Source: Desulfobacteraceae bacterium
GTDB lineage: Bacteria; Desulfobacterota; Desulfobacteria; Desulfobacterales; Desulfosalsimonadaceae
Assembly (NCBI GenBank): GCA_003599885.1
Contig: QZKW01000010.1
Coordinates: forward strand, 1 to 64,000
Direction of reading: 5' to 3'
DNA length: 64,000 nt
A program made the position numbers and the translations under genes. Shown here piece after piece: positions 1 through 64,000 of the stretch (position 1 is the stretch's first letter; every line of letters starts with the position of its first letter). The notes below the pieces were generated by a model, which was not told the DNA's origin, made no database searches, and worked only from the letters and a program-made list of their open reading frames with translations.

Positions 1-655
1 CAGCATGAGTTACCTCCATTTTTCGGGTTTGTTGCGTAATATATCCGAAAAATGGATTTGGAGCAAGAAAAAAATAATTAACTTGCGTTGTAGGGTTAAA
101 TGCAATTATCACATCCATTTTATCCTCTTTAGGAATATTACTATCTTTGAATGAAAAAGTAAGCATCCTTGAATTACTTTCTGCTTCAACCGGACTATTA
201 GCAATAAGTGTTCTGATATGAGAATCTGAGAAATGCACATAGCTACAACAGACTTTATAGACTTGCTCAATCCATGGATTCAATTTTTTTATATTTTCAA
301 CAATATATAAATCCGTTAGGTACTTATTCTTTCTATCTTTTATTTTCTTAACAGGTTTCCCACAAAATATTTCATACGCAAAATCATGGGCATCATCAAC
401 AAGCAAGAACGCCCAATACCTCATAAGAGTATCTAACTGCATACGCAAAACAGGTAAAGCACATAAATAATTATCTTCTTTTAACAGTAATTGAAACCCT
501 GCGAGATTGTGTAATGAACGGTCTAATGCAGAAAAAGTGTAAAGATCCATTGGGTAAACATTACCATTACAACATGAATATATCAATTCTCCAATTTCGT
601 AATGTTGTTCATACAATTCATGCAAATTTTCAATGTCAATTTCATTTGAGTTCAT
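1..655 (-). CDS. hypothetical protein, 3' end outside window
   Basis: This open frame of 218 codons runs off the left edge of the window without a stop. The ATG at 655 has a GGAG Shine-Dalgarno about 8 bases upstream. The protein looks soluble and helical and has no signal peptide. Around residues 45-85 it has a hydrophobic stretch with motifs SALDRSLHNLAG and LRMQLDTLMRYWAF, which recall the helical cores of uncharacterised DUF5677-like or HEPN-like proteins; that resemblance is weak. Base composition is clearly more A+T rich than the genes from 1648 onward, which fits an accessory or transferred segment. I do not recognise a function. Confidence 0.6.
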   Translation of the reverse strand, partial: MNSNEIDIENLHELYEQHYEIGELIYSCCNGNVYPMDLYTFSALDRSLHNLAGFQLLLKEDNYLCALPVLRMQLDTLMRYWAFLLVDDAHDFAYEIFCGKPVKKIKDRKNKYLTDLYIVENIKKLNPWIEQVYKVCCSYVHFSDSHIRTLIANSPVEAESNSRMLTFSFKDSNIPKEDKMDVIIAFNPTTQVNYFFLAPNPFFGYITQQTRKMEVTHA

Positions 656-818
656 CTGGGTTTCTCCGATAGTTAAGATTTTTACATTTCACAAGGTCTA
701 TACCCGGATTCAGCAGCTTTATTTTTGTTATTGTCAGCTGGATTCGTTTTCCCCCGCTGGAAAAGTTATGACGGCTTTTCTATTGAGTACGGTTTTTTTA
801 ACTTTTATGGTGTCGCCA

Positions 819-1295
819 TCAATGGCATAAGTGGGGCACCTTTCCATTCTCATCCATTTGAATTCTTGTTTTCTGAATTTTACGTTGTTTCATTCCTAAA
901 AAAACCTTGCTTGCCGTAATTCCCAATGCCTCTGTATAATTCGCCAATTTCAATTTGCACATCAGGCATAAACTTGTTTCCGGTCCAAATTCATCTTCAT
1001 TTGGATCAACATTGCTGGAGCAAAAATAGCAACCGCCAGCGGCTTCTTCATAGAGGTCTGCAATCTTGTTGAAGATTTTCAGGTCTCGTATATCCAGTTC
1101 TTTCTGTCCTTTTGGAGGGTCAACTAATCCCAAGCCTATCCTAACTTCAGTAAATGCATTGTTCAGTATAAAGCCAATGGCGGCCTGCAAGTCTTCCGGG
1201 CTCATTTGGGTTAAAACTTCTTTGCCTCCCTTTTTCAAGAAAGTCTGTCCGGATTTAAAGTACTTCTCAATCTGGATGATTTTATTCTTGCTCAT
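819..1295 (-). CDS. small hypothetical protein with a four-Cys zinc-binding pattern
   Basis: This 158-residue protein is preceded by an AAGGAGC ribosome-binding site 6 bases before the ATG. The C-terminal half has two CxxC pairs (CYFC near residue 90 and CLMC near 110), spaced as in a treble-clef or ClpX-type C4 zinc finger, so a structural zinc site is likely. The N-terminal half is helical and includes MSPEDLQAAIGFILNNA. There is no signal peptide or membrane segment. It shares low G+C with the adjacent partial gene, and the two may have arrived together. The zinc site is inferred from spacing only, and the function is unknown. Confidence 0.6.
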   Translation of the reverse strand: MSKNKIIQIEKYFKSGQTFLKKGGKEVLTQMSPEDLQAAIGFILNNAFTEVRIGLGLVDPPKGQKELDIRDLKIFNKIADLYEEAAGGCYFCSSNVDPNEDEFGPETSLCLMCKLKLANYTEALGITASKVFLGMKQRKIQKTRIQMDENGKVPHLCH

Positions 1296-1647
1296 GTGAA
1301 GCTCCTTTTTTAAAGATCAAAAATGAAAAACATTTTTATCCGCTTTTTATGTCCTTGTTGCAATATATACGTTTTGAAAAAACTTTTTGTCTCAAAAAAA
1401 AGCAATTTGGGTAAAAAAAAGTTTGAAAACCAATTTTAAAATCTGAGGGAATTTGGGGACGGTCATGCATAAATGCGTTAATTTGGATCATCAGAATTGA
1501 TATCTGTTTTACAATAACCGTAAGCGGTGGCAGCTCCAAAACAATCAGTTTGCCCCCGTGATCCACGAAAACCATCGGCTCAGGGCCGCATCGCGATGGG
1601 CAAGAACCCTCGCCCGCATCTGGGATGAAGACAAAGGAAAATGATGA
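1296..1647. other. A+T-rich intergenic region with a REP-like solo end
   Basis: No credible gene is visible. The stretch marks the switch from A+T-rich DNA on the left to G+C-rich DNA on the right. It contains one GGGAATTTGGGGACGG repeat end (listed separately) and no obvious terminator. A long minus-strand frame covering it is the antisense shadow of the 1648 gene. Confidence 0.5.
1447..1477 (+). repeat. REP-like solo end, copy 1
   Basis: The sequence GGGAATTTGGGGACGG followed by an A+T-rich tail matches the pattern of two further copies at 2329 and 3101 (GGAATT, then GGGGAC or GTGGAC, then AG or GG, then an A+T run). Such motifs typically flank REP-associated tyrosine transposase genes or their remnants. 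That assignment is an inference, as no transposase is present here. Confidence 0.4.
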
Positions 1648-2226
1648 ATGGTCAAGAATGAAACACCCAAACCCGCCAAGAAACCCGGCGCCTGGAGCGC
1701 CGCCCGCCAACACCTCGCCACCTTGGACAAGCCCGAGTTGCTCGCCCTGGTGAAAGACCTTTACTACGCTGCTGCCGGAAACAGGAATTTCATCCACGCC
1801 CGCTGCCAGGCCGGGGACAGTGGCGGCGAGGTGCTGGAAACCTATCGAAGTAAGATCGTGGAGCAGTTTTTTCCCAAGCGCGGCTTCGGCAAGCTCAAGC
1901 TGGCCGAAGCGCGCAAAGCCATCCGCGAATACAAAAAAGCCACCGGCAACATCCCCGGCACGGCGGAACTGCTGATGTCCTATGTGGAGAACGGCGTTGC
2001 GTTTACCGGGGAATATGGGGACATCGACGAGCGATTCTACAACAGCGTGGAGTCGGTGCTGACTGAACTGGCCGACCTGCTGCGCTGCGATGCGCGGCAA
2101 AGCTATCCACAGTTCCGTGATCGACTGGCGGAAGTGGAAGAGGCGTCCGACGGCATCGGCTGGGGATTCCACGATTTTATCGCCGAGGTGGTCTGGCAAC
2201 TTGAGGACGAACTCGGCGAACCATGA
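1648..2226 (+). CDS. conserved hypothetical protein, DUF6155-like
   Basis: This 192-residue soluble protein has a basic, Pro/Lys-rich N-terminus followed by the block LDKPELLALVKDLYYAA and a helical body ending in an acidic C-terminus. The pattern of LALVKDLY followed by NRNFIHAR recalls DUF6155-type proteins, often found in accessory regions; I hold this with modest confidence. Two other Met codons lie just upstream, and the ATG at 1648 is the one in frame. Its G+C content is much higher than that of the genes to its left. No function is assigned. Confidence 0.55.
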   Translation: MVKNETPKPAKKPGAWSAARQHLATLDKPELLALVKDLYYAAAGNRNFIHARCQAGDSGGEVLETYRSKIVEQFFPKRGFGKLKLAEARKAIREYKKATGNIPGTAELLMSYVENGVAFTGEYGDIDERFYNSVESVLTELADLLRCDARQSYPQFRDRLAEVEEASDGIGWGFHDFIAEVVWQLEDELGEP

Positions 2227-2328
2227 CCGGTGAAAGAGGAGGGTTACGTCTTTTGAAACCGCTATCTATAGAGGTGAACGGACCGACTTTCCCGGTGGCC
2301 TTGTGCGCAAAGCGCCTGAAAGAATCCT

Positions 2329-2360
2329 GGGGAATTCGGTGGACAGTTTATATGATTCTC
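2329..2360 (+). repeat. REP-like solo end, copy 2
   Basis: GGGGAATTCGGTGGACAG followed by TTTATATGATT is close to the copy at 3101 (GGGAATTCCGGGGACAG then TTTATACAATT). It lies between the end of the 1648 gene and vapC with no transposase gene attached. Confidence 0.5.
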
Positions 2361-2376
2361 AAACCCCTGATGCCGA

Positions 2377-2760
2377 TTATTTCGTATACGCCGGTTTCAA
2401 CCCCTTGATCATGGGGTAATGCCGGATGTTCAGGGTTTTCAGCGCGGCTTTTTCAACTTGTGCGGTGGCGGCGATTATCGCATCCGCGAGCCCGACGCCG
2501 TGGGATGCGCCAAAATCGCGCTTATAAAGCCCCCCGGCCCGGGCGATTTCCGCAGTGACGGGAACAACGGAAAAAAGAGAAACAAAATCCTCAAGAGCGG
2601 CCTGCTCGTCACGGCCCCTTACCCCGGCAAACAACTCCGCGACCACTATGGAAGAGAGGATAATTCGTGAAGCATGGGTATTTACAAACGCCATGCCCTT
2701 CGCATGGCCCCTTAAAAAATCCACCAGCACATCGGTATCCGGCAGGATGAATCCTTCCAT
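2377..2760 (-). CDS. vapC: VapC-family PIN-domain toxin (ribonuclease)
   Basis: This 127-residue PIN-domain protein is a probable Mg-dependent RNase acting as the toxin of a type II module. The acidic catalytic residues are visible: the Asp residues of LPDTDVLVDFLRG near the N-terminus, the Glu of VVAELFAG, and the Asp of LADAIIAATA. The chosen ATG at 2760 lies 2 bases after the stop of the antitoxin gene; an in-frame GTG at 2766 and an ATG at 2778 would overlap vapB. Translational coupling to vapB is likely. The gene appears intact. The target RNA cannot be told from sequence. Confidence 0.85.
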   Translation of the reverse strand: MEGFILPDTDVLVDFLRGHAKGMAFVNTHASRIILSSIVVAELFAGVRGRDEQAALEDFVSLFSVVPVTAEIARAGGLYKRDFGASHGVGLADAIIAATAQVEKAALKTLNIRHYPMIKGLKPAYTK

Positions 2761-2762
2761 GA

Positions 2763-2996
2763 TCACGCCCTGTCCCATTCCGTCCGGATGGACTTGAAAT
2801 CCGGAAGATCCTTCCGTTCTTTCCAGATCCCGGCGGCCTTTTTCAGAATGGCCTCGCGATGATGGTCCCCCGCCTGGTCAATCAACCGGTCGACAGCCTC
2901 CCGGATCAGCTCGCTTTGCTTTTTCCCCGCAATTTTCGATATGGCCGCAAGGTTATCCCGCTGGCTTTTCGTAAGGTATATTTGTGTTCGAATCAT
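2763..2996 (-). CDS. vapB: VapB-like ribbon-helix-helix antitoxin
   Basis: This 77-residue protein begins with a ribbon-helix-helix (CopG/MetJ-type) DNA-binding fold: a beta strand RTQIYLTKSQ, a first helix, then the turn region KKQSELIREAVDRLID. The C-terminal tail, with KERKDLPDFKSIRTEW, is the type of extension that usually wraps the PIN toxin. A GGAGG Shine-Dalgarno lies 6 bases before the ATG. It is first in the vapBC pair, and direct repeats upstream at 3013-3037 are candidate autoregulatory operator sites. Confidence 0.85.
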   Translation of the reverse strand: MIRTQIYLTKSQRDNLAAISKIAGKKQSELIREAVDRLIDQAGDHHREAILKKAAGIWKERKDLPDFKSIRTEWDRA

Positions 2997-3012
2997 GTTG
3001 CCCTCCTTTCAC

Positions 3013-3050
3013 TATACACCAACTTTATACACCAACTCTTTCATCGTCAA
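3013..3050 (-). promoter_or_regulatory. vapBC promoter/operator with 12-bp direct repeats
   Basis: TATACACCAACT occurs twice, at 3013-3024 and 3026-3037, one base apart, directly upstream of vapB. On the minus strand a TTGACG box (3050-3045) lies 15 bases before TATAAA, a slightly short but plausible promoter overlapping both repeats. This is the arrangement expected for RHH antitoxin autorepression, which is the inference made here. Confidence 0.5.
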
Positions 3051-3100
3051 CTAGAAATCCGTGATTCCCAAGATTCACTCTCCGGATTCATTCTTTTCCC

Positions 3101-3130
3101 GGGAATTCCGGGGACAGTTTATACAATTAA
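3101..3130 (+). repeat. REP-like solo end, copy 3
   Basis: GGGAATTCCGGGGACAG followed by TTTATACAATTAA closely matches copy 2. It is followed within 15 bases by two hairpins (3145-3173 and 3192-3228), making a compact repeat cluster. Confidence 0.5.
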
Positions 3131-3144
3131 TCGACTTTTCCATT

Positions 3145-3173
3145 TTACTTTTTTGGGTGGGCAAGAAAAGTAA
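3145..3173. repeat. imperfect palindrome of the TTACTTTT...AAAAGTAA type
   Basis: TTACTTTTTTG and CAAGAAAAGTAA form an imperfect stem around a GGTGGG loop. Palindromes of this look recur as dispersed repeats in many proteobacteria. Here it sits between the solo repeat end and the broken HigBA module. Confidence 0.4.
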
Positions 3174-3191
3174 CAAAAGAACAGATGGGTC

Positions 3192-3228
3192 CTCTTTGTC
3201 GAACGAAATTCGTTCATCCCGCAAAGAG
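3192..3228. repeat. nested inverted repeat
   Basis: CTCTTTG (3192-3198) pairs with CAAAGAG (3222-3228), enclosing the near-perfect palindrome GAACGAAATTCGTTC (3201-3215). No T-tract follows, so it is not an obvious terminator. It is probably part of the same repeat cluster as the two entries to its left. Confidence 0.45.
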
Positions 3229-3277
3229 CTGTCTTTACAAAACAAAAGCCTGTTTATTATTGCCCTGAGTATTCTTT

Positions 3278-3568
3278 TCAGCCATGACAGCCATGCAGCT
3301 TGAGGCCCAAAGCCTTGATCACTTTCATCACCGTGGCGAACTCCGGGTTGCCTTCGGCGGACAGCGCCTTGTATAGCCCCTCACGGGCAAGCCCGGTATC
3401 CTTCGCCAGCCTGCTCATGCCTTTTGCCCTGGCGATATCGCCCAGGGTCAGCCGGATAAGGCTCCCGTCGCCCGGGTCTTCATCAAGGCAGGATTCAAAA
3501 TAAAGGGCAATGTCTTCATCGGTTTTCAGATAATCGGCGGCATCATACCGGGAAAATTTTTCAGCCAT
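3278..3568 (-). CDS. higA: HigA-like addiction-module antidote, apparently orphaned
   Basis: This 96-residue protein resembles the 'putative addiction module antidote' family (HTH, HigA-like). The N-terminus has the block FSRYDAADYLKTDEDIALY, and the helix-turn-helix region spans roughly residues 43-85 (LGDIARAKGMSRLAKDTG, then LYKALSAEGNPEF), ending in VMKVIKALGLKL. It would bind operator DNA and neutralise a RelE/HigB-type toxin. The toxin normally lies immediately upstream and here survives only as its last ~18 codons (3572-3631), so the antidote seems to be an orphan. Confidence 0.8.
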   Translation of the reverse strand: MAEKFSRYDAADYLKTDEDIALYFESCLDEDPGDGSLIRLTLGDIARAKGMSRLAKDTGLAREGLYKALSAEGNPEFATVMKVIKALGLKLHGCHG

Positions 3569-3571
3569 GAT

Positions 3572-3631
3572 TTAATTCCTCCAGTCTTTCGCCATCGCAA
3601 TGGCGCGTTCAATACGCTTGAGGGCGGCAAC
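3572..3631 (-). pseudogene. remnant of HigB/RelE-like toxin C-terminus
   Basis: Reading the minus strand into the antidote gene gives about 18 codons ending KRIERAIAMAKDWRN and a stop 3 bases before the antidote ATG. A basic tail with IxxAxxxAKxW fits the C-terminus of toxins paired with this antidote family. An in-frame TAA at 3634-3632 and unrelated sequence farther upstream show that the rest is deleted. Confidence 0.55.
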
Positions 3632-3655
3632 TTAAAAACTGAAATGGGGAGATCT

Positions 3656-4141
3656 TTACGTATTTAAATATGGATCAATGGCTGTCGTCTGTTTTAAGGA
3701 TATACTGCTGTCAATAATCAGCGTCACCGGCCCGTCATTGACAAGAGACACCGCCATCATGGCCTGAAACTGACCGGTTTGGGTGGGGATTCCGGTTTTG
3801 GTCATACGCTCTGCGAAATATAAATACAGTTTTTCTGCTGTTTCCGGCGGGGCCGCATGGGTAAACGAAGGGCGCCGTCCCTTCCGGCAATCGCCGTAAA
3901 GGGTGAACTGGGACACCACCATTATTTCGCCGCCCGTATCCAAGAGTGACCGGTTCATTTTGCCGTTTTCATCCTCAAAGACTCTTAACCCCGCTATTTT
4001 GTCGGCCAGCCAGTCGGCATCAGCCGGTTCATCTTTTTGGGCCACGCCCAAAAGTACCAGTAAACCCGGTCCGATGTGACTGATGATCTGATTTTCAACA
4101 CTGACGGAACAGGACGTAACCCGCTGAATAACCGCTCTCAT
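3656..4141 (-). CDS. dtd: D-aminoacyl-tRNA deacylase
   Basis: Dtd hydrolyses D-aminoacyl-tRNAs (and Gly-tRNA-Ala) in the cytoplasm, protecting translation from wrong-chirality charging. The protein begins MRAVIQRV, exactly as the family does, so the start is placed at 4141; upstream in-frame codons would add 30 atypical residues. The family active-site motifs SQFTLYGD (mid-protein) and the cross-subunit NDGPVT loop are present. At 161 residues it is slightly longer than the usual ~145-150 because of a C-terminal tail. It is monocistronic here and divergent from ileS. Confidence 0.95.
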
Positions 4142-4423
4142 GGCATTTCCTACAGATGAAAAGATGGATGGCAATAGAGGTTTATCGGATGCTTCTCCAC
4201 CCATGTACCGGGAGCCCGGTTTATCTGTCAAGGGAAACCGCCATCAGGCACTGAATTAACCTTCTACCTGCTTTCAAGCCTTGCTGAATGGCTTATTTCC
4301 TTGACACAAACGCCTTATGTGGCTTAATTTAAAAAATTTTATAATCAAGCGACCTGTTTTCACATACCCCTCGTTCCCTGAGAAGAAGCGAATCTTCCGG
4401 GAATGCATGAGAAGGATTAGCAA

Positions 4424-7234
4424 ATGGATAATATTAAGAAGGATTACAAGCAGACCCTGAATCTGCCGGATACCAAATTCCCCATGAAGGCCAATCTGGC
4501 CAGTCGTGAACCCGAGCAGTTGAAGAAATGGGAGCAGGACCATTTGTATGATCAGGTCAGGGCCCAGTCTAAAGGCAAGCCGCTGTTTGTGCTGCATGAC
4601 GGACCTCCCTATGCCAACGGCAATATCCATATTGGCACTGCGCTCAATAAGATACTAAAAGACATCATCATCCGCTCCCGGCAGATGACCGGAAATGATG
4701 CGGATTATGTTCCCGGATGGGACTGCCACGGCCTGCCCATTGAGCACAATGTGGACAAGGAACTGGGTGCGAAAAAAAAGGAGATGTCCACTGTGGAAAT
4801 CCGGCGGCAATGCCGGTCATATGCCGAGAAATATGTCGATATCCAGCGGGAGGAATTCAAACGGCTCGGCGGCATGGGTAAATGGAATGACCCTTACCTG
4901 ACCATGGCGTATCCCTATGAGGCCACTATTGCTAAAAAATGCGCGGAGTTCGCCCTTGACGGCAGCCTGATTCACAGCAAAAAACCCATCTACTGGTGCT
5001 GCAGCTGCAAGACCGCTCTGGCGGAGGCAGAAATTGAATATGGCGATGAAACGTCTCCATCCATTTACGTTAAATTCGAACTGACGGACGACATCAGCGC
5101 CCTTATTCCCGGTCTGGACGGGCGCCGGGTGTTTGTGGTGATCTGGACCACAACTCCCTGGACCCTGCCTGCCAACCTTGCGGTAGCGCTGCATCCGGAT
5201 TTTCAGTATGCGGCAGTTGAAACCGGCGGAAATGAGGTCTATATCCTGGCAAAAGAATTGGTCAAAGATTGCATGAAGACTTTTGGCATAGAAAATTATT
5301 CTGAGATTGCGGCGATTGATCCCAAAGATCTTGAAAATAAGCAATGCCGGCACCCGCTGTATCCCCGGCCATCTATTATTGCGCTGGGAGATCATGTGAC
5401 TTTGGAAACCGGCACAGGCTGTGTTCACACAGCCCCTGGCCATGGCCGGGAGGATTTTGAAGTAGGCAATCATTACGGGCTGGATGCTTATTCGCCCGTT
5501 GATGACAACGGATGTTTTACTCCGGATGTGGAAACCTTTGCCGGAAAATTTGTATTTAAAGCTGATCCTGAGATCATCGAAAAACTCGATTCAACAGGTG
5601 CTTTGCTTTCAAAAGGACAGATCAAACATTCTTATCCCCACTGCTGGCGATGCAAAAAACCGGTGATCTTTCGCGCCACTCCCCAATGGTTTATCTCAAT
5701 GGATAAAACCGGTATCCGGGAAAAAGCCCTGACAGCCATTGATACGGTTGCCTGGATTCCCGCATGGGGCCGGGACCGGATTTACGGAATGATTGAAAAA
5801 CGGCCTGATTGGTGCGTGTCGCGGCAGCGCTCCTGGGGGGTGCCCATCACTGTGTTTTATTGTAAACATTGCAATGAAATCCTGATTAACCGCGAGATCA
5901 TTGATCGCATTTATTCCTTATTTTGTGAACACGGGGCGGATGTCTGGTTTGAAAAAGACGCGGCGTTTTTTCTTCCCGAAGGCGCCCGGTGCCCGTCCTG
6001 CGGTGCTGCGGAATTTGATATGGAAACGGATATTCTGGATGTGTGGTTTGACTCCGGGGTCAGTCATGCGGCGGTCCTGGAGCAGCGTCCGGGCCTGAGG
6101 TGGCCGGCGGACCTGTACCTTGAAGGATCTGATCAGCACCGGGGCTGGTTTCACAGCTCCCTGCTGACAGCCATCGGATTTAAAGGCGCGGCCCCCTATA
6201 AAACCGTTCTGACCCATGGGTTTGTGGTGGACGGAAACGGGAAAAAAATGTCCAAATCCGTCGGCAATGTCATTGCCCCCAAAAAGGTGATTGACAAATA
6301 CGGGGCGGAAATCCTGAGGTTGTGGGTAGCGGCTTCGGATTACAAAGATGATATCCGTATCTCTGAGACTATTTTAAATCAGTTGAGCGATGCCTATCGC
6401 CGGATTCGCAATACCTGCCGGTTTATTCTCGGCAATTTATCGGATTTTGATCCATCCAGGCATGCGGTGCCTTATGCGGATATGCCGGATATGGACCAGT
6501 TCGCCCTGCATAAGCTCCAGGGTCTGATTCAGCGCAATCTGGATGCGTATCAGAGTTTTGATTTTCATGTGGTCTATCATTCCCTTTACAATTACTGCAC
6601 AGTGGATCTGTCCGCGTTTTATCTCGATATCCTCAAAGACAGGCTCTACACATCCCTTGCCGGTTCACTTGAACGCCGCAGTGCTCAGACGGTGATATAC
6701 CTTATTGTTGAGGGGCTTGCCAAGTTGATGGCCCCGGTGCTGCCGTTTACTTCCGAAGAGGTATGGGCATTTATGCCGGAAGTTGAAAACAAACCCGTAA
6801 GCATTCATCTGACGGATTTTCCGGCACCTGACCCCGCTTTGAGAAACGATGATCTGGCCCGGAAATGGGAAAGTATCATCCGGGTTCGGGGGGAGGTCAC
6901 GAAGGTTCTTGAAACCGCCCGTGCGGAAAAACAGATCGGTCATTCTCTGGATGCCTCGGTTACCCTTGCTGCATCTAAGAATCTATATGATGTGTTGAAA
7001 CAGTATGAAGCCGATCTGAGATCGATTTTCATTGTCTCCGAACTCAAGCTTTTGTCCGATGAAACGATTGATGGGTTTGTCCGGACAGAAGTGGAAGGAC
7101 TGGCGGTAAAAGTACAACCTGCGCCGGGTGAGAAATGTCAGCGATGCTGGATTTATGATGAAAGCGTCAATCCCGAAGGTGATGGTTCCGGAGTGTGCAG
7201 CAGATGTCAGGGCGTTCTTGACCAGATTGGGTAG
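4424..7234 (+). CDS. ileS: isoleucyl-tRNA synthetase
   Basis: This is a 936-residue class I synthetase that charges tRNA-Ile. The N-terminal Rossmann fold carries [11 protein letters not shown] at residues 62-72, where the usual HIGH signature reads HIGT. The CP1 editing domain follows (residues ~190-400, with [13 protein letters not shown]). KMSKS lies near residue 607 ([10 protein letters not shown]), then the anticodon-binding helical domain, and a C-terminal zinc ribbon (CQRCW...CSRC, residues ~905-927). Length is normal for the bacterial type. It is first in an ileS-lspA-lgt-holA run, an arrangement in which ileS next to lspA is common. Confidence 0.97.
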
Positions 7235-7251
7235 GGGGTGAAAGGCGGAAG

Positions 7252-7734
7252 ATGAAAATGAAATACATAATGGGCGCAGGAACAGCTACTCTTGTGGTTG
7301 CGCTGGACCAGCTCACCAAATGGCTGGTTATCCGGCATCTGCCTTTTTATAGTGAAAAGACCATAATCCCCGGTTTCCTGAACCTTATTCACATCCATAA
7401 TCCCGGCGGCGCGTTCGGGATTTTTGCCAAGAACCAGGGCACGTTGCAGAGCCTGATGTTCATCGGCATTGCGCTTGTCGCGATGATCCTGATCCTGTAT
7501 CTGTATAAAAAAACCCCGGCCGAATACCCGCTGCTTTCTATGGGGCTTGCCCTGATATTCGGCGGCGCGTTCGGTAATCTCATCGACCGGCTCCGTATCG
7601 GCAAAGTCATCGATTTTATTGATGTGCATATCAGAACGCTTCACTGGCCGGCTTTTAATGTCGCTGACAGTGCCATCACTGTGGGGATGCTGATTTTTGC
7701 ATTTTATATTCTGTTCCGCAAAGTTGAAATTTAA
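7252..7734 (+). CDS. lspA: lipoprotein signal peptidase (signal peptidase II)
   Basis: LspA is an inner-membrane aspartyl protease that removes the signal peptide from diacylglyceryl-modified prolipoproteins. The 160-residue protein shows four hydrophobic segments and the family blocks DQLTKW, NPGGAFGIF, GGAFGNLIDRL and FNVADSAI. The two catalytic Asp residues are those of NLIDR (about residue 112) and NVADS (about 140). The gene starts 17 bases after ileS. Together with lgt immediately downstream it gives two consecutive steps of lipoprotein maturation in one transcript. Confidence 0.95.
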   Translation: MKMKYIMGAGTATLVVALDQLTKWLVIRHLPFYSEKTIIPGFLNLIHIHNPGGAFGIFAKNQGTLQSLMFIGIALVAMILILYLYKKTPAEYPLLSMGLALIFGGAFGNLIDRLRIGKVIDFIDVHIRTLHWPAFNVADSAITVGMLIFAFYILFRKVEI

Positions 7735-7812
7735 CTTTTACCATTATGATATTTAAACCATGCTCCCAATTTTAACTCGTACAAAGGCTTGGTATAAATT
7801 TAAGGAAACCGG

Positions 7813-8580
7813 ATGCATCCCATTCTGTTTACATTTTACGGAATAACCGTTCATACTTATGGCTTTTTTCTGGCGTTGGCTGTTTTGGCTGCGATTTTCA
7901 TTGCCAAGCGCGAAGCCGTCCGCCTGGGTGTGGACCCGGATAAAATTGTCGATGCCTGTTTTTATGTGGTGGTTGCAGCTATTGTGGGGTCGCGTCTGTT
8001 TTATGTTGCGACCAATCCGGAAGCATTTATATCGGCTCCTCTTGAAATATTTAAAATATGGAACGGCGGCCTGGTTTTTTATGGCGGATTTATCGGTGCA
8101 GTTGCGGTCGTTCTGGTTTTTTTTAAAATCCATCATCTGCCTTTGGGAAAATGCGCCGATATCGCGGCAGTTGCTCTTCCTTTGGGCCATTTTTTAGGAC
8201 GCATGGGCTGCTTCTTTGCCGGATGCTGCTATGGAAAAACCTGTGATCTGCCCTGGGCCATTACATTTCGTGATCCGGACTCGCTGGCCCCTCTTAATAT
8301 TCCGCTGCATCCTACCCAGATTTACGAATCCGGGGCCAACCTTATGGTCTTTCTGCTGTTATTCGCCTTTCGAAAATCCAAAAAATATGACGGTCAATTA
8401 TTCTGGGTTTACATGGCGATGTACGGGATCAATCGAACCATCATTGAAACCTTTCGTGCGGATTTCAGGGGGGCCACTTTTTTCCACCTGTTATCCATAT
8501 CCCAAACCATCGGTCTCTGTTTTGCGGCTGCCGCAGTCGTCATGCTGATCATACTTGGCCGCAGACATTCCGCCTCTTAA
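7813..8580 (+). CDS. lgt: prolipoprotein diacylglyceryl transferase
   Basis: Lgt transfers diacylglycerol from phosphatidylglycerol to the lipobox Cys of prolipoproteins in the inner membrane. The 255-residue, seven-helix protein contains the Lgt signature GRMGCFFAGCCYG and the family block HPTQIYES. The conserved IYES and FYGG (FIGA) blocks are also present. Length is typical. It lies 78 bases after lspA and 4 bases before the chosen holA start, so the three are probably cotranscribed. An unusually Cys-rich signature (three Cys within about eight residues) is seen in related sequences. Confidence 0.95.
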   Translation: MHPILFTFYGITVHTYGFFLALAVLAAIFIAKREAVRLGVDPDKIVDACFYVVVAAIVGSRLFYVATNPEAFISAPLEIFKIWNGGLVFYGGFIGAVAVVLVFFKIHHLPLGKCADIAAVALPLGHFLGRMGCFFAGCCYGKTCDLPWAITFRDPDSLAPLNIPLHPTQIYESGANLMVFLLLFAFRKSKKYDGQLFWVYMAMYGINRTIIETFRADFRGATFFHLLSISQTIGLCFAAAAVVMLIILGRRHSAS

Positions 8581-8584
8581 AAAA

Positions 8585-10048
8585 ATGCCGGAAATCCCCT
8601 ATCAGTCATTAAAACAATATATCAAAGATCTTTCCAAGACGTCTTTTGCTCCGGTTTATCTTATTTTTGGCGAAGAATTTCTTTATCAGCAGGCGGTGAG
8701 GGAAATTGTCAACGCCATCATTCCGGACTCGGCTGTTCAACGGCATAATTATGACGTCGTTCATCAGAAAGAGCAGGGGGACATGGTCGACATCATCGAC
8801 CGGATGAATACCTATTCTTTTTTTTCCGAAAAAAAAGTCATTGAACTCCGTGACGCCACGCTCTTTGTATCCAAACATAATCAGGATAATCAGGTTAAAA
8901 AAATCCGGCAGAACCTTGACAATAATGAGCCGGAAAAAGCGGCTCCCCTGTTTTTAAGTCTCTTGAGCCGATTGCAACTGGAACTTTCCGACCTTACAGA
9001 TACAACCATTAACGATAAACTCACCACAGAAGATGAATCCTCATCAGATGTGGAATGGGTAAGAAGAATGGCGGCGTTTTGCCAGGAGAATCATTTATCA
9101 GTCCCGGTTGCCGGTGATGACGCCGAGCGTTTAAAAAGCGCTATTGAACGCGGATTCCCCCAAAATAATTTTCTGATTATCTCCACAGATACGGTGGATA
9201 AACGTAAAGGGTTGTATAAAGCCATCAAAAACTGCGGAACCATCATTGATTGTTCGGTGGCAAAAGGAAACAAAAAGGCGGATCAGGAAAATCAGCGTCA
9301 ATTTTTAAGGCATCAGGCGAATCAACTGCTTTCAAAACACCGCAAACAGTTGGATGCCCAGGCATTTGAACTGATGTTTCAGATGATCGGTTTTGACTTG
9401 CGGTCATTTATCAGTAATCTTGAAAAAGTAATTGACTATGCGGATGCCAGGGAAAATATTACGACAAAAGAGGTTCAGGAAGTCTTAATCCGTACAAAAC
9501 TGGATCCTGTGTATGAATTAACCGGCGCAATATCTGAGCGGGACACGGTGAAATCCCTATATCATGTAAATTCACTGCTGTCTTCCGGATACCATTATCT
9601 GCAGGTACTGACAGCGATTGCCAATCAAATCAGGAAATTGATAAATACCCGGGGGTTTCTGGAAAGTTCTTTGGGGGGAAACTGGCATGCGGGTATGGGG
9701 TATGATCAGTTTAAAAACCAGATATTGCCGCTGGTTGGCAAATATGATGCATCCACCCTTCATCAGCTTCAGAATCACCAGCTTGCGTTTAAAGGAACCA
9801 GCGATACGGTGCGGCAGGACGCAAAAAACAGCCCTAAAATTACCACAGATCTGATAATTGCCAAAAACCCCAATAACCCGTATCCCATCTATCAACAGTT
9901 TTTGCGATCAGAAAATTTTACCACCAATGAGCTTTTCCGGGCGATTAACCAGACACACCAGGCCGACGTCAGGCTCAAAACAACCGGACAATCACCGGTC
10001 CGGGTGCTTGAAGAACTGGTTCTGGCGATTTGCGAAAAACAGCCGTAG
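8585..10048 (+). CDS. holA: DNA polymerase III delta subunit (clamp loader), enlarged
   Basis: The delta subunit opens the beta sliding clamp in the clamp-loader complex. The N-terminal block APVYLIFGEEFLYQQAVREI, the TVDKRKGLYK region and the C-terminal helical domain identify the family. At 487 residues it is well above the ~340 typical length. Most of the excess is an insertion of roughly 80 residues (about 100-180, acidic, low complexity) before the VDKRK strand. ATG 8585 is preferred over an in-frame TTG at 8555, which would overlap lgt. No strong Shine-Dalgarno is visible, so coupling to lgt is plausible. Confidence 0.85.
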   Translation: MPEIPYQSLKQYIKDLSKTSFAPVYLIFGEEFLYQQAVREIVNAIIPDSAVQRHNYDVVHQKEQGDMVDIIDRMNTYSFFSEKKVIELRDATLFVSKHNQDNQVKKIRQNLDNNEPEKAAPLFLSLLSRLQLELSDLTDTTINDKLTTEDESSSDVEWVRRMAAFCQENHLSVPVAGDDAERLKSAIERGFPQNNFLIISTDTVDKRKGLYKAIKNCGTIIDCSVAKGNKKADQENQRQFLRHQANQLLSKHRKQLDAQAFELMFQMIGFDLRSFISNLEKVIDYADARENITTKEVQEVLIRTKLDPVYELTGAISERDTVKSLYHVNSLLSSGYHYLQVLTAIANQIRKLINTRGFLESSLGGNWHAGMGYDQFKNQILPLVGKYDASTLHQLQNHQLAFKGTSDTVRQDAKNSPKITTDLIIAKNPNNPYPIYQQFLRSENFTTNELFRAINQTHQADVRLKTTGQSPVRVLEELVLAICEKQP

Positions 10049-10201
10049 GCCCATAAATGAACCCGTAGTTTTTTTGAAGAGTTCGTTCAAAAAACATTGT
10101 TTATTCCCATGAACTATGATATTTTCTCAAGAATTATATCTTATCATCACTGATTCTATTGATTAATAATTTTGAATGACCAGGTTTCGGAGGATAAAAG
10201 A

Positions 10202-10807
10202 TTGCAGGATAAATCCACATTCAAACAATTACGGGAAGATGAGCGCGAAGTCCGCAAGCAACTGATTATCAAAGCCGCCATGGATATGTTTGAAGAAAAA
10301 ACATTTCATGAAATCGGCATGCGGGACATTGCCGTCAAAGCCGGTGTTTCAGCAGCTTCCATATACAGGTATTTTCCCAGCCGCGATGATCTGTTTGTAG
10401 AGGCGCTGATTCAGGACATCAATACCATTGAAAAATTATTGCAGCAGCGGGTCAAAAGCGGCGACAACATGGAAACCATCACTCTGGCGGTGGTGGATTA
10501 TATGGTGGACAATGAAGCCACTTTTCAGATGATGGTGCATTTTATGATTCGCGGAGAATTAAATCCCCAGGCCTTAAAAAAATTCAACGGGGTCCAGCGG
10601 TATTTTCTCAATATGTTTGACAATGTGGTGAAGCAGACGGGTGATGCCGGCAATCTGAAACTCAACACCCAGGCTTTTTTTGCGTCCTTGGCAGGTGTGG
10701 TTCTGACTTTTCGTAATTACCCCGGCAGAACTGCCGAAGAAAAAAGAAAAGCCGTCCACAAACTCGCTCTGATCATCATGCGCCAGGGGTCCCTGGAATC
10801 CCTTTAA
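10202..10807 (+). CDS. TetR/AcrR family transcriptional regulator
   Basis: This 201-residue one-component repressor has an N-terminal TetR helix-turn-helix (about residues 18-63: IIKAAMDMFEEKTFHEIGM, DIAVKAGVSAASIYRYFPSR) followed by a helical ligand-binding domain. TTG 10202 is chosen because GGAGG at 10189-10193 lies 8 bases upstream; an upstream TTG at 10172 has no such site. Its 3' end overlaps the convergent RNase Z-like gene by 32 bases. The ligand and targets are unknown; no adjacent transporter or fatty-acid gene points to a regulon. Confidence 0.9.
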   Translation: MQDKSTFKQLREDEREVRKQLIIKAAMDMFEEKTFHEIGMRDIAVKAGVSAASIYRYFPSRDDLFVEALIQDINTIEKLLQQRVKSGDNMETITLAVVDYMVDNEATFQMMVHFMIRGELNPQALKKFNGVQRYFLNMFDNVVKQTGDAGNLKLNTQAFFASLAGVVLTFRNYPGRTAEEKRKAVHKLALIIMRQGSLESL

Positions 10808-11828
10808 GCTGTTCGGAATAGGCTTCCATCGCCTCAGAGTAAAACAGTTTTTCCGAATGCTGATACCGGGGCGAAAAATGAAAAAGAGTGAATCGCCGGA
10901 CGCGGGCCTTTCCGGCGATTTCCCCTGCCTGCCGTGCGGTTAAATGGTGTTTTTTTAAAGCATGTTCTCTGTCTTTTTCCAGAAACGCCGCCTCGATAAA
11001 TAAATGATCCGCATCCTTTGCAAGCCCAATCATTTTTTCAACATTGGCCGGATGATAGGCGGCATCCGCAATATAACTGATTTTTTGCCCTTTGCCTACC
11101 ATTGCGATTTCCTGTAAAAGCTCTTTAATGGTATAGTGTCTAAAGTTTGGTGAATGATTTTTGCCCTGCGTCACCGGGACTATCCATTCAGGGTCTTGCC
11201 CATCATATACTGCCTGTTTGAATCGTTGCAGCCAGGGGCCGGGGACAAATCCCAGGGCCTCTAACCTTTCTTTGCGGATGTTGATTCGAAAATTTTCTTT
11301 TAAGGAAAACCCCAGGCAGGGAATCCCATGATCCAAAATAGATGCACTGACATTAAAAGACGGCTCTTGATAGAGGACGCGCAAGGGCAAAGGGGGCAGG
11401 GCGTCTGATGACTGCGGACCGGACGCCGGTTGAAACCCGTCACGGCAGGCATATCGCCGGGTGATCCGCTTAGTCTCGGTTAATTCCGTTGCATAGATGA
11501 TCAGTTGATTGGTGAATTTTTGAACAAGGTTCCATGTATATGCGGATAATTTGCCTTCAAGATTCCTTAAAAATCCTTCAGGCCCGTAAAGATACAGAGT
11601 TTTTGAACGGCCGAGCATAATCCGAAGGAGACGGTCAAACCCGGCGAAATGGTCCATATGGGTATGGGTGATAAAGACATGGCTGATTTTAAGACTGTCT
11701 CTGGGAGAAAGAGCGGCGATCTCTCCCAGATCAAACGCAACGGCCCGCCGGTTAAACGCAAACGATATGAATAGTCCGGGATCACCGGAAGCGTCATTGA
11801 TCAGGCCGGGGAGAAACGATGGCGGCAT
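10776..11828 (-). CDS. metallo-beta-lactamase-fold hydrolase, RNase Z-like
   Basis: This 350-residue MBL-fold protein is related to ribonuclease Z. The metal-binding HxHxDH motif reads THTHMDHFAGFDRLLR near residue 55. Later ligand motifs are LDHGIPCLGF, the Asp of ISYIADAAYHP, the HHLTARQAGEIA block and the terminal FHFSPRY, all arranged as in RNase Z/ElaC proteins. It may process tRNA 3' ends or act as a phosphodiesterase; the sequence is longer and more divergent than E. coli ElaC. Its ATG overlaps the stop of the upstream 11828-12256 gene by one base, implying coupled translation. Confidence 0.85.
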   Translation of the reverse strand: MPPSFLPGLINDASGDPGLFISFAFNRRAVAFDLGEIAALSPRDSLKISHVFITHTHMDHFAGFDRLLRIMLGRSKTLYLYGPEGFLRNLEGKLSAYTWNLVQKFTNQLIIYATELTETKRITRRYACRDGFQPASGPQSSDALPPLPLRVLYQEPSFNVSASILDHGIPCLGFSLKENFRINIRKERLEALGFVPGPWLQRFKQAVYDGQDPEWIVPVTQGKNHSPNFRHYTIKELLQEIAMVGKGQKISYIADAAYHPANVEKMIGLAKDADHLFIEAAFLEKDREHALKKHHLTARQAGEIAGKARVRRFTLFHFSPRYQHSEKLFYSEAMEAYSEQLKGIPGTPGA

Positions 11829-12256
11829 TATTTTTTGGATAGATACTTCATCACCTGCCTGTGAACGCAGGCGTAAATTTCCTCATCCGTACCGTAAACA
11901 TCAACGGTATCTTTATGATTAATCAGTTTTTCAATCACAAAGGAAGTTATATAAAGACTGGCAATGTTCGGATCTGAAACAATATTCCGGATGGGTGCGA
12001 TCTGATATTCCACATCAAAATCTTCCGCATGAATCAGTTTTTCAAGACAAAAAGAGATCTGTTCCTGGAGTGAATTTTTATTTGTCGTTTCAACCAGTTC
12101 ACTCTCAACGAGCTTCATCGCAATGAAATTGCTTAATTGTTCAGGGCCTTCAGCGATTGCGTGAATCGCATTCCGGCGTTCGAATTCTTTGGATGAGGCG
12201 ATTTTGGAGATAATTTTTGATTCACCCAGATTGCTGGGCCGAAATTTTTTAGACAT
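11828..12256 (-). CDS. conserved hypothetical protein
   Basis: This 142-residue soluble, mainly helical protein has no signal peptide or membrane segment. Charged N-terminus MSKKFRPSNLGESK is followed by EFERRNAIHAIAEGPEQL and a C-terminal half with periodic hydrophobics (FVIEKLINHKD, EIYACVHRQVMKYL). The stop codon overlaps the start of the RNase Z-like gene, so the two form a coupled pair. I do not recognise the family. Confidence 0.65.
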   Translation of the reverse strand: MSKKFRPSNLGESKIISKIASSKEFERRNAIHAIAEGPEQLSNFIAMKLVESELVETTNKNSLQEQISFCLEKLIHAEDFDVEYQIAPIRNIVSDPNIASLYITSFVIEKLINHKDTVDVYGTDEEIYACVHRQVMKYLSKK

Positions 12257-12386
12257 TGGGGCTTTCCCTTTTTAAAACGATAGAAGTCATGGGTTTCGAT
12301 AGTCAAAAAATATTAATATCAACAACTCTTCATTTCAAGAAAAAAACTTATAAAATGCTGAGTGGGCTTTTCTTTTTGCGTCTTTG

Positions 12387-14102
12387 CTACTTGCTTTCAA
12401 TAAGCGCCTGAATCTCTTTTTTCCCGTTCCAGTAATTCCATCTCAATTTAAACGCAAGACGGTCATAATATTTTTGATGCTGATCCTCGCCGGCAACATT
12501 GAACCAGATCGCATTAAGGGTGTTGCTGGTTCTGGAATGACGCTGCTTTATGGAAAGACGACGATGATGGGTGCCGATCATTTTTGAAAATACGACATCC
12601 ACCTGGTCAGCTGCAAAAACCGGTTCCGGATTACTCTGTCCGAAGGGCTGAAGTGAGGCAATTTCATCAATCAATCGATCGGTGATCATGTCAAAATCAA
12701 GCAGGCAATCAATGGATAATTTAGGAGTCAACTCTTTGGCTGAACCCATTTCTTCGATGGTTTTTTCGAATTTTTGCTGAAAGGCGGTTAGATTTTTTTT
12801 GTGAATTTTAATACCGGCCGCCATCGGGTGCCCGCCGAAACCATCAAGATATTCAGAACACCGGCAAAGGGCGTCATACAAATTTATACCGGGAATGCTC
12901 CGTCCGGACCCTTTGCCTATATCGCCATCAAATGACATTAAAATCACCGGACGATAAAATGCTTCAACCAGACGGGAGGCGACAATGCCGAGCACTCCCT
13001 GATGCCACCCCTGTTTTCCAAGTACAATGGCGCTTTTATTCAAATTTTCAGGCTCATGAGTAAAATACTGATTGATAAACTGAAAAATTTTTTGTTCGAC
13101 TTCCTGGCGTTCGGCGTTCATGGCATGCATGGATTTGGCAATGGTAAAGGCCTCGTCAGCATCCGGGGTGCAAAGGAGTTTAACGGCAAGATGTGCATGA
13201 TTCATTCTGCCGGTTGCGTTTAATCGCGGGGCGATTCTAAAAGCGACATCTTCCGCATCGATCACGGGCTTGTTAATGCCGCAAATGTCAATCAGCGCAG
13301 CCAGACCTGGACGCGGGGTTGAGTTGATCACTTCAAGGCCGGCTTTTGTCAAAATCCGGTTTTCATGAATCAGAGGAACAATATCTGCAATGGTGCCCAG
13401 AGCCACCAGATCACAGTAGTTCTTTAAATTAGGCTCAGATCCATTTTCCCAGAAATGAATGCCCCGGAGATGCTTCCGGAGACTGATCAACAGGCAGAAC
13501 GCAACGCCCACCCCGGCTAAATACCCGGAGCCTGAGGGACAGTCGGTTCTTTGGGGATTGATAATCGCAAACGCTTTGGGAGGACTGTCGTAAATCGTGT
13601 GATGGTCCGTGACAATGACATCAATGCCGGATTGCGCGGCCAGGGCTATCGCATCGTGGCTTGCGGAGCCGCAATCGATGGTGATAATGAGTTGAAATCC
13701 GCCAGGAATGGCCGTGTTTTCAATTTGAAGGCGGTTAAGGCCGTATCCTTCATCCATTCGATGGGGGATATACGACATGACATCTGCGCCGGTTGCCGTT
13801 AAAAATTCATAAAGAATGGTGGTGGACGTTATGCCGTCCACATCATAATCACCAAACACCAGGATTTTTTCCCGGTTAAGGATGGCATGGACAATCCGAT
13901 CAACGGCCTTGTCCATATCAATTAAGGATTCAAACGACTGAATCTGACTGAGAGACGGGTTTAAAAAAGCGGCGATGGCTTCCGGGGAGGTGATGCCGCG
14001 ATTGACTAAGAGTGTTGCGATAATCGGGTGACATGAAGCCCGGTCGCATATCCGTCGAATGGCAGTAGGGTCCGGGCGTTGAATTTCCATTGCTTTATTC
14101 AT
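12387..14102 (-). CDS. recJ: single-stranded-DNA-specific exonuclease RecJ
   Basis: RecJ is a 5'-3' ssDNA exonuclease used in recombination and mismatch or base-excision repair. The DHH-family motifs are present in order: FGDYDVDGITST, ITIDCGSAS, VTDHH, then the DHHA1 region with GSGRSIPGINLYDAL and FGGHPMAAGI, and a C-terminal OB-like domain. Five Asp/His-rich metal motifs appear intact. ATG 14102 gives 571 residues, the usual RecJ size; an in-frame TTG at 14138 would add 12 residues. Confidence 0.95.
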   Translation of the reverse strand: MNKAMEIQRPDPTAIRRICDRASCHPIIATLLVNRGITSPEAIAAFLNPSLSQIQSFESLIDMDKAVDRIVHAILNREKILVFGDYDVDGITSTTILYEFLTATGADVMSYIPHRMDEGYGLNRLQIENTAIPGGFQLIITIDCGSASHDAIALAAQSGIDVIVTDHHTIYDSPPKAFAIINPQRTDCPSGSGYLAGVGVAFCLLISLRKHLRGIHFWENGSEPNLKNYCDLVALGTIADIVPLIHENRILTKAGLEVINSTPRPGLAALIDICGINKPVIDAEDVAFRIAPRLNATGRMNHAHLAVKLLCTPDADEAFTIAKSMHAMNAERQEVEQKIFQFINQYFTHEPENLNKSAIVLGKQGWHQGVLGIVASRLVEAFYRPVILMSFDGDIGKGSGRSIPGINLYDALCRCSEYLDGFGGHPMAAGIKIHKKNLTAFQQKFEKTIEEMGSAKELTPKLSIDCLLDFDMITDRLIDEIASLQPFGQSNPEPVFAADQVDVVFSKMIGTHHRRLSIKQRHSRTSNTLNAIWFNVAGEDQHQKYYDRLAFKLRWNYWNGKKEIQALIESK

Positions 14103-14248
14103 CAGTCGGCATATATCGTATGCTGACTGATGAAACAACAGTATTTTAAAAAAACTTCAAACCCCGGCCAATCGCTTTTTATATTTCTATTGTCAAACCA
14201 AAAACCAGGGTGGTATGTTTCAGCAGATGAAACATTTCAGGAGATTCA

Positions 14249-14482
14249 GTGAAGACCATCAGCCAATCATATTCTATTGATAGAAAGTTCGTGGGCTTTG
14301 TTAAGTTTATTTTTGAAGCATACGACGGCATAGCAGTGGTGGAAACCATTATTCCCCAGACAGCCGTTATAAAATTACATATAGCCCCCGGATGTGAATC
14401 CGATGTTGCGGGGGTCATTTGTGAATTAAAAAAGGATATAATGATTGAACCCTTCAGCGGGACTGCTGTGGGTTCTTTTTGA
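14249..14482 (+). CDS. DUF4911 family protein
   Basis: This 77-residue protein starts at GTG with CAGGAG about 5 bases upstream. The block SYSIDRKFVGFVKFIFEAYDG, then IAVVET and KLHIAPGCESDV, is that of DUF4911, a small single-domain family common in Desulfobacterota and Firmicutes-like genomes. Its function is unknown. It overlaps nothing essential: miaB starts at 14493, 10 bases after its stop, so the two are probably cotranscribed. A link to tRNA modification is only positional. Confidence 0.75.
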   Translation: MKTISQSYSIDRKFVGFVKFIFEAYDGIAVVETIIPQTAVIKLHIAPGCESDVAGVICELKKDIMIEPFSGTAVGSF

Positions 14483-14492
14483 GATACTGCTT

Positions 14493-15911
14493 ATGAAAAC
14501 AAAAAAAAACATCTATATCAACACCATCGGCTGCCAGATGAATGTGTATGATTCCGGGCGGATTTCAAGCCTGCTGGCTGCCGAAAATTATACACCGGTA
14601 TCCTCGTTTGAAAATGCTGACCTGGTTATCGTTAATACGTGCGCCATCAGGGAAAAAGCGGTCCAGAAAGTACACAGTTTTTTAGGCCGCATGCAGGCAT
14701 TAAAAAAAAAGAAACCCTTTCTTACTGTGGTGGTTGCGGGATGTGTGGCCCAGCAGCAGGGCGCTGCATTAATTGAACGGTTTCCCCAGGTAAACATTGT
14801 GCTGGGAACCCATGCAATTGATCAACTGCCGGACCTGTTGCGCAGAGTGAAAGCTGACGGACAACCGATTGTCGAGGTTGCGTTGACGGAAACAATTCAT
14901 GAACACCCGGCGCATTCGGTCATTCCCTCTGTGGACAGGGAAGTGACGGGGTTTGTCACCATCATGAGGGGGTGCGATAACTATTGCACTTATTGCGTTG
15001 TGCCTTATGTCAGGGGCAGGGAAATCAGCCGGAAACCCGAATCCATTATTGCTGAAATTCGGGCAATGGTGCAATGCGGTGTTAAAGAAATCACTCTTCT
15101 CGGGCAGAATGTGAACAGCTATGGTGTAAAGCAGGGGCTGACCTCGTTTCCGGAATTACTGGCTCGGGTCAATGACATTGAGGGACTGGAGCGAATCCGG
15201 TTTGTGACGTCCCATCCGAAGGATCTTTCAGACCAGTTGATCGCATCCTTCGGCAGGTTAAATAAATTGTGCAATCATATCCATTTACCGGTCCAGTCCG
15301 GGGCCAATCCGGTTCTTAAAAGAATGAACCGGAAATATACCAGGGAAGCCTATCTGGAAAAAATTGACAAACTGCGCAGAGTCTCTCCTGCAATTGCAAT
15401 TTCAACAGATTTTATTGTGGGCTTTCCCGGCGAAACCGATGCGGATTTTAATGACACCATCGATTTAATGAAAACCGTTAAATTTGACAGCCTGTTTGCC
15501 TTTGAATACTCCGATCGGCCGGAAGCGCCAGCGGCGCGTTTTTCAGATAAAATCCCATCTGATGTGAAGTATCAGAGACTTCAGACTTTGCTGGATTTAC
15601 AGAAAGAAATCACAACACAAAATCATGCGGCCCTGATCGGCCAGGTGTTTCCGGTATTGATTGAAGGCGAAAGCAAAAACCAGATGAAAAAACCGGAAGC
15701 CGGCATCATTGAATTGTCAGGCCGGACATCTGAAAACAGAATCGTTAATTTTGCGATTCCTTCCGATTCACTCCTTGACATGGACGATTTGAAGGGCCAA
15801 ATTATGAATATAAGAATTGAAAAAGCATTTTTAAATTCTCTCCGGGGTATCGCCGTTGAGAATCAAACGGAATTCCTCAAACCCAAAAGGAGGCATTCTC
15901 ATGTTGCATAA
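14493..15911 (+). CDS. miaB: tRNA-2-methylthio-N6-dimethylallyladenosine synthase
   Basis: MiaB is a radical SAM methylthiotransferase acting at A37 of tRNAs. The N-terminal UPF0004 domain holds three cluster Cys residues (NTIGCQMNVYDSGR near residue 14, VNTCAIRE, VAGCVAQQ). The radical SAM loop is GCDNYCTYCVVPYVRGRE, and a TRAM domain closes the protein. ATG 14493 gives 472 residues; a longer frame from 14445 would add an atypical hydrophobic leader and overlap the DUF4911 gene. The 3' end overlaps the next gene by 11 bases. Confidence 0.96.
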   Translation: MKTKKNIYINTIGCQMNVYDSGRISSLLAAENYTPVSSFENADLVIVNTCAIREKAVQKVHSFLGRMQALKKKKPFLTVVVAGCVAQQQGAALIERFPQVNIVLGTHAIDQLPDLLRRVKADGQPIVEVALTETIHEHPAHSVIPSVDREVTGFVTIMRGCDNYCTYCVVPYVRGREISRKPESIIAEIRAMVQCGVKEITLLGQNVNSYGVKQGLTSFPELLARVNDIEGLERIRFVTSHPKDLSDQLIASFGRLNKLCNHIHLPVQSGANPVLKRMNRKYTREAYLEKIDKLRRVSPAIAISTDFIVGFPGETDADFNDTIDLMKTVKFDSLFAFEYSDRPEAPAARFSDKIPSDVKYQRLQTLLDLQKEITTQNHAALIGQVFPVLIEGESKNQMKKPEAGIIELSGRTSENRIVNFAIPSDSLLDMDDLKGQIMNIRIEKAFLNSLRGIAVENQTEFLKPKRRHSHVA

Positions 15912-16398
15912 AATGACCATCGGGGGACTGGCCATGGACCCATCGTCCAACGCGCCCATTCTCATCCTGAATGCGGTGGATGGTGATTTTTCTATTCCGA
16001 TATGGATCGGGCTGCTTGAAGCCGCCTCTATCGCGTCGGTGCTTCAGGATATTTCCTTTGATCGCCCCATGACCCATGATCTGTTTAAACATTTTATGGA
16101 TTCAGTGAAAACCACCGTACCGCGCATAGAGGTGTCTGACCTGAAAGACAACACCTTTTATGCCAAAATTTTTTGTTCTTCTCCGGATGGCGAGTTTATC
16201 CTTGATGCCCGTCCCTCTGATGCCATTGCCCTGGCCTTGCGTCTGAAAGCCGAAATTTTTGTTGATGACCGGGTGGTGGAGAACTTAAAAGTCAAGGATG
16301 GTCAATACGAAACTGTCGATAACAGCGAGCAGGGGAAAAAATGGGAAGAATACCTGAAAAATCTTGCACCTGAGGACTTCGGTAAATATAAGGTTTAG
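15901..16398 (+). CDS. bifunctional nuclease family protein (DUF151)
   Basis: This 165-residue protein of the BFN/DUF151 family contains the family blocks LILNAVDGDFSIPIWIG, DRPMTHDLF, FYAKIF and the highly conserved DARPSDAIALALR. Plant and Thermotoga members have been reported to bind or cleave nucleic acid; activity here is inferred from family only. The ATG at 15901 has a strong AAAGGAGG ribosome-binding site inside the end of miaB, so translation is coupled. A C-terminal acidic/Lys tail after residue 140 is variable in the family. Confidence 0.9.
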   Translation: MLHKMTIGGLAMDPSSNAPILILNAVDGDFSIPIWIGLLEAASIASVLQDISFDRPMTHDLFKHFMDSVKTTVPRIEVSDLKDNTFYAKIFCSSPDGEFILDARPSDAIALALRLKAEIFVDDRVVENLKVKDGQYETVDNSEQGKKWEEYLKNLAPEDFGKYKV

Positions 16399-16410
16399 GG
16401 GGATAGTAAC

Positions 16411-16680
16411 ATGAATATACAGGATATTTTGACGGATATTCATTCACTTGAGGAAGAGCTGCTGGCTTTCGAGCGCAAATACGGTATCCGATCAGAAATA
16501 TTTTATGCAGCCTATGCATCCGGCGAAGAGCCCGAGAATGATCAGTGGATTTTGGACTTTGGCGAATGGGCAAGCGTTTACAGGACATGGCTGAGCCGTC
16601 AAGCGGACTATCGCAATGAACTTGAAAAGTTTCGAAAATCGCCAAATAGCCTGAGAGGACTGGTAAGCGTCGCGGCATGA
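16411..16680 (+). CDS. TumA-like antitoxin
   Basis: This 89-residue acidic, helical protein has a coiled-coil-prone N-terminus (SLEEELLAFERKYGIRSEIF) and a YASGEEPEND...FGEWASVYRTW block typical of small partners encoded directly before TumE-type (DUF6516) toxins. Its last four bases overlap the start of the toxin gene (ATGA), standard for type II modules. Identification rests mainly on pairing with the DUF6516 gene; the sequence alone is not diagnostic. It starts 12 bases after the bifunctional-nuclease gene and so is embedded in that transcript. Confidence 0.7.
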   Translation: MNIQDILTDIHSLEEELLAFERKYGIRSEIFYAAYASGEEPENDQWILDFGEWASVYRTWLSRQADYRNELEKFRKSPNSLRGLVSVAA

Positions 16681-17102
16681 TGAACGATTTAAGGACTCCC
16701 GAGGATTATGAATTTTTTTTGTATACGTTGACGGAACGTTTTCCGTCTGTCCGCCGTTCTACACTCACCTTCGTCAGGAAAGGCATGTCGCTTGCACGGG
16801 TGGCGGGCGAAGTGTTTTTTGAAAACGGAATCCGATTGGTTGTTCGCGAGCGTATCGTCTATAATCGTTTGCCGGCGGTGATAGATTGGTATGGTTATGA
16901 AGTGTGGCATGAAAATGAAAAATTGTATTGGTATGATTCACAGCCGCACCCAGATGATCCTGTGCTTCAAAGTACTCATCCTCATCATAAACATATACCG
17001 CCCAATATGAAACATCATCGGGTTCCAGCGCCAGGCATGAGTTTTACAAGTGCAAACCTGCCTTTACTCATTGAAGAAATTGAAAGAAAGCCACATCCAT
17101 GA
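16677..17102 (+). CDS. TumE-like toxin, DUF6516 family
   Basis: This 141-residue protein carries the TumE/DUF6516 pattern: a beta-rich N-terminal half (REFSxx-like strands ending RERIVYNRLPAVIDWYGYEVW), a Trp/Tyr strand EKLYWYDSQPHP, then the His-rich stretch STHPHHKHIPPNMKHH and RVPAPGMSF near the C-terminus. Such proteins are annotated as toxins of TumE-TumA modules. Toxicity and target in this organism are unproved. It overlaps both its presumed antitoxin and the downstream PHP gene by 4 bases, so the pair sits inside an otherwise continuous operon. Confidence 0.75.
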   Translation: MMNDLRTPEDYEFFLYTLTERFPSVRRSTLTFVRKGMSLARVAGEVFFENGIRLVVRERIVYNRLPAVIDWYGYEVWHENEKLYWYDSQPHPDDPVLQSTHPHHKHIPPNMKHHRVPAPGMSFTSANLPLLIEEIERKPHP

Positions 17103-17764
17103 TAGATCTGCACATGCATACCGTATTCAGTGACGGAGTTCTGATCCCTTCCGAACTTGCCAGACGGGCGGAACACAAAGGCCTGACAGCCATGGCCATC
17201 ACCGATCATGGCGATTTGTCCAATTTGGATTTTATTATCCCCCGGATGATTTTGGTGGCAGATGAATTAAATTCGGTGATGAACATCCAAATTGTGCCAG
17301 GAATTGAAATCACGCACGTTCCGCCGTCTCTTATTGCCCGCACCATCGAAAAAGCGCGGAATCTCGGTGCGAAAATAGTTATTGTACATGGGGAAACCAT
17401 CACCGAACCCGTGGCAAAAGGGACCAACCGTGCGGCCATAGAAAGCGGCGCTGACATTCTTGCCCATCCGGGCCTGATTTCCCGGGAGGACGTGCAGGCT
17501 GCTAAAGAAAACAATGTACTCCTTGAAATCACCGCACGAAAAGGCCACTCCATCACCAACGGCCATGTGGCCTGTCTGTCCGGAAAAATCGGGGCCAAGA
17601 TGGTCATCAATACGGACACCCACAGCCCGGCTGATTTAATTGACAGCCATTTTGCGCGGCTGGTTACCCTTGGGGCAGGATTGACTGAAACGGATTTTTT
17701 GACCATGCAGGAAAACGCCGGCGCGCTGATTTTAAAACGTTTCGGTCCATATAAGAAAAACTAA
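17099..17764 (+). CDS. PHP-domain metal-dependent phosphoesterase
   Basis: This 221-residue protein of the PHP superfamily has the metal ligands MHTVFSDG (N-terminal HxH), ITDHGDL, PGIEITH, IVHGETI, ILAHPGLI and INTDTHSP in the order seen in stand-alone PHP phosphatases. It resembles histidinol-phosphatase-like or YcdX-type enzymes; the substrate is unknown. It overlaps tumE by 4 bases and is the last gene of the miaB-led run. The aromatic operon starts 110 bases downstream with its own leader. Confidence 0.85.
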   Translation: MIDLHMHTVFSDGVLIPSELARRAEHKGLTAMAITDHGDLSNLDFIIPRMILVADELNSVMNIQIVPGIEITHVPPSLIARTIEKARNLGAKIVIVHGETITEPVAKGTNRAAIESGADILAHPGLISREDVQAAKENNVLLEITARKGHSITNGHVACLSGKIGAKMVINTDTHSPADLIDSHFARLVTLGAGLTETDFLTMQENAGALILKRFGPYKKN

Positions 17765-17774
17765 AAATAAAAAC

Positions 17775-17780
17775 TTGACA
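17775..17780 (+). promoter_or_regulatory. candidate -35 element of the aromatic operon
   Basis: A perfect TTGACA lies about 95 bases before the leader-peptide start. No good -10 match is found at 16-18 bases, so the promoter call is weak. It is listed because a promoter between the PHP gene and the leader peptide is required if the attenuator controls the operon. Confidence 0.3.
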
Positions 17781-17874
17781 TTCTTTGATCAATCGTGGAA
17801 ATTAGCGACCGAATCACAAACAATGTTCCGCTTGTTTTATAAATTATCTGTCACAAAAGAGAATATCCGATAAA

Positions 17875-17958
17875 ATGAACCGCACCGCAGGCAAAAACTT
17901 TAATTTTTGGTATTTTAGCTATTATTATTTTAGCAAGGGACTGCCTGTGCGTAAGTAA
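17875..17958 (+). CDS. aromatic amino-acid leader peptide of the attenuator
   Basis: A 27-codon open frame starts at ATG 17875 and stops at TAA 17956-17958. Residues 9-19 read FNFWYFSYYYF: four Phe, four Tyr and one Trp, so 9 of 11 consecutive codons are aromatic. Rest of the peptide is unremarkable (N-terminal basic, C-terminal GLPVRK). This is the composition expected of a ribosome-stalling leader, as in the classical phe, trp and his operons, and it lies immediately before the aromatic operon and an intrinsic terminator. Only AGAG at a long distance resembles a Shine-Dalgarno. The codon pattern is direct observation; its role as sensor is inferred from the overlapping RNA pairings. Confidence 0.85.
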   Translation: MNRTAGKNFNFWYFSYYYFSKGLPVRK

Positions 17959-17995
17959 GACTTTATCTAAAAGAACCAAAAACCGCAGGCAGCCC
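17881..17995 (+). promoter_or_regulatory. alternative pairings 1:2 and 2:3 of the aromatic attenuator
   Basis: Region 1, CGCAccgCAGGCA (17881-17893), can pair with region 2, TGCCTGTGCG (17942-17951), using all ten bases of region 2 with a three-base bulge. Region 2, extended as GGGaCTGCCTG (17937-17947), can instead pair with CAGGCAGCCC (17986-17995), 10 bp with one bulged A. That second pairing consumes the 5' arm of the terminator (17981-17990), so antiterminator and terminator exclude each other. A ribosome stalled on the aromatic codons (17899-17931) would mask region 1 and favour the antiterminator; one reaching the stop codon would mask region 2 and favour termination. Confidence 0.8.
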
Positions 17996-18017
17996 CGAAA
18001 GCCTGCGGTTTTTTTTT
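17981..18017 (+). terminator. intrinsic terminator of the attenuator
   Basis: AACCGCAGGC (17981-17990) and GCCTGCGGTT (18001-18010) form a perfect 10-bp stem with a 10-base loop, followed by an uninterrupted run of T ending at 18017. It lies after the leader peptide and 70 bases before the first structural gene. Confidence 0.92.
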
Positions 18018-18020
18018 GTA

Positions 18021-18053
18021 AAAAAGCCGTGAAAAAGTATCACGGCTTTTTTT
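18021..18053 (+). terminator. second, tandem hairpin-terminator in the leader
   Basis: AAAAAGCCGTGA (18021-18032) and TCACGGCTTTTT (18040-18051) form a perfect 12-bp stem with a 7-base loop and a T-rich 3' side. It stands only 35 bases before the start of the first gene. How transcription passes it is not explained by the leader-peptide model. Confidence 0.85.
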
Positions 18054-18087
18054 ATTTTTAACGCCTAAATTTTAAGGGAGAAGGAAA

Positions 18088-18885
18088 ATGACAATTATCG
18101 GCAAACACATTCGCATGGAACGCATCATGGACCGGAACACCGGACGGACACTGATTGTGCCCCTGGATCATGGGGTTTCCGTGGGCCCGATTGACGGCAT
18201 CATCGATATCAAGGAAACCGTCGCCCAGATCGCCGAAGGCGGCGCCAACGCCATTGTCGAGCATAAGGGACTGGTCGGTGCCGGCCACCGCGGGCGCGGG
18301 TCGGATATCGGCCTAATCGTTCATTTGTCCGCATCCACGTCGCTGTCCGTCTATCCCCATTCCAAAACCCTGGTCTGCAGTGTTGAAGAAGCGTTAAAAC
18401 TGGGAGCGGACGCCGTATCCATTCACGTGAATATCGGCAATGGCCAGGAAAAGGAAATGCTCAATGATTTTGGACGGGTATCCTATGAATCCCGCAACTG
18501 GGGCATTCCACTTTTGGCCATGATGTATCCCAGAGGAGAAAAAATCAAAGACGAGTATGATGTGGAAGTCGTCAAACATGCCGCACGGGTGGGTTGCGAA
18601 ATGGGCGCTGATATTGTAAAGGTGTCCTATACCGGATCACCCGAATCCTTCGCTAAAGTGGTCGAAGGCTGCACCGTCCCGGTGGTGATTGCCGGAGGCG
18701 CAAAAATGGATTCGGACAGGGATATTCTGGAAATGGTCAAGGGCTCTATTGATGCCGGCGGGTCCGGTGTTTCCATTGGCCGGAACGTATTCCAGCACAA
18801 AAATCCCACCCGCATGGTTCAGGCCATGGCGTCCATTCTTTTCGATAACGGGTCGGTCACAGACGCACTTAAAATGCTTGAATAA
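18088..18885 (+). CDS. aroA': 2-amino-3,7-dideoxy-D-threo-hept-6-ulosonate synthase
   Basis: This 265-residue class I aldolase (DhnA/FbaB-like) makes ADTH, the first intermediate of the archaeal-type route to 3-dehydroquinate, replacing DAHP synthase. The start [17 protein letters not shown], the [10 protein letters not shown] loop, the Schiff-base Lys region DIVKVSYTG and the phosphate-binding [13 protein letters not shown] block support the call. GGAG-type ribosome-binding sequence precedes the ATG. The neighbouring 3-dehydroquinate synthase II is its pathway partner and makes fructose-bisphosphate aldolase function unlikely. It is the first gene behind the attenuator. Confidence 0.93.
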
Positions 18886-18908
18886 ATTTATTAACTGGAG
18901 ACGAACGC

Positions 18909-19901
18909 ATGCGTAAAATATGGGTAAAAATCGACCCCTGGGACAAGGACATGGTGACGACCGCTATCGAAGGCGGTGCGGACGGCGTGATGGTGCCGGA
19001 GGGCTATTCTGAAAAGGTAAAAGCATTGGGCCTTATCCAAACCATATCGGAAGATGGCGATTTAAAACCGGGCCAGGATGTGGTGACCTTTAAAATCTCC
19101 GGCAGCAGTGATGAAGCGGAAATTTCCCGGCTGTGCCGGGAAAAAAAGGTGATTCTGGAATGCACGGACTGGTCCATCATTCCCCTTGAAAATCTGATTG
19201 CTCAGGGTGCTGGCGTCATTGCCCAGGTGAACAGCCTGGAAGAAGCGCAAACTGCGTTCGGTATTCTTGAAAAAGGGGTGGAGCACATCCTTTTTTGCCC
19301 CAAAAACCCTCTTGAACTCAAGGAAGCCCTTGACCGGCTGCAATCCAACACGGACCACATCCCTCTGGAAGTTGCAGAGATCATTGAAATAAAACCTGTG
19401 GGAATGGGCGACCGGGTGTGTGTGGACACCTGCACCGATATGAAAATGGGGGAGGGTATGCTGGTGGGCAACGCCAGCAGCGCGCTGTTTCTGGTTCATG
19501 CGGAAAGTGTGGAAAACCCCTATGTCGCGCCCCGTCCTTTTCGGGTCAATGCCGGCGCAGTTCACGCCTATACAAGGGTGCCGGGTGGCAAAACCCGATA
19601 TCTTTCAGAATTATGCGCGGGTGATCCGGTGTTGATTACGGATTATAAAGGACGGGCTTCCATCGGCACCGTCGGACGGCTTAAAATTGAAAAGCGTCCG
19701 CTGATGCTGATCAAAGCAATGGTGGGCGGCAAAGAAATCACTTCCATTGTGCAAAATGCCGAAACCATCCGCCTGACAGACCCGGACGGCAATCCGGTGT
19801 CGGTGGTTGCGCTTCGTCCCGGGGACAAAGTGCTGGTGGCCCTGGAGGCAAGCGGTCGTCATTTCGGCATGAAAATAAGTGAAACCATCACGGAAAAATA
19901 A
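18909..19901 (+). CDS. aroB': 3-dehydroquinate synthase II
   Basis: This 330-residue enzyme oxidatively deaminates and cyclises ADTH to 3-dehydroquinate (MJ1249 type), unrelated to ordinary AroB. Family blocks include the N-terminal KIWVKIDPWDKDMVTTAIEGG, VEHILFCPKNP, GDRVCVDTC, FLVHAES, NAGAVHAY and the C-terminal GGKEITSIVQNAETIRL. It starts 23 bases after the synthase gene with a CTGGAG ribosome-binding site. The pair supplies the entry to the shikimate pathway, so the DAHP/AroB route is probably absent or redundant. Confidence 0.95.
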   Translation: MRKIWVKIDPWDKDMVTTAIEGGADGVMVPEGYSEKVKALGLIQTISEDGDLKPGQDVVTFKISGSSDEAEISRLCREKKVILECTDWSIIPLENLIAQGAGVIAQVNSLEEAQTAFGILEKGVEHILFCPKNPLELKEALDRLQSNTDHIPLEVAEIIEIKPVGMGDRVCVDTCTDMKMGEGMLVGNASSALFLVHAESVENPYVAPRPFRVNAGAVHAYTRVPGGKTRYLSELCAGDPVLITDYKGRASIGTVGRLKIEKRPLMLIKAMVGGKEITSIVQNAETIRLTDPDGNPVSVVALRPGDKVLVALEASGRHFGMKISETITEK

Positions 19902-19921
19902 ATTCTGGGGAATGTGAATTC

Positions 19922-21019
19922 ATGGATGAGCCCAAAAATAACCCGGCGGATATTCGTATGAATCATCTGCGCCAAACCATCAACGGAATTGATGAGACGG
20001 TGTTAAGCCTGATCAACAAGCGCTTGCTGGTCGCAAAGGAAATCGGGGAAATTAAAAAAGAACAAAACACTTATGTGTATGATAAAATTCGAGAAAATGA
20101 AATCATGGACCGGCTGGCCCAGTTAAACACCGGCCCGCTAAAAGCTCAGGCCCTCCATCAGATCTTTACGAATATCATTTCCGCATCCAGGGAAATCCAG
20201 ACGCCGACGACCATCTCCTACCTTGGCCCGGAGGCCACCTTCACCCATGTGGCAGCCATGGACCTGTTTGGTCATTCGGCCGAGTATGTGCCCCAAACCA
20301 GTATTCGGGATGTGTTTATGGAAGTCGCCAAGGGCAAATGCGATTACGGGGTGGCCCCTGTGGAAAATTCCATCGAAGGGGCCATCAATCATACACTGGA
20401 TTTGTTTTTCGAATCGGATTTACGCATCTGCGCGGAAAAATATCTTAATATTTCCCACGCCCTCTTGTCCCGATCCAGTGACATCAAGGATATTGAGGTG
20501 ATTTATTCACACCCCCAGCCGTTTGCGCAGTGCCGGGCGTGGATTCGGAAGAACCTTCCCAATGCAGCGCTGATTGATTGCAACAGTACGGCCCACGCTG
20601 CCCAGAAGGCGTTTCAGGAAAAAAATACCGCCGCCATCGCTAATTCTGAAGCCGCGCACATATACGGGCTTCAGATTCTTGAATCCGGCATAGAGGATTA
20701 TTCCCATAACATCACGCGGTTTCTCTTGGTGGGCCGAGATGAACCCCGACCCACCGGGGAGGATAAAACATCCATCATGTTTGCGATTTCCCATGTGCCG
20801 GGAGCGCTCTATAAAATCCTGCAGCCCATCGCCGATTCCGGCATAAACATGTCCAAACTCGAATCCCGGCCTACCAAGCATGAAAACTGGAGCTATTTCT
20901 TTTTTGTGGATTTTGACGGGCATATCGAAGATGATACAATCAAGCGAACCATTGAACAAATGAAGCCGTATTGTAAATACCTTAAATGGCTGGGTTCCTA
21001 TCCGAGAGCGCAAGAGTAA
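19922..21019 (+). CDS. pheA: bifunctional chorismate mutase / prephenate dehydratase
   Basis: This 365-residue P-protein converts chorismate to phenylpyruvate for Phe synthesis. Residues ~10-90 are an AroQ chorismate mutase (INGIDETVLSLINKRLLVAKEIGEIK). Residues ~97-275 are the dehydratase, with SYLGPEATFTHVAA, GVAPVENSIEGAINHTLD and the catalytic-region block NITRFLLVG. A C-terminal ACT domain follows (KTSIMFAISHVPGALYKIL, with ESRPTKHENWSYFFFVDF), the usual site of Phe feedback inhibition. It sits 20 bases after the dehydroquinate synthase gene. Phe control thus appears both allosteric and, via the leader, transcriptional. Confidence 0.96.
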   Translation: MDEPKNNPADIRMNHLRQTINGIDETVLSLINKRLLVAKEIGEIKKEQNTYVYDKIRENEIMDRLAQLNTGPLKAQALHQIFTNIISASREIQTPTTISYLGPEATFTHVAAMDLFGHSAEYVPQTSIRDVFMEVAKGKCDYGVAPVENSIEGAINHTLDLFFESDLRICAEKYLNISHALLSRSSDIKDIEVIYSHPQPFAQCRAWIRKNLPNAALIDCNSTAHAAQKAFQEKNTAAIANSEAAHIYGLQILESGIEDYSHNITRFLLVGRDEPRPTGEDKTSIMFAISHVPGALYKILQPIADSGINMSKLESRPTKHENWSYFFFVDFDGHIEDDTIKRTIEQMKPYCKYLKWLGSYPRAQE

Positions 21020-21067
21020 ACGAATCGCGAGTTAACAATTACGAATTACAAGTGAGATGGTAACTTC

Positions 21068-22342
21068 ATGCTGAAAATTATACCAGGCAATATCCGCAAT
21101 ACCACGGTCACTGTGCCGGGCTCAAAAAGCTATACCCATCGGACGTTCATCGCTGCCGCCTTATCGGACGGGGAGTGCCGGATCGACAACTGGCTGGATA
21201 GTGAAGACACCCGGTATACTTTGGATGCGTTATCCAGATTTGGAGCGAAAATTGAAAAAAGGCCGGCCGGGCTTTCTGTTTATGGCCGAAGTGGTGGCAT
21301 GGATGCCTGCGATTCCCAAATATACATTGGAAATTCAGGCACCTCCATGCGTCTTCTCACATCCTATGCCATTCTTGGCAAAGGCCGCTATGTTCTCAGC
21401 GGGACTGACCGCATGCATGAACGGCCGATTCAGCATTTGCTTGACGCCCTGCACCAAATAGGGGTTCATGCCGTATCCCTGAACCATGACGGGTGTCCGC
21501 CGCTGGAAATCATGGGCGGCAAAATCGCCGGAGGAGAGGTGCGCATCAATTGCAGCATCAGCAGCCAGTTCCTATCCGGACTGCTTCTCATCGCTCCATA
21601 CACCGAAAAAGGCCTTAAAATCCATGTCACTCATGGCCCGGTGTCAAGGCCCTATATTGATATGACCGTTGATATTATGTCGCAATTCGGAGTTCCGGTT
21701 GTCAGGGACGGTTATGATTATTTTGAAATCGCCGGAGACCGGCACTATCAATCCGGTCATTATACCGTGGAGCCCGATGCTTCCCAGGCCGGTTATTTCT
21801 GGGCGGCAGCGGCCATCACCGGCGCCAGAATCAAGGTGGCTGGCATCACCGGAAACTCCAGTCAGGGCGATGTCCGTTTCGCTGAGGTGCTGGGTCAAAT
21901 GGGCTGCAATGTCACGCATGAGCCTGACGGCATCTCGGTGACAGGCGGGAACCTTTCCGGGATTGAAGTGGATATGGCCGACATGCCTGATATTGTCCCG
22001 ACCCTTGCCGTAGTCGCCGCGTTCGCCAAGGGAACCACGAAAATCAAAAACGTGGCCCACCTGAAGGTCAAGGAAAGCGACCGCCTGACTGCCGTGATCA
22101 ATGAACTCACCAAAATGGGCATTTCCGCAAGATCGGACCATGATGACCTGATCGTTACCGGCGGCAGTCCCCACGGCGCAGTGATAGAAACATACAATGA
22201 CCACCGGATGGCCATGTGTTTTGCCATCGCGGGACTTGTGGTGCCGGGAATTGAAATACTCAATGAAGGATGTGTTGGGAAATCATTCCCTGCGTTCTGG
22301 GAAGTGTTTGAAGGCTTGAGGGAGAATTACTATGTCAGGTAA
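21068..22342 (+). CDS. aroA: 3-phosphoshikimate 1-carboxyvinyltransferase (EPSP synthase)
   Basis: This 424-residue EPSP synthase joins PEP to shikimate-3-phosphate. Visible motifs are the N-terminal VPGSKSYTHR, the PEP-binding GNSGTSMRLL, SSQFLSGLLL, the PDASQAGYFWAAAA region, LKVKESDRL, and the C-terminal YNDHRMAMCFA. In GNSGTSMR the position corresponding to Gly96 of the E. coli enzyme cannot be aligned with certainty by eye. The gene follows pheA by 48 bases and overlaps aroC by 11 bases. Confidence 0.96.
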   Translation: MLKIIPGNIRNTTVTVPGSKSYTHRTFIAAALSDGECRIDNWLDSEDTRYTLDALSRFGAKIEKRPAGLSVYGRSGGMDACDSQIYIGNSGTSMRLLTSYAILGKGRYVLSGTDRMHERPIQHLLDALHQIGVHAVSLNHDGCPPLEIMGGKIAGGEVRINCSISSQFLSGLLLIAPYTEKGLKIHVTHGPVSRPYIDMTVDIMSQFGVPVVRDGYDYFEIAGDRHYQSGHYTVEPDASQAGYFWAAAAITGARIKVAGITGNSSQGDVRFAEVLGQMGCNVTHEPDGISVTGGNLSGIEVDMADMPDIVPTLAVVAAFAKGTTKIKNVAHLKVKESDRLTAVINELTKMGISARSDHDDLIVTGGSPHGAVIETYNDHRMAMCFAIAGLVVPGIEILNEGCVGKSFPAFWEVFEGLRENYYVR

Positions 22343-23387
22343 TACATTTGGCACATTGTTCCGAATCACCACCTGGGGCGAATCCCACGGACCTGCCGTC
22401 GGGGTGGTCGTGGATGGCTGCCCCTCAAAAATTTCCATGGATGAATCCACCATTCAGGCATGGCTTGACCGCCGTCGGCCGGGACAGGCCGCAACCTCCA
22501 CATCACGAAAAGAATCAGACACTGCCAAAATCCTTTCCGGCGTGTTTGAAGGCAAAACCACCGGCACCCCCATCATGATCATGGTGGAAAACCAGGACGC
22601 GAAATCTTCGGCTTACAGTTCTATCGCGGATGTTTTCCGGCCGGGACATGGGGATTTTACCTATCAGGCCAAATACGGCATCCGCGACTGGCGCGGCGGG
22701 GGCAGGGCATCCGCCCGTGAAACCGTGGGCAGAGTCGCCGCCGGAGCTGTTGCAGACGCGGTTTTGGCAAAAGAAAACATCACGGTTTTGGCCCATACTG
22801 TTGCCCTTGGTTCCGTCACCGCCCAAACTTTTGACCCGGACTGTATCCGCCAAAATATGTTTCTATGTGCAGATAGTGACGCTGCCCGGAAAATGGAAAC
22901 GGAAGTGGCGGCAGTTAAAAAACAAGGCGATTCTTTGGGCGGCATTGTGGAAATTCGGGTGCAAAACGTTCCGGCAGGACTGGGTGAACCGGTTTTTGAT
23001 AAGCTCGATGCGGATCTGGCCAAAGCTTTAATGAGCATTGGCGCGGTCAAAGGGGTGGAAATCGGGGCAGGATTCAGGGCCGCCCAGCTCAAAGGATCTC
23101 AAAACAACGATCCGATCTCCCCTGAAGGATTCACTACAAACAACGCGGGCGGGATTCTTGCGGGCATATCAAGCGGTGATGAAATTATTGTCCGCGTGGC
23201 GGTCAAACCCATCCCGTCCATCAGCATGGAGCAGACCACCATCGACACCCGCAGCAACCCCACCCGAATCAAAATCCAGGGCAGGCATGATATTTGCGCC
23301 ATTCCCCGCATCAACGTGGTCTGCGAAGCCATGGTCAGCCTGGTAATTGCGGATCATTTGCTGAGGCAGCGGGCGACAGGCGGGTAA
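22332..23387 (+). CDS. aroC: chorismate synthase
   Basis: This 351-residue FMN-dependent lyase converts EPSP to chorismate. Its signature blocks are present: GESHGPAVGVVVDGCP near the N-terminus, RRPGQAATSTSRKE, GHGDFTYQAKYGIRDWRGGGRASARETVGRVAAG split by the FMN/substrate contacts, and FTTNNAGGILAGISSG. Length is normal. It is the last gene of the operon and overlaps aroA by 11 bases. Genes for dehydroquinate dehydratase, shikimate dehydrogenase and shikimate kinase are not in the window. Confidence 0.97.
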   Translation: MSGNTFGTLFRITTWGESHGPAVGVVVDGCPSKISMDESTIQAWLDRRRPGQAATSTSRKESDTAKILSGVFEGKTTGTPIMIMVENQDAKSSAYSSIADVFRPGHGDFTYQAKYGIRDWRGGGRASARETVGRVAAGAVADAVLAKENITVLAHTVALGSVTAQTFDPDCIRQNMFLCADSDAARKMETEVAAVKKQGDSLGGIVEIRVQNVPAGLGEPVFDKLDADLAKALMSIGAVKGVEIGAGFRAAQLKGSQNNDPISPEGFTTNNAGGILAGISSGDEIIVRVAVKPIPSISMEQTTIDTRSNPTRIKIQGRHDICAIPRINVVCEAMVSLVIADHLLRQRATGG

Positions 23388-23417
23388 ACGGATACGTTCG
23401 AAATAGGGAAAAACAGA

Positions 23418-23450
23418 AGGCCGGATTGCGTTATAAAACGCATCCGGCCT
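23418..23450. terminator. bidirectional hairpin between aroC and ppdK
   Basis: AGGCCGGAT (23418-23426) pairs with ATCCGGCCT (23442-23450), with an inner GCGTT/AACGC stem and one bulged T. It stands between two convergent genes, so it can end both transcripts, although neither side has a long T-tract. Confidence 0.75.
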
Positions 23451-23458
23451 GAATAGTT

Positions 23459-26179
23459 CTACAAATTATCTTCCGCTGAAATAGCTGCCTGGGCTGCGGC
23501 AAGCCGTGCAATGGGCAACCGGAACGGCGAGCAGCTCACATAATTAAACCCCGCTTTAAAGCAGAATTCCACGGATGCCGCATCTCCGCCGTGTTCACCG
23601 CAGATGCCGATTTTCAAATTGGGCCGGGTCGAGCGGCCTTTGGTGACGGAATGTTGGATCAAGGAGCCAACTCCTTCGATATCCAGCGTCTGGAACGGGT
23701 CCTTTTTTAAAATCTTTTTATCCAGATATTCACCCATGAACCCGCCGATATCATCCCGGCTGAATCCAAACGTCATCTGCGTGAGGTCATTGGTGCCATA
23801 GGAGAAGAATTCCGCAGTTTTCGCCATTTGATCGGAAAGCAGAGCGGCCCTTGGAATCTCAATCATGGTCCCGAACTGACAGTCAATCTTCTCCACTTTG
23901 AACTTTGCAATCACATAGGCATAGACATCATCAAATACTTTTTTCATGTCATCGAGTTCTTTGACATCGCAGGTGACCGGCACCATAATTTCGGGCAGAG
24001 CTTTCTTCTTGTTTTTGATCAACTCAGCAGCCGCCTCAAGAATGGCCCGGACCTGCATAAACGCCATTTCAGGATAGGTGACGCCCAGCCGTACCCCGCG
24101 ATGCCCCATCATGGGGTTGCTTTCGTTTAACTGTTCACTTCGCTTGGTCAGGGTTTTGATGCTGATATCAAGGCTTTTGGCCAGTTTTTCCTTGTTCTTT
24201 TTGCTGTGGGGAACAAATTCATGCAGGGGCGGGTCCAGCAGACGGAACGTCACCGGCATGCCGTCCATGATTTCCATGATACGTTTCACATCCGCTTTCA
24301 CAAAAGGGAATAATTCGACCAGAGCGGCCCGGCGTTCCTGCTCCGTTTTGCTTAAGATCATTTTTCTTAAGATAAACAAGGGTTTTTCAGCCCCTTCACC
24401 ATAAAACATATGTTCCGTCCGGAACAACCCGATGCCCTGAGCGCCGAATTCTTTAGCGACCATTGCATCTTCAGGGGTTTCGGCATTTGCACGGACTTTC
24501 ATGGTGCGGAATTTATCCACCATGGTCATAAACCGGGACAACCGGGGATTTTCCGTGGCGTCGATCATGGGCAACTGTCCTTTATATACCACCCCTTTTG
24601 TGCCGTTTAAGGTAAAGACGTCTCCTTCCTTATAAACAGTCCCGTTGATCGCCAATTTTTTTTCAGCAACATCTATCTGAAGGGAACCGGCCCCGACAAT
24701 GCAGCATTTTCCCCAGCCGCGTGCAACCAGCGCCGCATGGCTGGTCATGCCGCCCCGGGCGGTGAGAACCGCCACTGCGGCGCGCATGCCTTCCACATCT
24801 TCCGGGTTGGTTTCCTCACGCACAAGAATGACGTTTTTTCCCGCTTTTTGCCATTTCACCGCATCATCAGAGGTGAACACAATCTGTCCGAATGCGCCGC
24901 CCGGCCCGGCCGGCAATCCTTTGGCAATCACCGGGCTTGTTTTTTCCGCTTCCGGATCAACCAGCGGGTGCAGCATCTCATCAAGCTGGGCAGGCATCAC
25001 CCGCATGACAGCGGTCCGTTCGTCGATCAGCCCCTCTTTGAGCATGTCCATGGCCATGTTTAAAGCCGCCAGACCCGTGCGTTTGCCCACCCGGGTCTGA
25101 AGCATGTACAGCCGGTTTTCCTGAATGGTGAATTCCAGGTCCTGCATATTGCAAAAATGGGTTTCCAGTTTGCTGCGAATATCCAGGAGCTGCTGATAGG
25201 ATTCCGGCATGGCGGTTTCAAGGGAGGGCAGGTGGCGGTTCTGATCATTTTTGGTGGCTTCATTGAGGGGGTTGGGCGTTCGGATGCCGGCCACGACATC
25301 CTCACCCTGGGCATTGGGCAGCCATTCTCCGTAGAGCGTGTTTTCGCCGGTGGCCGGATTTCGTGTAAACCCGACACCGGTTGCGGACGTGTCGCCCATA
25401 TTGCCGAACACCATGCTTTGCACGTTGACGGCGGTACCCCATTCATCGGGAATGTTTTCAATCCGGCGATACGCAATGGACCGCTTCCCGTTCCAGCTTT
25501 TAAACACCGCCCCGACTGCCCCCCAAAGCTGATCTTTGGCCTTATCCGGAAATTCAGTTTCCAGCACTTCCCTGATTTTGACCTTAAACAATTCAGAGAG
25601 CGTTTTCAGGTCTTCGGCTGTAAAGTCCGTATCGCCCGTATATCCCTTCTCGTTTTTCATTTTTTCCATGATGTGTTCAAGCTGGGCACGGATGGATTTC
25701 CCTTCTTCCGGCTCAATGCCTTCGGCTTTTTCCATCACCACATCCGAGTACATCATGATTAACCGGCGATAGGCATCATAAACGAACCGGTCGTTTCCGG
25801 TTTTTTTGATCATGCCGGGAATGGTTTGGGTGGTGAGCCCGACATTTAATACGGTTTCCATCATTCCGGGCATGGACGCGCGCGCGCCGGACCGGCAGGA
25901 AACCAGAAGGGGGGCTTCCGGGTCACCGAATTTCATGTTCATGATGGATTCCACATGACGCATGGCGCTGTCGACTTCGTCTTGCAAAGAAACGGGATAA
26001 CTGCATTCATTGTCAAAATAGTCCGTGCAGCAGTCGGTGGTAATGGTAAAACCTGCAGGCACCGGCAATCCAAGCCTTGCCATTTCAGCCAGCCCTGCGC
26101 CCTTGCCGCCGAGTAAGTTTTTCTGGGTTCTGTCTCCCTCAGCCGTTCCGTTGCCAAACGTGTAAACATACTTTGCCAT
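23459..26179 (-). CDS. ppdK: pyruvate, phosphate dikinase
   Basis: This 906-residue PPDK interconverts pyruvate, ATP and phosphate with PEP, AMP and pyrophosphate. It has the N-terminal nucleotide-binding domain (GNGTAEGD, LGGKGAGLAEM), the phospho-His domain with GGMTSHAALVARGWGK (His about residue 480), and the C-terminal PEP/pyruvate barrel with FGTNDLTQM-like SYGTNDLTQMTFGFSRDD and the catalytic Cys of GICGEHGGD. Length matches the family. It faces the aromatic operon, which consumes PEP, but the opposite strand suggests independent control. In this type of organism it would link pyruvate to gluconeogenesis. Confidence 0.97.
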   Translation of the reverse strand: MAKYVYTFGNGTAEGDRTQKNLLGGKGAGLAEMARLGLPVPAGFTITTDCCTDYFDNECSYPVSLQDEVDSAMRHVESIMNMKFGDPEAPLLVSCRSGARASMPGMMETVLNVGLTTQTIPGMIKKTGNDRFVYDAYRRLIMMYSDVVMEKAEGIEPEEGKSIRAQLEHIMEKMKNEKGYTGDTDFTAEDLKTLSELFKVKIREVLETEFPDKAKDQLWGAVGAVFKSWNGKRSIAYRRIENIPDEWGTAVNVQSMVFGNMGDTSATGVGFTRNPATGENTLYGEWLPNAQGEDVVAGIRTPNPLNEATKNDQNRHLPSLETAMPESYQQLLDIRSKLETHFCNMQDLEFTIQENRLYMLQTRVGKRTGLAALNMAMDMLKEGLIDERTAVMRVMPAQLDEMLHPLVDPEAEKTSPVIAKGLPAGPGGAFGQIVFTSDDAVKWQKAGKNVILVREETNPEDVEGMRAAVAVLTARGGMTSHAALVARGWGKCCIVGAGSLQIDVAEKKLAINGTVYKEGDVFTLNGTKGVVYKGQLPMIDATENPRLSRFMTMVDKFRTMKVRANAETPEDAMVAKEFGAQGIGLFRTEHMFYGEGAEKPLFILRKMILSKTEQERRAALVELFPFVKADVKRIMEIMDGMPVTFRLLDPPLHEFVPHSKKNKEKLAKSLDISIKTLTKRSEQLNESNPMMGHRGVRLGVTYPEMAFMQVRAILEAAAELIKNKKKALPEIMVPVTCDVKELDDMKKVFDDVYAYVIAKFKVEKIDCQFGTMIEIPRAALLSDQMAKTAEFFSYGTNDLTQMTFGFSRDDIGGFMGEYLDKKILKKDPFQTLDIEGVGSLIQHSVTKGRSTRPNLKIGICGEHGGDAASVEFCFKAGFNYVSCSPFRLPIARLAAAQAAISAEDNL

Positions 26180-26392
26180 GTGTATCCAGCCTTTCCCTGA
26201 TATCTTTTAATTAATTAAAACATATTGAAATTTGCGAAAAAGAATCAAGCAAATCCGATAAAGTCCATTTTTTGCGGATCTATTAAAATTGATGAATATA
26301 TCTTTTCGCACAAGTAATGGTCAAGTAAAAATATCGCTTACGCTGAACTTTAATAACTATCAAGATTTTAAGTAAAATTATTCATTTTTATA

Positions 26393-26420
26393 TTGTGGGT
26401 TGATCAAGAAGGTGTATAAT
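26393..26420 (+). promoter_or_regulatory. possible sigma-70 promoter
   Basis: TTGTGG, a 16-base spacer and a perfect TATAAT. It would give a leader of roughly 440 bases before pilA, or an unannotated short RNA. It is based on consensus match only. Confidence 0.3.
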
Positions 26421-26510
26421 CAGTCCCATATCCATAAGACAGATAATGGGAAACATATATGCTGGCGTAATGGAGTAAAACCGGGAACAAACAAAATCAG
26501 GCTGCCAAAA

Positions 26511-26525
26511 TGACAAAAATTGTCA
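26511..26525. promoter_or_regulatory. inverted repeat, candidate activator (PilR-like) site
   Basis: TGACAA-AAA-TTGTCA lies about 140 bases upstream of the sigma-54 promoter, at the distance used by NtrC-family enhancer-binding proteins. TGTC cores occur in described PilR sites; binding here is inferred. Confidence 0.4.
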
Positions 26526-26663
26526 CAGAATGCCGCAATTTGTAAATTAATCTTTCCCTGTTTGCCGAATTTCAGATTCCAAACCGGAACACGGTTCACT
26601 TATTGGAATGAATATTTTTATATTTGCAGGGGTTTAGATATGAAATAAAAACATATTTATTTT

Positions 26664-26680
26664 TTGGCACGCTACTTGCT
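26664..26680 (+). promoter_or_regulatory. sigma-54 promoter of pilA
   Basis: TTGGCAC-GCTAC-TTGCT matches the -24/-12 consensus (TGGCAC-N5-TTGCW) at every consensus position, with the GG and GC dinucleotides 10 bases apart. Major pilin genes are commonly transcribed by sigma-54 with PilR. Confidence 0.9.
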
Positions 26681-26741
26681 ACTATATGAGTTAAATACAA
26701 ACCAAGAAAAAACCAAAACACCAAAACTCATAAAAGGGGGG

Positions 26742-26783
26742 ATGCAAAAAACGAATGCAAAAACGCTTGTCAGAAAAACATGA
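26742..26783 (+). CDS. possible 13-codon upstream frame in the pilA leader
   Basis: A short frame starts at ATG 26742 directly behind a very purine-rich AAAGGGGGG and encodes 13 residues, MQKTNAKTLVRKT. Its stop overlaps (ATGA) the ATG at 26780, which opens an extended in-frame version of the pilin. It could couple translation to the longer pilin start or be fortuitous. Confidence 0.35.
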   Translation: MQKTNAKTLVRKT

Positions 26784-26863
26784 ACAAAAAAATTACTGAA
26801 CACGAAAGAAACAATCACCCAACCCACATAGTAAAAAACCAAAACAAAAAAAGGAGATTCACC

Positions 26864-27256
26864 ATGATGCAAAAACTTAGAGGAAACACCAAAGGTTTCA
26901 CACTTATCGAACTCATGATCGTTATCGCCATCATCGGTATTCTGGCGGCCATCGCAATCCCGAACTTCATCGCATACAGAAACAAGGCCTTCTGCACAGC
27001 CGCTGAAAGAGATGCGGGCGCAATTTCCTCAGCGCTGTCCGATTATTTCAGCAACCCTGCGTTTGTAACATTACCAGCAGATGGCGCAGCTCTTGGATTG
27101 ACCCTGTCTTCCTCCAGCGCCGGTGAAAACACATCCGTAATCGGTGGTGATGCCAATACCACCATCAATATTGTAGTAACGGATGTTAGCGGCAGATGCC
27201 CAAGTGGTGGTACATATACCCTGGTTATGGGCGGCGACAGCGGTGTGTGGAACTAA
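26864..27256 (+). CDS. pilA: type IV pilin, major PilA-like
   Basis: Type IVa prepilin with a short leader MMQKLRGNTKG and cleavage before FTLIELMIVIAIIGILAA; Glu5 is present. The mature protein is 119 residues with the N-terminal hydrophobic helix and Cys at mature positions 33 and 101, likely a disulfide. Aromatics fall at mature 1, 24, 27, 32, 50, 51 and 56. ATG 26864 has an AAGGAG site 7 bases upstream. An in-frame ATG at 26780 would give a preprotein 28 residues longer. It lies about 185 bases downstream of a sigma-54 promoter and is followed by strong terminators, so it is probably expressed far above its neighbours. Confidence 0.95.
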   Translation: MMQKLRGNTKGFTLIELMIVIAIIGILAAIAIPNFIAYRNKAFCTAAERDAGAISSALSDYFSNPAFVTLPADGAALGLTLSSSSAGENTSVIGGDANTTINIVVTDVSGRCPSGGTYTLVMGGDSGVWN

Positions 27257-27269
27257 TAAAGTAACCTGA

Positions 27270-27295
27270 GTGTGCCGGATTTTCTTCCGGCACAC
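27270..27295 (+). terminator. hairpin after pilA
   Basis: GTGTGCCGGA (27270-27279) pairs perfectly with TCCGGCACAC (27286-27295). There is little T-tract, so it may stabilise the pilin mRNA 3' end instead of terminating alone. Confidence 0.65.
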
Positions 27296-27334
27296 TGCTT
27301 GAAAATCTGCTGATGAAAAAGCAATACCAATCAG

Positions 27335-27376
27335 AAAAAAGAAGGAGAGGCGAGAAAATCCCTCTCCTTCTTTTTT
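27335..27376 (+). terminator. strong intrinsic terminator after pilA
   Basis: AAAAAAGAAGGAGAGG (27335-27350) and CCTCTCCTTCTTTTTT (27361-27376) form a perfect 16-bp stem with a 10-base loop, ending in six T. It separates pilA from the following membrane-protein gene. Confidence 0.92.
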
Positions 27377-27495
27377 GGGTGGTTGACAATAATAAGTGGA
27401 TGCTCAAAACACCCATCAAATAGCGCTTATCTGCCGGATAATTGGAATTGGCGGCGTTACATCAGGCATTGCAAAAAAGACGGCGAAGGGATTCG

Positions 27496-29598
27496 ATGCA
27501 AACAGTTCAACAAAATAAAAATCGCCTGCTGAACGCTGCTCTTCTTTTGTCGCTTCTGATTGGTCTTTGCTATTCAAACTCCCTCAAAGCATCCTGGCAC
27601 CTGGATGATACGCCCAATATCGTCGCCAATCCGAAAATTCACATGAGCAGCCTTTCACTGGACAGCATTTATACCAGTTTTCATGCTTGTCCCGAATCCG
27701 ATCATCTTTACCGGCCCATCGTCATGTTTTCATTCGCCTTGAACTGGCTCGCGGGTCAGGATGAGGTAACCGGCTATCATCTGGTCAACATTGCCATTCA
27801 TCTATTATCCGCTGTTTTTCTTTTTCTGGCATCCCTTGCCTTGTTATTATCTCCCGCAATGAAGAAGATGGATCAGGATCGCGTTTTTTCTATTGCGCTT
27901 TTATCTGCAGTTTTTTGGGCCGTCCATCCTATCCAGATTCAAGCGGTGACGTATATTGTTCAGCGCATGGCTTCTCTGGCAGCCCTTTTTTATATTGTTG
28001 CCATATGGGCCTTTCTCTCCGGCCGATCCTGTGAAATCCGTTATAAAAAAAACATATGGTTCGCCGGATGTCTGCTTTCATACGGTCTGGCCCTCAGCAG
28101 TAAGCAAAACACGCTTTTTCTGCCGGTCACACTGCTCCTCATTGAGATGATTTTTTTTCAGGATCTTCGCAACCCTATTGTCAAAAAACAGTTTCTGAGA
28201 GTGTTGACAGCCGGGTTGACCATTTTGGTTCTCGGGTTTGTTTTTATGCTCTTTGCACCGGAGCTTCTGTCTGTTATGGATAAATACCAGATCCGGAAAT
28301 TCACTCCCCTGGAGCGGCTCCTGACCCAGTTCAGGGTGGTCCTGTTTTACCTGTCCCAGATGGTGTATCCGATGCCGGCGAGATTCAGTATCATCCATGA
28401 TTTTTCTATTTCCCGTTCTCTTTTCACCCCCTGGACCACCTTGCCGAGTGTTCTCATGGTTCTGGGGATGAGTGTCACGGCCTTCCGGGCGATCTTCAAA
28501 GGCCCTTTTTTAAAAATTTCAGGCTTTGCGGTCCTGTTTTTTCTTGTCAACCATATTATCGAATCCACCATACTGCCATTAGAAATGGTTTTTGAACACC
28601 GCAACTATCTGCCGTCATTTTTTTTATTCCTGCCTGTTTCCATGGGCATAGAAAATGCATTGCATTATTACAAACACCAAAACAGACTCATGCCTTATTT
28701 TATAGCATTTTCTACATGTGTTTTATTAATCAGCATGGGCACCATTACGTATATGCGGAACATGGATTGGCGATCAGAGAAAACCCTGTGGCTGGATGCC
28801 ATGGCTAAGGCCCCGAATTCCGCACGGCCGCCACACAATCTGGCATGGGGATATTATGCGCCTGCCGGACAATTTGACAGGGCGATTGATCTGTATCAGC
28901 GCGCCCTGCAATTAAATGATGAGTCCATTGGATCTGAAGCGACGGTATATTTCAATCTTGCCGCCATTTATTTTTCAAATTTGAGAGATTATGAAAAAAC
29001 GGTTTTCTATTCAGAAAAAACACTCCGGATCAACGGCGCTCATGCACGGGCCGCTTCTTTACTGGCAGGGGCCCTTGCCCGGCTTGGCCGTTATGATGAC
29101 GCTTTGAAGGTGATTCAATTCAATGGTGATCATGTCAACAGTATATATTATAAAGGGTTGGTATTGCTTAATATGTCAAAGCCTGAGGCGGCGCTCGCGG
29201 CTTTTCGCCAATGCCTGATCTTTGAGCCGCATAACGGTTTATATCTACGGGAAATCGGTTTTTCCTTCGGCATGATGAATATGCCCGTCCGGGCGGGCTG
29301 GTTTTTTCGCCTTGCTGATTCAAAGCTTCCGAATCAACCCGAAATTTTACTTGGAATGGCGGCCGCCAGCCTTGAGACAGGATTGTTGACAGAGGCGACA
29401 ACCTATGTCGAGCGGTTTATGCTTGCTGTTGGCGCTGAAAATGTCGAAGCCTACTGGACGAAAGCAAAAAAAAATCCGCTGGGTTTACCGATTCCATATC
29501 AGCGCCTTGAACCTCTGATATCGGACCGCCTGATCAAAAAATCAATCGCTTATTCGGATTTCTCCCGGCGATTGACCAAGAATATCAATAGCGATTAA
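27496..29598 (+). CDS. multi-pass membrane TPR protein, TMTC/GT-C-like
   Basis: This 700-residue protein has about ten to eleven N-terminal transmembrane helices (to about residue 420) and a C-terminal region of tetratricopeptide repeats (to about 640). The first luminal/periplasmic loop holds the HLDDTPNIVANP motif and YRPIVMFSFALN, the pattern of TMTC-type and bacterial GT-C O-glycosyltransferases that use a lipid-linked sugar. Location between two pilin genes suggests pilin O-glycosylation; this is inferred. ATG 27496 with AAGGGA just upstream is preferred to a TTG at 27442. Confidence 0.75.
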   Translation: MQTVQQNKNRLLNAALLLSLLIGLCYSNSLKASWHLDDTPNIVANPKIHMSSLSLDSIYTSFHACPESDHLYRPIVMFSFALNWLAGQDEVTGYHLVNIAIHLLSAVFLFLASLALLLSPAMKKMDQDRVFSIALLSAVFWAVHPIQIQAVTYIVQRMASLAALFYIVAIWAFLSGRSCEIRYKKNIWFAGCLLSYGLALSSKQNTLFLPVTLLLIEMIFFQDLRNPIVKKQFLRVLTAGLTILVLGFVFMLFAPELLSVMDKYQIRKFTPLERLLTQFRVVLFYLSQMVYPMPARFSIIHDFSISRSLFTPWTTLPSVLMVLGMSVTAFRAIFKGPFLKISGFAVLFFLVNHIIESTILPLEMVFEHRNYLPSFFLFLPVSMGIENALHYYKHQNRLMPYFIAFSTCVLLISMGTITYMRNMDWRSEKTLWLDAMAKAPNSARPPHNLAWGYYAPAGQFDRAIDLYQRALQLNDESIGSEATVYFNLAAIYFSNLRDYEKTVFYSEKTLRINGAHARAASLLAGALARLGRYDDALKVIQFNGDHVNSIYYKGLVLLNMSKPEAALAAFRQCLIFEPHNGLYLREIGFSFGMMNMPVRAGWFFRLADSKLPNQPEILLGMAAASLETGLLTEATTYVERFMLAVGAENVEAYWTKAKKNPLGLPIPYQRLEPLISDRLIKKSIAYSDFSRRLTKNINSD

Positions 29599-29629
29599 AA
29601 GCTCTAAATCAAACTACAAGGGGGGAAAA

Positions 29630-30016
29630 ATGCCCGGTTTTCATACCATAAAACAATCCAAAGCGTTTTCTCTTATAGAACTCATGGTCGTTTTGGGCAT
29701 TATGGCAATCCTGATGTCCATTGCAATCCCCAATTTCATTGCATATCGCAATAAGGGATTCTGCTCACAAGCGGAAAGGGACGCCGATCATGTTATCAGC
29801 GCCATTATTTCTTATTTCTCAGACCCCACTCGCATCAGCATACCGCACTACAATGATCTGGGGCTTTCGCTATCCAACCATGTTGACATCACAGGAGTCG
29901 ATCTTAGTCTCATTACTGTAAGTGTAACAGACAATACAAGCAGGTGTCCGCTTGAATACCAGGCCACAACCTCTGGCTGGAATTCAAATTATGTGTTTAC
30001 CAAACAGCTCAAATAA
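29630..30016 (+). CDS. second type IV pilin-like protein
   Basis: This 128-residue prepilin is paralogous to the protein at 26864: the mature N-terminus FSLIELMVVLGIMAILMSIA, then IPNFIAYRNKGFC, AERDADHVISAI and a TSRCP block. The Cys pair (mature 33 and 94) is conserved. The residue before the cleavage site is Ala instead of the nearly invariant Gly (SKA|FSLIE), which usually slows or prevents prepilin peptidase processing. Glu5 is kept. An AAGGGGGGAAAA site precedes the ATG. It may be a minor pilin, or a degenerating duplicate; the intact frame and conserved Cys favour function. Confidence 0.88.
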   Translation: MPGFHTIKQSKAFSLIELMVVLGIMAILMSIAIPNFIAYRNKGFCSQAERDADHVISAIISYFSDPTRISIPHYNDLGLSLSNHVDITGVDLSLITVSVTDNTSRCPLEYQATTSGWNSNYVFTKQLK

Positions 30017-30085
30017 TATTCCTGATTTGCTAAATTTGGTAATTTAATGGAATTTTAATCAACTCAACTTTTTTATAAATATGCC

Positions 30086-31300
30086 ATGCCAGCTTCAGGC
30101 CGATCATTCATGTTTATCATACGTTTATTTAAAAAATTAAATCAACCGGCCCCCCCCCTGCCTTATCCATTTTATTTTTTTCCTGTCATCATTCTCGCCC
30201 TGACCGGATTTTTTGATTCCGTCTATCTTGCGGTTTCTCATTATCGCAATTACGTGGACATGGGATATCAGAGTTTTTGCGCCATTTCCCGGGCCATTAA
30301 CTGCGATACGGTTTCCCAAAGTCCATATTCCATTTTTTTGGGTGTTCCGGTTCCGGTCTGGGGCATTATGAGTTATGGATTTGTTCTGTTTCTGCTGGCC
30401 TTCGCCTGGCCCGCAGAAGGCCGCCGAAAACGTATCTGGTCGTTACTGTTATTGATCAGCTTTGCTTTCAGTATTTACAGTCTTGTTCTCGCCCTCATAT
30501 CATCCTATCTGATTCACAGTTACTGCATCATGTGTATTCTAAGCTATGCGGTGAATCTGGCGCTTTTGTTTTATGCCTGGATTATCCGGAAGCGGTTTGC
30601 CTGTGAATCTTTTTTTACAGCAATAAAATTGGACATTCAATATTTACTGAATTTTTCAAAAATCACGGCGCCTGTCTCAGCAGTTTTTGCCGCATCGGTT
30701 TTGACGATGCTTTTGGCTTTTCCTCCTTATTGGAACATGGATCCACCGGTTTTATCCACCGATATTTCAACCGGTGTTGAAAATGCCCATCCCTGGATTG
30801 GGGCCGAACATCCGGAGCTGGTCATTACCGAGTTTACCGATTACCGGTGTTTTCAATGCAAAAAAATGCATTATTTTCTGCGCCGGCTTATTGAAAGCCA
30901 TCCGGATAAAATCCGTTTGATCCACAGGCATTTCCCAATGGATAATTTTATAAATCCACTGGTAAAAGAGCCGTTTCACACCGGTTCCGCCAAACTTTCC
31001 ATGCTTGGGATATTTGCAACCGAAAAAGGAAAATTCTGGGAAATGAATGATTATCTGTTCAAGATATCCCAGGATACAGGGGCGTTGAATATTCGCAATG
31101 CCGCCGAAAACACAGGCCTGAAGTTTGAAGACATGCATAATGTTTTTTCTGACGGCTGGCTCTGGAATATCCTGTGGAAGGACATTAAGGACGGCATTGA
31201 AATCCATCACTTGACCGGAACACCGGGTTATGTCATCAACGGCCAAACGTATCTGGGCCAGATACCGGCGGATATTTTAAAGCCATATATTAAGGAATAG
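30086..31300 (+). CDS. VKOR-thioredoxin fusion, disulfide-forming membrane protein
   Basis: This 404-residue fusion has a VKOR-family four-to-five-helix membrane domain (about 25-165) and a DsbA-like periplasmic thioredoxin domain (about 240-400). The VKOR loop Cys pair lies in QSFCAISRAINCDTV, and the quinone-facing CxxC is SYCIMCILSY. The thioredoxin active site is YRCFQCKKM, and a cis-Pro region reads GTPGYVING. It would oxidise exported Cys pairs and pass electrons to quinone, replacing DsbA/DsbB. The adjacent pilins each carry a conserved Cys pair and are obvious candidate substrates. Start is uncertain: no Shine-Dalgarno precedes 30086, and ATG 30110 is possible. Confidence 0.88.
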   Translation: MPASGRSFMFIIRLFKKLNQPAPPLPYPFYFFPVIILALTGFFDSVYLAVSHYRNYVDMGYQSFCAISRAINCDTVSQSPYSIFLGVPVPVWGIMSYGFVLFLLAFAWPAEGRRKRIWSLLLLISFAFSIYSLVLALISSYLIHSYCIMCILSYAVNLALLFYAWIIRKRFACESFFTAIKLDIQYLLNFSKITAPVSAVFAASVLTMLLAFPPYWNMDPPVLSTDISTGVENAHPWIGAEHPELVITEFTDYRCFQCKKMHYFLRRLIESHPDKIRLIHRHFPMDNFINPLVKEPFHTGSAKLSMLGIFATEKGKFWEMNDYLFKISQDTGALNIRNAAENTGLKFEDMHNVFSDGWLWNILWKDIKDGIEIHHLTGTPGYVINGQTYLGQIPADILKPYIKE

Positions 31301-31301
31301 A

Positions 31302-33005
31302 ATGCTGCTTGGTGATGCAAAACCTTTTTCAGGTGAAAAAATATCTTTAAAAATTGCAGTTTATGGATTCATGTTCATTGGTGTTGCAACGCTTATTGCT
31401 TTAATGGCCTGCGTCCCGCCGGTCAGCCGGGACGCCTTGACACACCATCTGTATATCCCGAAATTATATCTCCAGCAGGGCCGCATTTATGAAATACCGG
31501 GTATCACGTTTTCCTATTACCCTATGAACCTGGATCTGCTGTATCTTGTTCCTTTGTACTTTAAAAATGACATTCTTCCTAAATTTATTCATTTTGCTTT
31601 TGCCCTGCTGACGGTTCTGATGATTTTCCGGTATCTGAAACGCCGGATAAATACAGAGTATGCGCTTCTTGGCGGCCTGTTTTTTCTTTCCATTCCAGTG
31701 ATTGTTTGTCAGTCCACCATCGTTTATGTGGACCTGGGGCTCGTATGCTTTCTTTTTGCATCGCTCTTGTATCTTTTTGACTGGATAGAATCCGGATTTA
31801 AAACAAAATATCTTGTCATCAGCGCTGTTTTTTGCGGCTTCGCTCTGGGTACTAAATATAACGGATTAATCGGTTTTTTTTTGCTGACAATGTTTGTGAC
31901 GTTTATTTATGAAAGATATCATGCTGGCGAACCATTTCATTCCGCAAAAACGGTCGGATTATCCGCCCTGTATCTTATGATTGCGTTGGTTGTTTTTTCG
32001 CCGTGGATGATTCGTAATACGATTTGGACCGGGAATCCGGTATATCCGCTGTATAACGAAATTTTCAATCCTGACGGCACGGGTGTTGGCATCATCGCCG
32101 ATGATGATGGCTTGGAAGACCTTCCCCACATGTCACCTTTTCAGATTCGCCGTGAAGTTTACGGTGAATCCGGATGGGAAATCGCACTCATCCCTTTGCG
32201 GGTGTTTTTTCAGGGCAGGGACGATGATCCCAGATATTTTGACGGCAAAGCAAACCCGTTTCTGCTTCTGTTGCCGGTGTTTGCTTTTTTTGGCATCCGG
32301 TCAGCACCGCGGCAGGTCAAAACGGAAAAAAATCTCCTTTTGGGCTTTGCGGTTTTGTTTCTGCTGTTTGCCTGCGTACAAACGGATACCCGGATCCGGT
32401 ATTTCGCGCCTGTGTTTCCGCCGCTTGTAATCCTGTCCATGTTTGGTCTGCGCTATATTCAAGAAAATTTTTTGCACCAGAAGCTACAGTCATCAGATTT
32501 TCTGAAACAAACAACGGTTGCAATGATTATTGTTGTAATGCTTGGCCTGAATGCGAAATATATGGCCGAACGATTCAGTTATGTGAAGCCGATGGATTAT
32601 CTGGCGGGAAAAATATCCCGGGATGAGTATATACAAAAATTCCGTCCCGAATATGCGGCCATGCAATACGCCAACCGGATTCTGAATAAAAATGACCGGA
32701 TCTTAGGCATCTATATCGGGAGCAGAGGATATTATTCAGATATTGACATCGCTTTCAGCCTGAATCTTTTGCAAAAATTAGCTGCACAGGCGCAATCTCC
32801 GGAGCAAATTTGCAAAGAGCTCAATAAACGCGGAATCACGCATTTATTGGTTAATTTTGGAATGTTCAATTTTTGGGTTCAAAAATACAGTCAGCATGAA
32901 AAACAGATGCTTAAAGGATTTTTTGAAGAATTTACGACAACAGAATTTTCAAAAGATAGAAACGGGTTGTTGAAACTGGCTTATCAAACAAAACAGGAAC
33001 TCTAA
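31302..33005 (+). CDS. GT-C fold membrane glycosyltransferase-like protein
   Basis: This 567-residue polytopic protein has about ten helices and a soluble C-terminal region. An early loop contains the Asp of VSRDALTHHLYIPKLY, in the position of the catalytic acidic residue in PMT/ArnT-type (GT39/GT83) enzymes, followed by YYPMNLDLLYLVPLY. This resembles lipid-linked sugar transferases of bacterial protein or lipid glycosylation; the exact family is uncertain. It begins one base after the VKOR fusion stop, so the two are cotranscribed. Pilin is a plausible acceptor by context only. Confidence 0.7.
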   Translation: MLLGDAKPFSGEKISLKIAVYGFMFIGVATLIALMACVPPVSRDALTHHLYIPKLYLQQGRIYEIPGITFSYYPMNLDLLYLVPLYFKNDILPKFIHFAFALLTVLMIFRYLKRRINTEYALLGGLFFLSIPVIVCQSTIVYVDLGLVCFLFASLLYLFDWIESGFKTKYLVISAVFCGFALGTKYNGLIGFFLLTMFVTFIYERYHAGEPFHSAKTVGLSALYLMIALVVFSPWMIRNTIWTGNPVYPLYNEIFNPDGTGVGIIADDDGLEDLPHMSPFQIRREVYGESGWEIALIPLRVFFQGRDDDPRYFDGKANPFLLLLPVFAFFGIRSAPRQVKTEKNLLLGFAVLFLLFACVQTDTRIRYFAPVFPPLVILSMFGLRYIQENFLHQKLQSSDFLKQTTVAMIIVVMLGLNAKYMAERFSYVKPMDYLAGKISRDEYIQKFRPEYAAMQYANRILNKNDRILGIYIGSRGYYSDIDIAFSLNLLQKLAAQAQSPEQICKELNKRGITHLLVNFGMFNFWVQKYSQHEKQMLKGFFEEFTTTEFSKDRNGLLKLAYQTKQEL

Positions 33006-33200
33006 TAAAATATTCAACTGCCTTTTACATTTTTCTGTTTCTTCTGTGGCTTCCCATGATGATCACACAGGGCTGCCACAAGAAAAGCATTCCTCAATTT
33101 CTTTATATATGATAGAAATCACTATCCACCCGTTTAATGTTGTTAAAATCCATGTTTCATACTTTTTACTTGTTATAGAGTCACAGATGTAACTGAAACC

Positions 33201-33494
33201 ATGAGACTTACAGATTCTGAAAGAATGATCATTAAAGCGGCAGCAAAAAGGATATTCGGGCTCGACGCCAGAATATTTCTGTTCGGCAGCCGGGTGGATA
33301 ATTCCCGGAAGGGTGGCGATATTGATTTATACGTCGAAACTGAACACCCCACGATGCTTCAGGATAAGATATCTTTTATAACTCACCTTAAATTGGACCT
33401 TGGCGATCAGAAAATAGATGTGGTGGTCAATGCCCCGAATAAAAATGACCAGAAAATTTTTCATAATGCCAGAAAAACGGGAATTGAATTATGA
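33201..33494 (+). CDS. mntA: MntA-like minimal nucleotidyltransferase antitoxin
   Basis: This 97-residue protein has the nucleotidyltransferase signature GSRVDNSRKGGDIDLYVE (GS then two Asp as DxD) near residue 30 and a third acidic residue in DQKIDVVV. In characterised MntA-HepT modules the MNT enzyme neutralises HepT by transferring AMP to a Tyr. It overlaps the HEPN partner by 4 bases (ATGA). No Shine-Dalgarno is obvious before the ATG. Confidence 0.9.
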   Translation: MRLTDSERMIIKAAAKRIFGLDARIFLFGSRVDNSRKGGDIDLYVETEHPTMLQDKISFITHLKLDLGDQKIDVVVNAPNKNDQKIFHNARKTGIEL

Positions 33495-33922
33495 TTCTTG
33501 AGGATATTTATAAGGTTCTGGACTTACATTTCAGTCGGGCTGGACAAGCTACTACGGAAATACTCCGGATGCAACTGAATGCTCAAATTTTTGATGATTT
33601 TGAAGCAGTAAAGACCATCGATACCTTTATATACCGCTTTTCGAAAATCCAGGATTATATGGGAGAAAAATTATTTCCCGCTGTTTTGGATATGCTGGGT
33701 GAATATAAGACCTCCATGTCATTTAAAGACATCCTTAATGAACTCGAGCGCCTGGAACTTATTCAATCTGTCCGGCAATGGATGGAGTTCAGAGAAATAA
33801 GAAACGCCTTAACCCATGAATACCCTGAAAATACGAATGAAATCATTGAAGGCATTGAGCTTGCCGTGAATGTTTATGCCGAAATCAAAAATATTTACGA
33901 TACCATTAAAAAAAAACTTTAG
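33491..33922 (+). CDS. hepT: HepT-like HEPN-domain toxin
   Basis: This 143-residue all-helical HEPN ribonuclease carries the catalytic RX4H motif extended to RNALTHEY near residue 103, so both the active-site His and the downstream Tyr that MntA modifies in Shewanella are present. It is translated from an ATG overlapping mntA. The pair lies between the pilin island and the surface-glycan cluster, with about 200 bases of featureless DNA to its left. It is intact, so the system may be active. Cellular target is unknown. Confidence 0.9.
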   Translation: MILEDIYKVLDLHFSRAGQATTEILRMQLNAQIFDDFEAVKTIDTFIYRFSKIQDYMGEKLFPAVLDMLGEYKTSMSFKDILNELERLELIQSVRQWMEFREIRNALTHEYPENTNEIIEGIELAVNVYAEIKNIYDTIKKKL

Positions 33923-34048
33923 TGTTATAAAGATGACTTTAACATATTTAATCGGTTTTGAAATGGTCAAGTCTGCCATCTGAACTTATAGCCGGGCATC
34001 TGGAGTAATTTTATGCTCCAAGTGCTCCCCATCCCATAGGAAGCTGCC

Positions 34049-34996
34049 ATGTATAAAGGTAAGATGATCGGAGTTGTCATTCCGGCCCACAACGAGGAAA
34101 CCCAAATCGGGCGAGTCATCGAAACGATGCCGGATTTTGTGGACCGGATGATTATCATTGATGATAAAAGCAGCGATCGGACAATTGAGATCGTCCAAAA
34201 ATATAAGAAATCCTTTGATCGGGTCATCTTGATCCAACATGAAACAAACAAAGGCGTTGGCGGATCAATTGCCACTGGATATAAGTATGCAAGGGATAAT
34301 CATTTTGATATAGCTGTTGTGATGGCGGGTGACGGCCAGATGGCGCCTTCGGATTTGCCTGCTATTCTTGATCCCGTGGTTGATGGGAAAGCTGATTATA
34401 GCAAGGGCAACCGCCTATTTACAGGAGAGGCTTATCAAAAAATCCCCAAAGTCCGTTATTTCGGCAATGCCTTTTTGTCGCTGTGGACCAAAATTGCATC
34501 TGGGTACTGGCATATCGCGGATTCACAATCCGGATATACTGCGATCAATCGAAAAGCGCTTGAAGCTATTGACTGGGACCAGATGTATCCAACCTATGGC
34601 CAGCCCAACGATCTATTAGTGAGACTGAATGTGCATAATTTTAAAGTTAAAGATGTGCCGGTTGAACCAGTTTACAATATCGGTGAAAAATCAGGCATTA
34701 GAATACGAAAAGTGATTTTTACCATTGGCTGGCTGCTGATCCGGCTTTTCTTTTGGCGGATTAAAGAAAAATACATTATTCGGGATTTTCATCCTCTGGT
34801 ATTTTTCTATTTTCTGGGCATCGGGTTTGGATTTGTCACAGTTTTTCTGTTTGCCAGACTTTTGATTTTTTGGGCGCTTACCGGCCATATCCCCCCAATC
34901 AACGCTCTTGCAGCCATGTTCTCTTTCATGAGTGCAAGCCAGTTTTCGCTATTTGCTATGTGGTTTGACATGGAAGCGAATAAGGAATTGAAATGA
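34049..34996 (+). CDS. family 2 glycosyltransferase with C-terminal membrane helices
   Basis: This 315-residue protein has a DPM1-like GT-A domain (IGVVIPAHNEETQIG, the IIIDDKSSDRTI acidic motif, AVVMAGDGQMAP with the DxD-like metal site) to about residue 225, then two C-terminal transmembrane helices. Such enzymes load a sugar on a polyprenyl phosphate. Overlaps the next gene by 4 bases, opening a tightly packed glycan cluster. The sugar is not predictable. Confidence 0.88.
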   Translation: MYKGKMIGVVIPAHNEETQIGRVIETMPDFVDRMIIIDDKSSDRTIEIVQKYKKSFDRVILIQHETNKGVGGSIATGYKYARDNHFDIAVVMAGDGQMAPSDLPAILDPVVDGKADYSKGNRLFTGEAYQKIPKVRYFGNAFLSLWTKIASGYWHIADSQSGYTAINRKALEAIDWDQMYPTYGQPNDLLVRLNVHNFKVKDVPVEPVYNIGEKSGIRIRKVIFTIGWLLIRLFFWRIKEKYIIRDFHPLVFFYFLGIGFGFVTVFLFARLLIFWALTGHIPPINALAAMFSFMSASQFSLFAMWFDMEANKELK

Positions 34997-35574
34997 GTTA
35001 TAGGGATCAGACGCTTAAACTTAGCAGAATTATCAATTTATTCGAAAAGTTGTCTTTTCTCTTTTTTTGGTTAAAACTTTTTTATCCTAAGGCTAAAGGG
35101 ATTCCAATAATTTTTCAATTATATTTTTTCCTGCCTCAAAAAATTTTTCGTATCAACGGAAGAGTTCCCTGGCCAGTTCATTTCACTTCAAGAGTCTTTT
35201 TTTATAAAAATATTTCAATTGGGAACGGAACAGCTCCTGGCATGAATTCCAATTGTTATATTCAGGGGCGTAATGGAATTAATATTGGGCATAATGTGAA
35301 AATTGGGCCTGGGGTGGGGTTGATAAGCGCTAATCATCATTTTGATGATTATGACCAATGGCCTGAAGCTCCTCCAATTACAATTGGAAATAACGTTTGG
35401 ATTGGAATGAATACTGTTATTTTGCCAGGAATAAAAATCGGAGATAATGTTGTTATTGGAGCGAGTTCATTGGTCACCAGCGATATTCCGGCCAATTCAA
35501 TCGCTGCTGGCAATCCATGTAAAGTAATACGTGAGAAATCAACTTATAAAGGTAAAGATTATACTCAAATTTGA
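34993..35574 (+). CDS. hexapeptide-repeat acyltransferase
   Basis: This 193-residue protein has a hydrophobic, basic N-terminal third and then left-handed beta-helix hexapeptides from about residue 75 (NCYIQGRNGINIGHNVKIGP, ITIGNNVWIGMNTVILPG, IKIGDNVVIGASSLVTSDIP) ending in AAGNPCKVI, the classic WbbJ/maltose acetyltransferase ending. ISANHHFDDY contains the catalytic-type His. It probably acetylates a surface-glycan sugar. It overlaps both neighbours at its ends. Confidence 0.88.
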   Translation: MSYRDQTLKLSRIINLFEKLSFLFFWLKLFYPKAKGIPIIFQLYFFLPQKIFRINGRVPWPVHFTSRVFFYKNISIGNGTAPGMNSNCYIQGRNGINIGHNVKIGPGVGLISANHHFDDYDQWPEAPPITIGNNVWIGMNTVILPGIKIGDNVVIGASSLVTSDIPANSIAAGNPCKVIREKSTYKGKDYTQI

Positions 35575-35579
35575 AAACG

Positions 35580-36521
35580 ATGAAGTCTTTTTCCCATAAA
35601 ATCCACGGTTCTTATTCTATTAAAAAACAGGAAACAGGCGCAGGAAGAATTCAATTTTTCCTGTCTGTTTTGATTTCTCTCACAGTTCTTGGCTTTCTAT
35701 GTTATTACCGTTATGAGTTGATTAACACTCTGCTTCATGTAGATATTACCTGGATAGTTGCTGGTCTGCTCTTCTATGGACTCAATTATATTCTTCGTGC
35801 CATCCGCTTATACGTTCTCTCAGGACGGTGTATTGTCGTCTGGCCGCATGCAGTATATGCAAGCAGTCTCCACGGCTTTGTCACCTATCTGATGCCTTTT
35901 CAAGTCGGTGATTTAAGCTTGCCGATAATCTTAAAAGCTGCCAACGGAGTCGGCCTGCCAGAGGGCAGCGCCATTCTGATACGGACTCGCTTGCTGGACA
36001 TGGTCTCCTTAGGCGGTCTGATGCTTTCAGCATCGATAGGGTACGACATTGACTTGGGATTATCCTTGCGTCTGCTTTGGTTTGGAATCGGTGCGCTGCT
36101 TGTAATCGTTCCTTTTTTGTTGCGTCGCCTGATTACCAGCCATTGGTTTCAGTTAAACCGATATGGACAATATTTGAAACCCTTCCTGTTGGAAGGCAGG
36201 TTCAGCATTATTGAATTATTTTTGAGTTTAGGTATATGGATTGCCATTGCCTGTGTTTTATTTTGTGTTGTAAATGCCATCAACCTGCCAATCGGCTTTT
36301 GGGGAGGGGTGCTGCTGATCACTATTCAGCTCCCTTTGCAGATGATTCCCATTCAAGGTTTTGCCAACACCGGAAATCATGAAGGTGCATGGATTGCAGC
36401 TCTTTCCCTGCTTGGCATCCCTCTCATTCAGGCTGTGGAATTCGCTGTGACATCGCATGTCATTATTTTGTTTTACGTCCTGGTTCTTGGAATCATCCCT
36501 CTACTCACTGGTTCGAAATAA
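35580..36521 (+). CDS. flippase-like integral membrane protein (UPF0104/AglD2-like)
   Basis: This 313-residue protein has about eight transmembrane helices with the family pattern of lysylphosphatidylglycerol-synthase transmembrane region proteins: GLNYILRAIRLYVL, then SSLHGFVTYLMPFQVGDLSLP, and GFANTGNHEGAW near the C-terminus. Members are often found in polysaccharide loci and are proposed to move lipid-linked sugars. ATG 35580 is preferred to a TTG at 35571 that overlaps the preceding stop. The role is inferred from neighbours. Confidence 0.75.
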   Translation: MKSFSHKIHGSYSIKKQETGAGRIQFFLSVLISLTVLGFLCYYRYELINTLLHVDITWIVAGLLFYGLNYILRAIRLYVLSGRCIVVWPHAVYASSLHGFVTYLMPFQVGDLSLPIILKAANGVGLPEGSAILIRTRLLDMVSLGGLMLSASIGYDIDLGLSLRLLWFGIGALLVIVPFLLRRLITSHWFQLNRYGQYLKPFLLEGRFSIIELFLSLGIWIAIACVLFCVVNAINLPIGFWGGVLLITIQLPLQMIPIQGFANTGNHEGAWIAALSLLGIPLIQAVEFAVTSHVIILFYVLVLGIIPLLTGSK

Positions 36522-36599
36522 TTGTTACATTAAATCTTGTTTAAATTATGTGATCAGGCTCTTTAAAGATGTGCTTTAGCTTTTAAGGTGATTAATTTT

Positions 36600-37166
36600 T
36601 TGAATTATTTTATCCATGAATCAAGTTATGTTGATGACGGCGTTTTCATCGGCTCCGGAACCCAAATATGGCATTTTTGTCATATAATTGTTGGCAGCCG
36701 GATAGGAGAAGAATGTAAAATCGGTCAGAATGTAGTGATTGGCCCTGATGTTATAATAGGAAATCGCTGTAAAATTCAGAATAATGTATCCGTATATAAA
36801 GGTGTGACTCTGGAAGATAATGTTTTCTGCGGACCTTCCGTGGTCTTTACCAATGTATTTAATCCCAGATCCCATATCCAGCGCATGGATGAATTGAAAC
36901 CCACTTTGGTGAAATTCGGCGCGACGCTGGGAGCAAACTGCACCATCGTTTGCGGCAATACAATTGGTGTTTATTCATTTGTGGGCGCGGGTTCTGTGAT
37001 CACGCAAGATGTTCCGGATTATGCTTTGGTCGCAGGAAACCCGTCACACCAATTGGGTTGGGTGTGTCAATGCGGGAAAAAAATTCCCGCCACTTTATAT
37101 TGTGCGCATTGCGCCATGCAGTATGAGCGGGATGATCGTACAGGGTCTTTGTTTTTGAAATTTTGA
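36600..37166 (+). CDS. WbpD/WlbB-like N-acetyltransferase
   Basis: This hexapeptide acyltransferase starts at TTG 36600, behind AAGGTGA, and reads (M)NYFIHESSYVDDGV, matching how WbpD/WlbB enzymes begin; an in-frame GTG at 36588 lacks a ribosome-binding site. Motifs GSGTQIWHFCHI, IGQNVVIGPDVIIG, FCGPSVVFTNVFNPRS and VGAGSVITQDVPDYALVAGNP are those of UDP-2-acetamido-3-amino-2,3-dideoxyglucuronate N-acetyltransferases. A C-terminal Cys cluster (CQCGKK...YCAHC) suggests a small zinc ribbon, frequent in this subgroup. Confidence 0.85.
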   Translation: MNYFIHESSYVDDGVFIGSGTQIWHFCHIIVGSRIGEECKIGQNVVIGPDVIIGNRCKIQNNVSVYKGVTLEDNVFCGPSVVFTNVFNPRSHIQRMDELKPTLVKFGATLGANCTIVCGNTIGVYSFVGAGSVITQDVPDYALVAGNPSHQLGWVCQCGKKIPATLYCAHCAMQYERDDRTGSLFLKF

Positions 37167-37191
37167 ATTAATTTTTGGGGGGAAGACGGTC

Positions 37192-38127
37192 ATGTTTCAA
37201 TTTATTTTGCTTGGTGCCGCAGGTTTTGTCGCACCGAGACATATGAAGGCAATTAAGGATTCAGGGAATCAACTTGTTGCAGCTCTTGACCCAAAAGACA
37301 GCGTGGGAGTTATTGATAGTTACTTCCCTGAATCCGATTTTTTCATAGAGTTCGAACGGTTTGATCGACATGTGGATAAGTTGCGGCGAAGGGACAAAAA
37401 AATCGATTATGTGTCTATTTGCTCACCTAATTATCTTCACGATGCACATATTCGGTTTGCTTTACGAAACCAAGCACATGCTATTTGTGAAAAACCTTTG
37501 GTCCTAAATCCATGGAATATCGATAATATCGAGGAGCTTGAAAAAGAAACCGGAAAAAATGTTTATAATATCTTGCAGCTCCGCCTTCATCCGGCGATTA
37601 TTGAATTAAAAAATAAAGTTGACAACGGGTCAAAGAACAAAAAAGCTGATGTTGATTTGACCTACATCACCTCAAGGGGGAGGTGGTATTTTATTTCATG
37701 GAAAGGAGATATTCAAAAATCAGGTGGAATCGCCACAAATATCGGCATTCATTTTTTTGATATGTTGATATGGATATTCGGATCTGTTCAGAATAATGTA
37801 GTCCACATGATAGGTTCGGATAAGGCAGCAGGTTTTTTAGAATTAGAAAATGCCAGAGTACGCTGGTTTTTAAGCGTGGACGGATCGAACCTTCCGAAAG
37901 AACAGGTCAAAAAGGGACAGCAGACATTCAGATCGATCACAGTAAATGGCGAGGAAATAGAATTCAGTGGCGGTTTTACAGATTTACATAATGCCAGCTA
38001 TGAAGATATATTAAATGGGGGCGGATTCAAGTCTTCTCATGCCCGGCCAAGTATCGAGACAGTTTTCACAATTCGAAACTCACAACCGATTGGCTTAAAA
38101 GGGGATTATCATCCTTTTGTGAAATAG
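37192..38127 (+). CDS. Gfo/Idh/MocA oxidoreductase, WlbA/WbpB-like
   Basis: This 311-residue NAD-dependent sugar dehydrogenase resembles UDP-N-acetyl-2-amino-2-deoxyglucuronate dehydrogenase. It has the N-terminal nucleotide-binding GAAGFVAPRHMKAIKDSG, the CSPNYLHDAHI and EKPLVLNP motif (catalytic-type Lys), the ITSRGRWYFISWKGD block, and GIATNIGIHFFDMLIWIFG. These match the WlbA subgroup. With the WbpD-like gene before it, it points to a di-N-acetylated glucuronic/mannuronic-type sugar; the UDP-GlcNAc 6-dehydrogenase and aminotransferase needed are not in the window. Confidence 0.87.
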   Translation: MFQFILLGAAGFVAPRHMKAIKDSGNQLVAALDPKDSVGVIDSYFPESDFFIEFERFDRHVDKLRRRDKKIDYVSICSPNYLHDAHIRFALRNQAHAICEKPLVLNPWNIDNIEELEKETGKNVYNILQLRLHPAIIELKNKVDNGSKNKKADVDLTYITSRGRWYFISWKGDIQKSGGIATNIGIHFFDMLIWIFGSVQNNVVHMIGSDKAAGFLELENARVRWFLSVDGSNLPKEQVKKGQQTFRSITVNGEEIEFSGGFTDLHNASYEDILNGGGFKSSHARPSIETVFTIRNSQPIGLKGDYHPFVK

Positions 38128-38155
38128 TGGTTATTTTTAACCTGATTGTTAATTT

Positions 38156-38869
38156 ATGCACATACAATCCAAGCAATGGAAAAAATCGTTATCCGCTTTA
38201 TGCATTTCTTTTGATTTGCCTTTCTGCCAAACGCTATTAGACTGCTTGGCTTTATACGCAACAGAACTATTGGCCTGGAATGAAAAAACCAACCTGACTT
38301 CCATCACGGAAGCATCGGAAGTAGCTGAAAAGCACATGCTCGATTCCTTGATTCCCGGAAAATATATTCAATCCGAATTATCCGGTTCCGAAATTTCTCT
38401 GCTGGATATTGGCAGCGGGGGAGGGTTTCCTGGGATTCCGTTAAAAATTTTTCTTCCGCACCTTCATGTGACCATGATTGACAGTGTGAGGAAAAAGGTC
38501 AATTTTTTAAAATATGTCATCCGGACTCTGAACCTTAATGGCATCGACGCCATTCATACAAGAGTCGAAGACTTGGCCGGTCAGAAAGATTTCGCCGGGC
38601 AATTTGATGTGGTGATCAGCCGGGCCTTTACCTCCCTTGAACGATTTCTAGCGCTGGCCATCCCGTTTATTAAACCGGATGGAATGATCATCGCCATGAA
38701 AGGGAAGGATGCCCAAACAGAGCTGGATAAAATGATATCCCAAAAAATCGGGCCGGAGCGTTATCAAATCAATAACCATCAAATCGCCGTTCACATGGAA
38801 TATTATACGCTGCCCACTTCGGGCAGTGCCCGGGCGCTCGTGATTGCAAAAAAGTCATCAACAGACTGA
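38156..38869 (+). CDS. rsmG: 16S rRNA (guanine-527-N7)-methyltransferase
   Basis: RsmG (GidB) methylates G527 of 16S rRNA using S-adenosylmethionine. The 237-residue protein has the family's WNEKTNLTSI motif, the SAM-binding LLDIGSGGGFPGIPL, and KVNFLKYV, VEDLAG and VISRAFTSL blocks. Length is slightly above the usual ~210 residues, owing to an N-terminal extension. It follows the WlbA-like gene by 28 bases but is unrelated to glycan synthesis. Confidence 0.94.
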   Translation: MHIQSKQWKKSLSALCISFDLPFCQTLLDCLALYATELLAWNEKTNLTSITEASEVAEKHMLDSLIPGKYIQSELSGSEISLLDIGSGGGFPGIPLKIFLPHLHVTMIDSVRKKVNFLKYVIRTLNLNGIDAIHTRVEDLAGQKDFAGQFDVVISRAFTSLERFLALAIPFIKPDGMIIAMKGKDAQTELDKMISQKIGPERYQINNHQIAVHMEYYTLPTSGSARALVIAKKSSTD

Positions 38870-38910
38870 CTTTAAATTATGACAAAGGCCGGGAACCAAG
38901 GAATTATTCC

Positions 38911-38939
38911 TTGACATTTACCCCCTGCCTTTCTATGAG
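38911..38939 (+). promoter_or_regulatory. sigma-70-type promoter of the B12 operon
   Basis: TTGACA (38911-38916), a 17-base spacer and TATGAG (38934-38939) stand just before the riboswitch. Confidence 0.75.
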
Positions 38940-38949
38940 TGATACAAAT

Positions 38950-39108
38950 TGTTCAAGTGCTTTTAAAAGCACAATAGGGAATCCCGTGAAAATCGGGAAC
39001 GGGCCCGCCGCTGTAATTGGGGATGAACGCCGCTTAAAGCCACTGCTGAAATTTGCGGGAAGGCGCGGTCAGTAAAGTGATCCAAAAGTCAGAAGACCTG
39101 CTTGAACA
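38950..39108 (+). ncRNA. cobalamin riboswitch
   Basis: The closing stem pairs TGTTCAAG (38950-38957) with CTTGAACA (39101-39108). Inside are the expected conserved elements in order: GGGAATCCCGTG...CGGGAACGGGCCCGC, the GCCGCTGTAA core, GCCACTG, GGGAAGGCGCGG and the B12 box AAGTCAGAAGACCTGC. It controls the downstream secreted protein, BtuB-like receptor and second secreted protein, shutting them off when adenosylcobalamin or another cobalamin is plentiful. Confidence 0.95.
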
Positions 39109-39162
39109 TACCCAATAGACCGTTTTCTCTCGGCGAGAAAACCCGTCTATGACCCAAAGATT

Positions 39163-39215
39163 AAAAAGGGAAATCTTAGGATCTGTTTTATGTGATCCGG
39201 AGATTTCCCTTTTTG
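39163..39215 (+). terminator. terminator of the cobalamin riboswitch
   Basis: AAAAAGGGAAATCT (39163-39176) pairs with AGATTTCCCTTTTT (39201-39214), with an inner GGATC/GATCC stem, ending in a T run. An extra GTTTTCTC/GAGAAAAC hairpin (39122-39142) lies between aptamer and terminator. The arrangement indicates control by premature transcription termination. Confidence 0.9.
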
Positions 39216-39308
39216 TGTTGGATGAAACAGGTGAAAAGTAAGGTCAAAAAAGAAAGATTTGACATATATTTTAGATATTAAATTATTTTTAACTTAAAGG
39301 AGCATTCA

Positions 39309-40037
39309 ATGAAACTGTTAAGATTATTGGTTTTTTTATTTCTGACAACTTTTTTAACAACCGGCGCGGTGAGCGCGCAAACCGTCACTTTTGAGGATTT
39401 AACTCTGGCTGCGGAAAGTTTCTGGAACGGGTCCGATGGCGCTGGGGGCTTTGAAAGCAAGGGCGCAATATTCAGCAACAGTTATAATGCAGAGTGGGCG
39501 TCCTGGGATGGTTTTGCTTATTCCAATTTAACCGATACCACAAACGAGGGATATGAGGCCCAATACAATGCGATCCCCGGCATGGGCGCGGACGACAGCC
39601 GTACTTATGCTGTGGGCTATTGCAGCTCATTTGCAACTGCCCCGCCCACAATCACACTCGATGGCGGGCAGTTACTGACTGGCGCATATTTTACCAATTC
39701 AAATTTTGCTTATTATTCCATGACAAAAGGGGATGACTTTGCAAAAAAATTCACCGCAAACGACTGGTTCAAACTCACTATTACCGGATTCAACGCAAAC
39801 GGTGTTGAAACAGGGAAGGTTGAATTTAAGCTGGCGAACGGAGAAGACATTATAAATAAATGGACCTGGGTGAATTTGAGCAGTCTGGGAGTGGTCAAAC
39901 AACTGACGTTCGCTTTGAGTTCCACAGACAACGGGGACTACGGCATGAATACCCCCGCGTATTTCTGCATGGATAATTTCAATAAACAGGACGATAGTGA
40001 TGATGACAGCTCCTGTTTTATTAATTCAGCCAGGTAA
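39309..40037 (+). CDS. secreted DUF4465-like protein of the B12 operon
   Basis: This 242-residue exported protein has a signal peptide (about residues 1-23, cleavage after VSA). Its body matches the DUF4465 pattern: VTFEDLTLAAESFWNG, the IFSNSYNAEWASWDGFAYSN block and SRTYAVGYCSS. The C-terminus is acidic (DDSDDDSSCFINSAR) and contains a Cys-Phe-Ile box. An AAAGGAGC site precedes the ATG. First gene after the riboswitch, so a surface or periplasmic B12-binding role is likely. I recall DUF4465 proteins in Bacteroides B12 loci, but cannot confirm that from sequence. Confidence 0.82.
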   Translation: MKLLRLLVFLFLTTFLTTGAVSAQTVTFEDLTLAAESFWNGSDGAGGFESKGAIFSNSYNAEWASWDGFAYSNLTDTTNEGYEAQYNAIPGMGADDSRTYAVGYCSSFATAPPTITLDGGQLLTGAYFTNSNFAYYSMTKGDDFAKKFTANDWFKLTITGFNANGVETGKVEFKLANGEDIINKWTWVNLSSLGVVKQLTFALSSTDNGDYGMNTPAYFCMDNFNKQDDSDDDSSCFINSAR

Positions 40038-40069
40038 AAAAGGCTGATGCAAGGTAGTCGAAAACACGA

Positions 40070-42085
40070 ATGAATCGCCAACTGATTTATAAAACAGCTA
40101 TTCTTATCACCTGCTGGGTCTTTCTGAACGGGGCTGGGCTCTTCGCTGCTGACGCCCCGTCAGCTGAAGAATCGGAAACAGTTCCAGAGGAGTTTGTGCT
40201 GGATACCATTGTGGTGACGGCCAGTAAAACGCAGGAACCGATTGACGAGATCCCAAAGAATGTCAGTGTCATTACCCGCGATGAGATTGAAAAGTCCGGC
40301 GGTAAAAGCATCATCGATATTCTGGAAAAACAAGCGGGAATCGCTGTCCGCAGCGCATCAGGGAACGACAAGCAGGCGGTGATTGATATTCGCGGAATGG
40401 GCGACACCGCAGCGAGCAACGTGATTGTGATGGTGGATGATTTGCCCCTTAATTCTGCGGATATGTCAGGGCCTTCCATCTCATCAGTCCCCGTTGAACA
40501 GATCGAACGCATCGAAATCGTACGGGGCGCCGGATCAGTGGTTTATGGAAGCGGCGCGGTTGGCGGGGTCATCAATATCATCACCCGGAAAGAAGTGGAA
40601 AAAACATCCGCGACGCTTTTTTCCGCATATGGGAGTGACAACACACTGACCACGCGAGCTGCCTTTGGCGGCAAGGTCAAAGATGCCAATCTCAGCCTGA
40701 ATGCCGGATACTTTGATTCAGACGGTTACCGGGACAATGGATTTTTAAAGAAAAAAGACCTGAGTGCGGCCACCCATTATCCGGTTAACGAGCGTTTGTC
40801 TTTCAGACTGTCCGGAACGTATTATGAAGATGAAAACGGACTCCCCGGACCGGTCAGCTTTGAGGATATGGATTCCAGAACCCGGCGCGTATTGACGGTG
40901 CATCCGGATGATTCCGGTGAATCCACTGAAAAGCGGGGAAGGGCAGGGGTTGATATGGATTTGGGCAAGTGGGGGGAACTCACCTTAAACCGGGGATACC
41001 TTTTCAGGGACAACAGTTATGTGATCGGTTACAGCCCTCAGATCCCACGCAACGATCAAAAAGACACCATCGATGATGACACCCGGCAATTGGATCTCAA
41101 TTACGTAAAGTATTATTCATTGTTTGACCTCAGCCATATGTTTCAACTGGGAGCCGATCAATCTGAAACGGAATATGTTCGTGAGGAAAATCCTTCAGGT
41201 CCGCGAAAAAACAGCAGCACGGAAAGCATTGGGATTTTTGTCAACAACCGGTGGGCGGTGACGGATAGTTTGATGCTGAATGCCGGGTCTCGCTATAATA
41301 CCTATGATGGAAAATTCCGGACCGATCTCAAAAAACTGTTTGATGATGATGTCCGCATCTGGGTCAATGGGGACACGAAAAAAAAGACATGGGACAACAG
41401 CGTCTATTCTGTGGGCGCCACCTATGCCATTACGGAAGACACCTCTGTTTTTGCAAGTTATGCCACAAGTTTTCGCATTCCGAATGTGGATGAATTCGCG
41501 GAAAGTGAACAAGGGCTGAAACCTCAGGAAGGTGTGAACCTTGAACTTGGGGGCCGACAAAATTTTGGAACATGGATGGTGGCTTCACTTTCCTTATTTG
41601 ACATCCGGATTGATGATGAAATTTATTACAGTGACATCAACAGAAATTATAAGAATCAAACCATTCGCCAAGGGGTTGAAACCAGTGTCTCCTTAAATCC
41701 GACAGACACCATCGGACTCTGGGGGAATTATACGTTTATGAATGCTGAATTTGAGGATACAAATTCGGACATTCCGCTGGTTCCCAGTCATATGGCATCG
41801 GCGGGGGTGAACTGGCAATTCACGAAAAAATTCCAACTGGCGGTTTCAGGGACCTACTCCGGGACCCGGTATGACGGCAATGATACTTATAATAACCGAT
41901 ATCAAAAACTCGATGCCTACACGGTTTTTGACGCCAAGCTCACCTGGCAGCATGAAAACTGGACCGTTTTTGCCGGAATCAATAACCTATTTAATGAATT
42001 ATATTCGACCAGCGCCTACAGCGAACAATATTACCCCATGCCTGAACGCAACCTATTCGGAGGTGTCCGGTGGACCTGGCTCTAA
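40070..42085 (+). CDS. btuB: TonB-dependent outer-membrane receptor, BtuB-like
   Basis: This 671-residue protein has a signal peptide (about 1-27), a TonB box-like DTIVVTAS near residue 45, a plug domain (IPKNVSVITRDEIEKSGG, VVIDIRGMGDTA-like, RIEIVRGAGSVVYGSGAVGGVINIIT split across 140-175) and a 22-strand barrel ending in aromatic residues (GGVRWTWL). Gene context behind a cobalamin riboswitch makes cobalamin or a cobinamide-like corrinoid the most likely substrate. TonB/ExbBD and BtuFCD genes are not in the window. Confidence 0.93.
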   Translation: MNRQLIYKTAILITCWVFLNGAGLFAADAPSAEESETVPEEFVLDTIVVTASKTQEPIDEIPKNVSVITRDEIEKSGGKSIIDILEKQAGIAVRSASGNDKQAVIDIRGMGDTAASNVIVMVDDLPLNSADMSGPSISSVPVEQIERIEIVRGAGSVVYGSGAVGGVINIITRKEVEKTSATLFSAYGSDNTLTTRAAFGGKVKDANLSLNAGYFDSDGYRDNGFLKKKDLSAATHYPVNERLSFRLSGTYYEDENGLPGPVSFEDMDSRTRRVLTVHPDDSGESTEKRGRAGVDMDLGKWGELTLNRGYLFRDNSYVIGYSPQIPRNDQKDTIDDDTRQLDLNYVKYYSLFDLSHMFQLGADQSETEYVREENPSGPRKNSSTESIGIFVNNRWAVTDSLMLNAGSRYNTYDGKFRTDLKKLFDDDVRIWVNGDTKKKTWDNSVYSVGATYAITEDTSVFASYATSFRIPNVDEFAESEQGLKPQEGVNLELGGRQNFGTWMVASLSLFDIRIDDEIYYSDINRNYKNQTIRQGVETSVSLNPTDTIGLWGNYTFMNAEFEDTNSDIPLVPSHMASAGVNWQFTKKFQLAVSGTYSGTRYDGNDTYNNRYQKLDAYTVFDAKLTWQHENWTVFAGINNLFNELYSTSAYSEQYYPMPERNLFGGVRWTWL

Positions 42086-42087
42086 TC

Positions 42088-42954
42088 GTGAAATACAGAC
42101 GATCTTTTCTTACAAAAAAACGGCCATGGATGATTGTTTGTTGTTTTTTTGCGTTTCTTTTTTATTTAACGCCATCGATGTCCCATGCAGTTGCGTATTC
42201 CCCACCGGCAGGGCAGGACGGCTCCCAAGCCATTTACATGGACGATCCTGGGTTTCTGTACTGGGCAACCGGCTATGAACATTACGATGTCGGAAGCAAT
42301 GTGGACACTGTATGGCAAACCCCGGCGCTGGCTGTCGGCCCGGCATCCGGCACATCTTTTGATATTGTGTCTCTGGGGCGCGGCGGCCAAATTACAATGA
42401 CCTTTGATCCGCCCATTCAGGATGGTGCGGGCTGGGACTTTGCCGTGTTCGAAAATTCATTTAACGATTACCTTCTGGAACTCGCCTATGTGGAGGTTTC
42501 GAGCAACGGCATTAATTTTGTCCGATTTGACAATGTATCATTAACCCCTGACCCGGTCAGCGGGTATGGAAGCGTTGACGCGACGCTGGTCAACGGACTT
42601 GCCGGGAAATACCGCCAGGGTTATGGAACCCCCTTTGACCTTTCAGACCTTTCCGATCAAACGGATGTTCAATCCGGAATTGTTGATGTTTCGCGGATCA
42701 CTCATGTCCGGATTGTCGATATTGTAGGCGATGGAAGCTTTTTTGACAGTCAGGGCCATGTGATTTATGACCCCTTTCCCACTACTGGCAGTGCCGGGTT
42801 TGACCTGGATGCCATTGGCGTATCAAATGGCGCGCCATATCCTGAAGGCAGCGATTCTGAGATACCGACCCCACCACCACCTGAAAAACCCGGAAAATCC
42901 GGATTCGGGGGACAAAGCGGATGTTTTATCGGAACCGCAACCTGCGGATTATAA
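42088..42954 (+). CDS. secreted protein with C-terminal CFI box, B12 operon
   Basis: This exported protein of about 288 residues starts at GTG 42088 two bases after btuB; a GTG at 42070 and an ATG at 42130 are alternatives. A basic n-region and hydrophobic core (IVCCFFAFLFYLTP) form a signal peptide ending near SHA. The body is a beta-sandwich-like domain with VSLGRGGQITMTFDPP, AVFENSF and GFDLDAIGVSNG. A Pro-rich linker (PTPPPPEKPGK) leads to the C-terminal SGCFIGTATCGL. The protein probably sits at the cell surface with BtuB; the corrinoid link comes from context. Confidence 0.78.
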   Translation: MKYRRSFLTKKRPWMIVCCFFAFLFYLTPSMSHAVAYSPPAGQDGSQAIYMDDPGFLYWATGYEHYDVGSNVDTVWQTPALAVGPASGTSFDIVSLGRGGQITMTFDPPIQDGAGWDFAVFENSFNDYLLELAYVEVSSNGINFVRFDNVSLTPDPVSGYGSVDATLVNGLAGKYRQGYGTPFDLSDLSDQTDVQSGIVDVSRITHVRIVDIVGDGSFFDSQGHVIYDPFPTTGSAGFDLDAIGVSNGAPYPEGSDSEIPTPPPPEKPGKSGFGGQSGCFIGTATCGL

Positions 42955-43089
42955 TTTGACTTTTGGCATTTTCAACGATATTTAAGAAGAAGATATAAAA
43001 TATGGAAACGCAGAAGTTGATTTTTGTACTAAGCCGTTCATATATCGCCCGATTGTCAACGCATTTATCTGAAATCCAAAAAGGGAAAC

Positions 43090-43518
43090 ATGATCATATC
43101 ACCTAAAAACAAAAATTCCATTTCCGCTGTTACTGCCCAAATTTTTGATATCATATTAAAAATGTCGTTTGAAGACCGGCGCAATCTACTAAAGAATTTG
43201 GTGGCAAAACAGGAAGAGACCGGCAGAAAATATAATCGGAAACATTATCTGATGAAAGTGGAATACACCGTTCATGATACCCTCTATACCGGCTTTATCA
43301 GTAATATCAGTTCCGGCGGTTTGTTTATTGATTGCCCGACGGATAAGATCAATCGATTCTCCACCGGTGATGTGATCACATTAACGTTCAATCACCCGGA
43401 CAAAAAACTGCATATCAAGATCACCGGTGAAATCGCAAGAATCGTGGATAATGGCTTTGGTGTCAGTTTTGATAAACTACTGCATGATCTGGTCATTCCT
43501 GACGACATGACTTTATAG
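43090..43518 (+). CDS. PilZ-domain protein (c-di-GMP binding)
   Basis: This 142-residue cytoplasmic protein has an N-terminal helical segment and a PilZ domain from about residue 50. The c-di-GMP contacts are present: an RxxxR motif in GRKYNRKHY and the NISSGGLFI version of (D/N)xSxxG. It would change conformation on c-di-GMP binding and act on an unknown partner. A diguanylate cyclase is encoded at 57020. The gene stands alone, converging with xerD. Confidence 0.88.
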   Translation: MIISPKNKNSISAVTAQIFDIILKMSFEDRRNLLKNLVAKQEETGRKYNRKHYLMKVEYTVHDTLYTGFISNISSGGLFIDCPTDKINRFSTGDVITLTFNHPDKKLHIKITGEIARIVDNGFGVSFDKLLHDLVIPDDMTL

Positions 43519-43591
43519 ACCCTTTGTTTGCCTCGTAATTTTCCTTGCCTGCCGCTATTTCATGTTCTGCCAACTCATTCATTGGCCCGTT

Positions 43592-44524
43592 TCATCCCCT
43601 TGGATGATATTGTTCGTGAAGACGTTTCAGGTGGTCCCTGGCCACATGGGTATAAATCTGGGTGGTAGAAATATCCACATGCCCCAGCATCATCTGAACA
43701 GCTCTCAAATCCGCCCCCCCTTCGAGCAAATGACTGGCAAAGGAATGCCGGAATGAATGGGGGGTGATTTCTTTCGTTATTCCCGCCAGCAGCGTGTATT
43801 TCTTTAACAACTTCCAGAAACCCTGCCGTGTCATGGGTTTGCCAGCATGAGCCACAAACAAAAATTTACTGGTATGAAGTTTCATCAAAACCGGCCGCGC
43901 ATTGGCCAGATAATCCCGGATTCCGTCTCTGGCGTGGCTGCCAATGGGAACAATGCGCTCTTTTGACCCCTTACCGAAGGTCCGGACAAAACCGACTTCA
44001 AGGTTAATGTCCTGAAGTTTGACGTTGATCAGCTCACTGACCCGCAATCCAGCGGCATACAATAGCTCGAACATGGCCGCATCCCTTAAGCCCTTGGGCT
44101 TTAAGATATCCGGCGCGTTGATAATGGATTTAATTTCCTCGATAGACAAGACATCCGGCAGCTTCATGCCGATTTTGGGGAGATCGACAATGCTTGTGGG
44201 ATCTTTTTTCAGGATTTTTTCCTGAATCAAAAATTTGTAAAATCCACGAAGCGTGACCAGATGCCGGGCCCTGGAACGGGCAGACAACCCTTCATCCCTT
44301 AAAACAATCAGGTATTTCAAAATAACGGTGGTGTCGGAATCGGCTATTTGTTTGATTTTAAAATGGTTTAAAAATGCAGCGTATTTTTTCAAATCATTTG
44401 AATAGGATTCAATGGTGGCATCGGCCAGACCTTTTTCAACGACCAGATAATTGATATACGTATCGATGAATCCGTCAATGGATTGTATGGGTGATTGAAT
44501 GGGTGATTGAATGGGTGATGGCAT
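43592..44524 (-). CDS. xerD: site-specific tyrosine recombinase XerD
   Basis: This 310-residue recombinase resolves chromosome dimers at dif with XerC. The N-terminal SAM-like domain (GFIDTYINYLVVEKGLADATI...) and catalytic domain are complete. Catalytic residues are Arg of AGLRVSELINV, the Lys of GKGSKERIVP, HxxR of HSFRHSFASHLL, His of LGHVDIS and the nucleophile Tyr of TQIYTHV. The first 15 residues come from a 12-bp tandem repeat (SPIQ units). The XerD type is favoured over XerC from overall look. It is 4 bases downstream of the M24 peptidase gene. Confidence 0.92.
   Translation of the reverse strand: MPSPIQSPIQSPIQSIDGFIDTYINYLVVEKGLADATIESYSNDLKKYAAFLNHFKIKQIADSDTTVILKYLIVLRDEGLSARSRARHLVTLRGFYKFLIQEKILKKDPTSIVDLPKIGMKLPDVLSIEEIKSIINAPDILKPKGLRDAAMFELLYAAGLRVSELINVKLQDINLEVGFVRTFGKGSKERIVPIGSHARDGIRDYLANARPVLMKLHTSKFLFVAHAGKPMTRQGFWKLLKKYTLLAGITKEITPHSFRHSFASHLLEGGADLRAVQMMLGHVDISTTQIYTHVARDHLKRLHEQYHPRG
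44487..44520 (-). repeat. 12-bp tandem repeat in the xerD start
   Basis: Two perfect copies and a partial third of ATGGGTGATTGA (plus-strand orientation) encode repeated SPIQ residues at the N-terminus of XerD. In-frame unit length means copy-number change would alter only the N-terminal tail. Confidence 0.85.
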
Positions 44525-44528
44525 GGGC

Positions 44529-45650
44529 TTAATCCATAAGGTCGAGTTTCATCTCCAGGCGATTCAGCACCTGTGCGCCTTCCTTTCTGACAACCACCAT
44601 GTTTTCGAGCCGCACACCACCCCATTCCGGTAAATAAATACCGGGTTCCACGGTAAACACCATGTTTTCCTCAAGAATAATGTCCTTTTCCGCCATGGGG
44701 CTGATGGACGGAGGCTCATGAACAGCCAGTCCCACGCCATGCCCCAGCCCATGACCGAAAAAATCACCATATCCTTTGCCGGAAATATGATCGCGCGCCC
44801 GTGCATCAATGCTTCTTGAGCTTGCGCCCGGAAGGATGGCGTCAATGGCTTTTTGCTGGGCGTCGTATACAATGGTGAAAATTTTTTTAAATTGACTGTC
44901 AGGTGTCCCCATGCAAACGGTTCTCGTCATATCGCTGCAATATCCGTTCAGGCGGGCGCCCCAGTCAAACAGCAAGGGATCGCCTTTTTTTAAAATTTTT
45001 TCACCTGGGATGGCGTGGGGCAGGGCGCTGTTTGTTCCGAACGCCGAAATCACCGGAAAGGACAGAGACTGGGCGCCTGCGGTCCGCATTTTCTGCTCCA
45101 GACGCCAGGCAGCCTGGCTTTCGGTCATGCCCGGCCGGAGTTCCTGCAAAAATTGCCTGAAATCCGATTCCGCCACGGCGATCGCCTTTTGAATGGCATC
45201 AATTTCATCATTAGTTTTAATGACCCGTTGACGCTCGACCATGTGAACCGTGTCCTGGACATTTACGGAAAGATTTTGACTTTTCAACTCGTCCCTCAGT
45301 TTGACAAACATGCTGTGTGACATGCGAGTTCCTTCGATGCCAAGCTGCCGGGCATGAGTGTCTTTGAGAATTTTCGTAAGCTCCTTGATCAGTCCTTTTT
45401 GATAGCAAATCACCTCATACATTGGCGACTCAGCTTTTGCCTGGGTCACGAACCGGGAATCTGTGGCTAAAATCAGATGGTCCCGTGTGATAATCAGCGC
45501 TCCCGCCGATTCGTCAAACTGGGTGTCTTCTCCTGTGTAACCGCTGAGATATCTGCGGTTTTCTTCAATCAGCACCAGAAAGGTGTCCAGTTGAATAAGG
45601 TCCATATGTTGACGAAGCTTATCGATGCGTGAAGAAATGATGCTGTCCAT
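44529..45650 (-). CDS. M24 family metallopeptidase (aminopeptidase P / Xaa-Pro dipeptidase type)
   Basis: This 373-residue enzyme has an N-terminal creatinase-like domain and a pita-bread catalytic domain. The metal ligands are visible: two Asp in FDWGARLNGYCSDMTR, the His of FGHGLGHGVGLAVHE, Glu of FTVEPGIY and Glu of GVRLENMVVV. It would cleave N-terminal X-Pro bonds or Xaa-Pro dipeptides; length suits both. ATG 45650 has GGGAG 6 bases upstream and is preferred to ATG 45704. It is cotranscribed with xerD. Confidence 0.92.
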   Translation of the reverse strand: MDSIISSRIDKLRQHMDLIQLDTFLVLIEENRRYLSGYTGEDTQFDESAGALIITRDHLILATDSRFVTQAKAESPMYEVICYQKGLIKELTKILKDTHARQLGIEGTRMSHSMFVKLRDELKSQNLSVNVQDTVHMVERQRVIKTNDEIDAIQKAIAVAESDFRQFLQELRPGMTESQAAWRLEQKMRTAGAQSLSFPVISAFGTNSALPHAIPGEKILKKGDPLLFDWGARLNGYCSDMTRTVCMGTPDSQFKKIFTIVYDAQQKAIDAILPGASSRSIDARARDHISGKGYGDFFGHGLGHGVGLAVHEPPSISPMAEKDIILEENMVFTVEPGIYLPEWGGVRLENMVVVRKEGAQVLNRLEMKLDLMD

Positions 45651-45873
45651 AGGCGACTCCCAGGCCGGAATAATATTTTTTGTATGAGTATCTGCTGAAG
45701 TCATTTACCGTCTTCAGTGCGCTTGCTTGGGCAGGTTACAAAGAATCGAGCCTTCCGTCAAATTAAAAAAGGGATTCTTTTAACTTGTATTTCAAGCTGT
45801 TTTTCTATAACTTTTGATGAGATATTGTCATTATGCTTGCTGGAAAAATCCATTCCAACCATACAGGGGTGAT

Positions 45874-46668
45874 ATGAGTCTTACCATCGCCGTTATTTCG
45901 CCCGTGAGACAGACCGGTAAAACCGCAACCGCTATCAATCTGGCAGCCTCTCTGGCGATCTGTGAAAAAAAAACCCTCCTTATTGATTGCGATCCCGGCC
46001 AGCAAACCAGCTATGGGACCAGCTTGTTGACGGCTCCCTTGAAATCCTCCGGTTTCTATGCAGTGATGACGGATCGATCGCGGTTCAGCCAGGAAATTCT
46101 GACCAGTACCTTGGATTTTTTGAACATTTTGCCTGCGGGCGCGGATTTTTCCAGAGCGGATTTCCTGTTTGCAGATACGGATGGTCATGTCTTTCAATTG
46201 CGGGACCGGATAAAGGCTGCTGCCGCTGATTTTGATTATATCATTATTGATGCGCCTTCAACCATGCCGAATCTGTCCAAAAGCATTTTACTGGCTGCCG
46301 ACTGGGCGCTTATCCCGTTGAACACGGATGTCCGGTTTCCCGTCCGCCTGCCTGCTCAACTCTCTGAAATCAAGAAACTCTTTTCTCAAATCATCATGTT
46401 GCGCGACCAGTTTCAACTCCGCTTAAAAGTGGCAGGCATTTTATTAAATAAATGCGAACAGAGAGATGATGTATCGGAAAAAATCCTAAAAGAAGCCCTG
46501 AATATTTTAGGCGAATTTATTTTATCGTCCCGCGTCCCGGACAGCGGGGAGGTGCGCGATGCATTTGCTGTCGGCAAACCGGTCGGGGTGCATGATGTCA
46601 TGTCTTTCGGGGCCATGGCCTACCTGGACCTGGCCGTGGAATTAATCGGTAAACTCAAAACATCCTGA
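45874..46668 (+). CDS. ParA/MinD-like ATPase with divergent Walker A
   Basis: This 264-residue SIMIBI ATPase has the ParA layout: SPVRQTGKTATAINLAASLA (Walker A), TLLIDCDPGQQTS (A'), and DFDYIIIDAPSTM (Walker B). The deviant Walker A of this family is normally KGGxGKT; here the first three positions read VRQ, so the signature Lys that reaches across the dimer is missing. ATG 45874 with an AGGGGTGA site is preferred to upstream codons. No ParB or MinE gene is adjacent; the partner may be the small protein at 46726. Confidence 0.82.
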   Translation: MSLTIAVISPVRQTGKTATAINLAASLAICEKKTLLIDCDPGQQTSYGTSLLTAPLKSSGFYAVMTDRSRFSQEILTSTLDFLNILPAGADFSRADFLFADTDGHVFQLRDRIKAAAADFDYIIIDAPSTMPNLSKSILLAADWALIPLNTDVRFPVRLPAQLSEIKKLFSQIIMLRDQFQLRLKVAGILLNKCEQRDDVSEKILKEALNILGEFILSSRVPDSGEVRDAFAVGKPVGVHDVMSFGAMAYLDLAVELIGKLKTS

Positions 46669-46725
46669 ACCAAACCCGCAGCTGGTCAATTCTCGCAGAC
46701 ATTGGGAAAGAGAATGGTGTAAACA

Positions 46726-47118
46726 ATGAAAATCATTAACGAGAAAACCATGCGCATTGCTGAAACCGGATTTATAGACAGCCTCCGCGAACATTTAAAC
46801 TGGGAAGCCGTCAAAACATCCGTCAAACAGCAATTCGACATTGATGTACATGAAAACGTGAAATACATCAACGGATCGCTTGCCGTGTGTCGGGGCGAGG
46901 TGGCCGTCCGGTTTGATTTTGACCTTGAAATCAAATTTTCCGTATTCATTAATCGCGAAGGAGACCTGGTCCAAATCACTGCTCCAGAGGGGCAGGAACT
47001 CCTTGAAAAAAACAACCCGCACCTCTCTGTCATCCCTTATCTGGATGAAGAATCACGGGCAGCGGCCGCAGCCGCGGCTTCCGATATTGCGAAAATGATC
47101 AGTAAAATAAATGGTTAA
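46726..47118 (+). CDS. conserved hypothetical protein downstream of ParA-like ATPase
   Basis: This 130-residue soluble protein has no signal peptide. The N-terminal half is helical; the middle forms a predicted antiparallel sheet (VKYINGSLAVCRGEVAVRFD, FSVFINREGDLVQI), and an Ala-rich helix (SRAAAAAAASDIAKMI) ends it. I do not recognise the family. It lies 57 bases after the ParA-like gene and so may be its partner. Confidence 0.6.
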   Translation: MKIINEKTMRIAETGFIDSLREHLNWEAVKTSVKQQFDIDVHENVKYINGSLAVCRGEVAVRFDFDLEIKFSVFINREGDLVQITAPEGQELLEKNNPHLSVIPYLDEESRAAAAAAASDIAKMISKING

Positions 47119-47199
47119 TGGTTATTGGCGGCACGGCAGATGAGCGCGGCATCCGTCCATTGGAAAGGATCATCCGCACCCGCCGCCTTTCAGCTCACT

Positions 47200-47583
47200 T
47201 TATGCCAGCACATGCTTCTCCAGCACAAAACAGGCGAACTCGCCAGTGAAAACCGCCTCATCATTCCGTGTCACAATTACCGAAACCATCTGTTTTTTCC
47301 CTTTTTTTAATGTGACCGATGCTTCCGCCACCACGCTTTCGCCGATCCGAACCGGTTTTAAAAATTTAACATCCGCAGATCCAAGCACGACATTCGGATC
47401 GTTGACCGCAATCATGGCTGCATAATCCGCCAGCCCGAAAATAAATCCTCCATGCACCAGACCATGATGATCCACTGTCATGGAAGGATCGGTTTTCAGT
47501 TCCACCCTGCTGAAGTCGGGTTCAATGGCCAGGGGAGTTCCGCACAAGCGCGGGTCTATTTGTTCGTGGGTTTTAATGATCAT
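47200..47583 (-). CDS. hotdog-fold thioesterase, PaaI-like
   Basis: This 127-residue hotdog protein has the typical LVHGGFIFGLADYAAMIAV helix with upstream ...DHHGLVHGG (catalytic-type residues), then SADVKFLKPVRIGESVVAEASV. It would hydrolyse acyl-CoA thioesters; the substrate is unknown. ATG 47583 with AGGTGA 5 bases upstream is preferred to GTG 47592. It is divergent from mqnE. Confidence 0.85.
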   Translation of the reverse strand: MIIKTHEQIDPRLCGTPLAIEPDFSRVELKTDPSMTVDHHGLVHGGFIFGLADYAAMIAVNDPNVVLGSADVKFLKPVRIGESVVAEASVTLKKGKKQMVSVIVTRNDEAVFTGEFACFVLEKHVLA

Positions 47584-47765
47584 AAGTTTCACCTGTATAA
47601 TATATAAATGATATGGAATTCCCGGACCATTAAATTATGCGCTGCGTGATGATCCGAATGCTGAAGATTGAAAAACCGCCATTTTGATTGTTACTATCAA
47701 AACCTGAAATACGTGTCCAGCACTGGATGCAAATAACCCTTGCATTCAAAAATATTGTGATTTAA

Positions 47766-47787
47766 TTTATGACCACCTGGTCATAAA
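47766..47787. promoter_or_regulatory. perfect palindrome, candidate TetR-type operator of the mqn operon
   Basis: TTTATGACCA-CC-TGGTCATAAA is a perfect 10-bp inverted repeat with a 2-base centre, located 35 bases before the mqnE ATG. Size and symmetry suit a dimeric TetR-family repressor. The nearest TetR protein is the mqnB fusion at 53027; pairing the two is an inference. Confidence 0.6.
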
Positions 47788-47822
47788 CATGAAACGCACT
47801 GCATTACTATGATGGCGAAACA

Positions 47823-48911
47823 ATGAATACATTTATTACAGATCCCCGGTTAACGCCCATTAAAGAAAAAATTACGGCCGGCATCCGGCTGGATGCCGGT
47901 GATGGGATTATTCTGTATCAGAGTCATGACATCATCGGCATTGGCCGTCTGGCGGATTTTGTGCGAAGAAAACGTCATGGGAATAAGGCTTTTTTCATTT
48001 ATAATCAGCATCTCAACTATACCAATGTGTGCGTCAATCATTGCCGGTTTTGCGCCTATTCACGAAAAAAAGGAGAGGATGGCGCCTTTACCCTGTCCAT
48101 TGATGATGTCACCGAAAAACTTATGGCCCGCATCGACGAACCCATCCGGGAGATTCATATGGTGGGGGGCATTAATCCCGCACTGCCGTTTGAATATTAT
48201 CTTGATTTACTGAACACCATCCGGGAAATCCGGCCAAACGCCACCATCAAGGCGTTTACCGCTGTCGAGATCGATCATCTGGCCGGGATTTCAGGGTTGT
48301 CTCTTGAAGATGCGATACAGAAACTAAAAGATACCGGCCTGGCCATGACACCCGGTGGCGGCGCGGAAGTCATGAGTCATCGGGTGCGGGAACAATTGTT
48401 TCCGCGAAAAATCGGCCAGGAACGATGGCTGGAAGTGGTGAGGAAAATTCATGAGGCCGGTCTGACTTCCAACGCCACGATGCTCTATGGTCACATTGAA
48501 ACCATCGAAGAGCGGGTGGAGCATCTGATCCACCTCCGTTCTCTTCAGGACCAAACCGGCGGTTTTTCGGCGTTTATTCCACTGGCTTTTCATTCCAGGA
48601 ATACCCGATTGTCCCATCTTCCATCAACCACCGCCCATGATGATTTAAAGGCGGTTGCCATCGCCCGGCTCATGCTGGATAATTTTGATCATATCAAAGC
48701 ATACTGGGTCATGATCGGTGAAAAACTGGCCCAGATTGCATTAAATTTCGGTGCAGATGATCTGGACGGCACGATCATTGAGGAAAAAATCACCCACATG
48801 GCCGGCGCCACCTCTTCCAAAGGCCTGACCAGAGAGAATATCCAAAACATGATCCGTTCCGGCGGCTTTGATCCGGTTGAAAGAGATTCCTTTTACAGGG
48901 AAATAGGCTGA
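47823..48911 (+). CDS. mqnE: aminofutalosine synthase
   Basis: MqnE is a radical SAM enzyme that joins 3-enolpyruvylbenzoate to S-adenosylmethionine, forming 6-amino-6-deoxyfutalosine. The 362-residue protein has the cluster loop NHCRFCAYSR (CxxxCxxC: C...CRFC), GGINPALPFEYY, MTPGGGAEV, and the terminal IALNFGADDLDGTIIEEKITHMAGA, which distinguishes MqnE from MqnC. It heads the plus-strand mqnE-mqnC-deaminase-mqnA operon and lies behind the palindrome at 47766. Confidence 0.95.
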   Translation: MNTFITDPRLTPIKEKITAGIRLDAGDGIILYQSHDIIGIGRLADFVRRKRHGNKAFFIYNQHLNYTNVCVNHCRFCAYSRKKGEDGAFTLSIDDVTEKLMARIDEPIREIHMVGGINPALPFEYYLDLLNTIREIRPNATIKAFTAVEIDHLAGISGLSLEDAIQKLKDTGLAMTPGGGAEVMSHRVREQLFPRKIGQERWLEVVRKIHEAGLTSNATMLYGHIETIEERVEHLIHLRSLQDQTGGFSAFIPLAFHSRNTRLSHLPSTTAHDDLKAVAIARLMLDNFDHIKAYWVMIGEKLAQIALNFGADDLDGTIIEEKITHMAGATSSKGLTRENIQNMIRSGGFDPVERDSFYREIG

Positions 48912-48957
48912 AGGTGAGTAGGCATTTAACTTTTTAACAAATGACCGATTTAATCCT

Positions 48958-50019
48958 ATGACCACCATTGAATCCGTTCAATCCAAACTGGAAGACAACC
49001 AGCGTCTGGACGCCCAGGATGCGCTGACGTTATACGACCACGCCGATCTTTTGTTATTAGCCGAGTTGGCTGATAGACGGCGGCGGGACCTCCACCCGGA
49101 ACCGGTTGTCACCTATGTATCGGACCGTAATATTAATTACACCAATATATGTGTGTCCGGTTGCCAGTTTTGCGCGTTTTTCCGGCCTCCCGGCCATCCC
49201 GAAGGCTATGTAATCGATCGATCGGACCTGGACCGGAAAATTGAGGAGACGCTGGCCCTCGGCGGCACCCAGATTCTTCTTCAGGGCGGCATGAATCCTG
49301 ATTTGAAGCTGGATTATTATATTGATCTTCTGGAATACATGAAGACCCGGTATAAAATTCATATCCACGGGTTTTCACCAACGGAAATCGTCTATCTGTC
49401 AGAAATTTCATCCTTGACCGTCAGGGATGTCATTAAAAAATTGATGGATGCGGGTCTGGACTCCATCCCTGGAGGCGGAGCGGAAATTCTGGTGGATGAA
49501 GTTCGTCAAAAGATCTCCCCCAATAAATGTTCGGCCACCCAATGGTTGGATGTCATGCGGACTGCCCATGAATTAGGCCTTAAATCGTCAGCCACCATGA
49601 TGTTCGGGCATATTGAGACCAAAACCCACATTATCGAACATATGATCAAATTGAGAGACCTTCAGGATGAATCCGCCGGGTTCACGGCGTTTATCCCCTG
49701 GACGTTTCAGCCGGACAATACCCGCATCCCCGTCAAACCCGCCACTGCTGCCGATTATTTGCGGGTGCTGGCCATTTCAAGGCTGATATTGGATAACATC
49801 CCCAATCTTCAGGTGTCCTGGGTTACCCAGGGAGACAAAATCGCCCAACTGGCGCTGGCCTTCGGAGCCAATGATTTCGGTTCCACCATGATCGAAGAGA
49901 ATGTGGTGGCGGCCGCTGGTGTTCATTTCCGGCTGCCACGGTCTGAGATTGTCCGCCTGATCGAAGATGCGGGTTACAGCGCGCACCAGCGGGATTGTTT
50001 TTATCATGTCCTGGATTAA
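48958..50019 (+). CDS. mqnC: dehypoxanthine futalosine cyclase
   Basis: MqnC is a radical SAM enzyme that cyclises dehypoxanthine futalosine. The 353-residue protein has the Fe-S loop CVSGCQFCAFFRPPGH, LQGGMNPDLKLDYY, PGGGAEIL and FTAFIPWTFQPDNT motifs. Its C-terminal GANDFGSTMIEENVVAAAG is the MqnC version of the block seen in MqnE. The downstream deaminase start lies inside its 3' end (14-base overlap), so the genes are translationally linked. Confidence 0.95.
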   Translation: MTTIESVQSKLEDNQRLDAQDALTLYDHADLLLLAELADRRRRDLHPEPVVTYVSDRNINYTNICVSGCQFCAFFRPPGHPEGYVIDRSDLDRKIEETLALGGTQILLQGGMNPDLKLDYYIDLLEYMKTRYKIHIHGFSPTEIVYLSEISSLTVRDVIKKLMDAGLDSIPGGGAEILVDEVRQKISPNKCSATQWLDVMRTAHELGLKSSATMMFGHIETKTHIIEHMIKLRDLQDESAGFTAFIPWTFQPDNTRIPVKPATAADYLRVLAISRLILDNIPNLQVSWVTQGDKIAQLALAFGANDFGSTMIEENVVAAAGVHFRLPRSEIVRLIEDAGYSAHQRDCFYHVLD

Positions 50020-51208
50020 AAAAATATCGGCGGCCGATTCGGTGGTCCATCAGGCCGGATGGGTGATGGTCGATCCGAAAGCCCTCATCCATGATGGTTT
50101 TGTGCGGGTAGACGCCGGAAGGATTACGGATGTAGGGCAGGGCAGAGGCAGCTTTTCTTCTGACCAGGTTATTCACCATGGACCCGGCGTGTTAATGCCG
50201 TCTCTTGTCAATGCCCATACCCATCTCGATCTATGCGCCTTAAAAGAGAAGACTGAGTCAGAAGCCGGATTCATCGGCTGGGTCCAGTCGGTTATTCAAA
50301 AAAAAGATCAGATTGGAGGGGATGCAATTCTCCAGGCAGCCCAGACAGGCATTGATGAACTAAAAACATCCGGGACGATCATTGTTGGTGACATTTGCAG
50401 TTCAGATATCAACCCCCGTTTTTTTTTAGATGCCGGCCTGTCCGGTGTGTGGTTTAAGGAATATTTGGGCCGATTCGCAGATGAGCCGTTTGTTTGTGAA
50501 AAAATCAGCGACACGCAAACTCTATCAGTTGCCGGTCACGCCCCGCACACCACTTCTCCGGATCTGCTGATCCGATTAAAAACAGCCTCTCGGAAAGCCT
50601 TAACGCGCTTTAGTTTGCATCTGGCAGAATCTGAAGATGAAGTCCGGTTTTTAACCACCGGCAAAGGACCGTGGGCGGATTTTTTAACCGCGCGCGGAAT
50701 CGACACCTCCGGCTGGGGGCTCACCGGCGACAATCCGGTGAATCATGCAGATCAGCTGGGCCTGCTGGATAAACACACCCTTGCGGTCCATCTGGTGTTT
50801 GCGGATAAAAAAGACGTTGCCACGCTGGTCGAAAAACAAGTTCATGCCTGTATTTGCGCACGAAGCAACTTTAATCTACATAAACGCCTGCCGGATGTGC
50901 CCATGATGCTTCAGGCCGGGTTGCGCATGTGTCTTGGCACCGACAGTTTGGCCAGCAATGATTCATTAAGCCTTTTTGATGAAATGGCTTATCTTGCCAA
51001 CGCTTTTCCGCAAATTGCCCCCCGGGAAATTTTGAAAATGGCGACGATTAATGGCGCACACGCCTTGGGGTTTGAAAATTTTTTTGGTCACCTGACTCCC
51101 GGAAGGAGGGCAAAAATGATCTATGTGCCGGTTTTGGCTGCCGAACCTGAACAGGTGCAGGAAGCCATTGTCAACGCCGGTTTTTCAGAAAAAATCACAT
51201 GTATTTAA
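50006..51208 (+). CDS. mqnX: amidohydrolase, probable aminodeoxyfutalosine deaminase
   Basis: This 400-residue amidohydrolase has the N-terminal beta-sandwich and barrel with VNAHTHLDL (HxH metal site), HLAES and the Asp of LGTDSLASND. Position inside the mqn operon makes it the likely deaminase converting aminodeoxyfutalosine to futalosine (the MqnX role), which agrees with the presence of a futalosine hydrolase. An ordinary guanine or 5'-methylthioadenosine deaminase activity cannot be excluded. ATG 50006 overlaps mqnC by 14 bases. Confidence 0.82.
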   Translation: MSWIKKISAADSVVHQAGWVMVDPKALIHDGFVRVDAGRITDVGQGRGSFSSDQVIHHGPGVLMPSLVNAHTHLDLCALKEKTESEAGFIGWVQSVIQKKDQIGGDAILQAAQTGIDELKTSGTIIVGDICSSDINPRFFLDAGLSGVWFKEYLGRFADEPFVCEKISDTQTLSVAGHAPHTTSPDLLIRLKTASRKALTRFSLHLAESEDEVRFLTTGKGPWADFLTARGIDTSGWGLTGDNPVNHADQLGLLDKHTLAVHLVFADKKDVATLVEKQVHACICARSNFNLHKRLPDVPMMLQAGLRMCLGTDSLASNDSLSLFDEMAYLANAFPQIAPREILKMATINGAHALGFENFFGHLTPGRRAKMIYVPVLAAEPEQVQEAIVNAGFSEKITCI

Positions 51209-51233
51209 TAAAATGTATCCAGCGAAATAAGTT

Positions 51234-52091
51234 ATGAATCTTCAATCTCAAAAAGCAGATACCCGCCAACCCACCCATATCAACATCGGCCGCATTCAAT
51301 ACATCAATGTGAATCCGGTTTATCATGAATTTGAAAACAAGCCTTTGCCGAGGGGCATGAGGCTATTTAGCGAACCGCCGGCCACGTTAAACCGGATGCT
51401 TAGGGAAGGGGAGCTTGACATCAGCTCGGTTTCCGCATCGGCTTTTGCGAGAAATTCCGAGGATTGGCTGATGTTGCCGGATATGTCCATCGCCTGTTAC
51501 GGCAAAGTGATGAGTGTGCTTTTGGTGAGCCGGCACGCATTCAGGGACTTGCATACAAAACCGGTGTTTCTTACGGACGAATCCGCCACTGCTGTTGACC
51601 TGGTCAAATTATTGTTTGCCTTGCAGGGGGTAGACCCGGAATTTGAGCGCAGACAGGTCAAATCTCCCGATGATTTAACTGACATGGCAGGAGCGGGACT
51701 GGTGATCGGTGATGCTGCATTAAAGCACAACTGGCATGACCGGTTTGATCACGTATGGGATTTGTGTGAAATGTGGAATGACATGACCGGCTTGCCCTTT
51801 GTGTTTGCTGTCTGGGCGGTAAGAAGATCCTTTGCAAAAGCCCATCCGGAAAGCGTTCGCCAGGTGATGGACATGTTGCAGCACTCCAAAGATGCGGGGC
51901 TTGCCGACATCGACCGGATTGCCGAAACATCGGCCAAAAAGCTCGGCATCGATCTTGCCGTAAGTCAAACCTATTTCAAGAGCATGTATTACAGCTTGAG
52001 CGATCCTGAGATTAAATGTCTGACTGCGTTTTTCAAGGGTCTCTTTGATAACCGGATCATTGAGACGCAGCCTGAAATTGCTTTTTTTTAA
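51234..52091 (+). CDS. mqnA: chorismate dehydratase
   Basis: MqnA dehydrates chorismate to 3-(1-carboxyvinyloxy)benzoate, the first step of the futalosine pathway. The 285-residue, periplasmic-binding-protein-like fold shows INIGRIQYINVNPVYHEF, EGELDISSVSASAFA and the MWNDMTGLPFVFAVWAVRR block typical of MqnA. Chorismate for it comes from the aroC operon in this window. It is the last plus-strand gene, 7 bases from the convergent mqnD. Confidence 0.94.
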   Translation: MNLQSQKADTRQPTHINIGRIQYINVNPVYHEFENKPLPRGMRLFSEPPATLNRMLREGELDISSVSASAFARNSEDWLMLPDMSIACYGKVMSVLLVSRHAFRDLHTKPVFLTDESATAVDLVKLLFALQGVDPEFERRQVKSPDDLTDMAGAGLVIGDAALKHNWHDRFDHVWDLCEMWNDMTGLPFVFAVWAVRRSFAKAHPESVRQVMDMLQHSKDAGLADIDRIAETSAKKLGIDLAVSQTYFKSMYYSLSDPEIKCLTAFFKGLFDNRIIETQPEIAFF

Positions 52092-52098
52092 TTTAAGC

Positions 52099-52959
52099 CT
52101 ACACGCCTTTCTTTTCACATGCAAACAACGGCTGATCGCTTTTCGGAAGCATGCCTTTGCTCCGTGCGATATCAAACAGGCTGGTGATGGCGCTTTCACC
52201 CACATCATCGATATTTAAAGAAAAATTATTGACATACAGATCAATATGCTGATTGATCACCTCGTCCGTCAATTCCTGGGCATGGTCTTTGATATAGGCG
52301 TCTGCCGCCGCCGGATTTTGGCGGGCATAATGAATGCTTTGCCCGATAGCGGATTCCACCTGGCAGATGACGGGTTCCGGCAAAGTTCTGCGGGCAACAA
52401 TGCCGCCCAAAGGCACGGGCAAGCCGGTTTTGGACTCCCACCACTGGCCCAGATCCATCAGGCATTCCAGGCCGTAATTTTGATACGTAAACCGGCCTTC
52501 GTGAATAATCACCCCAAATTCATAGCGCCCTTCTGAAACCGCAGGCATAATTTGATCAAACGTCATGGGGACCGAATCCGGGTGACCGTCCATGAACAGC
52601 CCCAAAAGCAAATGGGCCGTGGTCCAGAGCCCTGGGACCGCAATCCGGCTACGTCCAATGTCTGACAGGCCAGTTCCCTTGCGCGCAACCAGCAAGGGGC
52701 CGCATCCCCGCCCAAGTGCCGCGCCCGTCCGAAGCAGTCCGTATCCTTCTGTTAAATGTCCGATGGCCGCAAATGACAATTTGGAAATATCCACCCTGCT
52801 TTTTTTGGCCGCTTGGTTAAGATGTTCCACGTCATTTAATGTGATATCAAAATACAGGTCCCCAAGATCAATTTTCCGGTGGGCCAGCGCATAAAAAATA
52901 TACGTATCGTTTGGGCAGGTGGAATAGGCAAGGGACAAGGGGGAAGAATTTTGATTCAT
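52099..52959 (-). CDS. mqnD: 1,4-dihydroxy-6-naphthoate synthase
   Basis: MqnD converts cyclic dehypoxanthine futalosine to 1,4-dihydroxy-6-naphthoate. The 286-residue protein shows SLAYSTCPNDTYIFYALAHR, DISKLSFAAIGH, the LRTGAALGRGCGPLLVAR and HEGRFTYQNYGLE blocks, all family-specific. It is encoded on the minus strand downstream of mqnB and probably shares its transcript (67 bases apart). Confidence 0.95.
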   Translation of the reverse strand: MNQNSSPLSLAYSTCPNDTYIFYALAHRKIDLGDLYFDITLNDVEHLNQAAKKSRVDISKLSFAAIGHLTEGYGLLRTGAALGRGCGPLLVARKGTGLSDIGRSRIAVPGLWTTAHLLLGLFMDGHPDSVPMTFDQIMPAVSEGRYEFGVIIHEGRFTYQNYGLECLMDLGQWWESKTGLPVPLGGIVARRTLPEPVICQVESAIGQSIHYARQNPAAADAYIKDHAQELTDEVINQHIDLYVNNFSLNIDDVGESAITSLFDIARSKGMLPKSDQPLFACEKKGV

Positions 52960-53026
52960 TTTTTTAATTACTGATATGGTTAATTTAATGATGAAAGATG
53001 AGTGATAAATGATGATCCCAAAATCT

Positions 53027-54463
53027 TCATTTTGCAGCCTTCAGCCTAAATCCATTCAATTCATTCACTCTTGCCATAATTGCCTCCACGGCGATCCCCG
53101 CATTTTGAAAAGCCAGTGGCAAATTCCACGAGTTTTTGTCACGCTTACCGACCATATTGCTGGCACCCCGGATTTCGATAAACGGTATATCATATATCAT
53201 TGCAGTATGGGCAGCGGCCGAACCTTCCATCTGCTCCATACATGGTTTGAAATGCTGAAACAGATCATTTGCCCGCTGGTCGGTGGTTGTGACGGTGGAA
53301 ACAGTGATAAATGGGCCTTTTTTCACGTTAAACCCATTCACAACACCAACAGATTGCAAAACCTGTAAGGTATCAGCCACCAGGTTTTCGTCCATGGAAA
53401 AGTAATTTGTATATTCAGTATCTCTGTTTTGAAAAAGGCTGAAAGGCAGGGGGTCGGGAAAAACAGAACCGTTTACCGGCTCAAGCCCGGTGTGAATATC
53501 TATTTCCCGGGTGGCGATGGCCACATCGCCAATCTGAAGACCGGACTCATGAAACGCGCCCGCACATCCGGTTTGAACGATCAGGGCCGGTTTCTGAAAT
53601 TCAATGGCAGCCGTTAATGCCTGCGCTGTATTGATCATTCCGGGCCCGGTGGTCAAAAGCATCACTTGATGGCCGCTCAATCTTCCGGATAGCGCATTTC
53701 TTTTGCCCACGATAGCAGACGATGGATTTTCAAGTTTCGTCCGGAATCCGTCTAGTTCCGCATCGACAGCCGCAATAATGAGAATATAATGATACGGTTC
53801 GGAATTATCGGCATCGGTTCCGCCGATTCCTTGATATATCATCCCGACCATGTCTTTAATCCAGATATTTGTCGCCTCTGATGACGCTCTGTAAATTCCC
53901 AGACCGCCATCAATGTGAATCATGGTATGGGCCTGGAGAAAGCGATCCATCACCGCATCCAGGATAAACGACGCTTTTTCCAGATCAATGGTTTTCCTGA
54001 TCTCTTTCTTTAAATAAGCTTGGTCCAGCAGGGATTTGAGATAGCCGATGCTGTGCTGACGAAGGGAAAGAAGAATCTCTTCCCGAAAAGGGACTTTGGA
54101 TTCAGAGAGCACTTTGATATAGAGACGGTACAGCAGTGGATGGGATCTGATGAAATCGATCCCGGCGGCAAGGGTTTTTTCCAGACGGGTGGGCAGATCT
54201 TCATCAATGGACTGGTCCCTTACGGTCCGCAGATAGTCTTTGACCTTTTCCACCGACTGGTTAAAGACAAACAGAAACAGTCCTTTTTTGTGGCCGAAAT
54301 ACTGAAAAATGGATCCTTTGGCAATGCCCATGCGGTCCACCATGGCATTGACGGATGCGCCGTCAAACCCTTTATCACCGAATTCTTCGGCGGCAATGCG
54401 GGTGATGCGCTCCTGTTTTTCCGGAGATAAATTTTCAAAGGTTTTTCCGGGTTTCATTTTCAT
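53027..54463 (-). CDS. mqnB: TetR repressor-futalosine hydrolase fusion
   Basis: This 478-residue protein is a continuous fusion. About residues 18-65 form a TetR helix-turn-helix (ITRIAAEEFGDKGFDGASV, VDRMGIAKGSIFQYFGHKKG), and the ligand-binding domain runs to about 210. After a short linker (GGTDADNSEPYHY) a complete futalosine hydrolase follows (about 227-473): TTGPGMINTAQALTAAIE, QTGCAGAFHESGLQIGDV and the nucleoside-binding QMEGSAAAHTAM, with RGASNMVG. No stop or frameshift separates the parts. It would release hypoxanthine from futalosine and presumably also bind DNA. ATG 54463 is chosen; no clear Shine-Dalgarno is visible. Confidence 0.92.
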   Translation of the reverse strand: MKMKPGKTFENLSPEKQERITRIAAEEFGDKGFDGASVNAMVDRMGIAKGSIFQYFGHKKGLFLFVFNQSVEKVKDYLRTVRDQSIDEDLPTRLEKTLAAGIDFIRSHPLLYRLYIKVLSESKVPFREEILLSLRQHSIGYLKSLLDQAYLKKEIRKTIDLEKASFILDAVMDRFLQAHTMIHIDGGLGIYRASSEATNIWIKDMVGMIYQGIGGTDADNSEPYHYILIIAAVDAELDGFRTKLENPSSAIVGKRNALSGRLSGHQVMLLTTGPGMINTAQALTAAIEFQKPALIVQTGCAGAFHESGLQIGDVAIATREIDIHTGLEPVNGSVFPDPLPFSLFQNRDTEYTNYFSMDENLVADTLQVLQSVGVVNGFNVKKGPFITVSTVTTTDQRANDLFQHFKPCMEQMEGSAAAHTAMIYDIPFIEIRGASNMVGKRDKNSWNLPLAFQNAGIAVEAIMARVNELNGFRLKAAK

Positions 54464-54657
54464 CGCAATCAAGGGCTTTAGATGGGTTGTATGCTGTCAG
54501 CGATCATTATTATCATGGTTTGCGGGCCGATTCCATATAAAATGCGCTTGAATAATATGTAATATTTGGATACGTTATTCTAATTTCGTGAAACCGGCCA
54601 ACGGCGGTGTGTCACGTTCGACATCTTGATTGAAATCACAGAAGAAAGGGGTTTGTT

Positions 54658-55818
54658 TTGACAAAAAAAGCGTTAATTACCGGTGTAACCGGCCAGGACG
54701 GGGCTTATCTGGCTGAATTGCTTTTGCAGAAAGGATATGCAGAGGTGCATGGCATCAAACGCCGGTCATCCCTGTTTAATACTCATCGGGTGGATCATCT
54801 GTATCAGGACCCCCATGAAAAAAACCGCCGGTTTATGCTGCATTACGGCGATCTGACCGATGCCACCAACCTGGTAAGGATCGTACAGGAAGTCCAGCCG
54901 GATGAAATTTATAACCTGGCGGCCCAGAGCCATGTTCAGGTTTCCTTTGAATCACCGGAATATACGGCCAATGCGGACGGACTTGGCACGTTGCGTCTTC
55001 TGGAAGCCATTCGCATTCTGGGGATGGAACGCAAAGTCCGCTTTTATCAGGCGTCCACCTCGGAATTGTATGGAAAAGTCCAGGAAATCCCCCAGTCGGA
55101 AACCACGCCTTTTTATCCCCGCTCCCCCTATGCCTGCGCCAAACTTTATTCCTTCTGGTGTACGGTGAATTACCGGGAGGCCTATGGCATGTATGCGTGC
55201 AACGGCATCCTGTTTAACCATGAATCCCCCGTCCGCGGGGAAACTTTTGTCACCCGAAAAATCACCCGTGCCGTGGCCCGTATCGCGCTGGGCCTTGAAA
55301 ACAGTCTGTATCTCGGCAATCTGAACGCCTTGCGTGACTGGGGCCATGCAAAAGATTATGTCTACGCCCAATGGCTGATCCTCCAGCAGGAAGAACCGGA
55401 AGATTTTGTCATTGCTACCGGCATCCAGCATTCGGTGCGTGAGTTTTGCGACAAAGCCTTCGCCCGCGTGGGCATCCGGCTCAAATGGCAAGGACAGGGG
55501 ATTGATGAAAAAGGAATGGTCGAAGACGTTTCTCCCCCCGACACATTAACCGGCCTGCCGGTCAAAAATTATCTAAACCGGCTTCAAAAGGGCCAGGTTC
55601 TGGTGTCTGTTGATCCCCGGTATTTCCGGCCCACGGAAGTGGAAACCCTGCTTGGCGATCCTTCAAAAGCCAAGCAAAAACTCGGATGGGAACCGGCCAT
55701 ATCGTTTGAAGAAATGGTGGAAGAAATGGTGGATCGTGATCTGACCGAATCGGCCCGTGAAGCGATTTGCAGCAGAAACGGATTTCCAGTGCCCGCAAGC
55801 TGTGAAGCAATGATGTAG
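54658..55818 (+). CDS. gmd: GDP-mannose 4,6-dehydratase
   Basis: This 386-residue short-chain dehydrogenase makes GDP-4-keto-6-deoxymannose, the first step to GDP-fucose or related sugars. The Rossmann [15 protein letters not shown], the IKRRSS motif, the catalytic STSELYGKV / YxxxK (SPYACAKLY) and [18 protein letters not shown] are all diagnostic for Gmd. The start is TTG 54658, preceded by AAAGGGG. The downstream fcl completes the pathway. Length is slightly above the usual ~370. Confidence 0.97.
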
Positions 55819-55925
55819 GAATATCGATTATAAGTCATTTGACCCTATGCTGAAGGTAAAAAAACGGGTCGAATCAATTGAGCTTTCAAAAATTCGAAAA
55901 GAACAAAACACATGAAGAGGCGATA

Positions 55926-56888
55926 ATGGAAGCATCATCACGAATCTATATAGCGGGTCATGACGGGCTTGTCGGGTCAGCTCTTGTCAGAAAATTTACT
56001 CAAAAAGGATTTACCAATCTCATCACCTGCCATTATACTGAAATGGACCTCAGACGGCAGGCGGATGTTGAGGCTTTCTTTGAACGCGAACGGCCGGAAT
56101 ATCTGGTGCTGGCTGCCGCAAAGGTCGGTGGGATTCTTGCCAACAACACGTACCCGGCGGAATTTATCTATGACAACCTGGCGATTCAGACAAACATCAT
56201 TCATGCAGCATGGAAAACAGGTGTCAAGCGGCTGATTTTTCTGGGATCTTCGTGTATTTATCCCAGAGAGTGCCCACAGCCCATGAAAGAGGCACACTTG
56301 CTGACCGGGCCCCTGGAACCCACGAATGAACCTTATGCCATTGCAAAAATAGCAGGCATTAAAATGTGCCAGTCATATAACCGAGAATACGGCACCCGTT
56401 ATTTCGCGCTTATGCCGACCAATCTCTATGGCCCGAATGATAATTTCAATCTGGAAACCAGCCATGTGCTGCCGGCCCTGATTCGCAAATTCCATACTGC
56501 CAAAACAGAAAAAGCCGAAACAGTGACGGTCTGGGGGACCGGTTCTCCGCGTCGGGAATTTCTGCATGTGGATGATCTGGCGGATGCCTGTCTGCACATC
56601 ATCAATCTGGATGATGCGATATTTAACTCTCTGATATCAGAAACGACGGCACCGCTTGTTAATATCGGGTGCGGCCATGACCATACCATTCGTGAGCTGG
56701 CCGAACTGATCGGAAAAATTGTTGGTTTTGAAGGACAGCTTGCTTTTGACGCCACCAAACCGGACGGCACCCCGCAAAAACTACTGGATGTATCATTGCT
56801 GAACAGCCTGGGATGGCGTCAGACCATATCTCTTGAACAGGGAATCGCGTCGACCTATGAGTGGTGCCTGGAGAAGCGTTTGTTTTAA
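55926..56888 (+). CDS. fcl: GDP-L-fucose synthase
   Basis: This 320-residue bifunctional epimerase-reductase converts GDP-4-keto-6-deoxymannose to GDP-L-fucose. It has IYIAGHDGLVGSALVRKF, the catalytic SSCIYP and YAIAKIAG (YxxxK), PTNLYGPNDNF and GTGSPRREFLHVDD motifs. ATG 55926 with AAGAGG upstream is preferred to TTG 55878. It forms a pair with gmd and would feed the glycan synthesis suggested by the 34049-38127 cluster. Confidence 0.96.
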   Translation: MEASSRIYIAGHDGLVGSALVRKFTQKGFTNLITCHYTEMDLRRQADVEAFFERERPEYLVLAAAKVGGILANNTYPAEFIYDNLAIQTNIIHAAWKTGVKRLIFLGSSCIYPRECPQPMKEAHLLTGPLEPTNEPYAIAKIAGIKMCQSYNREYGTRYFALMPTNLYGPNDNFNLETSHVLPALIRKFHTAKTEKAETVTVWGTGSPRREFLHVDDLADACLHIINLDDAIFNSLISETTAPLVNIGCGHDHTIRELAELIGKIVGFEGQLAFDATKPDGTPQKLLDVSLLNSLGWRQTISLEQGIASTYEWCLEKRLF

Positions 56889-57019
56889 CGGCTCAGGCTG
56901 TTAAGGGGTTGCCTGTTTAGTGAAACGGGGATTTCTGTCCGTCCCTTTGTGAAAAGGGACAGCAGTCTTCAGCCCATCGCTTAACCAACGTGAAATGATG
57001 GTTTTTTCATGGGAGAAAA

Positions 57020-58072
57020 ATGCAGACGCTTAATCGCCATGATGAAACGCCGTCTTTAAAAGAAACGGTTTTCTACAATCCCCAATACCAGTTTATCATT
57101 CGATTGCTGCTTGGCGGATTGACCGGGGTTTATTTTTATCTCGCTCCCGTTCCTTTTTTCATCCCTTCAGGGGAAACAATTGTCTGCCTGACCATTGGCG
57201 CGTATATACTTTTCCATATATTATGGTGGCGGTATTTCCGGTCGAAAGGGATCAGCCATCTTGCAATGCGTCTGGCCAACTGGATCGATTTCATCGGTGC
57301 GGGACTTTCGGTGCTGGTGGATCCTTATCCAATGCCGCCCACCATTGTATTGATTCTCATTACGGTTATCGGCAACGGGATCCAGCATGGACTCAAAAAT
57401 TTCATGCGCGTCGCCCAAAATGCGTTTTTTATTTGCCTGGTGGTCATCCCGATTCATTTTGTTATTATCCAGCGACCTCCACCATATCCTTTTTATTTTT
57501 TAAGTCTTTTTCTCCTGATTCTCGCTCATTATGCATTTGATCTCGTGAAACGAATAGAACGGCTAAAAGATCGCGCGGAAAAACTGGCCCAGCACGATGA
57601 ATTGACCGGTCTCATGAACCGCCGGGCGTTTCTGAAATCAGCCGACTATCTGATCTCCTTATATAACCGGACGCACATCCCCCTTGTTTTTGTGTTTGCG
57701 GATCTGGATGATTTTAAAAAAGTGAATGATTCCATGGGGCACGATGTCGGCGATCAGGTGCTCAAACAGATAGGTGTTCTGGCTGCCAATCATTTCAGAA
57801 ATACTGACATTACAGCCAGGTACGGAGGTGATGAATTTGTCTTTATCCTGACCGACAGCCATCTGGAAGATGCCAAAAACGTGATTTCCCGATTCGAGGA
57901 ACAATTTGCAGGCTGGGCGAAAAACAGCGGCATTCCAGTGGGCGTCAGTTTTGGCATTATAGAGGCCACTGGAGAAAAGGTCATTCTTGATGCTTTGATG
58001 AAAACCGTTGATGAGGCCCTTTACACCGAAAAAAAGCGAAAGAAGGGCAGGGCGGGAACCGGCGCTTCCTGA
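57020..58072 (+). CDS. membrane-bound diguanylate cyclase
   Basis: This 350-residue protein has about five N-terminal transmembrane helices (to about residue 175), a short coiled-coil linker, and a GGDEF domain. The active-site motif is RYGGDEFVF (about 268-275). An RxxD inhibitory site, RNTD, lies five residues before GGDEF, so product inhibition by c-di-GMP is expected. It makes c-di-GMP, for which the PilZ protein at 43090 is a possible receptor. It abuts the convergent histidine kinase gene with no gap. Confidence 0.94.
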   Translation: MQTLNRHDETPSLKETVFYNPQYQFIIRLLLGGLTGVYFYLAPVPFFIPSGETIVCLTIGAYILFHILWWRYFRSKGISHLAMRLANWIDFIGAGLSVLVDPYPMPPTIVLILITVIGNGIQHGLKNFMRVAQNAFFICLVVIPIHFVIIQRPPPYPFYFLSLFLLILAHYAFDLVKRIERLKDRAEKLAQHDELTGLMNRRAFLKSADYLISLYNRTHIPLVFVFADLDDFKKVNDSMGHDVGDQVLKQIGVLAANHFRNTDITARYGGDEFVFILTDSHLEDAKNVISRFEEQFAGWAKNSGIPVGVSFGIIEATGEKVILDALMKTVDEALYTEKKRKKGRAGTGAS

Positions 58073-60124
58073 TCAGCCCGCCGGGGTTTCATCCAGCACC
58101 TTTCGAATTATTTTCGCCAGATCTTTCAAGGCCACCGGTTTTATAAGAAACGCTTTAATCCCCTTTTTTCCCGCCATTTCTTCGGAAATTTCAGAACTGT
58201 ATCCCGTACACAATATTACCGGGAAACCCGGCCGGATTTTCATCATTTCAACCGCCAGAACATCGCCAGTCATTTTCGGCATGGTCATGTCGGTGATGAC
58301 CAGGTCAAACCCATCCGGATTCTCCCGAAACAATTCAAGGGCTTCCTCGCTGTCAGTTTTAATAGCAACCGAATAACCGATTTGTTCCAGACGGAGCTGG
58401 TTTGCCCTGGCAACAATCCGTTCATCATCAACAACGAGGATCCGCTCTTTCCCTTTTGGCAGTTCTTCTTCTATTTCGGATATTCCTCTGGCATTGCTCT
58501 TGACTGCCGGTAAATAGATGTCAAACGTTGTGCCGGACCCGATATCACTTTGAACGGTTATCCCACCGCCAAGGGTTTTAATAATTCCGTGTACCACGGA
58601 TAACCCGAGACCGGTGCCTTGACCTATCTTTTTAGTGGTAAAATACGGATCAAAAATTGACGGCATGATTTGCGGGGAAATGCCGTATCCTGTGTCCTGA
58701 ATCGACAGCTTTACATATAACCCCGGAACGATATTCGAACAGGGAAGGGTAAGTGTATCCAGCTCAACCGGATGCAAATTGACTTCCAGAAATCCGCCAC
58801 TTTTTTCCATGGACTGAATGGCGTTGGTGCACAAATTCATTACGACTTGCTGAATTTGTATATGCTTTGCCCGTATATGGAGACCGTTAGAGTTGATATG
58901 CTGACGGATTTCGATAGTTGACGGTGAGGTGGAGCGAAGAAATTTTAAGGTTTCTCTGACAACAGCTCCTGGCTCAACATCACTGAGTTCATTTTCCTGT
59001 TGCCGGCTGAAGGCAAGTATCTGTTTGACCAGATCTCTGGCACGGGAAGCGGCTTTCAGGACTTCAGTTAAATGCTGTTTTAATACGTTTTCACCGAAAA
59101 CAAGATGGAGCGACAATTCCGTATACCCGAAAATGGCGGACAAAATATTATTAAAATCATGGGCAATGCCGCCGGCAAGGGTGCCAATCGCCTCCATTTT
59201 ACGGGATTGCTGCAATTCGGCGGCCAGTTTTTTATGTTCGGTGATATCGGTGATAGTACCCATTGCCCCGATGATCTGATTGTTTTTGTAGGTCGGACGG
59301 GTTGACGTCCGAATCCATATTATATGCCCTGTTTTATGAACCAACCGATATTCATTGGACCCTCCTCCGCCGGAAATCAGATTTTTAAAGCGGGTTTGGA
59401 TCAGTTCGGCGTCTTCCGGGGCAACAAAAAGGGTAAATGATTTCCCGGTAATTTCCTGAGGGCTGTAGCCCAGTATGGATTCTATTTTCCCGCTGACAAA
59501 CGTAATGGCTCCCTGCAGATCAGTGACAAAAATGACTTCATTTATATTTTCAACAAGTTCCCGGTATTTTTCCTCAGATAACTTCAATGCTTTTTCCGCA
59601 TTTTTCTGCTCGGTGATATTGAGAACCGTGAAGGTGACGCCTTTGGACAAGTCGCCCGGATCAATGGGACAGGAGGACATCAACACATTCATAATGGATC
59701 CGTCCCGGCAGAGGCAGCGTGTTTCGACGGTCCCTTTGCCCATCGAATGGATCTGGCGATATTTTTCAGAGCCCACCAGATTATATTCTTCATCGGAAGG
59801 GTAGATAAACCGACTGTCATTGCCAATAAAGGCCTCGGCAGGATATCCCAGCATCTCACACAGAGTATGGTTTACAAATTGAAATTTGCGGTCAACCACC
59901 ACCCCGATTCCCACCGGCGCTGCCTTAAACAGACTTTGCAGACTGGCTTCACTGGCTTCGGCGTTTTTCCGTGCGGTTTCAAGAGCCTCTTTATTTTTTT
60001 TAAGCTCTTCAAGCTGCTGCCGGAGTTGGGTGGAAACAGTTTCACAAACTGATTGCTCGCCTGAGATGTCGATTTTACCTGGAATCGCCTTTGGTGTCTT
60101 TTGGGAATCAAATGGCTCATTCAT
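58073..60124 (-). CDS. hybrid sensor histidine kinase (PAS-PAS-HisKA-HATPase-REC)
   Basis: This 683-residue cytoplasmic kinase has a coiled-coil start, two PAS domains (about 60-185 and 190-305), a HisKA domain with GGIAHDFNN (His about 321), an ATP-binding domain (QQVVMNLCTNAI, DTGYGI, GTGLGLSVVHGI), and a C-terminal receiver with VVDDE and the phospho-acceptor Asp of DLVITDMTMPKMTG. No transmembrane helix is evident. The receiver without an attached output suggests it passes phosphate onward or gates its own kinase. ATG 60124 is chosen. Ligand of the PAS domains is unknown. Confidence 0.94.
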   Translation of the reverse strand: MNEPFDSQKTPKAIPGKIDISGEQSVCETVSTQLRQQLEELKKNKEALETARKNAEASEASLQSLFKAAPVGIGVVVDRKFQFVNHTLCEMLGYPAEAFIGNDSRFIYPSDEEYNLVGSEKYRQIHSMGKGTVETRCLCRDGSIMNVLMSSCPIDPGDLSKGVTFTVLNITEQKNAEKALKLSEEKYRELVENINEVIFVTDLQGAITFVSGKIESILGYSPQEITGKSFTLFVAPEDAELIQTRFKNLISGGGGSNEYRLVHKTGHIIWIRTSTRPTYKNNQIIGAMGTITDITEHKKLAAELQQSRKMEAIGTLAGGIAHDFNNILSAIFGYTELSLHLVFGENVLKQHLTEVLKAASRARDLVKQILAFSRQQENELSDVEPGAVVRETLKFLRSTSPSTIEIRQHINSNGLHIRAKHIQIQQVVMNLCTNAIQSMEKSGGFLEVNLHPVELDTLTLPCSNIVPGLYVKLSIQDTGYGISPQIMPSIFDPYFTTKKIGQGTGLGLSVVHGIIKTLGGGITVQSDIGSGTTFDIYLPAVKSNARGISEIEEELPKGKERILVVDDERIVARANQLRLEQIGYSVAIKTDSEEALELFRENPDGFDLVITDMTMPKMTGDVLAVEMMKIRPGFPVILCTGYSSEISEEMAGKKGIKAFLIKPVALKDLAKIIRKVLDETPAG

Positions 60125-60155
60125 AAATCTGCTCAATTTCCTGTTATGTTGAATT

Positions 60156-62174
60156 CTATTGAATCACCCGTTCAAGTTCGGCAATCGCGGTTGCCGGTTT
60201 AAACTGCCGGGCAATTTCAATGGCGTTTTTTCCATCAGGGGCTTTGATAAAAGGATCCGCGCCATTTCTGATCAACCCTTTTGCGGTTTCCCCGTCATCG
60301 TGGTAGCGGCAGGCAATCAGCAAGGCGGATTCTCCGTGCGCGTTGACGGCGTTGATGTCGATATCCGACTCAAGCGCCAGCCGAATCATGTCCTTATTAC
60401 TCATCCGGCATCCCTGGATCAACAGGGTATCTCCCTGATAATTGACAATACTGGGATTTTCACCGCATGCCTTCAGAAAGGAAAGAATTTCCGCGCAGTC
60501 CTTTTCGAAGGCGTACATGAGGGCATTATTTCCCTTATTGTCGATGGCGCAGATATTCTTTTTGTATTTTGCAAACCATTTAACCATTTTCATATTGTTC
60601 TGTGACGCGTGATACATCAACGGCGTCATCCCAAGGGAGTCCTTTTGCGCTGGATCGCCGCCGGCTTTTCTCAGCGCATCCGCTTTGGCAGGTGTTGTGC
60701 TCAAAAACAAGGCGGTGCGTCCATCCTTATTTTTTAAATGGACATCCGCACCCGCTTCAATCAGCCGCCGGGTAATTTTTGGATTGGCTTGCATCAGTGG
60801 GCTCCAGCTGAATTTTGACAGGGTATTAACATCAGCGCCGGCCTGCAGCAGCGGTTCGATATTAAACGGATACATTTGAATGGCGATCATCAGAGCCGTA
60901 TTGTTTTCCGGGCCGAGGGCATTGACATTCGCTCCGGAATCAACGAGAAGATTCACCATTCGATCCACCGGTGCGTCAAATGACCCGCCCGGACGGGTAC
61001 GGTCATCATATTGTCGATCCAGACCGAGAACCAGCATCAGCGGCGTACCAAAGTCTTCGGCCCCCCCATCAGGATCAGCGCCATGATCAATCAGCAGCTT
61101 TAATAGTTCAAAATTACCATTTTTTGCCGCTTTGATGATCGGGGATCGATATCCCAGGTCCGTGCCGACGCCCGCACCGGCATTCAAAAGAATTTGAATC
61201 CTCTCATATTGATTCCAATAGCGGTTCATCACAACGGACACGGCAATGCCGCCATATAGAGAAATGATCTGGGTCGTTGTGAACGCCTTGACATGATCTG
61301 AGAATATTTTAAGATCCCGGGTCAGGCATCCTTCAATAAACCGAATCCCCCGCGTATGAAGGCTCTTCAAATCTTCCGGCAGAGCATTTGCCAGCATCAG
61401 GGCGTTGTCTATCCGTCCTTCCAGGAGAGCTGCGGTGGTGATGGCTTTGACAAAACAACGAGTATCCATGCCCGCATCAATTAATAATTTTAGACATTTC
61501 GGATAGCGAACCAGCTGATTCGCGGAAAGAAGGGAAACTGCAAGGTCCGGGTCCGCCCCGGCACCCAGAAGAAATTTCACGCTGACATCGTTGTTGGCGT
61601 TGAAGGCAAGAGACAGGGCGGTCTCGTGCAGATTGTCAACGGTATTGATATCCACCCCGGCATCCAGAATTTTTTGCATGCATTCAGTGAGCAGGATAGG
61701 ATCTTGGTTTTTCGCGTGATTGGGACCCAATCCGGAAATAAGGATCAGGATTGTGGACTTATCCCCAGTGACGCTTTTTGCATTGGCTCCGGCATCAATC
61801 AGGCGGTTGACGATGGACAGGTGACCTGCCATGGCTGCGGCGACAAGAGCCGGGCTTTGTCGGGTAATTGGATTATTCACAGCGCTTCCGGCATCTATTA
61901 ATAAATCCACAATGCCGTCATGGCCGTTTTCTGCTGCCATTTCCAGGGCTGTGCCGGATTTTGCATCCGGATACCAGGCATTGTGAATATCAGCGCCATT
62001 TTCGACCAGGCATCTCACAACATCAAGGTGACCGTTTCGGGCGGAAAGAAGGAGCGCCGTCAGATTGAGGTAACTGCGGCATTCAATATCTGCCCCCGGC
62101 TGTAAAAGATAGCTTCTGATGATCTCAAGATTGCCGTCCTGCGCAGCTGAAATAAAGATTTCCTGAGTGATCAT
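60156..62174 (-). CDS. ankyrin-repeat protein
   Basis: This 672-residue protein has no signal peptide and consists almost wholly of ankyrin repeats from the N-terminus on, such as NLTALLLSARNGHLDVVRC and GTALEMAAENGHDGIVDLL, with roughly fifteen or more repeats and a less regular central part (about 240-330). It most likely acts as a protein-binding scaffold; no enzymatic domain is visible. Such large bacterial ankyrin proteins vary widely and their partners are unknown. It lies between the kinase and the thioredoxin-like gene on the same strand. Confidence 0.9.
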   Translation of the reverse strand: MITQEIFISAAQDGNLEIIRSYLLQPGADIECRSYLNLTALLLSARNGHLDVVRCLVENGADIHNAWYPDAKSGTALEMAAENGHDGIVDLLIDAGSAVNNPITRQSPALVAAAMAGHLSIVNRLIDAGANAKSVTGDKSTILILISGLGPNHAKNQDPILLTECMQKILDAGVDINTVDNLHETALSLAFNANNDVSVKFLLGAGADPDLAVSLLSANQLVRYPKCLKLLIDAGMDTRCFVKAITTAALLEGRIDNALMLANALPEDLKSLHTRGIRFIEGCLTRDLKIFSDHVKAFTTTQIISLYGGIAVSVVMNRYWNQYERIQILLNAGAGVGTDLGYRSPIIKAAKNGNFELLKLLIDHGADPDGGAEDFGTPLMLVLGLDRQYDDRTRPGGSFDAPVDRMVNLLVDSGANVNALGPENNTALMIAIQMYPFNIEPLLQAGADVNTLSKFSWSPLMQANPKITRRLIEAGADVHLKNKDGRTALFLSTTPAKADALRKAGGDPAQKDSLGMTPLMYHASQNNMKMVKWFAKYKKNICAIDNKGNNALMYAFEKDCAEILSFLKACGENPSIVNYQGDTLLIQGCRMSNKDMIRLALESDIDINAVNAHGESALLIACRYHDDGETAKGLIRNGADPFIKAPDGKNAIEIARQFKPATAIAELERVIQ

Positions 62175-62256
62175 TTAAATGTTTCCCTGAAAAGCATCAG
62201 TGGGGTGGCCTATAACGGCAAATGTTCCGGGCACGACGTTGCAACTTTCAAAGCCA

Positions 62257-62844
62257 TCAAAGATAACGGGCCATCTGCATCATGAGGTCATGTTTTTTCT
62301 GCACTCCCGGCATGCTTTCTTTTAACTGACCGTTATCAAATATAAAAATAAAGGGTACACTTAAAATTTTATATTTTGAGGCCATCATCGGATTTTGATC
62401 AACGTTGAGCTTGCCTACGCGGACCCTGGTTTTCATTTCAGAGGCCAATTCATCGATGATCGGGGAAACCGACACGCAGGTTGGGCACCAGGAAGCCCAT
62501 GCAAACAAGAGGACAGGCAGGGGCGACTTGAGCACCCGGTCATCAAAATTCCGGTCGTTCACCATTACAGGCTGAGGAACAAACAGTTCCTCTGTTCTCA
62601 GCAAGGCTTTGCATTTGCCGCATTTGGGGGTGTCTTCAATTTTTATCGCAGGAATACGGTTTTTGGCGCCACAAACAGTGCATCGCAGGGTATAGAGGCC
62701 GGAAGGTCCGGCATCGGTTTTCGGGGGTGGAAGCTCGGTATGGCATTTTCCGCACCTGGGCGATTTATTCATTTTATCAGCCGGGATTCTATTGGCGGCC
62801 CCACATGCCGGACATTTCAGGATTTGCACATTTTTAAGGTTCAT
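62257..62844 (-). CDS. thioredoxin with two N-terminal zinc ribbons
   Basis: This 195-residue protein begins with two zinc-ribbon units of CxxC...CxxC form: KCPACGAANRIPADK...RCGKC and RCTVCGAKNRIPAIK...KCGKC. They are followed by a thioredoxin domain (about 90-195) with WASWCPTCVSVSP. The family resembles Trx2, which has one zinc ribbon; here the ribbon is duplicated, and the active site is CPTC instead of CGPC. It is likely a cytosolic disulfide reductase responding to zinc or oxidants. The conserved cis-Pro is in SVPFIFIFD. Confidence 0.88.
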   Translation of the reverse strand: MNLKNVQILKCPACGAANRIPADKMNKSPRCGKCHTELPPPKTDAGPSGLYTLRCTVCGAKNRIPAIKIEDTPKCGKCKALLRTEELFVPQPVMVNDRNFDDRVLKSPLPVLLFAWASWCPTCVSVSPIIDELASEMKTRVRVGKLNVDQNPMMASKYKILSVPFIFIFDNGQLKESMPGVQKKHDLMMQMARYL

Positions 62845-63056
62845 TATTTACCTCAAAGCATCCATTAGTTATTCACTGAAACCAAATCCCATTTAAAACA
62901 TGTGGTTAGGAATATAATAATCTAAATTCAATTAAAGTAAAGCCTCTTTAAATGATAAAGGGGAGGACATAGCCGAAAGGATGCGTTGCGTTGCGGCTGG
63001 TTTAAAATATATCTTGCCCATACAACTGCTATGATATATAGGTGAGCGCTTGCTTG

Positions 63057-63088
63057 CACCACAGGGGAAATACCTCTGTGGTGTTTTT
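63057..63088 (+). terminator. attenuator-like hairpin upstream of the ABC-F gene
   Basis: CACCACAG (63057-63064) pairs with CTGTGGTG (63076-63083), followed by TTTTTAT. There is no plus-strand gene upstream for 5 kb, so it cannot serve as an ordinary 3'-end terminator; it lies in the leader of the next gene. Confidence 0.7.
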
Positions 63089-63100
63089 ATTATGAAATAA

Positions 63101-64000
<900 letters not shown>

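Follow-up and report, generated by a model that had tools for sequence, protein, structure and literature searches.

A short leader reading frame rich in phenylalanine, tyrosine and tryptophan codons, interleaved with mutually exclusive RNA pairings, precedes a five-gene shikimate operon in the window, as we call the whole 64,000-nucleotide stretch of DNA analyzed here. The aromatic leader and its pairings are real and lie far above the chance level. Judged from the sequence, the operon is very likely controlled by them as a transcription attenuator of the trp/phe type, with the ribosome as mediator. Because the same arrangement is kept in many sulfate-reducing bacteria and their relatives, it is very probably a pathway switch, which would turn the shikimate pathway on when Phe, Tyr or Trp is short.

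Leader, pairing regions and genes in the window

The features described in this section lie on the forward strand. Direct reading places the leader ORF (MNRTAGKNFNFWYFSYYYFSKGLPVRK, stop included) at 17875–17958, from the ATG at 17875 to the TAA at 17958; its aromatic run, FNFWYFSYYYF (17899–17931), holds four Phe, four Tyr and one Trp among 11 codons. A 27-codon frame with this run was part of the original prediction, and its coordinates and codon count held on re-reading. Nine aromatic codons out of 11 were reached by 0 of 1000 dinucleotide shuffles of positions 17765–18087, and at least six out of 11 by 33 of 1000.

Six pairing regions were delineated. Region 1 (17881–17893) pairs with region 2 (17937–17951), which encodes the leader end GLPVR and can pair with region 3 instead; region 3 (17981–17995), defined by pairing and co-variation, pairs with region 2 or 4, and region 4 (18001–18010) with region 3 or 5. 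The places predicted for regions 1–4 and their 1:2, 2:3 and 3:4 pairings were borne out by direct reading, as was the claim of a perfect 10-bp terminator with a T-tract: 17981–17990 pairs fully with 18001–18010, and a T-run follows. The hairpin of this terminator, T1 (17981–18017), has an energy of −18.6 kcal/mol. Absent from the original prediction was a second, terminator-like hairpin of 13 pairs, T2 (18020–18052), predicted from the sequence, with region 5 (18020–18032) as its 5′ arm and region 6 (18040–18052), followed by a T-run, as its 3′ arm; it ends 35 nt before the start of the ADTH synthase gene. The folding z-score of the element is −3.66. Folded without constraints, the window element adopts a minimum-energy structure in which 2:3 is enclosed by a pairing of regions 1 and 4; this 1:4 pairing has no own-locus preference among relatives. 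A search of the window against Rfam returned no family at its gathering score; weak hits, among them Phe_leader (RF01859) with 20.4 bits where 55 is the gathering score, were set aside.

The operon itself was predicted to encode ADTH synthase, dehydroquinate synthase II, pheA, aroA and aroC, and NCBIfam matches above cut-off confirm this composition. The genes are those of ADTH synthase (2-amino-3,7-dideoxy-D-threo-hept-6-ulosonate synthase; 18088–18885; TIGR01949, 361 bits, cut-off 299), 3-dehydroquinate synthase II (18909–19901; NF002627, 494.7 bits, cut-off 392), chorismate mutase/prephenate dehydratase (pheA; 19922–21019; NF008865, 295.9 bits, cut-off 219), aroA (21068–22342; TIGR01356, 446 bits) and aroC (22332–23387; TIGR00033, 433 bits). 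The N-terminal chorismate mutase match of pheA (TIGR01807) scores 59.5 bits, under its cut-off of 69.55. Elsewhere in the same genome, trpE has its own WWW leader, MDQNKTDKNQNWWWRAYIMEPAGG, with two hairpins (L157, G000:C71), and the best frame upstream of a second ADTH synthase gene and of a Bsub-type DAHP synthase gene has 3 of 11 aromatic codons; the aromatic leader thus marks the pathway operon. The protein encoded at 16677–17102, beside the PHP-family gene that precedes the leader, weakly matches the TumE toxin family (20.4 bits; cut-off, 90).

Conservation and co-variation among relatives

Loci were gathered by protein similarity of dehydroquinate synthase II only: 30 from near relatives, the best 80 named ones of a capped list and 16 more from the class, 126 together. 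Removal of seven without an ADTH synthase (aldolase) gene in reach and of seven with short upstream sequence left 112 testable loci, which include copies of the same genome (L004 and L031, for example). The named loci are labeled mostly as Desulfobacterales or Desulfobacteraceae, others as plain Deltaproteobacteria, Proteobacteria or Thermodesulfobacteriota, and include Desulfonema magnum, Desulfoluna and Desulfobacca. An aromatic leader, defined by at least 6 of 11 aromatic codons within 700 nt, precedes the ADTH synthase gene at 105 of the 112. By this cut-off seven loci have none, one of which, L104 (Desulfobacca), carries a frame that resembles the one at L105 and has 5 aromatic codons out of 11. 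When 450 nt were searched, at least 7 of 11 aromatic codons were found at 101/112 loci, against 4/112 on the reverse strand and 8/1120 shuffles; the looser cut-off of 6 of 11 gave 104/112 loci against 22/112 and 48/1120, respectively.

Sixty-eight of the 105 loci were aligned after removal of L110 and near-duplicates, and L011, L016 and L089 were left out of the tests that depend on T2, which therefore comprise 65. Across the 68 loci, standard pairs occupy 83.4% of the 543 cells of 1:2, 92.3% of the 2:3 core, 94.4% of 3:4, 95.4% of the main 5:6 helix and 90.1% of 4:5; a proposed inner 2:3 helix is only 54.5% paired. For 1:2, 2:3, 3:4 with 5:6, and 4:5, both the paired percentage and the covariation score exceeded 500 of 500 shuffles and every slid register. 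Under a stricter count that requires changes on both sides, the observed value was matched by 27 of 500 shuffles for 1:2 and by 16 of 500 for 4:5. T2 keeps at least seven of nine core pairs at 64/68 loci, and two terminators follow the leader at 56/68 of this main set, the same finder being used throughout. The distance from the second hairpin to the structural gene has a median of 40 nt, with the middle half at 29–55 nt and one tenth above 106 nt. At L003, L004 and L008, about 150 extra bases relative to the window separate T2 from the ADTH synthase gene, still inside the gap between leader and gene.

In an own-versus-cross test, the pairing energy of the two arms of each locus was compared with that of arms dealt across loci. 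The z-scores over 65 loci were −7.8 for 1:2, −5.4 for 2:3, −10.7 for 3:4, −7.2 for 4:5 and −10.1 for 5:6, and over the 24 loci less than 68% identical they were −5.1, −3.7, −6.5, −4.4 and −6.2, respectively, whereas the control pairings 3:6, 1:4 and 2:5 gave values between −0.8 and 1.7. Against the three nearest relatives, p was 0.0005 for 1:2, 0.019 for 2:3, 3e-5 for 3:4, 0.0004 for 4:5 (better in 45 loci, worse in 20) and 2e-6 for 5:6; the control pairings gave 0.54–0.89, with 3:6 better in 33 and worse in 32 (p 0.60). When each locus was set against its one closest relative only, the signal was weaker (4:5, p 0.02; 2:3, p 0.12). Tree-based independent pairs gave too few events for a verdict on any one site: among the sites listed, the best 4:5 one changed as expected in 2.7 of 3, and no coupling was detected at two other 4:5 sites (0.5 of 5 and 0.7 of 6) or at one 1:2 site (0.3 of 7 in the expected direction, 0.4 against). 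The check on relatives proposed with the original prediction has accordingly come out in its favor: the frame of the leader is conserved, as are the alternative stems, which co-vary.

Likeness between T1 and T2 that stems from duplication or base composition should make 3:6 locus-specific too, and the null result for 3:6 therefore matters. The co-variation of regions 4 and 5 indicates that 4:5 is probably selected. On the same ground, that own arms of 3:6 pair no better than dealt ones in the main set, we discarded the view that T2 arose by copying T1 and that conversion keeps the two similar.

A putative promoter of the window lies at 17775–17803 (forward strand), with a −35 box TTGACA (17775–17780), a weak −10 box GAAATT (17798–17803) and a spacer of 17, matching at 9 of 12 positions; matches of at least 9 of 12 are common by chance (97/340 shuffles). 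The TTGACA box, which the original prediction did not mention, stands 95–100 nt upstream of the leader start. TTGACA occurs upstream of the leader at 62/68 loci, compared with 2/68 on the reverse strand and 19/680 shuffles, and transcription probably begins ahead of the leader. Matches to a Shine-Dalgarno sequence in front of the leader are only mildly enriched (49/68 loci versus 138/340 shuffles).

Codon content and geometry of the leaders

Between regions 1 and 2, Phe and Tyr codons are found in all 68 leaders and Trp codons in 45. A wider count over the last 24 residues finds Trp in 48/68; on the tree, its presence changes 13 times over this stretch, and that of Phe and of Tyr never. The original description of the peptide as rich in all three aromatic residues is right for the window leader and does not carry over to all of its relatives: since Trp codons are not universal, sensing of all three amino acids suits the window, not every relative. 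The aromatic residues differ freely in order and number from one to the next of the 68 leaders.

The aromatic run is placed between regions 1 and 2, with region 1 shortly before the aromatic codons and not overlapping them. Median distances to region 2 are 33 nt for the first Phe and the first Tyr codon and 21 nt for the first Trp codon, which lies at least 15 nt before region 2 in 43/45 leaders (range, 12 to 39 nt). At such distances a stalled ribosome should leave region 2 free; this geometry, taken together with established ribosome footprints, would put the stalled ribosome inside the 1:2 loop.

Leaders ahead of other shikimate entry genes and trpE

The 30 best-scoring loci were inspected for each of several gene families. 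Phylum-wide, ADTH synthase genes have an aromatic leader at 26/30 loci, versus 1/30 on the reverse strand, with two terminators after 6 of the 26. AroFGH-type DAHP synthase genes of the class likewise have one at 26/30 loci, and at two more a frame with 5 of 11 aromatic codons was found; two terminators follow 9 of these 26 leaders. For Bsub-type DAHP synthase genes of the phylum, an aromatic frame was found at 12/30 loci, compared with 2/30 on the reverse strand, and some of the 12 may be chance occurrences; six of the 12 are followed by two terminators. With two terminators at 56/68 loci of the main set against these lower proportions elsewhere, T2 is chiefly a trait of the wider kin of the window. 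The original prediction placed the leader before an archaeal-type shikimate operon; the leader is not particular to that variant of the pathway, as aromatic leaders also precede DAHP synthase genes of both types.

The trpE set contains many leaders of the WWW type. A lax cut-off of two Trp codons is passed by 29/30 of its loci, several of whose frames (L213, L218, L226, L232) look like chance.

Proposed mechanism and possible role of the second hairpin

The features expected of an attenuator can be read from the sequence: a leader ORF with codons for products of the pathway, a predicted intrinsic terminator (3:4) before the genes, a 2:3 pairing that excludes 3:4, and a 1:2 pairing that excludes 2:3 and is placed where a ribosome would block it. 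From these we infer the steps of ribosome stalling, tRNA charging, termination and read-through as follows. With aromatic amino acids plentiful, the ribosome would reach the stop codon and cover region 2, 3:4 would form, and RNA polymerase would stop at T1. Without translation, 1:2 would form, and 3:4 would again terminate. A shortage of charged Phe-, Tyr- or Trp-tRNA would make the ribosome stall in the aromatic run and block 1:2, whereupon region 2 would pair with region 3, and T1 could not form. Region 4, thus freed, could pair with the 5′ arm of T2 (4:5), which probably keeps region 4 off region 3 and delays T2. This holding or delaying step is the weaker part of the scheme, since 4:5 is usually less stable than T2.

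Predicted energies bear on the two halves of the scheme. The 2:3 pairing is more stable than 3:4 in 51/65 loci and should hold once formed, as its direct-path barrier has a median of 18 kcal/mol. The 5:6 hairpin is more stable than 4:5, also in 51/65 loci; for the passage from 4:5 to 5:6, the barrier amounts to 6.0 kcal/mol in the window and to a median of 8.7 overall. Median energies over the 65 loci were −40.4 for 2:3 with 4:5, −38.9 for 3:4 with 5:6 and −43.1 for the mixed state of 2:3 with 5:6, which is the lowest in 42/65. Given this mixed state and the barrier from 4:5 to 5:6, T2 might still terminate in cases where T1 fails to. The 4:5 pairing may only delay T2, or it may protect 2:3 by occupying region 4; that it switches both terminators is somewhat less likely than not.

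Two readings of T2 compete. On one, the element is an ordinary four-region attenuator in which 4:5 has no function and T2 serves as a constitutive brake, a back-up terminator or a hairpin stabilizing the 5′ end. This has close to an even chance of being correct, given the stability of 5:6 over 4:5 and the low energy of the mixed state; moreover, two terminators are frequent in the main set, but much less so among the phylum-wide ADTH synthase and the AroFGH leaders, and switching therefore does not need T2. It leaves unaccounted for the co-variation of regions 4 and 5; duplication or base composition by itself should have made regions 3 and 6 co-vary as well, and these show no such signal. On the other reading, which we put forward tentatively, six regions and two terminators act like dominoes: the fed state would comprise 1:2, 3:4 and 5:6, with two serial stops, and in the starved state 2:3 and 4:5 would open both. 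The element would then be part of a phylum-wide multivalent Phe/Tyr/Trp leader found at whichever enzyme serves as the shikimate entry (ADTH synthase, AroFGH-type or Bsub-type DAHP synthase), the sensor staying with the step while the enzyme is replaced.

Two further explanations fare much worse. Nascent-peptide arrest of the TnaC or Erm type, in which a free metabolite would cause the aromatic peptide itself to stall the ribosome, might be read from the C-terminus GLPxVR or close variants of it, which recur in many ADTH synthase and AroFGH leaders; that conserved end, however, falls on region 2 and is explained by RNA pairing. Trp is missing from 23/68 leaders, its spacing to region 2 runs from 12 to 39 nt, and the aromatic residues are free in order and number, whereas TnaC-type arrest depends on critical residues that are fixed in identity and spacing, so that peptide arrest appears improbable. 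Less probable still is that the small ORF makes a functional hydrophobic micropeptide and that the hairpins merely terminate the upstream PHP-family gene in tandem. The peptide is indeed very hydrophobic, and that gene lies on the same strand, but 1:2 and 2:3 extend through the ORF and show co-variation with the arms downstream, and similar leaders stand before the shikimate entry gene in other genomes.

Relation to known attenuators

Little seems to have been described about how sulfate reducers control transcription for the shikimate pathway, or about such control of the ADTH route generally. The attenuators of pheA and pheST in E. coli have a Phe-rich leader, mutually exclusive 1:2, 2:3 and 3:4 stems and a single terminator; they differ from the window in carrying Phe codons only and in preceding a branch enzyme or synthetase gene. 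Those of ilvGMEDA and thr, also in E. coli, are multivalent, answering several end products of one pathway, and share this multivalence with the window leader, but their codons are different ones (branched-chain or Thr/Ile). An aroR-aroF attenuator was reportedly described in Corynebacterium glutamicum by Neshat in 2014. The original claim that attenuators usually sense one amino acid, with none described for this pathway variant, hence needs qualifying: multivalent attenuators are known, and so is a leader before a DAHP synthase gene in C. glutamicum.

The C. glutamicum system is the nearest described case, with a Phe-Tyr-Phe leader reported to answer Phe, not Tyr (PMC11802643, PMC4046766). 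As in the window, a leader with aromatic codons precedes the gene for the first step of the same pathway, there a DAHP synthase; unlike the window, it has Phe-Tyr-Phe only, belongs to another phylum and enzyme, and comes with no second terminator in the available description. The E. coli pheA and pheST leaders are also named in PMC11802643. The Salmonella his attenuator has more than four regions and an extra hairpin that reshapes the decision (PMC1183508); that hairpin precedes the terminator, whereas T2 of the window follows T1 and is itself terminator-like. The terms Desulfo-, aromatic, aroF and phenylalanine are absent from the main text of a survey of premature terminators (PMC2965389). 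In Desulfovibrio hydrothermalis, the homologous cluster of genes is reported to change together with pressure (PMC4162548); the terms attenuat-, leader and terminator are absent from the text of that paper. Among the open-licence papers listed by our searches, we saw none that reports the present element; absence there is weak evidence.

The attenuator as proposed here predicts that one leader reads the end products of the pathway at its common entry step, and that branch operons such as trpE read one. E. coli reaches a comparable logic with repressors and isoenzymes. The second hairpin provides a clean test of whether antitermination passes from one terminator to the next.

Model search and leaders of further genes

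A covariance model spanning region 2 to T2 was built from 48 sequences out of 63 candidates, which left out L011, L016, L088, L089 and L105. It matched 252 of 395 genomes across the phylum. These matches were not counted as attenuators, and we judge many of those below about 55 bits to be generic neighboring terminators; two weak matches within the window, at 27289–27386 (forward strand, 20.6 bits) and 38847–38990 (reverse strand, 19.6 bits), are perhaps of this ordinary kind. An aromatic or Trp leader is present at 30/30 loci taken by the model, and the downstream gene family was checked for nine of them and for eight further loci. As the 30 were chosen by a two-hairpin model, their two hairpins are no evidence; the searches by gene family are the unpicked tests. 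An alignment of leaders of other genes (A4) started from 37 rows, from which five low-scoring second matches were dropped, and 24 of the remaining 32 were kept after removal of near-duplicates. In these leaders 4:5 reached a z-score of −5.4, yet the control 3:6 also reached −5.1.

Several loci found by the model precede genes outside the shikimate pathway. Two Phe/Tyr-rich leaders, MIVQFFYFSYFNLYGRFFFRESIHGMAR (L159, G058:C104) and MSGLYFYFYFTRSAREMAR (L167, G069:C81), stand before genes for PaaK-like phenylacetate-CoA ligases, whose matches of 627 and 640 bits, respectively, fall slightly under the cut-off of 646; they suggest aromatic attenuation of phenylacetate use or aromatic acid assimilation. 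Aromatic-rich frames also precede the genes for two transporter-like substrate-binding proteins, one with a weak branched-chain-type match (L168; 79.6 bits, cut-off 477) and one with no family match at 1e-20 (L171), possibly linked to aromatic amino acid uptake. At L169 (G495:C30), a VVVV leader with the same two-hairpin layout precedes the gene for the acetolactate synthase large subunit.
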